From positions 1 to 29,257 of IMG/VR virus record IMGVR_UViG_3300046790_000057: a stretch of DNA of 29,257 nucleotides. One strand, written 5' to 3'. Below the pieces are notes generated by a model. That model was not told where the DNA came from. It saw only the letters and a program-made list of their open reading frames with translations, and did no database searches. Below, piece after piece: positions 1-29,257 of this stretch. The stretch comes from a virus. The stretch's first letter is position 1; each line of letters begins with the position of its first letter. Both the position numbers and the translations under genes were made by a program.

Positions 1-372
1 CACGAGCGCATCGAAGTTATCCGCGCCGACGATTTGAATAATCGAGCCGTTGACCAGCTCAATTTTCATTTCGTCGTCAATCTTGCGCCGGATCAGCTCA
101 CGCGGGAACGTGGCTTGTATGAGGTTCTTGCCCTCGCTGGTGATGTTGTCCCACACCACCTTTCGGCCCTGGCGCAACGTGGGCAGGCAATGCCAGTAGA
201 GCCCCACGCGCTCGAATGCCTGTTTGCAGGCTTGCGCGAGCGCGGTGCGGTCTTTGCCGCCTCGGCGGTGGCACACCCACACGGCGAACTTGCACCCGCC
301 ATCCATCGCTGCCATGTAGGGCACCTGATAGTGCCGGGGCTCCATCCCCCCCTGAATCGCGAGGTCAGGCAT
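1..372 (-). CDS. terL: Terminase large subunit, N-terminal part (cut by window edge)
   Basis: This is the ATPase of the phage DNA packaging motor, which drives DNA into the prohead and cuts it. The visible 124 codons run off the left edge without a stop. The N-terminus contains a short motif HRRGGKD after a VWVC strand, the deviant Walker A loop typical of phage large terminases. Later come a VVWDNI segment and GADNFDALV, which resembles the conserved strand and loop before Walker B in the same family. The ATG at 370-372 overlaps the end of the upstream gene by 8 bp, as terminase pairs often do. The nuclease domain lies outside the window. The family assignment is strong, but the exact subfamily cannot be told from this part. 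Confidence 0.85.
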   Translation of the reverse strand, partial: MPDLAIQGGMEPRHYQVPYMAAMDGGCKFAVWVCHRRGGKDRTALAQACKQAFERVGLYWHCLPTLRQGRKVVWDNITSEGKNLIQATFPRELIRRKIDDEMKIELVNGSIIQIVGADNFDALV

Positions 373-910
373 CGGGCACCTCCTCGGCGTCGATCACCTC
401 ACCACCCGGCGGGCCGGGGATGTAGCGCGGGGGCGCGATGTGCTGCGCGATGGGCGAGCAATAGACCCCGGCCACGGGCTGCGCGGCTTCTAGGGTGAGC
501 TTTTGAACAATGATGCGAAGAGCCGGATTCGTTGTCTCCTCGCGCGTCACGAATTGCTGGCCGAATCGCAGGAACACGCCGGGGCTTTTGTGCGCCACGT
601 TTTCGAGGTAGCGGGTTGCGCCCACTTGCTCGAACGCGGTGAAGAAGCAGCGCCGCATGTAGGCGTTCAAGCGCGTGACGGTCACATCGTCGTCGGCGTT
701 GCTGTCGTCGCCGAGGTCGGGCAGCGCCGGCCCGGGGGAACCCTGCGACATCGCGGGCGCGCCGGTGTCGTCACCGGGGGCGGGCGATTTGCGGGGGCGG
801 CCGGGGCCACGGCGCGGCGTGGCGGGCTGTTGCTGTTCGAGCTTTTTGCGTTCGCGCCACGCACGCTGGCGCTCGGCCTGCGTCATCGGCCGTTTTGCTT
901 CGTCGCCCAT
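365..910 (-). CDS. Putative terminase small subunit (DNA recognition)
   Basis: This 181-residue protein is encoded immediately upstream of, and overlapping, the large terminase gene, the usual place for the small subunit that recognises the packaging site. The N-terminal third is very basic and contains an AT-hook-like RRGPGRPRK near residues 33-41. It also has a short charged helix (ERQRAWRERKK). A middle helical part (about residues 75-130, with YMRRCFFTAFEQVG) is followed by a proline-rich acidic tail. I do not recognise a specific Pfam family with certainty, so the role is inferred mainly from position and the DNA-binding-type N-terminus. It is the first gene after a strong terminator and so probably depends on late antitermination. 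Confidence 0.55.
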   Translation of the reverse strand: MGDEAKRPMTQAERQRAWRERKKLEQQQPATPRRGPGRPRKSPAPGDDTGAPAMSQGSPGPALPDLGDDSNADDDVTVTRLNAYMRRCFFTAFEQVGATRYLENVAHKSPGVFLRFGQQFVTREETTNPALRIIVQKLTLEAAQPVAGVYCSPIAQHIAPPRYIPGPPGGEVIDAEEVPDA

Positions 911-932
911 TGCATCGCCCCAGAAACGAAAA

Positions 933-953
933 AGCCCGCCGGGTGGGCGGGCT
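933..953 (-). terminator. Rho-independent terminator between Q-like gene and terminase
   Basis: A perfect 8-bp stem (AGCCCGCC/GGCGGGCT, 5-nt loop) is followed on the minus strand by a T-rich run (TTTTTC then GTTTC). It would stop leftward transcripts before the terminase genes and is fairly symmetric, so it may also work weakly on the plus strand. Its position just after a Q-like gene resembles the lambdoid pR'-tR' arrangement. Confidence 0.8.
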
Positions 954-1055
954 CTTTCGGGGAATCCCGGGCAGGCTGTGATGCGTGCGCCGGTTAACCC
1001 GGGGGGTATTGCACAGTGCGCCGGGACGCACTTACCCCCACGGGGGGCGATTCTG

Positions 1056-1457
1056 CTACAGCAAACCGACTCGAATCAAGCGTATTTCGAGGGTGCGCAT
1101 TGCATTGGCATACAGATTTTCCCTATCTGCTTTCGAGGCCGGCAATTGCGAAGAAGTTATTTCCACGCCGAGGCATTCGGCGCGCGCGATGTGCTGTAAC
1201 GCAATTTGTTCTGCAGCGGGCAATTCATCAATTGCCCGCTCAATTGTCTGCATGAGCATGGCCTCAAGCTCATCATCTGGATCGCGATCAGCAGCCCGGC
1301 CGGCGGGCCTAAAAAATCCGCGTTGAGGGCTGTAATGCTTGCGCCATTGATGCCACCGGCCGAGGAGCGAGCCCATGCGGTGCAGGCGCAGCGCCGCGCG
1401 CTCGGGCGCCTCGGCCGGGGGTGCCGGCTTTGAGCGCAGGAGCGCGGGCGTGCTCAC
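1056..1457 (-). CDS. Putative late-gene antiterminator (Q-like) or sigma-like regulator
   Basis: This 133-residue protein has a central W-x-x-W-R-K-x-Y segment (about residues 36-42) and a C-terminal helical half in which a helix-turn-helix-like stretch (DELPAAEQIALQHIAR) is followed by a final helix ending LEIRLIRVGLL. That plan resembles phage Q/ArpU/RinA-type late regulators, where the last helices form a sigma-region-4-like domain. A GTG start at 1457 is chosen because it overlaps the upstream stop by 4 bp (GTGA); a longer upstream ATG would run through the upstream zinc-ribbon gene. Context supports the role: it is the last early gene, followed by a terminator and then terminase. The family match is by pattern only. 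Confidence 0.5.
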   Translation of the reverse strand: MSTPALLRSKPAPPAEAPERAALRLHRMGSLLGRWHQWRKHYSPQRGFFRPAGRAADRDPDDELEAMLMQTIERAIDELPAAEQIALQHIARAECLGVEITSSQLPASKADRENLYANAMRTLEIRLIRVGLL

Positions 1458-1657
1458 GGCGTGGTGCTCCATCCGCAATGGCTGCACTTGAGGCACCGGA
1501 TGAGCCGCCCCGGGCCGCCTTCGCTGAGCGTCACCACGCGGGCGCATGAGGGGAAGTCACGCACCCCGCGCAGCGTCGATTGCATGGCGATGCCGTGGCG
1601 CATGGGGCCGCCGCATTTCTTGCAGCTCAGGCGCTGCTGCGCGGGCGTGCTGCTCAT
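1454..1657 (-). CDS. Small zinc-ribbon protein
   Basis: This is a 67-residue protein with two Cys pairs, CKKC at residues 12-15 and CLKC at residues 55-58 (with a further C61), the spacing expected of a single zinc ribbon. The ATG overlaps the stop of the upstream gene (ATGA), and the gene's own stop overlaps the GTG of the Q-like gene, so three small genes appear translationally coupled. Zinc ribbons of this size in phages often bind DNA, RNA or RNA polymerase. The partner here is unknown. The protein could assist the neighbouring Q-like regulator, but that is inference from adjacency only. Confidence 0.65.
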   Translation of the reverse strand: MSSTPAQQRLSCKKCGGPMRHGIAMQSTLRGVRDFPSCARVVTLSEGGPGRLIRCLKCSHCGWSTTP

Positions 1658-1863
1658 TGCTTCACCGGCCCGTGAACGATGTAAGGCCACACGATGCGCA
1701 GCAAATCGGCCTCGTCGTCAATGCCGTGCGGCATCATGAGAATCGCCCCCTCAACGCGGATGAAGGAAAACGGCGAGCCGGTGGCGTTGTCGAGCAACTC
1801 GGCGCAGTGCCGATGTATCCCGAGAGTGCAGAGCACCACCTCTGTGCCGGCGTCGTGCCGCAT
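1654..1863 (-). CDS. Hypothetical protein, 69 aa
   Basis: This is a small predicted soluble protein (starts MRHDAGTEVV) lying 3 bp downstream of the previous gene and overlapping the next by 4 bp. No domain is recognised. Its coupling on both sides and the lack of any other plausible gene in the interval are the main reasons for calling it real. Confidence 0.5.
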   Translation of the reverse strand: MRHDAGTEVVLCTLGIHRHCAELLDNATGSPFSFIRVEGAILMMPHGIDDEADLLRIVWPYIVHGPVKQ

Positions 1864-1866
1864 GGC

Positions 1867-2616
1867 TCAAGCCTTGAACAATGCCGCCGTGGCGCGCTTC
1901 GATTGCTCGACGGCCATCGTCGCCTGCCCGAGCGCGGCATACTTTTCGCGCAGTGGGGGCGATTGAAGCAGCGCGGCGAGGCCGAGCGGCTTGCCCTCCT
2001 TCGCGAACTCGAACGCCGGCTCGCGCTGCGCCTCGGGCACGGGCTCCGAGAATGGGTCTTTGAACTCACCCGGCGGGCGCAGGGGGGCCGCGTCGATGCC
2101 GAAGAGCCTGACGAGCTGAGCCACCGCCTCGCGCTGCAGGCAGTCAATGAGCCGATCCATTGCCTCGGGGTCGCGGGCGAGGATGCCCTGCAGCTCTTCG
2201 GCCTGCGTGCGCGTAATGCGCAGATTGACAGCCACGGTCTGCACGCCCACACCGGCCGGCATCATTAGACCCGGCGTGCCATCGAAGCGGCCGCGCGTGT
2301 TCGCGATCTTGCCGATGGCTGCGCCGGCTATGGCCGCGTGCGCGTCGCGCATGTCGTCGGCCTTCGTGCGCACCACCGTGCCATCAGGCAACGGGGCGTT
2401 GCCGGTGTTGAAGGCGTCGATGCGCTTCGCTGCCGTGGTGTCGGTGTATTTCGTGAGGAACTTCGCTTGCTCGGCATGCACGCGCTCGGGGATGCCGAAC
2501 GGGTACGGTTCGCCGCCGTCGTCGTCAAAGATGCTCCACCCTTGAGCCCATTCGTTTTCCACGCAGGCCGCAGAGTCTGCGACGGGGGGGAAGCCTAGGC
2601 GGTGATCCTTTTTCAT
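1867..2616 (-). CDS. Hypothetical phage protein, 249 aa
   Basis: The start at 2616 (MKKDHRLG) is preferred over an upstream ATG because AGGAG sits 7 nt before it and the ATG overlaps the preceding stop (ATGA). The N-terminus has an aromatic/acidic segment (WSIFDDDGG) followed by FGIPER, as in small phage proteins that read GW-x-(I/V)-F near the start. The middle and C-terminus are helical with a LQREAVAQLVRLFG-type helix. No catalytic motif is visible and I do not assign a function. It lies in the early leftward operon between a 106-residue protein and small regulators. Confidence 0.55.
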   Translation of the reverse strand: MKKDHRLGFPPVADSAACVENEWAQGWSIFDDDGGEPYPFGIPERVHAEQAKFLTKYTDTTAAKRIDAFNTGNAPLPDGTVVRTKADDMRDAHAAIAGAAIGKIANTRGRFDGTPGLMMPAGVGVQTVAVNLRITRTQAEELQGILARDPEAMDRLIDCLQREAVAQLVRLFGIDAAPLRPPGEFKDPFSEPVPEAQREPAFEFAKEGKPLGLAALLQSPPLREKYAALGQATMAVEQSKRATAALFKA

Positions 2617-2933
2617 GCTGCTGCTCCTGGTTGCGTTGCGGGTCCGATCTTCCATGCGATCACCGCCACTGCGGTGCGGGGGGTGTCATCCCATTCGACG
2701 AAGTAAAGCAATTGCCCATCGTGCGTGATGCTGCCGAGCACCGTGCCCTTATCGCCCACCGGGTGCGCGTCGCCCTCTTCGCTCTTCACCTTTTCAATCC
2801 GCGCGCCGGCACGCCATGCGCCGAGCGAATCCTCGCGGGTGAACGCGCCAATCCATCCGGGTTCATTGCGGATGCCGAGTTCTTGCTCGACGGCCTCTCC
2901 ATCGACAATCACGTGGTGCGGGTTGCTCATCAT
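2613..2933 (-). CDS. Hypothetical protein, 106 aa
   Basis: The start MMSNPHHV at 2933 overlaps the stop of the PPC-motif gene (ATGATG). A much longer upstream extension in the same frame would run inside that neighbour and is rejected. The C-terminal half (KGTVLGSITHDGQLLYFVEWDD) reads like a short SH3-like or KOW-like beta-barrel, with alternating glycine and hydrophobic strands, often seen in small phage accessory proteins. Function is unknown. Confidence 0.55.
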   Translation of the reverse strand: MMSNPHHVIVDGEAVEQELGIRNEPGWIGAFTREDSLGAWRAGARIEKVKSEEGDAHPVGDKGTVLGSITHDGQLLYFVEWDDTPRTAVAVIAWKIGPATQPGAAA

Positions 2934-3502
2934 GCTGTTGCTGTTTCCGTTAGGTGGCACATGCGCGCCAGTGTGAGGAGCCATTGCGCCAGAGGCTCGG
3001 GGGTGCTGTCGCGTTCGCTGCGCAGGAGGTGGGGCCGCATGTCCATGCGCTTCGTCTGCACCACGTGCGATGGCTCGCCGAGCTGCAGCGGCAAGCGCGG
3101 CACATCCTCGGGCCTCACGCCCACGATGTAAAGCAACGTCGATTTCTGCGCGCGATGCCCAAACGAATGCTGATGAATCGGCAAGGTCCACCCGCCCCAC
3201 CGATCAACGCGCCCGAACCCCGGCAACGAGCACTCATCCCAGAGCGTCGATGTGGCCGGGTGCTCAAGCACACCACCCCACCGCCGCACCCGCTCGACTG
3301 CCCACGGCGCGAGCGCCTTCTCGGCGAGGTCAACCCGCGCTTGCCCCCGCAGCCGGCCCCACTGCGCGCACGGCGGATGCGCCACGATGGGCGAGCCCCC
3401 GGGCCACAAGCGCGCATCGCGCTCTGCATCCCACACATCGGCCCCGGGCAGCGTTTTATAAACGCTGTCGGCGCGGGCGAATAGGACGGCGATGGGGCGC
3501 AT
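2930..3502 (-). CDS. PPC-motif protein related to DNA cytosine methylase folds (function unproven)
   Basis: This 190-residue protein has the core AHPPCAQWG at residues 41-49. The PPC with a preceding hydrophobic strand is the arrangement around the catalytic cysteine of C5 DNA methyltransferases. However, the protein is short, and the usual SAM-binding FxGxG and ENV motifs are not evident; VLEHPATSTLW may be a degenerate counterpart of ENV. It could be a minimal or degenerate methylase-like enzyme, or a fold relative with another nucleotide-related job. The ATG lies 10 nt after the upstream stop, with the recurrent 15-bp motif at the junction. The call rests on motif reading alone. Confidence 0.5.
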   Translation of the reverse strand: MRPIAVLFARADSVYKTLPGADVWDAERDARLWPGGSPIVAHPPCAQWGRLRGQARVDLAEKALAPWAVERVRRWGGVLEHPATSTLWDECSLPGFGRVDRWGGWTLPIHQHSFGHRAQKSTLLYIVGVRPEDVPRLPLQLGEPSHVVQTKRMDMRPHLLRSERDSTPEPLAQWLLTLARMCHLTETATA

Positions 3503-3515
3503 GCTGATTCCGCTA
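3501..3515 (-). repeat. 15-bp near-palindrome, copy A (gene junction)
   Basis: The plus strand reads ATGCTGATTCCGCTA. It covers the stop codon of the upstream zinc-ribbon gene and two bases of the start codon of the PPC-motif gene. It is one of seven related copies in the window. Confidence 0.45.
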
Positions 3516-3749
3516 GTCGGTTATTGCTGCCTTCGTTGGCTTCTCGTCAATGCACGTGTGGCGCGTTCCCGTTGCCTGCACCGGCGGTGCCTTCGCTTTC
3601 GCGCTGCGCCCCCTCGTCATCGGCCCCGGAAAGCAAAGATTGCACTGCGCCGGCCAGTCGCCCGCCGTCATGTACCACCCCGCCCCCTTGCACCGGCTGC
3701 AATCCTTCGTCGCGAGGTTGTCCCGCGTTCTCTTCGGTTTGTGCGTCAT
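3513..3749 (-). CDS. Small zinc-binding (CxxC) protein overlapping the RusA-like gene
   Basis: This 78-residue protein (starts MTHKPKRT) has CSRCKGAGWY followed about 20 residues later by CNLC, giving two Cys pairs for one zinc site of the ribbon or DnaJ central-domain type. The start is supported by AGAGGA 8 nt upstream. It begins inside the RusA-like gene, and 203 bp are shared in different frames. The paired-cysteine motif makes this frame convincing. It ends 10 nt before the PPC-motif gene. Role unknown. Confidence 0.65.
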   Translation of the reverse strand: MTHKPKRTRDNLATKDCSRCKGAGWYMTAGDWPAQCNLCFPGPMTRGRSAKAKAPPVQATGTRHTCIDEKPTKAAITD

Positions 3750-4113
3750 CGTCGTCGTCCTCTTGCGCCGAAATCCCCACGCCCCATTGCGTGCTGCGCT
3801 CTTGGCTGTAAACCCACGTGATGAGGTCGCCCCCGTCATCAACGCCGAGCCATGAGGCCACCTCATCCCGAACCGCCTTGAGCGCGCCTGCGAGGTTGTC
3901 ATCGTCGAGCGGCCTCGTGTTCGGCCCGTAGCGGGTGAGCAGCACCGCGCAGGGCAACCCCGGCTTTCCTTGCTTCGCCTCGTGGCTCTTGAGAAACATC
4001 CCCACCGCAAAGCGCTCGGCCTTGACTCTGCGGCTGCGGGCCATGTGATGCTCGCGGTTATTGCCGCCCCGCTCGGTGCGAATCGGGATTAAGAGGGCGT
4101 GGAGTTGTGGCAT
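3547..4113 (-). CDS. RusA-like Holliday-junction resolvase family protein
   Basis: This protein probably cleaves branched DNA during phage replication or recombination. The 188-residue product has the family hallmark RPLDDDNLAGALKAVRD at residues 67-83 and a second acidic pair, VDDGG, near 91-95. These match the catalytic aspartates that coordinate metal in RusA. The N-terminus (IRTERGGNNREHHMARSRR) resembles phage members of the family, so the ATG at 4113 is kept. The conserved fold seems to end near residue 115 (WGVGI). The last 68 residues are acidic and low-complexity and overlap the next gene out of frame, so they may be a read-on tail. Confidence 0.7.
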   Translation of the reverse strand: MPQLHALLIPIRTERGGNNREHHMARSRRVKAERFAVGMFLKSHEAKQGKPGLPCAVLLTRYGPNTRPLDDDNLAGALKAVRDEVASWLGVDDGGDLITWVYSQERSTQWGVGISAQEDDDDDAQTEENAGQPRDEGLQPVQGGGVVHDGGRLAGAVQSLLSGADDEGAQRESEGTAGAGNGNAPHVH

Positions 4114-4127
4114 TGCTGAATCCGTTA
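4113..4127 (-). repeat. 15-bp near-palindrome, copy B (gene junction)
   Basis: The plus strand reads TTGCTGAATCCGTTA. It starts at the initiation codon of the RusA-like gene. It differs from copy C only at one base. Confidence 0.5.
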
Positions 4128-4140
4128 CTTGCGCTTTGCG

Positions 4141-4371
4141 CTAGTGGCTGCCGGGCACGAATTGAATCTCTTTGCTGGCTCGGGCTGGCAGTTGCCTCGG
4201 AATGCCTAGAACCCCGCCTTGAACCCGCAGGCGCACCTCGCAGCGCTTGCACTGCAGCGTATCGCCCTCGAACGCATCAGCCTCGGGTGAGGAGACAACC
4301 CACGCGAACGCCGTGCGGCTGCAGCAGCGCAGGAGGCCACGGGGGGAGATGAGGAGGGCGATGCGTTGCAT
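4141..4371 (-). CDS. Hypothetical small protein, 76 aa
   Basis: The start at 4371 (MQRIALLISP) is chosen because it lies 11 nt after the stop of the two-span membrane gene, with the recurrent junction motif between them. A longer reading through the upstream gene is unlikely. Residues 41-55 or so contain CKRC, a possible half zinc site, preceded by LLRCC. No family is recognised. Confidence 0.45.
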   Translation of the reverse strand: MQRIALLISPRGLLRCCSRTAFAWVVSSPEADAFEGDTLQCKRCEVRLRVQGGVLGIPRQLPARASKEIQFVPGSH

Positions 4372-4385
4372 TGCTGAATCCGCTA
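4371..4385 (-). repeat. 15-bp near-palindrome, copy C (gene junction)
   Basis: The plus strand reads TTGCTGAATCCGCTA. It spans from the first base of one start codon to the TAG stop of the preceding gene, so the whole intergenic gap is the repeat. Confidence 0.5.
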
Positions 4386-4550
4386 TGCGGTGAGGACGAG
4401 GATGAGGTACGCGCAGAGCACAACGCCGAGCGTGAACGACAGGCCGCAGCGCAGCACGTTGCGCATTGGCTTGTTCCGCGTCACCCACACGTGAGCCACG
4501 AGCACGCCGAAGAGGATGCCGAGGGCAATGGTGAGGTGGTCGCGGGTCAT
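4383..4550 (-). CDS. Small two-span membrane protein, 55 aa
   Basis: This reading frame gives a 55-residue protein with two hydrophobic helices, about residues 6-23 (LTIALGILFGVLVAHVWV) and 37-54 (LSFTLGVVLCAYLILVLT). They are joined by a basic loop TRNKPMRNVLR, so both ends are probably periplasmic or both cytoplasmic. The ATG overlaps the stop of the upstream low-complexity gene (ATGA). It has the size and topology of small phage membrane proteins, including class II holins, but it lies in the early replication operon with no endolysin nearby, so a lysis role is not supported. Confidence 0.6.
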   Translation of the reverse strand: MTRDHLTIALGILFGVLVAHVWVTRNKPMRNVLRCGLSFTLGVVLCAYLILVLTA

Positions 4551-4927
4551 GTTGCGGATTCCGTAACTCGGGGATTTTGGGGGTGCGGGGAGAGGGAGGG
4601 GCCCCCGGCCTCGGCCGCCCCCCGGCCAGCGTTTTTACCCCCCCCTACCCCACCGAATCCGGCCGCAGCAGCAGCCCACACCGCAGCGCAGAGCACCGCA
4701 GCAGCAGAGCACACGGCCAGCACCGCAGCAGCAGCGCAGAGCACCACCACGGGCAGCAGCATCGAAGCCTCGGCGTTGATGGCATGAGCCCGAGGGATGC
4801 GGTGCGCCGTGTCGGTCGGGGTGGTGGTGGTGGTGGTGGTGCGCAGCGTGCCGAACCCATCCGCAAATCCACCAGCGGAATCCGCAACAGCGCTAAAGCA
4901 TTGATTCGATTGAGGAAAGCGATTCAT
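4547..4927 (-). CDS. Low-complexity membrane-type protein, 126 aa (doubtful)
   Basis: The ATG at 4927 has GAGGA about 8 nt upstream and follows the replication gene by 11 nt; the stop overlaps the next gene (ATGA). The predicted product has a run of seven threonines, then an alanine/valine/cysteine-rich hydrophobic stretch of about 40 residues starting MLLPVVVLC, then a glycine-rich tail. The DNA is made of CAG/CTG-type and GGT triplet repeats, so the hydrophobicity may be a by-product of repeat DNA. The coding call rests on spacing and the start site, not on similarity. Confidence 0.35.
   Translation of the reverse strand: MNRFPQSNQCFSAVADSAGGFADGFGTLRTTTTTTTPTDTAHRIPRAHAINAEASMLLPVVVLCAAAAVLAVCSAAAVLCAAVWAAAAAGFGGVGGGKNAGRGAAEAGGPSLSPHPQNPRVTESAT
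4552..4566 (-). repeat. 15-bp near-palindrome, copy D (gene junction)
   Basis: The plus strand reads TTGCGGATTCCGTAA, 1 nt upstream of the ATG of the two-span membrane gene. It is the most symmetric copy at these junctions. Confidence 0.45.
4820..4840. repeat. (GGT)7 trinucleotide tract
   Basis: Seven uninterrupted GGT units encode a Thr7 run on the minus strand. Length changes by whole units would keep the reading frame. It lies inside a wider CAG-type low-complexity stretch at about 4660-4770. Confidence 0.7.
4873..4887 (+). repeat. 15-bp near-palindrome, copy E (inside coding frame)
   Basis: The plus strand reads CAGCGGAATCCGCAA, the reverse complement of the family consensus. It lies early in the low-complexity gene rather than at a gene boundary. 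Confidence 0.4.
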
Positions 4928-4938
4928 CTGGAGAATCC

Positions 4939-5889
4939 TCACGGGATGGAGCCACCGCGCAAACGCGCCGCCAGGTCTGGACCGGCCCACGCTGCCAGGG
5001 CATCGGCCTTCGCGGGGATGGGGCCGGCTGTAGCGGTGTCGCGGCGTCTGCCTCGTGCGACGGCCAGAGCGTAGGCGAAACCTTTGCCCTTCGCAATGGT
5101 TTCACGCGCCACATCGGCCATCTCGTCGGCCGTGACCCCGGCTTCGATGAGCGCAATGAGGTCGGGATGTGAGGGGTTCATTTCGGCCATTCCGGCGAGC
5201 CGCATTGCGCGGCAAATGAGCCCGGCCGGTGATGGCGTGAAGGCCGGTGTTTCGGTCGGCGTAACGGCGTCGGCGTTACTTGCGCGCGCTTCTCTCTCTC
5301 TTGGCTGTTCTGTATTAGGTATTGTGTTAAGAAATTCCGCGCACGCGAGCCCGTGAGTAACGCTAGGCGTTACGCCGGCTGTTGTTGCGTTACGCGGTGG
5401 CGTTACGTCAAGCAATGCCATCAACTCACCAAATAGGGCATTCTTTCGGGGCGTCAGGCCGCGCGCCATCAATTCAATTCGTATTGGCTCGCATCTTGCT
5501 CTGTAGCGTTTTTGCCTCTCCCTGTTCGCCTCCTTGCCCGTTACGCCGTTTTGGGGGTCTGACGTAACGCCTGACGTAACGCTACCCGGCCTTGACGTAA
5601 CGCCTACGGGGTTGAAGACGGCCTGATGCGGCACCGCAATTGCGCCCCGGTCGAGCAATCCTCGGCCCCCCTCGGTGATGCAAAAGTGAATGCTTAACAC
5701 GCGGTCGAGTTCGCGCTCTTCGTCCCGGGTGCGCACGCCGAGGGCGCGGCGCAGTTCTTCGATGTCAAAGGGCAGCAGCTCGCGCCGGTCGGCCATGTGC
5801 TGCACGAGCAGCATCAACATGCCCAGATGAACGAACCCTTGCCCGCGATGGCGTGAGGCGTATTCCGCTGACAGTGCCGAGGCGCTCAC
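4939..5889 (-). CDS. Putative replication initiation protein (YdaU/DUF1376-like) carrying iteron-like repeats
   Basis: The 316-residue protein has an N-terminal winged-helix-like region (about residues 20-75; HLGMLMLLVQHMADRRELLPFD followed by LRRALGVR) resembling phage replication proteins of the YdaU/DUF1376 kind. The middle is variable and low in conservation. The C-terminal domain (about 235-300; GLICRAMRLAGMAEMNPSHPDL, then GKGFAYALAVARGRR) matches the C-terminus seen on many phage initiators. It probably opens the origin and recruits the helicase loader. The ATG overlaps the previous stop by 4 bp. The coding sequence holds nine CGTTACG/CGTAACG repeats flanking an AT-rich patch, as expected for an origin embedded in the initiator gene. 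Function is by pattern. Confidence 0.6.
   Translation of the reverse strand: MSASALSAEYASRHRGQGFVHLGMLMLLVQHMADRRELLPFDIEELRRALGVRTRDEERELDRVLSIHFCITEGGRGLLDRGAIAVPHQAVFNPVGVTSRPGSVTSGVTSDPQNGVTGKEANRERQKRYRARCEPIRIELMARGLTPRKNALFGELMALLDVTPPRNATTAGVTPSVTHGLACAEFLNTIPNTEQPREREARASNADAVTPTETPAFTPSPAGLICRAMRLAGMAEMNPSHPDLIALIEAGVTADEMADVARETIAKGKGFAYALAVARGRRRDTATAGPIPAKADALAAWAGPDLAARLRGGSIP
5258..5604. repeat. Iteron-like repeats around an AT-rich patch: candidate replication origin
   Basis: There are nine copies of a CGTTACG-type or CGTAACG-type core, starting near 5258, 5355, 5366, 5386, 5399, 5537, 5561, 5573 and 5594. GACGTAACGCC occurs exactly at 5561 and 5594, nearly at 5573, and inverted at 5399. 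A relatively AT-rich stretch (about 5308-5338) lies among them. Every copy encodes Val-Thr as GTT-ACG or GTA-ACG, Val codons that are unexpected in such GC-rich DNA, so selection seems to act on the DNA. Confidence 0.5.
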
Positions 5890-6335
5890 ACCCGCCCCTT
5901 TGCCTTCAACGCCTCAACAGCAAAGCGCTTCGCGCACGGCGAGGCGCTCGCGTTCTTCAACACCCCATACGCCCACGCCACCGGATCACGCGGGCCCGGC
6001 GATGCCTCGCGCATGCCCTTCAAAGCCTCTAGGCTCGATTCGAGGCGCTCGGGTGAGGCATCGGGTGCGGGCAGCGCTGGCGCGTGGCTCTCGGGGCGAT
6101 TCCATGCGAGGCCTCTGAACTGCAGCACGTTCGGCACGAAGTCGGGGGGCAGATGCATCAGCGCGTACTGCACGCCCTCGGCGCTCAGGCCTGCCAACTC
6201 ATGAGCCCAGTGCGCGCGCACCGTGGCGGGGTCCACGTCATAACTGCCCGTGAATCTGCGCCCATACGTGAGCTGCAGCTTTGCCATGATGGCGTTCACC
6301 AGCTCGGGGTTGAGCGGCTCCTGCGTGCGGATCAT
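5886..6335 (-). CDS. Phage replication-associated protein, possibly helicase loader
   Basis: This 149-residue protein is encoded just upstream of the initiator-like gene and overlaps it by 4 bp. The N-terminus (LVNAIMAKLQLTYGRRF, then VRAHWAHELAGLSAEGVQYAL and LPPDFVPNVLQFRGLA) matches a pattern seen in many Burkholderiales and pseudomonad phages next to replication genes, including some annotated as lambda P-like loaders. No Walker motif is present, consistent with a P-type loader rather than a DnaC-type ATPase. The order here (this gene first, then the YdaU-like gene) is the reverse of lambda O-P, so the specific role is uncertain. Confidence 0.5.
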   Translation of the reverse strand: MIRTQEPLNPELVNAIMAKLQLTYGRRFTGSYDVDPATVRAHWAHELAGLSAEGVQYALMHLPPDFVPNVLQFRGLAWNRPESHAPALPAPDASPERLESSLEALKGMREASPGPRDPVAWAYGVLKNASASPCAKRFAVEALKAKGRV

Positions 6336-6360
6336 GGCGCGGCTCGCCTGATGCTCGTGC

Positions 6361-6639
6361 TCAGTCGCGGGCGCTGTTCGTGCTGAGTTCCGGGGGGGCT
6401 GCGAGCAAATCCTGCAGCGTGGCCTCGTCGATGGGCAGCGGCTCGTTGAGCCCGGCCTCGCGGCGCGCGTAGTTGATCCTCACCAATGCGGCGAGCACCG
6501 AATCGACAACGCGCCGGCTCGTGATGTTGCCCTGCTCATCAACCGGCCATTTCTGCGGTGATTGCTTGGTGGTGCCGAGGTGTTCCGCCACGCGGGCCAT
6601 GTTGCCGCCGAGCAGATGAATAGCGATGTGTTTTTTCAT
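6361..6639 (-). CDS. Cro-like helix-turn-helix repressor
   Basis: A 92-residue DNA-binding protein is read leftwards as the first gene of the replication operon. A start at 6639 (MKKHIAIHLLGG) is chosen because GAGGAG lies 8 nt upstream; an in-frame upstream start would run into the operator region. Residues about 5-31 (LLGGNMARVAEHLGTTKQSPQKW) have the Cro/YdaS pattern: small residue, A-x-x-LG turn, then a recognition helix ending in W. The C-terminal part is helical and acidic. It lies 128 bp from the nearer of the two operator palindromes and is a candidate for binding them. Confidence 0.75.
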   Translation of the reverse strand: MKKHIAIHLLGGNMARVAEHLGTTKQSPQKWPVDEQGNITSRRVVDSVLAALVRINYARREAGLNEPLPIDEATLQDLLAAPPELSTNSARD

Positions 6640-6700
6640 GGCCCCGACTCCTCGCAAGGGGGGGCCAATGTCCCCCTCTGTCACGCGCTCGTCAAACTTG

Positions 6701-6720
6701 TGAATCCAGATGAATCCAGA
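6701..6720. repeat. Tandem 10-bp direct repeat upstream of the Cro-like gene
   Basis: TGAATCCAGA is repeated twice without a gap, and a partial third unit (TGAACA) follows. The 10-bp period matches one helical turn, so a protein could bind both on the same face. It lies about 60 bp upstream of the Cro-like start. Confidence 0.45.
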
Positions 6721-6766
6721 TGAACAAATAAGCCTCGCCATACCCGACACGTGCCGCAGTGCATCG

Positions 6767-6801
6767 GACAACCCAGGTTGTCAAAGACAAGCCCGGTTGT
6801 C
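6767..6801. promoter_or_regulatory. Two repressor operators (GACAAC-N4-GTTGTC), early control region
   Basis: GACAACCCAGGTTGTC (6767-6782) is a perfect palindrome. GACAAGCCCGGTTGTC (6786-6801) has one mismatch. Their centres are 19 bp apart, exactly as in the pair at 16325-16359. They sit between divergent early genes, the classical place for phage immunity operators. No convincing -10 element can be paired with the TTGACA on the minus strand at 6779-6784. Confidence 0.7.
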
Positions 6802-6811
6802 TTTTGACCCC

Positions 6812-6826
6812 TTGCGGTATCCGCAA
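6812..6826 (+). repeat. 15-bp palindrome, copy F (early control region)
   Basis: TTGCGGTATCCGCAA is a perfect 6-3-6 inverted repeat 10 bp right of the second operator. It belongs to the same family as the copies at the small-gene junctions and at 16528. Confidence 0.45.
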
Positions 6827-6895
6827 ATGCTCCACAAGGGCATTCACGGGGCTGTAATCCGTTCCCCACGCAGCACCACGCTCGACGCACATCAA

Positions 6896-7267
6896 ATGCA
6901 CCACGTTGACAACCTCATCGACGCAGAGCGCGAACTCGACAGGCGCGAGCGCCGCGACGAGCGAGCCAGTGCGGCATATGCGTTGCTAGAACGTGAGTTC
7001 GAGGACGCGCTCTATGAATGCCCGAGCACCCGCGTTTCGGTGTTCGCAAACGGCGCGGACACGCGCCCCGCTGTCGAGTTCATCGCGGACATCCTCGGCG
7101 CAGAGGATGACTCACACACGCTCAAGCAACTGTTGCGCATTTGCGTGGTGCAGGCGCGCATGGGCGACAGGCTTGCAGAGGCAGTGCTGCGCGGGCTTAT
7201 CGCCCGCTATGCCGAGGCGCAGCTCGCGCGCATCAACGAAGCAGGAGGATTCAACGATGACGAATGA
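6896..7267 (+). CDS. Hypothetical early protein, 123 aa
   Basis: This is the first gene of the rightward operon. An ATG at 6896 (MHHVDNLIDA) is preferred since the in-frame ATG at 6710 would place the operators inside the coding region. There is no clear Shine-Dalgarno sequence before it. The product is mostly helical and charged (ERELDRRERRDERASAA near the start), with possible coiled-coil character and no catalytic motif. A weak promoter candidate (TCCACA at 6831, 16-bp spacer, TGTAAT at 6853) lies about 40 bp upstream. Function is unknown. Confidence 0.6.
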   Translation: MHHVDNLIDAERELDRRERRDERASAAYALLEREFEDALYECPSTRVSVFANGADTRPAVEFIADILGAEDDSHTLKQLLRICVVQARMGDRLAEAVLRGLIARYAEAQLARINEAGGFNDDE

Positions 7268-7451
7268 TCCCGCCGAACTCACGCGCCGCGCCTTCGAGCT
7301 GTGGCCTGAGCACTCGTTTAATCAAGCCGAATGGTTGCGCGCATGGCGCGTGCTGCGCAGCACCGAACGCGGGGCGCTCATCGAGCAACCCGCACACGCG
7401 CCACACACCCCCACACACGAGGAGCCTGCCCATGCGTCGCCCATTCTGTGA
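7257..7451 (+). CDS. Hypothetical small protein, 64 aa
   Basis: The start at 7257 is marked by a strong AGGAGG 8 nt upstream and lies within the last codons of the previous gene. The first 45 residues are ordered-looking (FELWPEHSFNQAEWLRAWRVL); the tail is proline- and histidine-rich and overlaps the next gene by 20 bp. No family recognised. Confidence 0.55.
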   Translation: MTNDPAELTRRAFELWPEHSFNQAEWLRAWRVLRSTERGALIEQPAHAPHTPTHEEPAHASPIL

Positions 7452-7767
7452 AACCCTGCGCGATCTTCGCGCCGGTGCCATCGTCGAGCAGCTCGACGAA
7501 GAGCTGCAACAGCTCGTGCAGCAAGTCATCGCCACCGGCAAGGCCGGCGCGGTCAAGCTCACGGTGTCGGTGAAGCCGATGAAGGGTGCAACCGATGCGC
7601 TCGTGGTTCTCGCCGACATCGAAGCGAAGCGCCCCGCGTTTGATGACGTGGGAACCCTCATGTTCGCCACGCCCGAGGGCAACCTCGCACGCAACAACCT
7701 GGCGCGGCAACCCGAGTTGCCCGGCATCGTGCTCGCGAGCGACAGCACCGGCGAGGCCGCAGCATGA
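7432..7767 (+). CDS. Conserved phage protein upstream of DUF2303, 111 aa
   Basis: The ATG at 7432 has GAGGAG about 7 nt upstream. The pattern (FCETLRDLRAGAIVEQLDEELQ, then TGKAGAVKLTVSVKP, then a C-terminal GNLARNNLARQPELPG) matches a small phage protein that usually precedes the DUF2303 gene in recombination operons. It is predicted to be alpha-helical at the start, then a beta sheet. Its biochemical role is unknown. It overlaps the DUF2303 gene by 4 bp, which suggests coupled translation and possibly a shared complex. Confidence 0.65.
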   Translation: MRRPFCETLRDLRAGAIVEQLDEELQQLVQQVIATGKAGAVKLTVSVKPMKGATDALVVLADIEAKRPAFDDVGTLMFATPEGNLARNNLARQPELPGIVLASDSTGEAAA

Positions 7768-8573
7768 GCCCGATTTATGCGGGCGATGCGCAAGCCATCG
7801 CAGACATTGCCGGCGCCATCGGTGAGGCACACGAGCACTCGGGGCAGGATGGCGCGCCCTATGCGGTGGTGCCCGAGGGATGGAAGCTCGCTTCGTTGCC
7901 CGTGCGGTGGACCCCGCGCCCGAGCCATACGGTGCGGCTGCGCGATGCGGCCTCGTTCACCGGCTACCTCGCCGGGCTCGGGCATGACTCGACGGTGATC
8001 TACGCCACCTTGCAGCCCGCGCGGTTCATCGCGGTGATGCGCGAAAACCATTTGATCGACAACTCCCCCGAGGCGCTCAACTCGTGGCGCGATTGGCGCG
8101 CTGATTTCACGGTGCCGCCTTCGCGTGAATGGAACACGTGGACGGGGGCGAATTGCAGGCCGATGGGGCAAGTTGATTTCGCGCAGTTCCTGCAGGCCAA
8201 TCTCCCCGACATCACGCAACCCGATGGGGCCGATTTGCTGGCGCTGGTGCTCAACTTCGAGGCGAGCACCTCGGGCGCGTTCGTCGCCGCGCAGCGGCTG
8301 CATGACGGGAGCGCCACCCTCAACTGGCGCAGTGACACGAGCACCGGCGCGGTGAAGGTTCCCGAGCACATCGGCCTTGCAATTCCGGTGTTTGAAAACG
8401 AGGCGCCGCGTGAGCTGCTCGCGCGCTTGCGCTATCGCATCAAAGATGGCGCGTTGTCCCTATGGTACGAACTCGTGCGCCCGCACAAGGTGCAGGAGGT
8501 CGCGTTTCGCGAGGTATGGGACCGCATCGAAAAGGACACGGGCCGCGCCGTGCTCCTCGGCACCCCGGAGTAA
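7764..8573 (+). CDS. DUF2303 (YfdQ-like) protein
   Basis: This 269-residue protein shows the DUF2303 layout: an N-terminal helix, VPEGWKLASL (about 36-45), a central W-x-x-W segment with MGQVDFAQFLQANLPDI, and a C-terminal half with VPEHIGLAIPVFENE and ARLRYRIKDGALSLWYEL. The family is found in phages and defective prophages (E. coli YfdQ), commonly beside recombination genes as here. The molecular role is not established. It lies 3 bp before the next gene and is part of the operon leading into exonuclease and Bet. Length is typical of the family. Confidence 0.85.
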   Translation: MSPIYAGDAQAIADIAGAIGEAHEHSGQDGAPYAVVPEGWKLASLPVRWTPRPSHTVRLRDAASFTGYLAGLGHDSTVIYATLQPARFIAVMRENHLIDNSPEALNSWRDWRADFTVPPSREWNTWTGANCRPMGQVDFAQFLQANLPDITQPDGADLLALVLNFEASTSGAFVAAQRLHDGSATLNWRSDTSTGAVKVPEHIGLAIPVFENEAPRELLARLRYRIKDGALSLWYELVRPHKVQEVAFREVWDRIEKDTGRAVLLGTPE

Positions 8574-8576
8574 GCC

Positions 8577-9008
8577 ATGAGCCGGCCGCGAATTGACTTG
8601 AGCGAATGGGCGCTTTTGTCCCTTGATGCTGTCGATGTGTGGTGGGGGGAGAAGTTGCGCGCGGTGGTCGGTGAGGTGCTTTACATCATCGCTAATAGCA
8701 TCGAGAGCGACAGCGGCGAACCGGACCCGATGTTTGCATTCGAGGTGCTCGAATGGACCGCGCGCCGGGGGCTGCCGCCTCTTTCGGTGGTGCTGCTCGC
8801 AGACAGAATCGAGGGGCTCGGCACGCTCGAACTTGCTCGCGTCAATGTCGCTCATTTGCTGCGCGAGAGATTCGAGCGCTATCAGGAGCCGGGATATGCG
8901 GGTGCTGATGATGCGCCTGCGTTCCGAGGCATTGCGACTGAACTGCGTGCGCTTGCTGATGTGGCCGATGAAACGGCCCGCCTGCTTGTGGCATTTGAGG
9001 CCGAATGA
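8577..9008 (+). CDS. Hypothetical protein, 143 aa
   Basis: The protein is placed between DUF2303 and the exonuclease, overlapping the latter by 4 bp. It is largely helical, with a W-rich N-terminus (SEWALLSLDAVDVWWGEKL) and a C-terminal helix (TELRALADVADETARLLVAF). No motif is recognised. Context suggests a recombination or replication accessory, but this is inference only. Confidence 0.6.
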   Translation: MSRPRIDLSEWALLSLDAVDVWWGEKLRAVVGEVLYIIANSIESDSGEPDPMFAFEVLEWTARRGLPPLSVVLLADRIEGLGTLELARVNVAHLLRERFERYQEPGYAGADDAPAFRGIATELRALADVADETARLLVAFEAE

Positions 9009-9880
9009 TGCAAGCCCCCCGCATCGAGTACGGGCTCGATTCCGACGCCTACCGCGCCGCCGAGGGGTTGTCTCACTCCGAATCGAAAACGCTGCGCCGC
9101 AGCCCGTTCCATTTCAAGCGCTTGAGCGAGCCGCGCCCGCCTGAGCTGGTGAAGGCACCGAGCCCGCAGATGTTCGTCGGCACGCTGGCGCACTGCGCAT
9201 TGCTTGAGCCGCTCGAATTTGACAAGCGCTATGTGGTGTTGCCGCCGCTCAACAAAAACAGCACCGCATACAAGGAGCTTGCTGCGGCCTGCATCGCATC
9301 CGGTGGTGAGCCCATCACGCAACTGCAGCGCGACATCGCATTCGCTCAGGCCGCCAGTGTGCGCGAGCTGCCCGAGGTCGCGGGCTTGCTCGATGGCTGC
9401 GCCTGCGAGGTTTCGGCGTGGTGGCAGTGCCCTCGCACTGGCGTGCTCTGCAAAGCCCGGCCTGATTTGGTCAAGCGCTTTCCTCCTGGCGCGCTGCCCG
9501 AGTACCCGCAAGGGTTCGCGGTGCTCGCCGATTTGAAAACCACCGAGGACGCGAGCGAGGAGGCGTTTCGCCGCAGCGTTGCAGAGTTCTCCTACTTCAC
9601 GCAGGCAGACCACTACAGCGAAGGCTATGCCCTCGCCGCAGGCGTGCCGGTGGCTGCTTTCATGTTCGTTGTCGTCGAGCGCGAGTTTCCGTATGCGTGT
9701 GCCGCGTACACGCTCGACGAGCAAGCAATGGCGGTTGCCCGTGACATCAACGATGCGGCGCGCTCGACGTTCGCGCGTTGCACCGCGCTCGGCCAGTGGC
9801 CGGGCTATCCGCGCGAGTCGCGCGAAATCAGCTTGCCGAGCTGGTATCTAAAACGCTACCTTGAAGGGGCCCTTGTATGA
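9005..9880 (+). CDS. PDDEXK exonuclease (RecE/lambda-exo-like, DUF3799 type)
   Basis: This is a 5'-3' double-strand exonuclease of the recombination module, expected to make 3' overhangs for the annealing protein next to it. The motifs fit: GTLAH (59-63), ACEVSAWW around E135, CKARPDLV with D154, LADLKTT with D176 and K178, and QADHYSEGY (200-208), the Q-x3-Y type motif of RecB-like nucleases. At 291 residues it has the size of the phage DUF3799 group. The ATG overlaps the preceding stop, and its own stop overlaps the Bet start by 4 bp, so the two are translated as a pair. Confidence 0.85.
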   Translation: MMQAPRIEYGLDSDAYRAAEGLSHSESKTLRRSPFHFKRLSEPRPPELVKAPSPQMFVGTLAHCALLEPLEFDKRYVVLPPLNKNSTAYKELAAACIASGGEPITQLQRDIAFAQAASVRELPEVAGLLDGCACEVSAWWQCPRTGVLCKARPDLVKRFPPGALPEYPQGFAVLADLKTTEDASEEAFRRSVAEFSYFTQADHYSEGYALAAGVPVAAFMFVVVEREFPYACAAYTLDEQAMAVARDINDAARSTFARCTALGQWPGYPRESREISLPSWYLKRYLEGALV

Positions 9881-10707
9881 ATGAAATAACCGCGCCCGCC
9901 TCGGGCACCTCGCTCGTTGCCCGCCTCGCGGGGCAATGGGGCGTCGAGCCCGAGAAGCTCACGAACACGCTCAAGAGCACGGCATTCAAGACCGACAAGC
10001 CAATCAGCAATGAGCAGCTCATGGCGCTGTTGATCGTGGCCGAGCAGTACCACCTCAACCCGTTCACGAAGGAACTGTTCGCCTTCGCGGATCAACGCGG
10101 GGGCATCGTGCCCTTCGTGTCGGTCGATGGGTGGTCGCGCATCGTCAATGAGCATCCGCAATATGACGGGTCCACGTTCATTTTCGATCAGGCCGAAGGT
10201 TCGATGACGTGCGTCATGTACCGCAAGGACCGCGCGCACCCGACTCAAATCACCGAGTATTTGCAGGAGTGCAAGCGCAACACCGCGCCCTGGACATCGC
10301 ACCCGCGCCGCATGCTGCGCCATAAGGCGCTGATTCAATGCGCGCGCATCGCGTTCGGGTTCGCGGGGCTGTATGACGAGGACGAGGCCGAGCGCATCCG
10401 CGATGCAAAAATGGTCGAGCGCGTTGATACGCCACCGAAGGAACGAACCCGGCTGCAGGCATTCATCGCCGACAGCTCGAAACACTTCGCGCACCCGGCC
10501 GATGTAATCGAGCCCGATGCCGCCACCCCGGCGCCACCGGCGAGCGAGCTGCAGGAAATGCTCGGGCAACTCTACAAAGAAACCACCACCCGCGCCGAGG
10601 CCGAGCAGTTGCTCGACTATGGCAGGAGCGCGTTATCGGACGCCGATTACGCCGAGTTGTCTGCGGTGTTCGCAGATATTTTCAACCCCGAGGAGAGCAA
10701 GCAATGA
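9877..10707 (+). CDS. bet: Single-strand annealing recombinase, Bet family
   Basis: This protein anneals complementary single strands exposed by the partner exonuclease, driving recombination and possibly end repair of phage DNA. The 276-residue protein follows the Bet plan: an N-terminal FKTDKPISNEQLMALLIVAEQYHLNPFTKELFAF region, the central PFVSVDGWSRIVNEHPQYDG segment, and the characteristic PWTSHPRRMLRHKALIQCARIAFGF helix at about residues 138-162. A variable acidic C-terminus follows, as in the family. It forms an operon with the exonuclease and DUF2303. Confidence 0.92.
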   Translation: MNEITAPASGTSLVARLAGQWGVEPEKLTNTLKSTAFKTDKPISNEQLMALLIVAEQYHLNPFTKELFAFADQRGGIVPFVSVDGWSRIVNEHPQYDGSTFIFDQAEGSMTCVMYRKDRAHPTQITEYLQECKRNTAPWTSHPRRMLRHKALIQCARIAFGFAGLYDEDEAERIRDAKMVERVDTPPKERTRLQAFIADSSKHFAHPADVIEPDAATPAPPASELQEMLGQLYKETTTRAEAEQLLDYGRSALSDADYAELSAVFADIFNPEESKQ

Positions 10708-10934
10708 AAACGCGCGTGTATGTCGTTGGCATCAACGGCGAGCAAGGGCAACGCCTCGTGCGTGCCACATATTCACACATGGCCGAGCGCCATGTCATCA
10801 GCGCCCTCGTGTCGTCGCGCGTGGCCTCGAAGGATGATCTAGTGGAGCTGATGGGCCACGGGGTGCGGGTTGAGGATGCCGGCGACGAGCTGCTCGCACC
10901 CGAAACCGCACGGGATGACGTGTTTGCGCGGTAG
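10704..10934 (+). CDS. Hypothetical protein, 76 aa
   Basis: The start overlaps the Bet stop (ATGA). The N-terminus MKTRVYVVGINGEQGQRLVRA looks like a strand-turn-helix; no glycine-rich nucleotide motif is complete. Probably a small recombination-operon accessory. The gene is followed by a 272-bp non-coding gap. Confidence 0.55.
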   Translation: MKTRVYVVGINGEQGQRLVRATYSHMAERHVISALVSSRVASKDDLVELMGHGVRVEDAGDELLAPETARDDVFAR

Positions 10935-11206
10935 TGGGCGCTCTCATTTGTAGGGGCTTGTACCACGCAACGAATGGCACTTGTTTCGCGCTGCCATAAA
11001 TGCTAGGCGCTGTAACCCCCCTATGGAAAGGGTTTCACATCCTTGTGCGTTGCACCATGTGAGACGTTCACAAGATTCGTGTTAAATCCCGGTGCAATGT
11101 AAGGGTTTTTGTTGAATGATCGGCTCGAAAATCTTGCAATGCGCCACCGCCTGCCACCGGCACGGCCGGGGCGCCACCCATTAACAGAGCGTGAGGAGAG
11201 GGAAAC
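10935..11206. other. Intergenic leader before the 551-aa gene
   Basis: This 272-bp gap has no gene I can support. It holds an imperfect inverted pair CTTGTG (11042) and CACAAG (11069) and several A/T-rich spots (CATAAATG, TTAAAT), but no promoter with both elements in good spacing. It separates the recombination operon from the 551-aa gene, so a separate promoter here is likely. GAGGAGAGGGAAAC just before 11207 is a good ribosome site. Confidence 0.35.
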
Positions 11207-12862
11207 ATGAGCGAAACCCCGGCCTATATGCGGTGGACCCCCGACAGGGAATGGCTCATCGTCGGCGCGATTGCCGCCGAGCACCTGGCGCGAGGGAAAT
11301 CTAGATTCGAGGCGCTCAAGCGGGCGCAAATGGCGCTGCCCAAACACCGGCGCCGCTCGCTGGCCGAGCTGCACAAGCTCGCCGCGTCCGCGCAGAAATC
11401 CCTGAATAACGCCATCGCTCGCGCAAAGGCCATGCCCCCCGAGCAGCTCGCGCAACTGATGCCGGCTGTGCCGCCTCAAGCCCCGCCGAAAATCCAATCG
11501 AAGCCCCCCGCCGAAAAAGAGCCCCGGCACCTCATCAAATGGAGCAGTGAGCAGCTCGCGCTCATGGCGCGGCGCATTGACCATATCGAAGTCACCCGCA
11601 AAGATGAGCGCTTGAGCCTCGTGCGCCTCTTTCTCGAAGCGCAGACCATCGAACTCACCCCGGAATATCGCCGCAGCAATATGGCGGTGCATCATCTGGC
11701 GCGGCGTAGGCTGCCTGAGTTTTTGGATGAGGGGCGCAAATACGCGCCCCTTATCGTCGATGTTCCGTTTGTTCCCGGTGCCCGCACGTATGCCGAGGCG
11801 CACCCCCAGAGCCCCGGGCTCGTCGAGCCCCCGGCCCCCACTGTCGAGGCGCTGCGCGAGGGGTTGATTCGGTGGAACGATTTAGAGCTTGCGCAGATGG
11901 TGCGCCGCATTGATGAACTGCAGAGCGAGCCGATGCACGCGGGCCGCGCGCTTTCTTCGCTCTTCATTAAGGCTCAGGCTATCGAACTGCCACCCGAGCG
12001 CCGCCGGCCCCATGCGTCGCTGTATGTCAACGGCTCGAAGTTCCTGCCCCTTTACATACAGCGCGGCCGCGCGGCCGCTCACCTCGTCGAGCACATCCCA
12101 TTCGTTCCCCGCGCCGTCACCTATGCGCAGGCGTACCCGAAAGCGCAGCCCATCCCGCCGGCCCCGCAGGAGCCCGCGCAGGCCATCGCAGCACCTGCCC
12201 CCACACCCGCGCCAGAAAAAACGATCCTGCAGCCCGCCGATGCCCTTGCCGCAGCCCCCGCAGCACCCGCGAGCAGCGCCAGTGATCCGCACCAGATGGC
12301 AACGTGGGCGGGAATCAGCCTCGCGAACGCGCTGGTGCCCATCATCGAAACCCTGCTCGTCGCGGGTCAAAACGCCGTCATCGAACGGGTGCGCGCGCAG
12401 GCCATCGAGGAGCACAAACAACTTGCTGCGGATATGTCGCGGCTCATGCTCGAAGGGCTCGACAGGATGCTCGGCGGGCAGGGCATCGCCCACATGCCGG
12501 CGCCGGTTCCCGAGGAGCCCATCGCCCCGCCGGCCGCCGCCCCCGAGTCACCGCCGCGCGTGCGGGTTAAGTTTGACGTTATCGGGTTCATCGAAGGCAA
12601 ACACGAAATGCTTGTGCAGCACGGTTTGAACGGCCATTCGCAGGAGGTCGATTTGCGGTTTGTGAGCCCGAGAGCGCACAGCACCTATTCCCCGCAGCGG
12701 GACCGCATCGCGATCCTGCTCACGAGCCGCATCCCCCATGCACTGCAAGACAAGGTAAAGGCGAGCGGCTGCGAATACGTGTTTGCGAAACGCACGGTGA
12801 GCGACGTTCTCACCGCGATTAACACGGTACTCAAAGAGCGCGCTATTCACGCCGCACACTGA
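11207..12862 (+). CDS. Large protein with three W-x(n)-RRR repeats and a C-terminal Rossmann-like domain, unknown
   Basis: This 551-residue protein has a striking modular build. Three related units begin with an RW/KW-(S/T/N) motif: about residues 8-65, 109-203 and 220-314. The last two also share PFVPxAxTYAxAxP at their ends, so they arose by duplication. The leading W with charged helices resembles Myb/SANT-type DNA-binding repeats, but only weakly. A proline/alanine linker (about 315-360) and a helical region (365-425) follow. The C-terminal part (450-551) has a VKFDVIGF strand and later DRIAILLTSRIPHAL, loosely like DUF2325-type Rossmann domains. Function is unknown; a DNA-bound regulator or structural protein is possible. 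A good SD (GAGGAG) supports the start. Confidence 0.7.
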   Translation: MSETPAYMRWTPDREWLIVGAIAAEHLARGKSRFEALKRAQMALPKHRRRSLAELHKLAASAQKSLNNAIARAKAMPPEQLAQLMPAVPPQAPPKIQSKPPAEKEPRHLIKWSSEQLALMARRIDHIEVTRKDERLSLVRLFLEAQTIELTPEYRRSNMAVHHLARRRLPEFLDEGRKYAPLIVDVPFVPGARTYAEAHPQSPGLVEPPAPTVEALREGLIRWNDLELAQMVRRIDELQSEPMHAGRALSSLFIKAQAIELPPERRRPHASLYVNGSKFLPLYIQRGRAAAHLVEHIPFVPRAVTYAQAYPKAQPIPPAPQEPAQAIAAPAPTPAPEKTILQPADALAAAPAAPASSASDPHQMATWAGISLANALVPIIETLLVAGQNAVIERVRAQAIEEHKQLAADMSRLMLEGLDRMLGGQGIAHMPAPVPEEPIAPPAAAPESPPRVRVKFDVIGFIEGKHEMLVQHGLNGHSQEVDLRFVSPRAHSTYSPQRDRIAILLTSRIPHALQDKVKASGCEYVFAKRTVSDVLTAINTVLKERAIHAAH

Positions 12863-13203
12863 TGGAACCCGCCGCAGAGCCGCGCGGCAAGCAAAGCGCG
12901 CATCGCGCTTTGCCCAAACGGATGACAAAAAGAATGGCACACCACGCGCGCAAAGCACACGGGCCGCCGGCCGAGCTGCTGGAATGGCTGCGCGATCAGT
13001 ACGAGATGGGCGTTCGCGTGCTGCCTGATGGCAGCGTCGCGGCGCTGTTGCCACTGCTCACAACAACGAGCGTGATCCTCGGCCTTGAGCGGTGGGGTTA
13101 TGCACGGCGTTTCTGTTTCGCCGAAGAGTCCCGAGCGCGTGAAGTGTTCGAGGCTCTGCAAAGCGAGGATGACGAGCCCTCGGGCTTCGTCGCTCGCCGC
13201 TGA
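12862..13203 (+). CDS. Hypothetical protein, 113 aa
   Basis: The ATG overlaps the stop of the 551-aa gene by one base. The basic N-terminus (PKRMTKRMAHHARKAHG) precedes a compact domain with EWLRDQYEMGVRVLPDGSVAALLPLL and FCFAEESRAREVFEAL. No family recognised. Tight coupling suggests it works with the 551-aa protein. Confidence 0.5.
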   Translation: MEPAAEPRGKQSAHRALPKRMTKRMAHHARKAHGPPAELLEWLRDQYEMGVRVLPDGSVAALLPLLTTTSVILGLERWGYARRFCFAEESRAREVFEALQSEDDEPSGFVARR

Positions 13204-13280
13204 GAGAAAAGACATGGGCAGCCACAGCAGTACAGAAGGGAGGCGCCACATGCCAAGGGTTTAACTTCCATAGGGAACGC

Positions 13281-13562
13281 ATGGCCACCGCTATAGACAA
13301 GAAGAAACGCAAGCGCACCCGCCGCGCGTTCGATGCTTCTAAACTCACCCCCGAATCGCTCGTCACGATGCAAGACATTGCCGAGCATTCGCGTTACGCG
13401 CGGGGGTATCTGTACAACCTGCACAGCAGGCACCGGCACGGCGAGGCTGATGCGTTCGTTGATCCCGTCGTCGATACCGCGCGCGCCGTGCGGTTCCGGT
13501 GGGGTGATGTGCTTGCATGGCTCGACAAACACGGGAACCCGGGCGCACCGAAGAAAGGCTAG
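13281..13562 (+). CDS. Excisionase/AlpA-like winged-helix DNA-binding protein
   Basis: This 93-residue basic protein has a KKKRKRTRR tail followed by a MerR/Xis-type fold pattern: SLVTMQDIAEHSRYARGYLYNLHSRH (helix-turn-helix, about residues 26-52), then a wing with VRFRWGDVLAWLDKHG (about 69-84). Such proteins direct the integrase toward excision or activate its gene. It is encoded about 1.2 kb from the integrase stop on the opposite strand. A general transcription-factor role is equally possible. A stretch of 77 bp with no confident gene separates it from its upstream neighbour. Confidence 0.65.
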   Translation: MATAIDKKKRKRTRRAFDASKLTPESLVTMQDIAEHSRYARGYLYNLHSRHRHGEADAFVDPVVDTARAVRFRWGDVLAWLDKHGNPGAPKKG

Positions 13563-13565
13563 ACC

Positions 13566-14045
13566 ATGAGCGAAGAAACGAAGCCCGAGGGCACAGAGTT
13601 CGGCAAGCAATGCGACGAGGTGGCCGAGCGTGCGGCGAAGGAATTAGGTTGTGCCGTGGTGCTCATCGCGCTGCAGACTGAGGAGCAAGGGGGCAAGGTT
13701 TGCGCATCTCATGGGGGGCTCGCCGGCTCGGCGCATCCGCTCGCCGCAGTTGTCGATAGCCCGGCGCGATTGCTCGGTGCGCTCGCCATGTCGGCCGCAA
13801 TGGGTGAGGCGCTTTTGCCCACGCCCGGCAAGCCGCTCACGGTGCAATATGCGCCGGGGTTCGCCGACAACCTCAACTTGCCACCCGGGGAGCTTGCGGA
13901 TTTGAAAAATTACATCGAGCGCGCGGTTGCGTCCGGTGAGATTTTCGAGCAGGCCATACCCTTGAGCGCCGAAGAGGCCGAAGAGCTGGAAGGCTTCGAG
14001 GAGGAGCATTTGCGCGCACGGGGCAGCAGCTCGACGCCGCAGTAA
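13566..14045 (+). CDS. Hypothetical protein, 159 aa
   Basis: This is the last gene of the rightward operon, starting 3 bp after the excisionase-like gene. It has an N-terminal helical part (QCDEVAERAAKELGCAVVLIAL) and a strongly acidic C-terminus (PLSAEEAEELEGFEEEHL). No family recognised. It converges with the methyltransferase gene, with only four bases between the two stops and no terminator hairpin. Confidence 0.55.
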   Translation: MSEETKPEGTEFGKQCDEVAERAAKELGCAVVLIALQTEEQGGKVCASHGGLAGSAHPLAAVVDSPARLLGALAMSAAMGEALLPTPGKPLTVQYAPGFADNLNLPPGELADLKNYIERAVASGEIFEQAIPLSAEEAEELEGFEEEHLRARGSSSTPQ

Positions 14046-14049
14046 GCGC

Positions 14050-14697
14050 CTAGCGCCGCAGCACCACCACCGCCGGCACCGTCGAGCGCAGCACTGCCTC
14101 GGGCACCGCCCCCGCCACGTGCGGGGGCGCGGTCAACCCCTCGCGGATCACTTCGAGCTGCAGCCCGTTCGAGCTTGCGAAGGCGAGCACATCGGCGAGC
14201 CTCGGGCTCGTGTAGCAGAGTGCCGCATCAAACTCGGGCGACGAATCGAACACATCCGCGAGCAGGAGCACCCCGCCGGGGGCGAGGTTCGCGAGCGCGC
14301 TGCCGAGCGTGCGCAGCGGGTCAACGTGCCCGAGCATGTATGCACAGAGCACAACCTCGTGCATTCGGCCGCTCCTGTATGTCTCGGCATCGGCAACCAC
14401 CCGCCGGCCTTCGCATAGGCACACGTCGAGCTGCGGCGCGGCGAGGTTCACAAGCTCGAAGAAGAGGTCAGGCCGCGCGAGCTGCCAAAGGCGCTCAAGC
14501 CCGCCCACGCCGCAGCCGAGGCTCAACACCGAGGCGCCGCGCCCGGGTCGCACGAGGTCGAGCATGCGCAGCGCATGCGCGCGCTCGTCGCCGAACTGGA
14601 AGAGCTGAAAAATCGTGTGCCCTTGCGCGAGGTGCCACGCGGTGCCGCCGCGCAGGGTAGCCTCATCGCGATACATGGGGTGCTCGGCGAAGCGCAT
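14050..14697 (-). CDS. Class I SAM-dependent methyltransferase
   Basis: The 215-residue protein has methyltransferase motif I VLSLGCGVGGLERL (about 54-67), an acidic or hydrophobic motif around NLAAPQLDVC, motif IV-like VVLCAYMLGHVDP, and the LAPGGVLLLADVF strand typical of small-molecule or protein methyltransferases. No DNA methylase motif (N/D-PP-Y/F/W) is visible. The start MRFAEHP at 14697 is chosen over longer frames because it lies after the integrase terminator; its ribosome site is weak. It sits between integrase and a convergent operon as an accessory gene, and its substrate cannot be predicted. Confidence 0.7.
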   Translation of the reverse strand: MRFAEHPMYRDEATLRGGTAWHLAQGHTIFQLFQFGDERAHALRMLDLVRPGRGASVLSLGCGVGGLERLWQLARPDLFFELVNLAAPQLDVCLCEGRRVVADAETYRSGRMHEVVLCAYMLGHVDPLRTLGSALANLAPGGVLLLADVFDSSPEFDAALCYTSPRLADVLAFASSNGLQLEVIREGLTAPPHVAGAVPEAVLRSTVPAVVVLRR

Positions 14698-14717
14698 GGG
14701 GGGATGGTGCCAGAATG

Positions 14718-14741
14718 AAAAAGGGCCCCGTGGGGCCCCTT
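14718..14741 (-). terminator. Rho-independent terminator after the integrase
   Basis: On the minus strand a GC-only stem (GGGCCCC/GGGGCCC, 2-nt loop, extended by A-T pairs) is followed by TTTTT. It lies 18 bp after the integrase stop and just before the methyltransferase start. Confidence 0.8.
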
Positions 14742-14758
14742 CTCTTCGCTGCGGCGAC

Positions 14759-16189
14759 TCATGCCGCGATGGCGAGCAGCGCGGGCCGCTCGTGTGGCAT
14801 GGGTTGCTCCTGCAGCCCGTCATCGGCGCCGAGCTGCTCGTCGATCCAATCGGCCCAAACCTGCATCACCTTCGGCAGATTCTCGGCGTGGTCGATGCGG
14901 TCATAAACCCCGGGCATTCCGCCGTCCATCATGTTCGCAAGCTCCCGCATCATGTCGAGCCCGCGAATCGCGGCGCAGTGCGCGATGACAGCCTCGCAAT
15001 GCAGCGGGTTGCAGCCGAGCGTGGGGGCGATGGTGCGGAACATCGAGCGGAACCCGTGCCCGCTTTGCTGGCCGGGGAACCACCGGCGGATGAGCCCGCT
15101 CATCGAGGTTTTGCCCATCGCGCGGCCGGTGGCCTTGCTTTGCCCGGGGAACACATAGGCGCTATGCGGGTGCGCGGCGAACTGCTCACGCACGAGCTGC
15201 ACCGCCTGACGCGACAGATACACGATGTGCGGCTTCGTTTCGGGGTCGTCCTTGAGCGCCTTCTTTTGCTTCATCTTCACCGGCGGAATCGTCCACGTTG
15301 CCGCGTCGAGGTCGAACTCCTCTTTGCGGGCTTGCGCGATGTTCACGGTGCGCTGCGCTGTGAGCGCCATCAACTTTAGGCCTTGCTTCAACGTCGCATT
15401 GCCCTCGGGGCCCCAAATCTGCAGCAGCACCTCGCGGGCGCCGGTGGCCTTCGTCTGCGCTGCGCGCGGCTTGCTCTTGAGGCCATCCCACAAGCGGGAA
15501 TCGCGAAACACCGGATGCGGGGTGGTGCGTGCCTTCACCTCGGGGAGCGCCGCATACTCGAACACTTGCCGAACCCATCCGCGCGCCTTGATGCACGTTT
15601 GCCGCGTAGCCTTGAGCGCTTTGTCGAGCGCGGCGATGTCGGAATCCGTCACCGCTTCGATGTGCTTGTCACCGAACAAGGGGAATGCATGGCGCTTGAG
15701 CGCTTTCTCGACGTTGCGGATGTGGTCTGCGCCCCATCGGTTGCGGCTCGCGTCGAGCCACCGCAGCGTGAGGTCTGCGAAGGAATCCTTCGCGGGCAGG
15801 CCGCGCGCCTTGCGCTCGCGGTTGTCCTTGTCTTGCGCCACCTTTGCGGCGTGCTCGTCCTGAGCGGTGCGCTCCTTCGCGTCGCGCGCCTGCACCGGGT
15901 CGCTGCCGGCCTGCACCATTTCGCGAGCCTTGACGTGCTCAGAGCGCGCCTCGGCTGCCGTCATGCCCCGAGCGGTTTTGCCGTCTGTGTCGAGCCAGCA
16001 CCCGCCGAGGGTGATTTTCGAGCGCTTGCCCGTCACCGGAGACTTGAACTCATACCGCCACGAGCCGGCCCGTTTCGGGGCGCCGGTGGTGAGCAAGAAG
16101 AGCCCCCCGCCGTCTGTAGCGTGCTGCGGCTTGTCGGCCTTGAGCAGAGCGGGCAGAGCCGTGGGGTTGATCGCGTGCCGTTTCGTCAT
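14759..16189 (-). CDS. int: Tyrosine integrase (P4 type, N-terminal DUF4102)
   Basis: The 476-residue site-specific recombinase catalyses integration and excision. The N-terminus (DGGGLFLLTTGAPKRAGSWRYEFKS and TLGG) is the arm-binding DUF4102 domain of P4-like integrases. The core-binding domain is at about 135-230. Catalytic residues are in place: R280 (LTAQRTVNI), a lysine at about 307-310 (KMKQKK), HGFR at 378-381, H404 and the nucleophile Y429 (GVYDR). A short insertion (about residues 408-424) separates H404 and Y429 more than usual. AGGA 7 nt before the ATG supports the start. The upstream 360 bp holds three repressor operators. Confidence 0.95.
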   Translation of the reverse strand: MTKRHAINPTALPALLKADKPQHATDGGGLFLLTTGAPKRAGSWRYEFKSPVTGKRSKITLGGCWLDTDGKTARGMTAAEARSEHVKAREMVQAGSDPVQARDAKERTAQDEHAAKVAQDKDNRERKARGLPAKDSFADLTLRWLDASRNRWGADHIRNVEKALKRHAFPLFGDKHIEAVTDSDIAALDKALKATRQTCIKARGWVRQVFEYAALPEVKARTTPHPVFRDSRLWDGLKSKPRAAQTKATGAREVLLQIWGPEGNATLKQGLKLMALTAQRTVNIAQARKEEFDLDAATWTIPPVKMKQKKALKDDPETKPHIVYLSRQAVQLVREQFAAHPHSAYVFPGQSKATGRAMGKTSMSGLIRRWFPGQQSGHGFRSMFRTIAPTLGCNPLHCEAVIAHCAAIRGLDMMRELANMMDGGMPGVYDRIDHAENLPKVMQVWADWIDEQLGADDGLQEQPMPHERPALLAIAA

Positions 16190-16280
16190 GATGTTTTCCT
16201 AAGTTGTGGACCAATGGTGCGTGGTGGTTTTTCGGGTGTAAATGGCCTGTGAGCCCATGTGAAACCGAATCGCCTGTAAC

Positions 16281-16296
16281 GACAACCTGCGTTGTC
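16281..16296. promoter_or_regulatory. Operator GACAAC-N4-GTTGTC, third cluster member
   Basis: GACAACCTGCGTTGTC is a perfect palindrome in its six-base arms. It lies 91 bp before the integrase start and 28 bp from the pair at 16325. Confidence 0.7.
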
Positions 16297-16324
16297 TTTT
16301 CCCTTACGCATCAACTACTTAGGG

Positions 16325-16359
16325 GACAACCTGAGTTGTCTGCGACAACCCCCGTTGTC
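16325..16359. promoter_or_regulatory. Pair of operators (GACAAC-N4-GTTGTC) upstream of integrase
   Basis: GACAACCTGAGTTGTC (16325-16340) and GACAACCCCCGTTGTC (16344-16359) have perfect six-base arms. The 3-bp gap gives 19-bp centre spacing, identical to the early-region pair. Confidence 0.75.
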
Positions 16360-16517
16360 CCATCGCGAGTCGTAAACTGACTCCCGATGGGGCCCCTAAG
16401 TGATTGAATCATAACAGTTTTACGCCACGCGCTCGGCGCCGTGGATGTAAATCCGGTTGTATCCCCGGAATGCGTGCAGGGTTTAACGCCATGCGGGATT
16501 GTCGGACATTCGGGCGC

Positions 16518-16546
16518 TTGCGGGCACTTGCGGATTCCGCTACATT
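16518..16546 (+). promoter_or_regulatory. Candidate promoter for the HTH operon
   Basis: TTGCGG (16518) and TACATT (16541) have a 17-bp spacer. The expected start of transcription falls at or next to the A of the ATG at 16553, predicting a leaderless or nearly leaderless mRNA. Confidence 0.45.
16528..16542 (+). repeat. 15-bp near-palindrome, copy G (over the promoter spacer)
   Basis: TTGCGGATTCCGCTA overlaps the spacer and the first bases of the -10 candidate, so a bound protein would block the promoter. Confidence 0.45.
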
Positions 16547-16552
16547 TGAGGC

Positions 16553-16777
16553 ATGGAAAACACCACCAAGCACACCACCACCGGCGCCGCCGCGCAGCAC
16601 ACGCCGGGCCATGTGATTCCACCCGGCTACGAAGTTGTGCGGGCCTACACCATGCGGAACGGGCGCGACGTGCCGGACGGATGGGATGTGCTGTTCCACG
16701 GCGAATGGGGCAACCGCTACCGCACCAAGCGTGGCGCCGTGGAAGCCATCGCTAAGGCCACCGGGAGCGCGGAATGA
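16553..16777 (+). CDS. Hypothetical small protein, 74 aa
   Basis: The ATG at 16553 has no properly spaced Shine-Dalgarno (GAGGC touches the ATG), in line with a leaderless message. Its sequence (GYEVVRAYTMRNGRDVPDGWDVLFHGEWGNRYRTKRGA) suggests a small beta-rich domain with a basic end, the type of short protein found beside phage regulators. It overlaps the HTH gene by 4 bp. Confidence 0.55.
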   Translation: MENTTKHTTTGAAAQHTPGHVIPPGYEVVRAYTMRNGRDVPDGWDVLFHGEWGNRYRTKRGAVEAIAKATGSAE

Positions 16778-16995
16778 GCACCAAACCCCTCACCCGACAA
16801 CCCACCGGCGCCGAAGTCGCGAAGGCGCGCAAAAAGGCCGGGCTCACGCAGGCGCAGGCCGCCGAGCTGGTCTACCTCGGCGACGCCGTGCGGTGGTCCA
16901 ACTATGAGCGCGAGGTGAACGGCATGCCGCTCGCCACGTGGGAACTTTTCTTATTCAAAACCGGGCAGCGCAAGCTCGCCATCGTCGAGGAGTGA
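16774..16995 (+). CDS. Xre/Cro-type helix-turn-helix protein, candidate immunity repressor
   Basis: This is a 73-residue protein with an N-terminal extension and then EVAKARKKAGLTQAQAAELVYLGDAVRWSNYERE (about residues 13-46), a clear Xre-type pattern: helix 1, the LTQAQAAELV helix-turn, and a recognition helix with WSNYERE. A short C-terminus (WELFLFKTGQRKLAIVEE) completes the five-helix fold. There is no peptidase or dimerisation domain as in lambda CI. Its operon lies beside three of the five shared operators, so it is a reasonable candidate for the repressor, though the Cro-like protein at 6361 could also bind them. Confidence 0.75.
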   Translation: MSTKPLTRQPTGAEVAKARKKAGLTQAQAAELVYLGDAVRWSNYEREVNGMPLATWELFLFKTGQRKLAIVEE

Positions 16996-16999
16996 TGAC

Positions 17000-17164
17000 A
17001 TGCTGATCTTCATTTTCTGGGTGTTCATTGCGCTCGTGGCGTTCATCATCTTCGAGGCCGCCCTCAACTGCGGGGGCGGTGACGAGCGGTTGCAACAGGC
17101 GTTGCGCGAGTCGGACGAGCGTTTGAGAGCCGAGCGCGCGAAGATCGGGCCCCGCTACCCTTAG
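17000..17164 (+). CDS. Small one-span membrane protein, 54 aa
   Basis: The gene starts 4 bp after the HTH gene with GAGGAG 8 nt before the ATG. The first 21 residues or so (MLIFIFWVFIALVAFIIFEAA) form a membrane helix. The rest is a charged helix (ERLQQALRESDERLRAERAK), probably cytoplasmic. The gene ends directly before a strong terminator. Possible roles include superinfection exclusion or regulation at the membrane; the sequence alone does not decide. Confidence 0.6.
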   Translation: MLIFIFWVFIALVAFIIFEAALNCGGGDERLQQALRESDERLRAERAKIGPRYP

Positions 17165-17183
17165 CCCCGCCCGCACAAAGCAA

Positions 17184-17208
17184 AGCCCGCCACCCGGCGG
17201 GCTTTTTT
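17184..17208 (+). terminator. Rho-independent terminator at the end of the HTH operon
   Basis: An 8-bp stem AGCCCGCC/GGCGGGCT (4-nt loop) is followed by TTTTTT. On the minus strand it also ends in TTTG, so it may help stop late transcripts from the right. Confidence 0.85.
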
Positions 17209-17257
17209 CATTCCAGCTCGGCCCGAGAGGGGCCCTAGAACCGCGCAGGAGCGTCGA

Positions 17258-17461
17258 TCAGTGCCCCGCGTGCAGCTCGGGTGCTGCCGTGCCGTTTGAG
17301 AGCGCCTGCGGGCCCGTTTGCGGGCTCTGCGCGGCTTGCTGCTGGCGCTGCACTTGCTGCGCGAGCTTGAGGTAGAGCGGCATAGCCTCGCCGAGCGGGC
17401 GCTGCATCAGCAGGCTCACGAGGTAATCGCTTTCCTTGTCGTCGAGTTCATATCGGATCAT
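17258..17461 (-). CDS. Hypothetical small protein, 67 aa
   Basis: This is the last gene of the late operon, starting 1 bp after the beta-helix gene stop (TGAAATG). The N-terminal half (YELDDKESDYLVSLLMQRPLGEAMPLYLKLAQQV) is helical and the tail is Gln- and Pro-rich. Similar short proteins occur near the end of podophage structural operons, but I do not recognise a function. Confidence 0.55.
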   Translation of the reverse strand: MIRYELDDKESDYLVSLLMQRPLGEAMPLYLKLAQQVQRQQQAAQSPQTGPQALSNGTAAPELHAGH

Positions 17462-17462
17462 T

Positions 17463-18650
17463 TCAATCCCCCAGAGGTAAAAAAGTGACTTCGGTTTTGC
17501 CGCCGCCGCCGTTGAAACGCATTGCGCCGTTTTTCGAGTTCGTCACCTTGTTGCCGGCTAGAACAATGCCCGTTACCGCGAGTTCGTCCATGCGCGTCTG
17601 GTCGCTGCCGAGGCTTGCAAACACGTCGATGCCTGCATGGCCTGAATCGAACTTCGCGGGCTCGCCTTTCGGGTTGTATTTCGGTTGCGTTGTCATGATC
17701 TGGTCCAGCGTGTTGCGGAACGCGCGCACGTTTTTCACGCCCTGCGTGTCATAGCTGCCCTCGCGCGAAATCAGAATGCCGGCGTTGACGGTGTACGCCA
17801 CCCGGTTATCCATGATGTCTACGTCGCGCCCGCCGATTACCGTGATGCCACGCCCCCAGTAATTGCCCGCCGTGTCGTTGTTGCGGATGATGATGTCCTC
17901 GGTCGGCGTGGCCCAGTAGTTGTAGCTCACGACTGCAACCATGTCGTCACCGTTCTCGCGCACATAGTTGAATTCGACGATTACCCGCTTTGTGCCGGCT
18001 GTCATGTGTACGCCATCAGACCACGAGCGCCGGCATGAGTTCTTTTGAATGAGCGCGCCCTCAACCTGATACAGAAAAACGCAGTTGCAGCCGAAGTGCT
18101 CGATGTCCACACCGTAAACACGCAAGTTTTTAATCCATTGCTGTTTGCCGCTGCCGTCCTTGAAATAGCCCGCGATGGCCGATGACTCGGGGCCCCCTTG
18201 CCGCGCGGTGGTGTTCGGCGCTATGCGCTTGCCGCCCGTGATCGTGATGTCATTGCCCTGAATAAACAGCGCTTGCAACTTCGCATGCGTGGCGGTTAGC
18301 GTTGAGCCCGTCATGTCGAAGCGAATGCCCGATTTGCTGATATAGAGCACGTCGTTGTGCTGGTATTCGCCCGGGGGCTGCAGCGCAACGCAGTCGCCCT
18401 TCACGGCGGATTTGATGGCGCTTTGAATTGCCGCCCTATCGTCAATCCCGTCGCCGGGTATCGCGCCGAAGTCACCGACAGCAATGGTCTTGCCTTCGCA
18501 CGGGCCGGGGGGCGCCGGCTCGCTCGCCACTGGCGGGAATTTCTCGGGCGCGGTGGCTGCGTCATACAGCACCAAGAAAACGACAACGCCGATTAGGACG
18601 ATGATGGCGAGTGCCACGATTGCGGCTAGAAATCTTTGCAGGCGTGTCAC
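17463..18650 (-). CDS. Membrane-anchored pectate-lyase-like beta-helix protein
   Basis: This 395-residue protein begins with a basic stretch and one strong membrane helix (about residues 7-29). It continues with DFGAIPGDGIDDRAAIQSAI (60-79), the signature at the start of pectate-lyase-type right-handed beta-helices, and then a long repeat of short strands rich in N, D and V (VYGVDIEHFGCN, VIVEFNYVREN, IIIRNNDTAG, VDIMDNRV). Such folds bind or cleave polysaccharides. A phage tailspike does not normally have a membrane anchor, so this may act in the envelope of the infected cell. The GTG start at 18650 is preceded by AGGGGA and overlaps the lipoprotein stop. Confidence 0.75.
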   Translation of the reverse strand: MTRLQRFLAAIVALAIIVLIGVVVFLVLYDAATAPEKFPPVASEPAPPGPCEGKTIAVGDFGAIPGDGIDDRAAIQSAIKSAVKGDCVALQPPGEYQHNDVLYISKSGIRFDMTGSTLTATHAKLQALFIQGNDITITGGKRIAPNTTARQGGPESSAIAGYFKDGSGKQQWIKNLRVYGVDIEHFGCNCVFLYQVEGALIQKNSCRRSWSDGVHMTAGTKRVIVEFNYVRENGDDMVAVVSYNYWATPTEDIIIRNNDTAGNYWGRGITVIGGRDVDIMDNRVAYTVNAGILISREGSYDTQGVKNVRAFRNTLDQIMTTQPKYNPKGEPAKFDSGHAGIDVFASLGSDQTRMDELAVTGIVLAGNKVTNSKNGAMRFNGGGGKTEVTFLPLGD

Positions 18651-18817
18651 TTCGGTTCCCCTTTCTGGCTCGGGGCGCTCGCGCCAGGTTGTTGCATCAA
18701 CACTTCACACACGGCGAGAGTGCAGTTCAAAAAAACGCGCGTCCCCTGCTGCGGGATGTCACTTGTGGAGCAGCTCGCAAACAACACCACCACCACGAGC
18801 AGCGCCGCGCGAGTCAT
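18647..18817 (-). CDS. Small lipoprotein, 56 aa
   Basis: The frame gives MTRAALLVVVVLFASCSTSD at the N-terminus, a typical signal peptide with lipobox LFASC, so Cys16 should be lipidated. The remaining 40 residues are short, with two further cysteines and a hydrophilic Pro/Ser/Lys tail. The start overlaps the upstream stop (ATGA) and the stop overlaps the GTG of the beta-helix gene (GTGA), so it is tightly linked to both. Rz1-like spanin lipoproteins are similar in size, but no Rz partner is visible. It was found only by reading below the usual length cutoff. Confidence 0.7.
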   Translation of the reverse strand: MTRAALLVVVVLFASCSTSDIPQQGTRVFLNCTLAVCEVLMQQPGASAPSQKGEPK

Positions 18818-19605
18818 GCAGGGTTGTCCACACCGGGCACTAGCAGAATGCGGAACTGCGCCGCAACGATGACGTTGTTATCGGTGGTTTCGCAAACCGC
18901 GTCGATGTCGGTTTTTTCGGGAACGCGCGTGTATAGGTTGCCCGTCGAGTCAACCGCCTGCCCGCCCGCCACCACAGAGCCCGAGCGCACGAATAGCCCC
19001 GAATCGAAGAAGCGGCGCCGCAGGCTTATCAGCGTGCTCTGATTGAGCGCCGAGCCCGTGGCGCTCGTAAACGTGTTGACGATGTACGCGGTATTCCCCG
19101 CCGGCACCGTGTATTGGATTTGCTGCGAAGCATTCCACCCGGGCCGCGCGCGCGAGTACACGGCGGGGGGCACGCCACCGACAGCAGCGCCGGTGCCCAC
19201 GTACACATCCCCCGCGTTTTGACCGAGCGAGCCCGCCGTCGCGGTGACGATGCCGTGAATGCGCAGGAACTGGGCGACGGTGGCAACCTGCGTTTGCCCC
19301 GAGAGCGTCACCGTTTCGGTGATCGGCAAATAGTCTGCATCGAGCCCCGACACGAGCACAGTGCGCGCGCCGGTGCCGGCGCTGGTGTCGTTCGCGCTCG
19401 TGCTCGAAACCTGCATCACCGTGGCCGAGGGCGGGAACACGTACAGGCCGCCTTGATCCCAAATGGATTCCGCCGCGCCCGAGTCGATGTCGGGATTGAC
19501 GCCGTTGCGAATGATGGGTTTGAAGCCTTCGAGCAGCCCTCGGCAGATGGCGAGAAAGCCGGGGTCAGGGTTGAGGCCGGATGCGTAAAAATTTTGTGTT
19601 GCCAT
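18814..19605 (-). CDS. Virion-associated structural protein, 263 aa
   Basis: This is a beta-rich late protein downstream of the tail fibre. It has VMQVSSTSANDTSAGTGARTVLVSGLDADY (about residues 63-92) followed by VTLSGQTQVATVAQFLRIHG and AGSLGQNAGDVYVG, a pattern met in structural proteins of several podophages and cyanophages. The C-terminal half is beta-sandwich-like. The start MATQNFYAS (19605) is used because the upstream in-frame GTG sits too close to GAGGAG. Its exact place in the virion (tail, neck or head decoration) is unknown. Confidence 0.65.
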   Translation of the reverse strand: MATQNFYASGLNPDPGFLAICRGLLEGFKPIIRNGVNPDIDSGAAESIWDQGGLYVFPPSATVMQVSSTSANDTSAGTGARTVLVSGLDADYLPITETVTLSGQTQVATVAQFLRIHGIVTATAGSLGQNAGDVYVGTGAAVGGVPPAVYSRARPGWNASQQIQYTVPAGNTAYIVNTFTSATGSALNQSTLISLRRRFFDSGLFVRSGSVVAGGQAVDSTGNLYTRVPEKTDIDAVCETTDNNVIVAAQFRILLVPGVDNPA

Positions 19606-19620
19606 GTCGGCCCCCACTCC

Positions 19621-21156
19621 TCAGAGCACGGTGTATTGAAAAACAACCGACCAAACGCGGGTTGCCGCATCCGCATCAAGCAAAAACGACACGTTTGCAA
19701 CGTCGGTGCCGTCGCCGCGCACGGGGGCCGAAAAGCCGGGAAGCGTTGTATTGAATCGGATTGCGCAGCCGGACAATTGTTGCGTGCTGGTCAAACTGCT
19801 GGGAACTGGCAGGCTAATCGTAAAGGTCGTTAAAACGCTTGCCGCCGTGGGGTCAACGTTTATTTCCATCGCAACGGCCACGACATCCCCTATGCGGGTC
19901 CACGATGCATTGGCGTTGCTTGTGATGCTTGCGATATTTGTGACGCCCGTGACTGTCGGGGTGTAATTGTTCGCGCTGATCGTGGTTAGAGCCACGCCGC
20001 CTGCAAATTGCACACTTCCCGATTGAAGGGTAAGGCGCGCCGCGCCGGCCGCAACTATCTGCATTTGGTCTAGTGCATGGTCGTAACGCAGGCCGGCAAT
20101 AATATTGCTCTCAGGGTCGCCAAACCGCAATTGCGCAACTTTGTCATTAGGCGTCAGAATCGAAATGCCGGTGCTGTCGTTGTTCTCCAAAACGATGCCA
20201 TCAACCGCCGAATTAGCGCCGGCGCCGCCATACGCGCCGCTTTCGCGCACGGACACGGTACCCGGGAGCGCGGCGTTATTAACACGGATAGGCGTCGAAA
20301 AATCCCCGACGAGGCTATCAAGTGTCAACCGCGTCACGCCGGTCGTGGCGCCTATCGTGGTCGTCGTGAATTCCATTCGGCCACCCTTGGCGGTGGTCGT
20401 CCAATTTTCAGCGGCACGCACGCGAAGCGCGCCGGCGCTGCCCTGCGTATCCGTGCCATCAGAGCCAAACCACGAGAGCAGCCCTAGCTGATCGTTTGAA
20501 ATCACTGCCGCCTGTGCGCCAACTGTTGCGCCGCGAGATTTGCCGAAATTGAAAAATGCCGGGTTGCTGTCATTGGAAAAGCGCGATAAGTTGAGGGTTG
20601 TCGCTGCCGTCGAAGTGCCGGCAATGTTCAGTTTGCCGACCGTGGCGCCGATTGACGGGACCACTGTTGCAGCGTCGCCAGATGCCAGGACGCCGGCCGC
20701 CGTGAATTCCCATGTCTGCACCCCGACGTTGGACACGCCGATGCGGTCCGCCCCAGGGTGCCAGAACCCAGTGTTGGTGTCGTCAGCCCACGTGAAGCCA
20801 GGAACTGACGCGAAGGTGCCGGCAGGCGCCCGCACCTGTACGCTAAACGTCGCCGCCGCCGTGTCGATCAGCAGGCGCTGCACCGCTGCAACGCTCACCG
20901 CGAATTGATCGGCCGCCGGCCGGTAAATGCCCATGTTCGTCTGCGAGATGAACGCGAGTCCCGGCGCCGTCACGGTGCCATCTGCGATCTTGAACGCGGC
21001 GAGCATGCCACCGCGCCCGTAGCGGTCGAGCGAATCGGTGAGCGCCGCGCCGATGTCGCTCATCGTCGGATTCGCCCATGCGGTTTCAATGAGCGTGTTG
21101 CTCACCACCGGATTGCCGGCGGGGAGTGTGTAGTCGCCTGATACGTTGCGGGGCAT
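19621..21156 (-). CDS. Tail fibre protein
   Basis: The 511-residue protein has an N-terminal NVSGDYTLPAGNPVVSNTLIETAWANPTMSDI (about residues 4-35) and LTDSLDRYGRGG, a conserved start of many phage tail fibres that attaches to the baseplate or tail. The rest is a long, repetitive beta-structured shaft rich in T, N, S and G (W-A-D-D-TNTGFWHPGADRIG is a common fibre motif), and the C-terminal 90 residues or so (VTGVTNIASITSN... through VVFQYTVL) form a probable receptor-binding tip. The part encoding the middle and tip has lower GC than flanking genes, suggesting exchange of host-range segments. GGAG precedes the ATG; the upstream stop lies within 7 bp. Confidence 0.75.
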   Translation of the reverse strand: MPRNVSGDYTLPAGNPVVSNTLIETAWANPTMSDIGAALTDSLDRYGRGGMLAAFKIADGTVTAPGLAFISQTNMGIYRPAADQFAVSVAAVQRLLIDTAAATFSVQVRAPAGTFASVPGFTWADDTNTGFWHPGADRIGVSNVGVQTWEFTAAGVLASGDAATVVPSIGATVGKLNIAGTSTAATTLNLSRFSNDSNPAFFNFGKSRGATVGAQAAVISNDQLGLLSWFGSDGTDTQGSAGALRVRAAENWTTTAKGGRMEFTTTTIGATTGVTRLTLDSLVGDFSTPIRVNNAALPGTVSVRESGAYGGAGANSAVDGIVLENNDSTGISILTPNDKVAQLRFGDPESNIIAGLRYDHALDQMQIVAAGAARLTLQSGSVQFAGGVALTTISANNYTPTVTGVTNIASITSNANASWTRIGDVVAVAMEINVDPTAASVLTTFTISLPVPSSLTSTQQLSGCAIRFNTTLPGFSAPVRGDGTDVANVSFLLDADAATRVWSVVFQYTVL

Positions 21157-21160
21157 GGTA

Positions 21161-23083
21161 TTACTCCGTTCCCGATTGAATCGCCATCTGCGCCGCGTAG
21201 GGCTGCAGAAACTTGGCAATCAACGTCGGGTCATCTTTCGTTTTCATGAGCACCGCTGCGAACTTCGGATCGCGGATCGCGCGCGCGAGCAGCTCCTCGG
21301 TCTGACTGGCGGTGAAACTGAATGGGAGCGAGAGCAGGCCTTTCGCCACACGGCCCGCCGCGTGGTCGAGCGCCGACTCGGGCATCCCGAGCGGGCCGAG
21401 CATTCCCCGCAGGATGTTGTGAGCGCCCATGTATTGCGCAGTTGGCGAGCCCGGGATTTTTCCGAGTTCCGCCGTCGCGGTGTTGCGCGCGATGTCCTTC
21501 GCGATGCCCTGCACCTGGCCGAGCTGCTCGGGTTCGAGCGTGCCTTTGAGCGTGGCAGCGCGTAGGCCCGTCGCGGCCTTCGCGGTGTCGTCACCGTGGC
21601 GCAATGCTTCGGTGAAGTTCGCCCCGCGCAAGCGCGTCGAGTTCTCGCTGAAATCCGACATCGCCGGGAACAAGGTATCGCGCAAGCGCTGGCCGACATC
21701 CATCTGATTGATGGGGCGCGACATCGCCTCATATTCGGCCATTGCCTCACCGTAGCGCGGCGAGCCTTTTTGCAGTGCCCCCACAAGTTCATCCTGCGTG
21801 TCGCGGATCGCGCCCGCGAGCTTGTTGCTGCCGGCGGTGTTCGCGTTGCTGATGGCGTCGTCGAGGCCTTCTTTGACCCAGTGCAGGCCGGTGACACTGC
21901 CACCCGGCGAGGCGCCGAGGTCCACACCCTTTTCGAGCGCGAGCGCGCGCGCCTTCGGCAATGCCGATTGCACAGAGGGGCGCTGCATCAGCGTTGCGAA
22001 CTGCTGTTCGAGTTCCGGGGTGAGCTGCAAGCCTTCGGCGCGTGCCTTCGCGAAAAGCTCATCGGCGGTGTTCTTGCGCGCAGCGGCGAACATTTCGCGC
22101 TTGCCGTCATTGCCCGCCAAATCGTCGAGCACTGCTTTGTATGCCGCGATCCGCTCCTTCGTCGCATCGGCAAGCTCATTCGCAACGCTCGGCACCGTCT
22201 GCGCGCCGCGCTGCAGTTGAGCGAGCCCCGCGTCGCCCGTCGCCTCGGCCAGTGTGGGGTTGTAGCCGCGAACCAAAACCTCGGGGTTTTGCGCGGCCTT
22301 GAGCACATCGTCGGCGTTGCCCTTCGTGAAGCGCCCAAGCGTGCGTTTGAGGATGCGCTCGCGGCCGCCTTCGGTGAGGGGCTCAAGCGCAGCTTTTGCG
22401 CCACCGTACAGGCCCGAAACAACACGCCCCGCCACCTCACCACCGAGCCCGGATACCGCGCCCATCTTGGTTCCGCCTGACAAATCCTCGGGCGAGAGCG
22501 CAAAGCCGGTGCCGGCGCCGGCCACCGTGGCGCCGAGGTATGGGGCAGCAAAGCGCGTAGCAGCGGCGAGCGCGGCCGGGAGCACCTTTGCCCCGGCTTG
22601 CACGCCCTGCGTGATGCCTTGCTGCGCCTTGAACCCCGGCACGGCGGTAAGCGCCGCATCGCCGATGAACTTGCCCACCGTGCCGGCGGTGGTGTTCATC
22701 AGCGCTTTGTCGCGCTGCGCGTCCTCGGCCGCTGCGGCTTGATCGTAATCGCCCACGCCCACCGCGTTCGCGACGCGCTTGCCCACACGCCCCACATCCG
22801 CGAAGCTCTTGCCTGCGCCGGCGAGGCCGCGATTGAGCCATTGCGGGGTTTTGAGCCCGGTGTCGATGGTGCCGATGCCGGGAAAGCCAATCTCGAAATT
22901 GCCCTCGCCCTCGCTCGGGTCTGCGCGCTGCGTGTCGAAGTCGATGCGCTCGACGAGCTTGCCAATCGGCAAATCGGCGTAATGCTTTTTGTGCAACGCG
23001 CTGAGCAATTTCTCATCACTCACATCCGCGTACATCGGATATTGAGCGCGCAGCTCTGACATGAGAATCTTCTCGGCCATCAC
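21161..23083 (-). CDS. Putative internal virion/DNA ejection protein, 640 aa
   Basis: This is a large, mostly helical protein. Its N-terminus (SELRAQYPMYADVSDEKLLSALHKKHYADLPIGKLVERI) is a short module seen at the start of many phage internal virion proteins. The middle has a glycine- and alanine-rich stretch (VGDYDQAAAAEDAQRDKA and LGATVAGAGTGFAL) that could insert in membranes, and a long coiled helical C-terminus. In podophages such proteins are ejected with DNA to build a channel. The role is inferred from composition, size and operon position; no enzymatic motif is seen. Confidence 0.6.
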   Translation of the reverse strand: MMAEKILMSELRAQYPMYADVSDEKLLSALHKKHYADLPIGKLVERIDFDTQRADPSEGEGNFEIGFPGIGTIDTGLKTPQWLNRGLAGAGKSFADVGRVGKRVANAVGVGDYDQAAAAEDAQRDKALMNTTAGTVGKFIGDAALTAVPGFKAQQGITQGVQAGAKVLPAALAAATRFAAPYLGATVAGAGTGFALSPEDLSGGTKMGAVSGLGGEVAGRVVSGLYGGAKAALEPLTEGGRERILKRTLGRFTKGNADDVLKAAQNPEVLVRGYNPTLAEATGDAGLAQLQRGAQTVPSVANELADATKERIAAYKAVLDDLAGNDGKREMFAAARKNTADELFAKARAEGLQLTPELEQQFATLMQRPSVQSALPKARALALEKGVDLGASPGGSVTGLHWVKEGLDDAISNANTAGSNKLAGAIRDTQDELVGALQKGSPRYGEAMAEYEAMSRPINQMDVGQRLRDTLFPAMSDFSENSTRLRGANFTEALRHGDDTAKAATGLRAATLKGTLEPEQLGQVQGIAKDIARNTATAELGKIPGSPTAQYMGAHNILRGMLGPLGMPESALDHAAGRVAKGLLSLPFSFTASQTEELLARAIRDPKFAAVLMKTKDDPTLIAKFLQPYAAQMAIQSGTE

Positions 23084-24153
23084 TTGCCCCCACGCATGCC
23101 GAGCGGGTCGGCCTCATCGGTGCCACCGCCTGCGCCCTGCGGCAATGCGCGCCCCGCGCGCGTTTTCAGGCTGCCGAGGTAAATGCGCCACCCGGCGAGC
23201 TTTTGCGCCTGCGTTTCGATGTCATCGCCCCATTGCGGCGTGAGTTCCGCAATTTTCTGGCGCGCCTCGCCCTCGTTCACACCGGCGCCGGTGGCTGCGC
23301 GCAGCGCTGCCTCGGAAAATGAGGCCGCTGCCTGCACGAACTTTTGACGCGCCGGGCTGCGCGCCATGTTCGCCAAATCCTCGCCGATGCCGGGAATGAA
23401 CCCGAGCCCCTTCTCGACGATGCCCGGCCGCGTTGCCTCCTTGTCAGTGGCGACAACCTTGAAGGCGTTCTTCATCGCGTTTTCGGCCTGCGCCACCCAT
23501 CCCGCCGCCTTGCGTTCGTCCTCGCTCGGCTGCCCGCTGCTCGCGCGTGGCCCCACTGGGCCCTGATGCGCAATCGGATTGCCCTGCTCGTCATAGGTGA
23601 AAAGCCGGCCTTGCTTGTCGCGGAAAATCGGCGAGCCCGTTTGCGTGCTGCCGATTTGCGGGGCCACGCCGCCCCCGAGCTGGCCGCCACCGCCGGCGCC
23701 ACCGGCGACGGTGCGTTTCAGGTCGAGCCGGAACTCGCGTTCTTTGCGGTCTGCATCGCGCTTGAGGTCTGCGGCAACCTTGAGCTTTTGAATGGCGTCG
23801 AGTCGGCTCTCCTCGCGCTGGTCGAGAAAATCCGGGTCATAGGTGAACTCGCCGGTAATCGGGTCGGCGACGCCCCGCTCGCTGATGCGCGGCTGTCGGT
23901 TCGCGAGCGCCTGCCGGAAAATCTGCCCGCCCGCTTGCTGCATGCCCTCGTGCCCCGAGAGCATCCCGAGCAATCCCATATCGTGCTCTTCATTGGCATC
24001 GTCGCGCCGTTGCGCGATTTGCTCGGGCGTATACATCGGCGCGCGGGTGCGGCTCTTCATCCGCTCCATCTGCTCGGCTAGTAGCGCGTCCCACGGGTTT
24101 GCCTCCTCGTCGGCTGGCCCGGCGAGGGTGTTTCTGAGGATGGCGCCGGCCAT
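23080..24153 (-). CDS. Putative internal virion protein, 357 aa
   Basis: The N-terminal half is a charged helical segment with a glycine-rich linker (AGGAGGGGQLGGG). The C-terminal half (FVQAAASFSEAALRAATGAGVNEGEARQKIAELTPQWGDD, followed by QKLAGWRIYLGSL) matches a recurring phage structural motif common to podophage ejection-type proteins. It starts 3 bp after its upstream neighbour's stop and its own stop overlaps the next gene by 4 bp. Exact role unknown. Confidence 0.55.
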   Translation of the reverse strand: MAGAILRNTLAGPADEEANPWDALLAEQMERMKSRTRAPMYTPEQIAQRRDDANEEHDMGLLGMLSGHEGMQQAGGQIFRQALANRQPRISERGVADPITGEFTYDPDFLDQREESRLDAIQKLKVAADLKRDADRKEREFRLDLKRTVAGGAGGGGQLGGGVAPQIGSTQTGSPIFRDKQGRLFTYDEQGNPIAHQGPVGPRASSGQPSEDERKAAGWVAQAENAMKNAFKVVATDKEATRPGIVEKGLGFIPGIGEDLANMARSPARQKFVQAAASFSEAALRAATGAGVNEGEARQKIAELTPQWGDDIETQAQKLAGWRIYLGSLKTRAGRALPQGAGGGTDEADPLGMRGGK

Positions 24154-24156
24154 GAT

Positions 24157-24591
24157 TCACCGCCCGAGCTTGCGATTGCGCTCGAAGTAATCCCCTGCCG
24201 CGCCGGCCATGTTCGCGTCGTATGCGTTGCCCGCATCGGTCGCGCCCTGGTCCTGCTTCATCGCCCCGTATTGGCCGAAGATGTTCGCCGCGAGGTTGCC
24301 GATGTTCGGGGCTTTGTATATCCCGCCGGCCTCTTGCCCCTTGAGCTGCTCGCGCGCGCTGTTGCGCAGCATGTCGGCGAGCTGGCGCTGCCGGGCGATT
24401 TGCTGCTGTACCGCGCTCTTGTTCGTGCCGAGTGCCTTGCTCACAAGGTCGGGCGACAGGGGGGCGCGCCCCGGCGCCGGTGCCGGTGCCGGGCCGGAGA
24501 ATTGATTCGGCAGGCTTTGCCCGAACCCCTCGGGCGCGAAGCTCGCCGAGGGATCAGAGGCGCCGGGCATCATCGGGTTTTGCGGATACAT
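24157..24591 (-). CDS. Hypothetical virion-type protein, 144 aa
   Basis: A proline/alanine-rich N-terminus (GPAPAPAPGRAPLSPDLVSKAL) precedes a Q-rich helical part (SAVQQQIARQRQLADMLRNSAREQLKG) and a Gly/Ala-rich end. This composition is typical of small podophage internal head proteins. No family is recognised. It lies between the Gly/Pro-rich protein and the 357-residue protein, in the late operon. Confidence 0.55.
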   Translation of the reverse strand: MYPQNPMMPGASDPSASFAPEGFGQSLPNQFSGPAPAPAPGRAPLSPDLVSKALGTNKSAVQQQIARQRQLADMLRNSAREQLKGQEAGGIYKAPNIGNLAANIFGQYGAMKQDQGATDAGNAYDANMAGAAGDYFERNRKLGR

Positions 24592-24602
24592 GGTGCGCTC
24601 CT

Positions 24603-24935
24603 TTAGCGTTCAAACTGGCGGCCGGAACCCTTGCGGATCATGTCAATCGCCATCCGTTGTCGTGCGCGCGGGTCTGCGCCCAGCGCGAGATTTCCGTCCA
24701 TCTGCGGTGGTGCGCCGCCCGATTTCATGATCCGCGAAGGGCTCCGGCCTTGAGGCATCCCGGGGGGTAGCGGGCCGCTCTTGCCGCCGCCGGGCATCGG
24801 TGGCACAGCTCCGCTTTTTCGGCTGCCGCTGCCACCATCGCCACCGGAACCACCACCCGGCAAGCCGGGCAGGCCGAGGGGCCCCCCGTGTGAGCCGGGC
24901 AACAGATGCTTAGTGGGAATCGATTTCTTGCTCAT
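24603..24935 (-). CDS. Gly/Pro-rich protein, 110 aa
   Basis: The ATG at 24935 overlaps the stop of the PAPS-reductase-like gene (ATGA). A longer frame that begins upstream would run through that gene and is rejected. Residues 14-63 or so are collagen-like runs of G, P and S (GLPGLPGGGSGGDGG); the C-terminus is basic (RARQRMAIDMIRKGSGRQFER). Probably a small disordered virion or assembly protein. Confidence 0.5.
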   Translation of the reverse strand: MSKKSIPTKHLLPGSHGGPLGLPGLPGGGSGGDGGSGSRKSGAVPPMPGGGKSGPLPPGMPQGRSPSRIMKSGGAPPQMDGNLALGADPRARQRMAIDMIRKGSGRQFER

Positions 24936-25663
24936 GATTCGCGCTCCAATTCGGCGAGGTGCGAGCGCATCGCGCCACGCAAGTAATCCAGCACGGGCCG
25001 CACCTCTTCCCACACCTCGGGGTGATGTTCGCGAAGGTCTGCCATGCGTCCCGGGTTGTGGTGCGTGTAGGCGGTGCAGTTGATGCAGTCGAGGCTCGAC
25101 ACGAGGCCGCGTTTGTATGACGCGGGCAGCTCGTCGCCGAGGTACGCGATGACATCCGCATCCGTCCATTCGTGCAGCGGAAAATGAAACTCGCGCCCAT
25201 CGAAGATGGCCCCGGGTTCGAGCCGCGAGCGCAGTGCGTCGCTGCGCTTCTCGCCCCTCACAACACCCGTTGCGCCGGTGGCCTTCGTCGCCGCGTGCAA
25301 TGGGCTCCACAAGTTCGAGCCGCAGCAGTGCTCAATCGAGGTGAGCAGCGGGGCGGCCTTGCGCGTTGCGACTCGGCCGTGCAGCGTGGCCTCGAACGGC
25401 ACAACATCGGCGGGGTGCCCGTGCGTGTAGATAAATGCCGGCTGCCGGCCCACCACCGCCTGAAAACGCGGCACGCTGCGCGCAACATCGGCCATGTACT
25501 GCACCGTTTCCGGGTAGGGGCTGCCGGGGTTCACCCATAGAACGATGACTTGCTCGATGTACGGGCGCAGCAACTTCAAACACGCGGCCGAATCCTTGCC
25601 CGCGCTGAATTGCAGCGCCACGGTGTCGTGGCGTTGCATGTAGGCTTTGAGTGTGTCGGCCAT
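24932..25663 (-). CDS. PAPS-reductase/PP-loop ATPase-like protein in the virion operon
   Basis: The 243-residue protein has the PP-loop SAGKDSAA at residues 20-27 and a following strand VIVLWVNPGSPYPET, as in PAPS reductases and related PP-loop enzymes such as DndC. Four cysteines in two pairs (C113-C114 and C193/C196 in LDCINC) could bind a metal cluster. RGEKRSDALRSRL (137-149) resembles the conserved arginine-rich substrate segment. In phages, genes of this family appear in virion operons without sulfur-assimilation partners; the substrate is unknown. It overlaps its upstream neighbour by 1 bp and its downstream one by 4 bp. Confidence 0.8.
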   Translation of the reverse strand: MADTLKAYMQRHDTVALQFSAGKDSAACLKLLRPYIEQVIVLWVNPGSPYPETVQYMADVARSVPRFQAVVGRQPAFIYTHGHPADVVPFEATLHGRVATRKAAPLLTSIEHCCGSNLWSPLHAATKATGATGVVRGEKRSDALRSRLEPGAIFDGREFHFPLHEWTDADVIAYLGDELPASYKRGLVSSLDCINCTAYTHHNPGRMADLREHHPEVWEEVRPVLDYLRGAMRSHLAELERES

Positions 25664-26940
25664 TAGTAAATCATCATTGCGGTTCCGGCAACGCTGGCAA
25701 CTGTGGACATCGTGTTCGCCTGCCCGGCCTGCTTCGCGTTCGCCGCGTTCATCTGCGCTTGATAGCCCGAATTAGCCGCGCCCGTGTAATCGGCCGCCGA
25801 GCCCATGCCTGCTTGGTTGTATCCGCCGAATTGCGGCATGTTCACTTCAGCGCCCGACAGCAGCGCGTTGATTTCATCAATGCCATAACCGCGCTTTTGC
25901 ATCGCCTCGGTGATTTGCTGCTGCCGTAGTTTGTTGTCATAGTCGGCAACATCCATGCCCTGCGCGAAATTCTGCGCGCCGGCCTGCTGGCGTTGCCCGA
26001 ATGCTTGATCCTGCGCATTGAGGCCGAACTGCCCCGCCGCCTCTCGCTGCCCAAATGCCTGCTGTTGCGCGTTGAGGCCGAGCCCGGCCGCGTCGAGCCC
26101 TTGCCCGTACCGCTGCGCCTGCGCTTGGTTGCGGAACTGACCACCGCTCAATATCTCGTTCATCTGCTGCTGGCGCAGCCCCATGTCCATTCCGAAATCG
26201 CGCTCGGCCTCGGCGCCACCGCCGGTGATCGCGGACATTTGCGCTTGGTTGTAGGCGTCATTGCGCCCGCTGTTGAAATCGGTGAGCGCCTTTGTGTAGG
26301 CCTCGCTGCCGGTTGTTACCCCTCGGTTCGCGAGCTGCGTCTCGAAATCACTTTGTCGTTGCTTCCATTGCGGGTCGAGCCGCGATGCGGCTTGCTTGTA
26401 AATCGTGTCCTCGGCGCGCTTGCGCGTGGCCGCTGCATCGCCAACATCGTTGAGGCCGCTGAAATTGAGCGAGCCCTGCACACCCTTGCCGGCGCTGCGG
26501 ATCAAATCGGCGTAAGCGTTCGGATTGGTGGTGGTCTGCAGTGATTGCTTGCCGCTCGTCGTCGCCTGCAGCTTGCCGGCCTTCGGCGCGTTGCCGTAGT
26601 CCTGAAATTGGCTGTAATCAATCGGTTTCCCGAGCTGGCGCTCCATGCCACCGAACAAGCTCTCCGCGAGCTGGCTGCGGTCTGCGGTGAGGCCGAATTG
26701 CGCCTTGAGCGCCGCCTGCAATTGCGGGTCGAGCGTTTGCGTTTGTGACCACTGCGTAACGGGCTTACCCGTCACCGGGTCGATGGCCTTTTTCGCGTTG
26801 AAGGTCGAGCTGCCGTATGGGTTGTATTGGTTTACCCGGTTCGCCCACGTGTTTTGTTGATTCTGCTCGTTCTCCACCGTGGCCTGCTGCTCGGCCACCT
26901 TCGTATAGTCGGGCGCCTTCGGCGATGATTTCTTGCCCAT
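25663..26940 (-). CDS. Putative internal virion protein, Q/A-rich, 425 aa
   Basis: The start MGKKSSPKAPDYTKVAEQQATVE (26940) is marked by GAGGAG. The N-terminal third carries NQYNPYGSSTFNAKKAIDPVTGKPVTQWSQTQTLDP, a pattern found in a protein of many podophages in this position. The C-terminal two-thirds contains Gln-rich repeats (LNAQQQAFGQREAAGQFGLNAQDQAFGQRQQ) of coiled-coil type, and the last 10 residues are hydrophobic. It is likely ejected or internal; not assigned to a named function. Confidence 0.65.
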   Translation of the reverse strand: MGKKSSPKAPDYTKVAEQQATVENEQNQQNTWANRVNQYNPYGSSTFNAKKAIDPVTGKPVTQWSQTQTLDPQLQAALKAQFGLTADRSQLAESLFGGMERQLGKPIDYSQFQDYGNAPKAGKLQATTSGKQSLQTTTNPNAYADLIRSAGKGVQGSLNFSGLNDVGDAAATRKRAEDTIYKQAASRLDPQWKQRQSDFETQLANRGVTTGSEAYTKALTDFNSGRNDAYNQAQMSAITGGGAEAERDFGMDMGLRQQQMNEILSGGQFRNQAQAQRYGQGLDAAGLGLNAQQQAFGQREAAGQFGLNAQDQAFGQRQQAGAQNFAQGMDVADYDNKLRQQQITEAMQKRGYGIDEINALLSGAEVNMPQFGGYNQAGMGSAADYTGAANSGYQAQMNAANAKQAGQANTMSTVASVAGTAMMIY

Positions 26941-26951
26941 GCTTTCGCTCC

Positions 26952-27392
26952 TCAATGCTTCGTGAGCCATCGGCACTCGTTGCGCAACATGCGCAACAGC
27001 ACCAAGTCACCGTCGAGGCCACCATTCGGAATGCGCGCGATTTCCTCGAACCCGATGCGCTTGTCGAGCGTGAGCGCCGCCTCATTCGATGAATCGACGA
27101 GGGCGAGCACCGCCTCAAGCCCGGCGACGAGAAACGGGAACTCGAAGGCTTCGCGCAAGATGGCGCGCGAAAAGAGGGCGGGCCGGGCGATGACAACGTG
27201 CATGCAGCACGTGCGCCCGATGAATCCGTTGTATCCAACGGCCACCGCAACGTGATCCATCGACACGGGCTCACCCGGGCCCACATCGGCGAGGTGGCAC
27301 ACGCCGCGAAAGTCGCCCGATTGGTGCAGGCCTAGCTTCTCATTGAAGTATTGCCACACTGCGGTGGGGTCGGTGATCGTGTGCAGCATCAC
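26952..27392 (-). CDS. GNAT-family acetyltransferase-like protein
   Basis: The 146-residue protein has the C-terminal GNAT pattern: a mid-domain strand VAVAVGYNGFIGRTCCMHVVIA, a helix, then VDSSNEAALTLDKRIGFEEIARI (about 105-127), the classical N-x-x-A-x-x-(L/I)-x-x-(K/R)-x-GF motif of acetyl-CoA-binding GNAT proteins. The usual R/Q-x-x-G-x-G/A pyrophosphate loop is not obvious, so catalysis is uncertain. Similar small GNAT-like genes lie in the late operon of related podophages. It overlaps the stabilisation-type gene's stop by 4 bp. Confidence 0.65.
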   Translation of the reverse strand: MMLHTITDPTAVWQYFNEKLGLHQSGDFRGVCHLADVGPGEPVSMDHVAVAVGYNGFIGRTCCMHVVIARPALFSRAILREAFEFPFLVAGLEAVLALVDSSNEAALTLDKRIGFEEIARIPNGGLDGDLVLLRMLRNECRWLTKH

Positions 27393-29020
27393 ATCGGGCC
27401 CCCGCCCTTGAGCATGTATTCGATATTCGCAATGGTGGTCGGGGTCTGCGTGGCGATGTAGATCGACGGCGCGAGCGAATAGCCGAGCCCCTCAATCGAG
27501 CGCCATTCACCGAACGCGCCGCGCGCGCCAACCCAGAAAGCCGCATCCCAGAATGAGGCATCCCACAAAGAGCCGATGAACGTCCCCGGGGTCGGCGCGC
27601 TGTCGGGCGCCTGCAAAGCAAAGTCCACGTTCATCGAAATGACATAGCCCGGGTCCGCGTTGCTCAAGAAATTCACCCGGCACATCAGCGCCTGTTTGAG
27701 CGTGGTCGGGTTGCCGAAGTAGGAGAAAGCGGGCGTGAGGCGCGCGCGAATCTCATGGGCCCCGGTGCCGTTGAGGAGCATTCCGTCATTCGGGCCATCG
27801 AGCACACGCAATACGCGCCCGTCACTCGTGCCCGCGTAAATCTCGTTGAGCCGTTTGCCGAACGTGGTTGCGGGCACGTCGAGGAGCCGGGACCATGCGA
27901 GGTTGTGCTCCTGAAAAACGTATTGGATGAACTCACCGCTCACCGTCTGCGGGCGCGCGATGTGAATCAACGCCTTGACGGGGATGTGCATCAACTCCCA
28001 CCCGACGAGGCTGGCGGTGACGCTGAAATCGCGATTGAGCACGTCCTGCAGCTTCTGCAGTTGCTGGAAATACTCGGTGCCGCTCGTGAGGAGCGAGTCA
28101 ATGCCGCCCTGCACGATTTGCGTGACGGGGATCACCCCGAACACCGTAAGCACAAACACGTTCCCGCCCGACTCGGTGAAGCAGCGCCGGCCCACCGGGG
28201 GCTGGCCGATGTACCACGTGCCCACGTTCTCGAACTCGGCACTCGTCGGGTCGATGCCCTGATAAATGAGCAAGTCGCCCGAGCTGCCGAGCACCACAAG
28301 CCTATCGTCTGTGCCCTCGCCCGCGTCCTGCGTCCAGTTCGCGAGGGCGAGCAGCATGCCGCCGTGACGCATCAACGGGCCAAAGTCGAACTTCACCGCA
28401 GCGCCGCCAACTTGGCCGACGGGGAGAATCCATGCGGCCGCCTTGCCGCGCTCGACGAACATCAAGCGCTTTTTGAAGGCGCAAACCTGCACGAACTTCG
28501 AGGGGTCAACGCCGGTGATGAAGCCGGGGCCGGGGCCGCCGATGCTGCTCATCTTCATCCAGCTAACGCCGTTGTATAGAAAACCGCCGTCCACCTCGCT
28601 GCACGCAATGAGGTACTGCCCCGCGTCAGTTGTGAACTGCACGCACGACATGCGGCCGGCGAAGATGGCATTGCTCAGGGCAATCTCGGGCGCTACAGCG
28701 TTGAAATCACCCCCGCCCTCAATGTCGAAGATGCCCGCATCCGTCACCGCGAAGAGCTGCGAGAGCGCGAGCGGCGATGTCGTCGAGAGCAGCGGCGAGC
28801 CCTCGTAACTCATCACGGTTCGCAGCGCGCCGCCGAGGTTCGTTGCGTATTCGCGCCACCCCTCGCGCACCGCCACGCCCAAATCAGTGGAGATGAAGTT
28901 ATCCATCTCAATGGCATCCGTCTCGGGCATCGCGGCAATCGCGCCCGTGGTGTTCAGCCCATGCACCGGTGGCACATTGGTTTGCAACACGTGCAGGAGT
29001 CGCTGCGGCGCGAGCATCAT
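27389..29020 (-). CDS. Putative packaged-DNA stabilisation / tail hub protein, 543 aa
   Basis: This is a large, beta-rich late protein that has the pattern of podophage gp10-like or tail hub proteins. It has LAVREGWREYATNLGG-type text near residues 50-65, repeated beta-propeller-like segments (LSQLFAVTDAGIFDIEGGG, RLMFVERGKAAAWILPVG, DRLVVLGSSGDLLIYQG), and a C-terminal W-rich part (GSLWDASFWDAAFWVGARG). The start MMLAPQRLL at 29020 overlaps the upstream stop, and longer in-frame starts would run into that gene. The role is by pattern and position. Confidence 0.6.
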   Translation of the reverse strand: MMLAPQRLLHVLQTNVPPVHGLNTTGAIAAMPETDAIEMDNFISTDLGVAVREGWREYATNLGGALRTVMSYEGSPLLSTTSPLALSQLFAVTDAGIFDIEGGGDFNAVAPEIALSNAIFAGRMSCVQFTTDAGQYLIACSEVDGGFLYNGVSWMKMSSIGGPGPGFITGVDPSKFVQVCAFKKRLMFVERGKAAAWILPVGQVGGAAVKFDFGPLMRHGGMLLALANWTQDAGEGTDDRLVVLGSSGDLLIYQGIDPTSAEFENVGTWYIGQPPVGRRCFTESGGNVFVLTVFGVIPVTQIVQGGIDSLLTSGTEYFQQLQKLQDVLNRDFSVTASLVGWELMHIPVKALIHIARPQTVSGEFIQYVFQEHNLAWSRLLDVPATTFGKRLNEIYAGTSDGRVLRVLDGPNDGMLLNGTGAHEIRARLTPAFSYFGNPTTLKQALMCRVNFLSNADPGYVISMNVDFALQAPDSAPTPGTFIGSLWDASFWDAAFWVGARGAFGEWRSIEGLGYSLAPSIYIATQTPTTIANIEYMLKGGGPM

Positions 29021-29241
29021 CAAACCCCGTAGCCGGTGTCCGGCACGTTGAATTGCGTTGTGAGCAGCGGATACGTGTCGGCGATGACGGTCTGCAGCAC
29101 CGGCGCATCCGAGTCGGCGCAAATCGCCGCTTCGAGCATCTTTTGATACACCGTTGCAATCGAGGTGGTATCGAATCCCTTCGCGGTCATAAAGGCGAGC
29201 TGTACCGCCGTGACCATCAATTCGGGATCAAAGAGCACCAT
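29020..29241 (-). CDS. Hypothetical protein, 73 aa
   Basis: This is a small helical protein (MVTAVQLAFMTAKGFDTTSIATVYQKMLEAAICAD) with GAGGA/GGAG upstream of its ATG at 29241. It overlaps the stabilisation-type gene by one base and lies at the right edge, so its upstream partner is unseen. No family recognised. Confidence 0.55.
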   Translation of the reverse strand: MVLFDPELMVTAVQLAFMTAKGFDTTSIATVYQKMLEAAICADSDAPVLQTVIADTYPLLTTQFNVPDTGYGV

Positions 29242-29257
29242 GTCTCCATCCTCGGTC

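Follow-up and report, generated by a model that had tools for sequence, protein, structure and literature searches.

Two short intergenic regions of a temperate-type phage, one within the early region and the other beside the integrase gene, carry the same 16-base palindrome, which raises the question of whether a single small regulator acts at both loci and, if so, which of the proteins encoded nearby is the one that reads these sites. The whole stretch of DNA that was analysed (hereafter the window) is a virus fragment of 29,257 bases. The tail-side proteins of the window have matches in phage structural families, among them phrog_5107, phrog_6121 and one of acyltransferases, and relatives in Mx8 and the Stenotrophomonas phage BUCT555. 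No genes for the terminase large subunit, portal or capsid were seen in the 29,257-base fragment, and comparison with BUCT555 suggests that about 10 kb are absent from the record. A gene resembling phosphoadenosine phosphosulfate reductase (24935-25663) is located amid the structural genes.

Palindromic Sites in Two Intergenic Clusters

Scanning of the window has identified five copies of the palindrome GACAAC-N4-GTTGTC, four of them exact (6767, 16281, 16325 and 16344) and one with a single mismatch (6786), and all of the coordinates and sequences given for these sites in the initial annotation are right. The sites form two clusters, A and B, which are about 9.5 kb apart:

6767-6782, no strand: operator A1, GACAACCCAGGTTGTC, exact match
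6786-6801, no strand: operator A2, GACAAGCCCGGTTGTC, one mismatch; its dyad extends to AAAGACAA-N6-TTGTCTTT
16281-16296, no strand: operator B1, GACAACCTGCGTTGTC, exact match
16325-16340, no strand: operator B2, GACAACCTGAGTTGTC, exact match
16344-16359, no strand: operator B3, GACAACCCCCGTTGTC, exact match, 19 bp from B2 and abutting a core-like repeat

The start-to-start spacing is 19 bp in each of the two close pairs, as was originally noted, and 44 bp between 16281 and 16325. The five sites with at most one mismatch compare with an expectation of 0.03 and were not reached in any of 100 dinucleotide shuffles, and the earlier statement that the window holds no further copy is correct at this threshold, the count applying to the 29,257-base virus fragment, within which any copies elsewhere in the genome were judged. 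The mismatch-tolerant scan that had been suggested yields only background beyond the five sites; allowing up to three mismatches raises the count in the window to 12 vs. 8.9 expected, and the additional weak matches are hence regarded as noise. A symmetric position weight matrix scores the five sites at 22-27 bits, and the best match outside them, a site with two mismatches within a coding region (7706), at 12.4 bits. Some exact dyad with 6-base arms and at least four copies is found in 3 of 40 whole-window shuffles, a comparison subject to the caveat of post hoc choice, and the copy number alone is therefore not decisive. What is decisive is the confinement of the sites to two short intergenic gaps and the repeated 19-bp spacing, which post hoc choice leaves unexplained. 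The operator form and placement of the five sites are supported.

An exact scan of viral contigs for the paired operators produced no match, and a loose paired-site pattern was found at only three places in 84,980 species genomes, all of them unrelated bacterial loci. The matches obtained with loosened pair scans (viz. Bacteroidetes-like phage contigs, a 418-kb contig and the three bacterial loci) were rejected as relatives. Three of these Bacteroidetes-like phage contigs (L013 1781-1868, L014 13115-13203 and L015 12773-12861) contain four tandem ACAAC-N4-GTTGT palindromes directly upstream of a conserved 82-aa gene, and they represent an independent case of this operator form. A literature search for the GACAAC-N4-GTTGTC motif returned nothing relevant.

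Cluster A and the Early Control Region

The genes that surround cluster A are as follows:

4939-6335, minus strand: O-like (DUF1376-type) and P-like replication genes, downstream of the Cro-like gene, with homologues in L023
6361-6639, minus strand: Cro/YdaS-like protein of 92 aa, first gene of the leftward early operon and favoured reader of the sites
6896-14045, plus strand: rightward early operon, with a first ORF of 6710/6827/6896-7267
9005-9880, plus strand: ExoVIII, in the rightward early operon
9877-10707, plus strand: RecT, in the rightward early operon
13281-13562, plus strand: xis-like protein of 93 aa, near the end of the rightward early operon

The leftward operon runs from the Cro-like gene (6361-6639) through the P-like, O-like (DUF1376-type) and RusA genes to a small-terminase-like gene. 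Cluster A is located 128 bp upstream of the Cro-like gene, in a gap of 256 bp that separates the two divergent early operons when 6896 is taken as the start of the first rightward gene, and its original placement at the early control region is thus borne out. An in-frame ATG at 6710 would place the sites within the first rightward ORF, and no clear ribosome-binding site is present at any of its possible starts (6710, 6827 or 6896). A scan for sigma-70 promoters revealed no consensus-level promoter at cluster A or cluster B. The leader of the Cro-like gene also contains a perfect tandem repeat, TGAATCCAGA in two copies (6701-6720).

Searches of viral contigs, phages and plasmids by DNA, integrase, 73-aa protein or 92-aa protein identified no close relatives. 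A syntenic relative, L023, found through RecT, contains homologues of the O-like, P-like, Q-like, small-terminase-like, exonuclease, 551-aa and integrase proteins (alignment Z 16-91). In L023 a gene for a 135-aa non-S24 CI-like HTH_3 protein (7885-8292) lies divergent to the Cro-like gene, and its product matches HTH_3 (E 3.7e-5, above the cut-off), Phage_CI_repr and the phrog_2328 repressor. The corresponding position in the window, 6640-6895, which is that of cI in the syntenic L023, holds no gene, and no S24/LexA-type repressor (PF00717) is encoded in the whole window, in agreement with the earlier remark that a LexA-type CI is missing. Hence, the early switch is one without a local cI. The same gap also lacks a cI in two annotated phages found via the P-like protein (L026 and L027), where a Cro/YdaS-like gene heads that operon. 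A cI is likewise missing from the space between the divergent operons of a RecT-related contig (L022 7898-11005), which carries a repressor-like HTH gene (10451-11005) beyond int. The proposal that the immunity region is split is thus reasonable, the cI position being empty and an S24 repressor absent, although the layout is not unique to this phage, since it recurs in L022, L026 and L027.

Over 55 aa the 92-aa protein is 42% identical (E 2e-11) to the Cro-like protein of L023, which itself has weak matches to P22_Cro and phrog_409, and this homology supports the Cro-like designation of the 6361 product. Taken alone, the helix-turn-helix assignment of the 92-aa protein is weakly supported: its match to YdaS (PF15943) has an E value of 0.054, a PDB sequence search gave no match, and a single-sequence model (pLDDT 59) was too poor for a fold search. 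The five sites share a geometry that we take to be that of the 434 operators, ACAA-N6-TTGT (half-site ACAA and spacing), and the proposed recognition helix of the 92-aa protein, LGTTKQSPQKW, presumably resembles those of 434 CI (GTTQQSIEQL) and 434 Cro (GVKQQSIQLI), a likeness that is unscored. The helix of the Cro-like protein of L023 reads LGCSVSAVHKW vs. LGTTKQSPQKW in the window, and no GACAAC site with up to one mismatch is found in L023.

Cluster B and the Integrase Region

Cluster B is located in a gap of 363 bp between int, on the minus strand, and an operon on the plus strand whose three genes have 74, 73 and 54 codons, and it is interleaved there with several other repeated elements:

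14759-16189, minus strand: tyrosine integrase with an arm-binding N-terminal domain (PF22022, PF13356, PF00589; phrog_1, 1e-35)
16198-16210, plus strand: arm-like element, CCTAAGTTGTGGA
16311-16323, minus strand: arm-like element, CCTAAGTAGTTGA
16359-16391, no strand: core-like inverted repeat whose 13-nt arms have one mismatch and flank a 7-nt spacer, a putative attP crossover or a plain hairpin
16395-16407, plus strand: arm-like element, CCTAAGTGATTGA

The 13-bp sequence CCTAAGTNRTKGA is present in three copies in the window, all of them upstream of int, where 0.10 are expected with one mismatch allowed. An inverted repeat of the core-like kind with a 7-nt spacer occurred in 2 of 2000 regional shuffles, and the 16359-16391 repeat scored as an RNA hairpin has a z of -6.07. 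In the usual attP of a tyrosine integrase, arm-type sites flank a core whose overlap is 7 bp. Because the arm-like sites and the 7-nt-spacer core correspond to this arrangement, cluster B probably lies in attP, near the int promoter. Searches of viral contigs, phages and plasmids with the core sequence revealed neither an attB nor a shared core. Should crossover take place at the core-like repeat, cluster B would be parted from the operon encoding the 73-aa protein upon integration. The original assignment of cluster B to an integrase/HTH locus thus stands as regards its position beside int, but the cluster has the appearance of an int promoter/attP region and is not clearly the promoter of the HTH operon.

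The 73-aa Protein and its Operon

The small plus-strand operon consists of the following features:

16553-16777, plus strand: 74-aa protein without a family match, overlapped by the next gene at ATGA; an accessory or acr-type candidate by position only
16774-16995, plus strand: Aca10-like helix-turn-helix protein of 73 aa, the alternative reader of the sites
17000-17164, plus strand: 54-aa protein with a hydrophobic N-terminus, third gene of the operon
17182-17205, plus strand: intrinsic-terminator-like hairpin that ends the operon

The best PDB sequence match of the 73-aa protein is Aca10 (7xi5, E 7e-6), and Aca10 is also the top Foldseek match of its predicted structure (pLDDT 83.7; TMt 0.91, 40% identity, E 3.9e-3). 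In sequence and predicted fold this protein is therefore Aca10-like, closest to Aca10 rather than to a CI; it is a small HTH protein, as had been recognized, but the generic label Xre-like does not suit it. Its only relatives detected in viral contigs, phages and plasmids are the distant proteins of L005-L010, and in two of these (L006 and L007) a small ORF directly precedes the Aca10-like gene. Aca10 itself represses an anti-CRISPR operon as a dimer and binds a palindrome of 19-21 bp (PMC9410881), and proteins of the Aca class act as repressors of their own operons by way of inverted repeats that lie no more than 150 bp ahead of the first gene (PMC9410906).

The small operon beside int (16553-17164) resembles an acr-aca operon, with the 74-aa protein as a positional anti-CRISPR candidate; the latter gave only chance-level matches in Pfam, PHROGs, NCBIfam and PADLOC, libraries with few acr genes. 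Just upstream of its gene, at 16518-16546, a weak promoter-like sequence (TTGCGG-N17-TACATT) has the 11-bp palindrome GCGGATTCCGC between its hexamers, and this palindrome is possibly a separate Aca-type operator for the small operon.

Proposed Mechanism and Alternative Explanations

As the same 16-base site is present both at the early control point and beside int, one small phage protein probably controls both loci. More specifically, the palindromes may be operators of a phage-encoded, dimeric, single-domain HTH protein, with the 92-aa Cro-like protein as the favoured reader and the 73-aa protein perhaps sharing the sites, a reading to which we would give an even chance. The 92-aa protein is favoured on account of the 434-type geometry of the sites, the likeness of its helix to those of 434 CI and Cro, its homology to the Cro-like protein of L023, and the position of its gene. 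The 73-aa protein is a less certain reader because it is Aca10-like, within an acr-aca-like operon, and because cluster B looks like an int promoter/attP region. We infer that occupancy of cluster A would repress early transcription in both directions, whereas occupancy of cluster B would repress int and/or shape or block the attachment complex. The 92-aa protein would thereby autoregulate its own gene at cluster A and control int/att at cluster B, with the 73-aa protein as a possible lysogeny-side partner at these sites. The existence of a separate xis-like gene (13281-13562) speaks against this favoured reading. Also counting against it are the weak stand-alone HTH assignment of the 92-aa protein, the palindromic form of the sites where known RDF-type dual regulators use direct repeats, the lack of a consensus sigma-70 promoter at either cluster, and an attP reading for which the searches gave no attB or attL/R evidence. 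Looping between the clusters had been suggested; the distance of 9.5 kb is far longer than that between OR and OL of lambda, and nothing in the data requires it.

The principal alternative makes the 73-aa protein a displaced immunity repressor, which would replace CI, autoregulate from cluster B and act from cluster A to repress the early operons; it might read the sites alone or, in the manner of CI and Cro, together with the Cro-like protein. Apart from the Cro-like and xis-like proteins, it is the only small HTH protein predicted with confidence, the place where L023 has a CI-like gene is vacant in the window, which also encodes no S24 repressor, L022 similarly combines a gap lacking cI with a repressor-like HTH beyond int, and Aca proteins are dimeric autorepressors that act on inverted repeats (PMC9410881, PMC9410906). 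Several observations are, however, at variance with it. Cluster B ends 194 bp upstream of the start of the 74-aa gene, vs. at most 150 bp for predicted Aca sites (PMC9410906), and, should crossover take place at the core-like repeat, it would be split from the 73-aa operon upon integration; the operator measured for Aca10, ATACGCTCATTGAGCGTAT, differs from the GACAAC-N4-GTTGTC sites; no GACAAC dyad lies within 10 kb in L005, whose protein is 48% identical and shares part of the helix; and GCGGATTCCGC, between the weak -35/-10-like hexamers (16518-16546), could be the operator that the 73-aa protein uses. We regard this alternative as possible but doubtful, and its fullest form, in which an Aca10-type regulator turned immunity repressor autoregulates an accessory operon, controls int/attP and silences cI-less early operons, as unlikely. 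If true, the latter would couple the control of lysogeny to that of an anti-CRISPR-like operon, and the phage offers a specific case in which a role of Aca-type proteins as lysogeny regulators can be examined.

CI-less phages that use the LexA of their host are known, and as this phage lacks a LexA-type CI, a host regulator (LexA or another dimeric repressor) could have been co-opted at both loci. The loose paired-site pattern, however, occurs at just three unrelated places in the species genomes, and we know of no SOS box of the form GACAAC-N4-GTTGTC, making this explanation quite improbable. That the palindromes function in RNA, as hairpins or as terminators/attenuators, appears highly improbable: each of them folds into a short stem (-6.7 to -10.1 kcal/mol) and TTTT follows the 6786 and 16281 copies on the plus strand, but the other three copies have no T-run, the stems are weak, and the spacing of the pairs and their placement between divergent genes are better suited to DNA sites.

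The reading with the 92-aa Cro-like protein as principal regulator is a variation on familiar phage operator logic, neat though rather commonplace as a form of control; if it is right, an early switch without a local cI keeps Cro-like control, and 434-type operators also mark the integration locus. In the interpretation first offered for this locus, the operator form and placement of the sites, the role of cluster A, the missing LexA-type CI and the Cro-like protein at 6361 are retained, while the Xre label and the assignment of cluster B require revision. What makes the case more testable is the assignment to Aca10, together with the vacant cI position and the attP-like surroundings.

Comparison with Known Systems

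The arrangement shares features with several known systems. As in the CI-Cro switches of lambda, 434 and P22, a Cro-like gene is the first of an operon with O-like and P-like genes, tandem palindromes lie between divergent early operons, and the ACAA-N6-TTGT half-site geometry is like that of 434. Unlike in these lambdoid switches, the space between the operons lacks a cI, an S24 repressor is absent, cluster A has two sites instead of three, and additional sites are present at int. The recurrence of one operator type at distant loci of a genome is presumably shared with the dispersed-operator immunity systems of P1 C1, N15 and the L5 stoperators, which we take to differ from the present case, where there are two loci, five sites and small candidate reader proteins. 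The likeness to Aca10 comprises the sequence and fold of the 73-aa protein, a small upstream gene and a possibly autoregulated small operon, but the sequence and spacing of the operators differ, no known acr gene was recognized with the libraries used, cluster B is further upstream, and the same sites occur at the early switch.

In P2-like phages the early HTH regulator is also the RDF, and the same sites are found at the early switch and att; the known dual regulators of this RDF type bind direct repeats 10-11 bp apart (PMC7498355). As with 186 Apl and P2 Cox, a single small HTH protein from the first early gene is proposed here to act at the early switch and at int/att via similar sites; the sites are present at both loci, with attP deduced from repeats only. 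In contrast to Apl, which uses direct repeats and cooperative monomers, the sites here are 16-bp palindromes spaced 19 and 44 bp apart, and a separate xis-like gene is present. Because its sites are palindromes and not direct repeats, this phage would work like 186 Apl and P2 Cox without being a member of their group.
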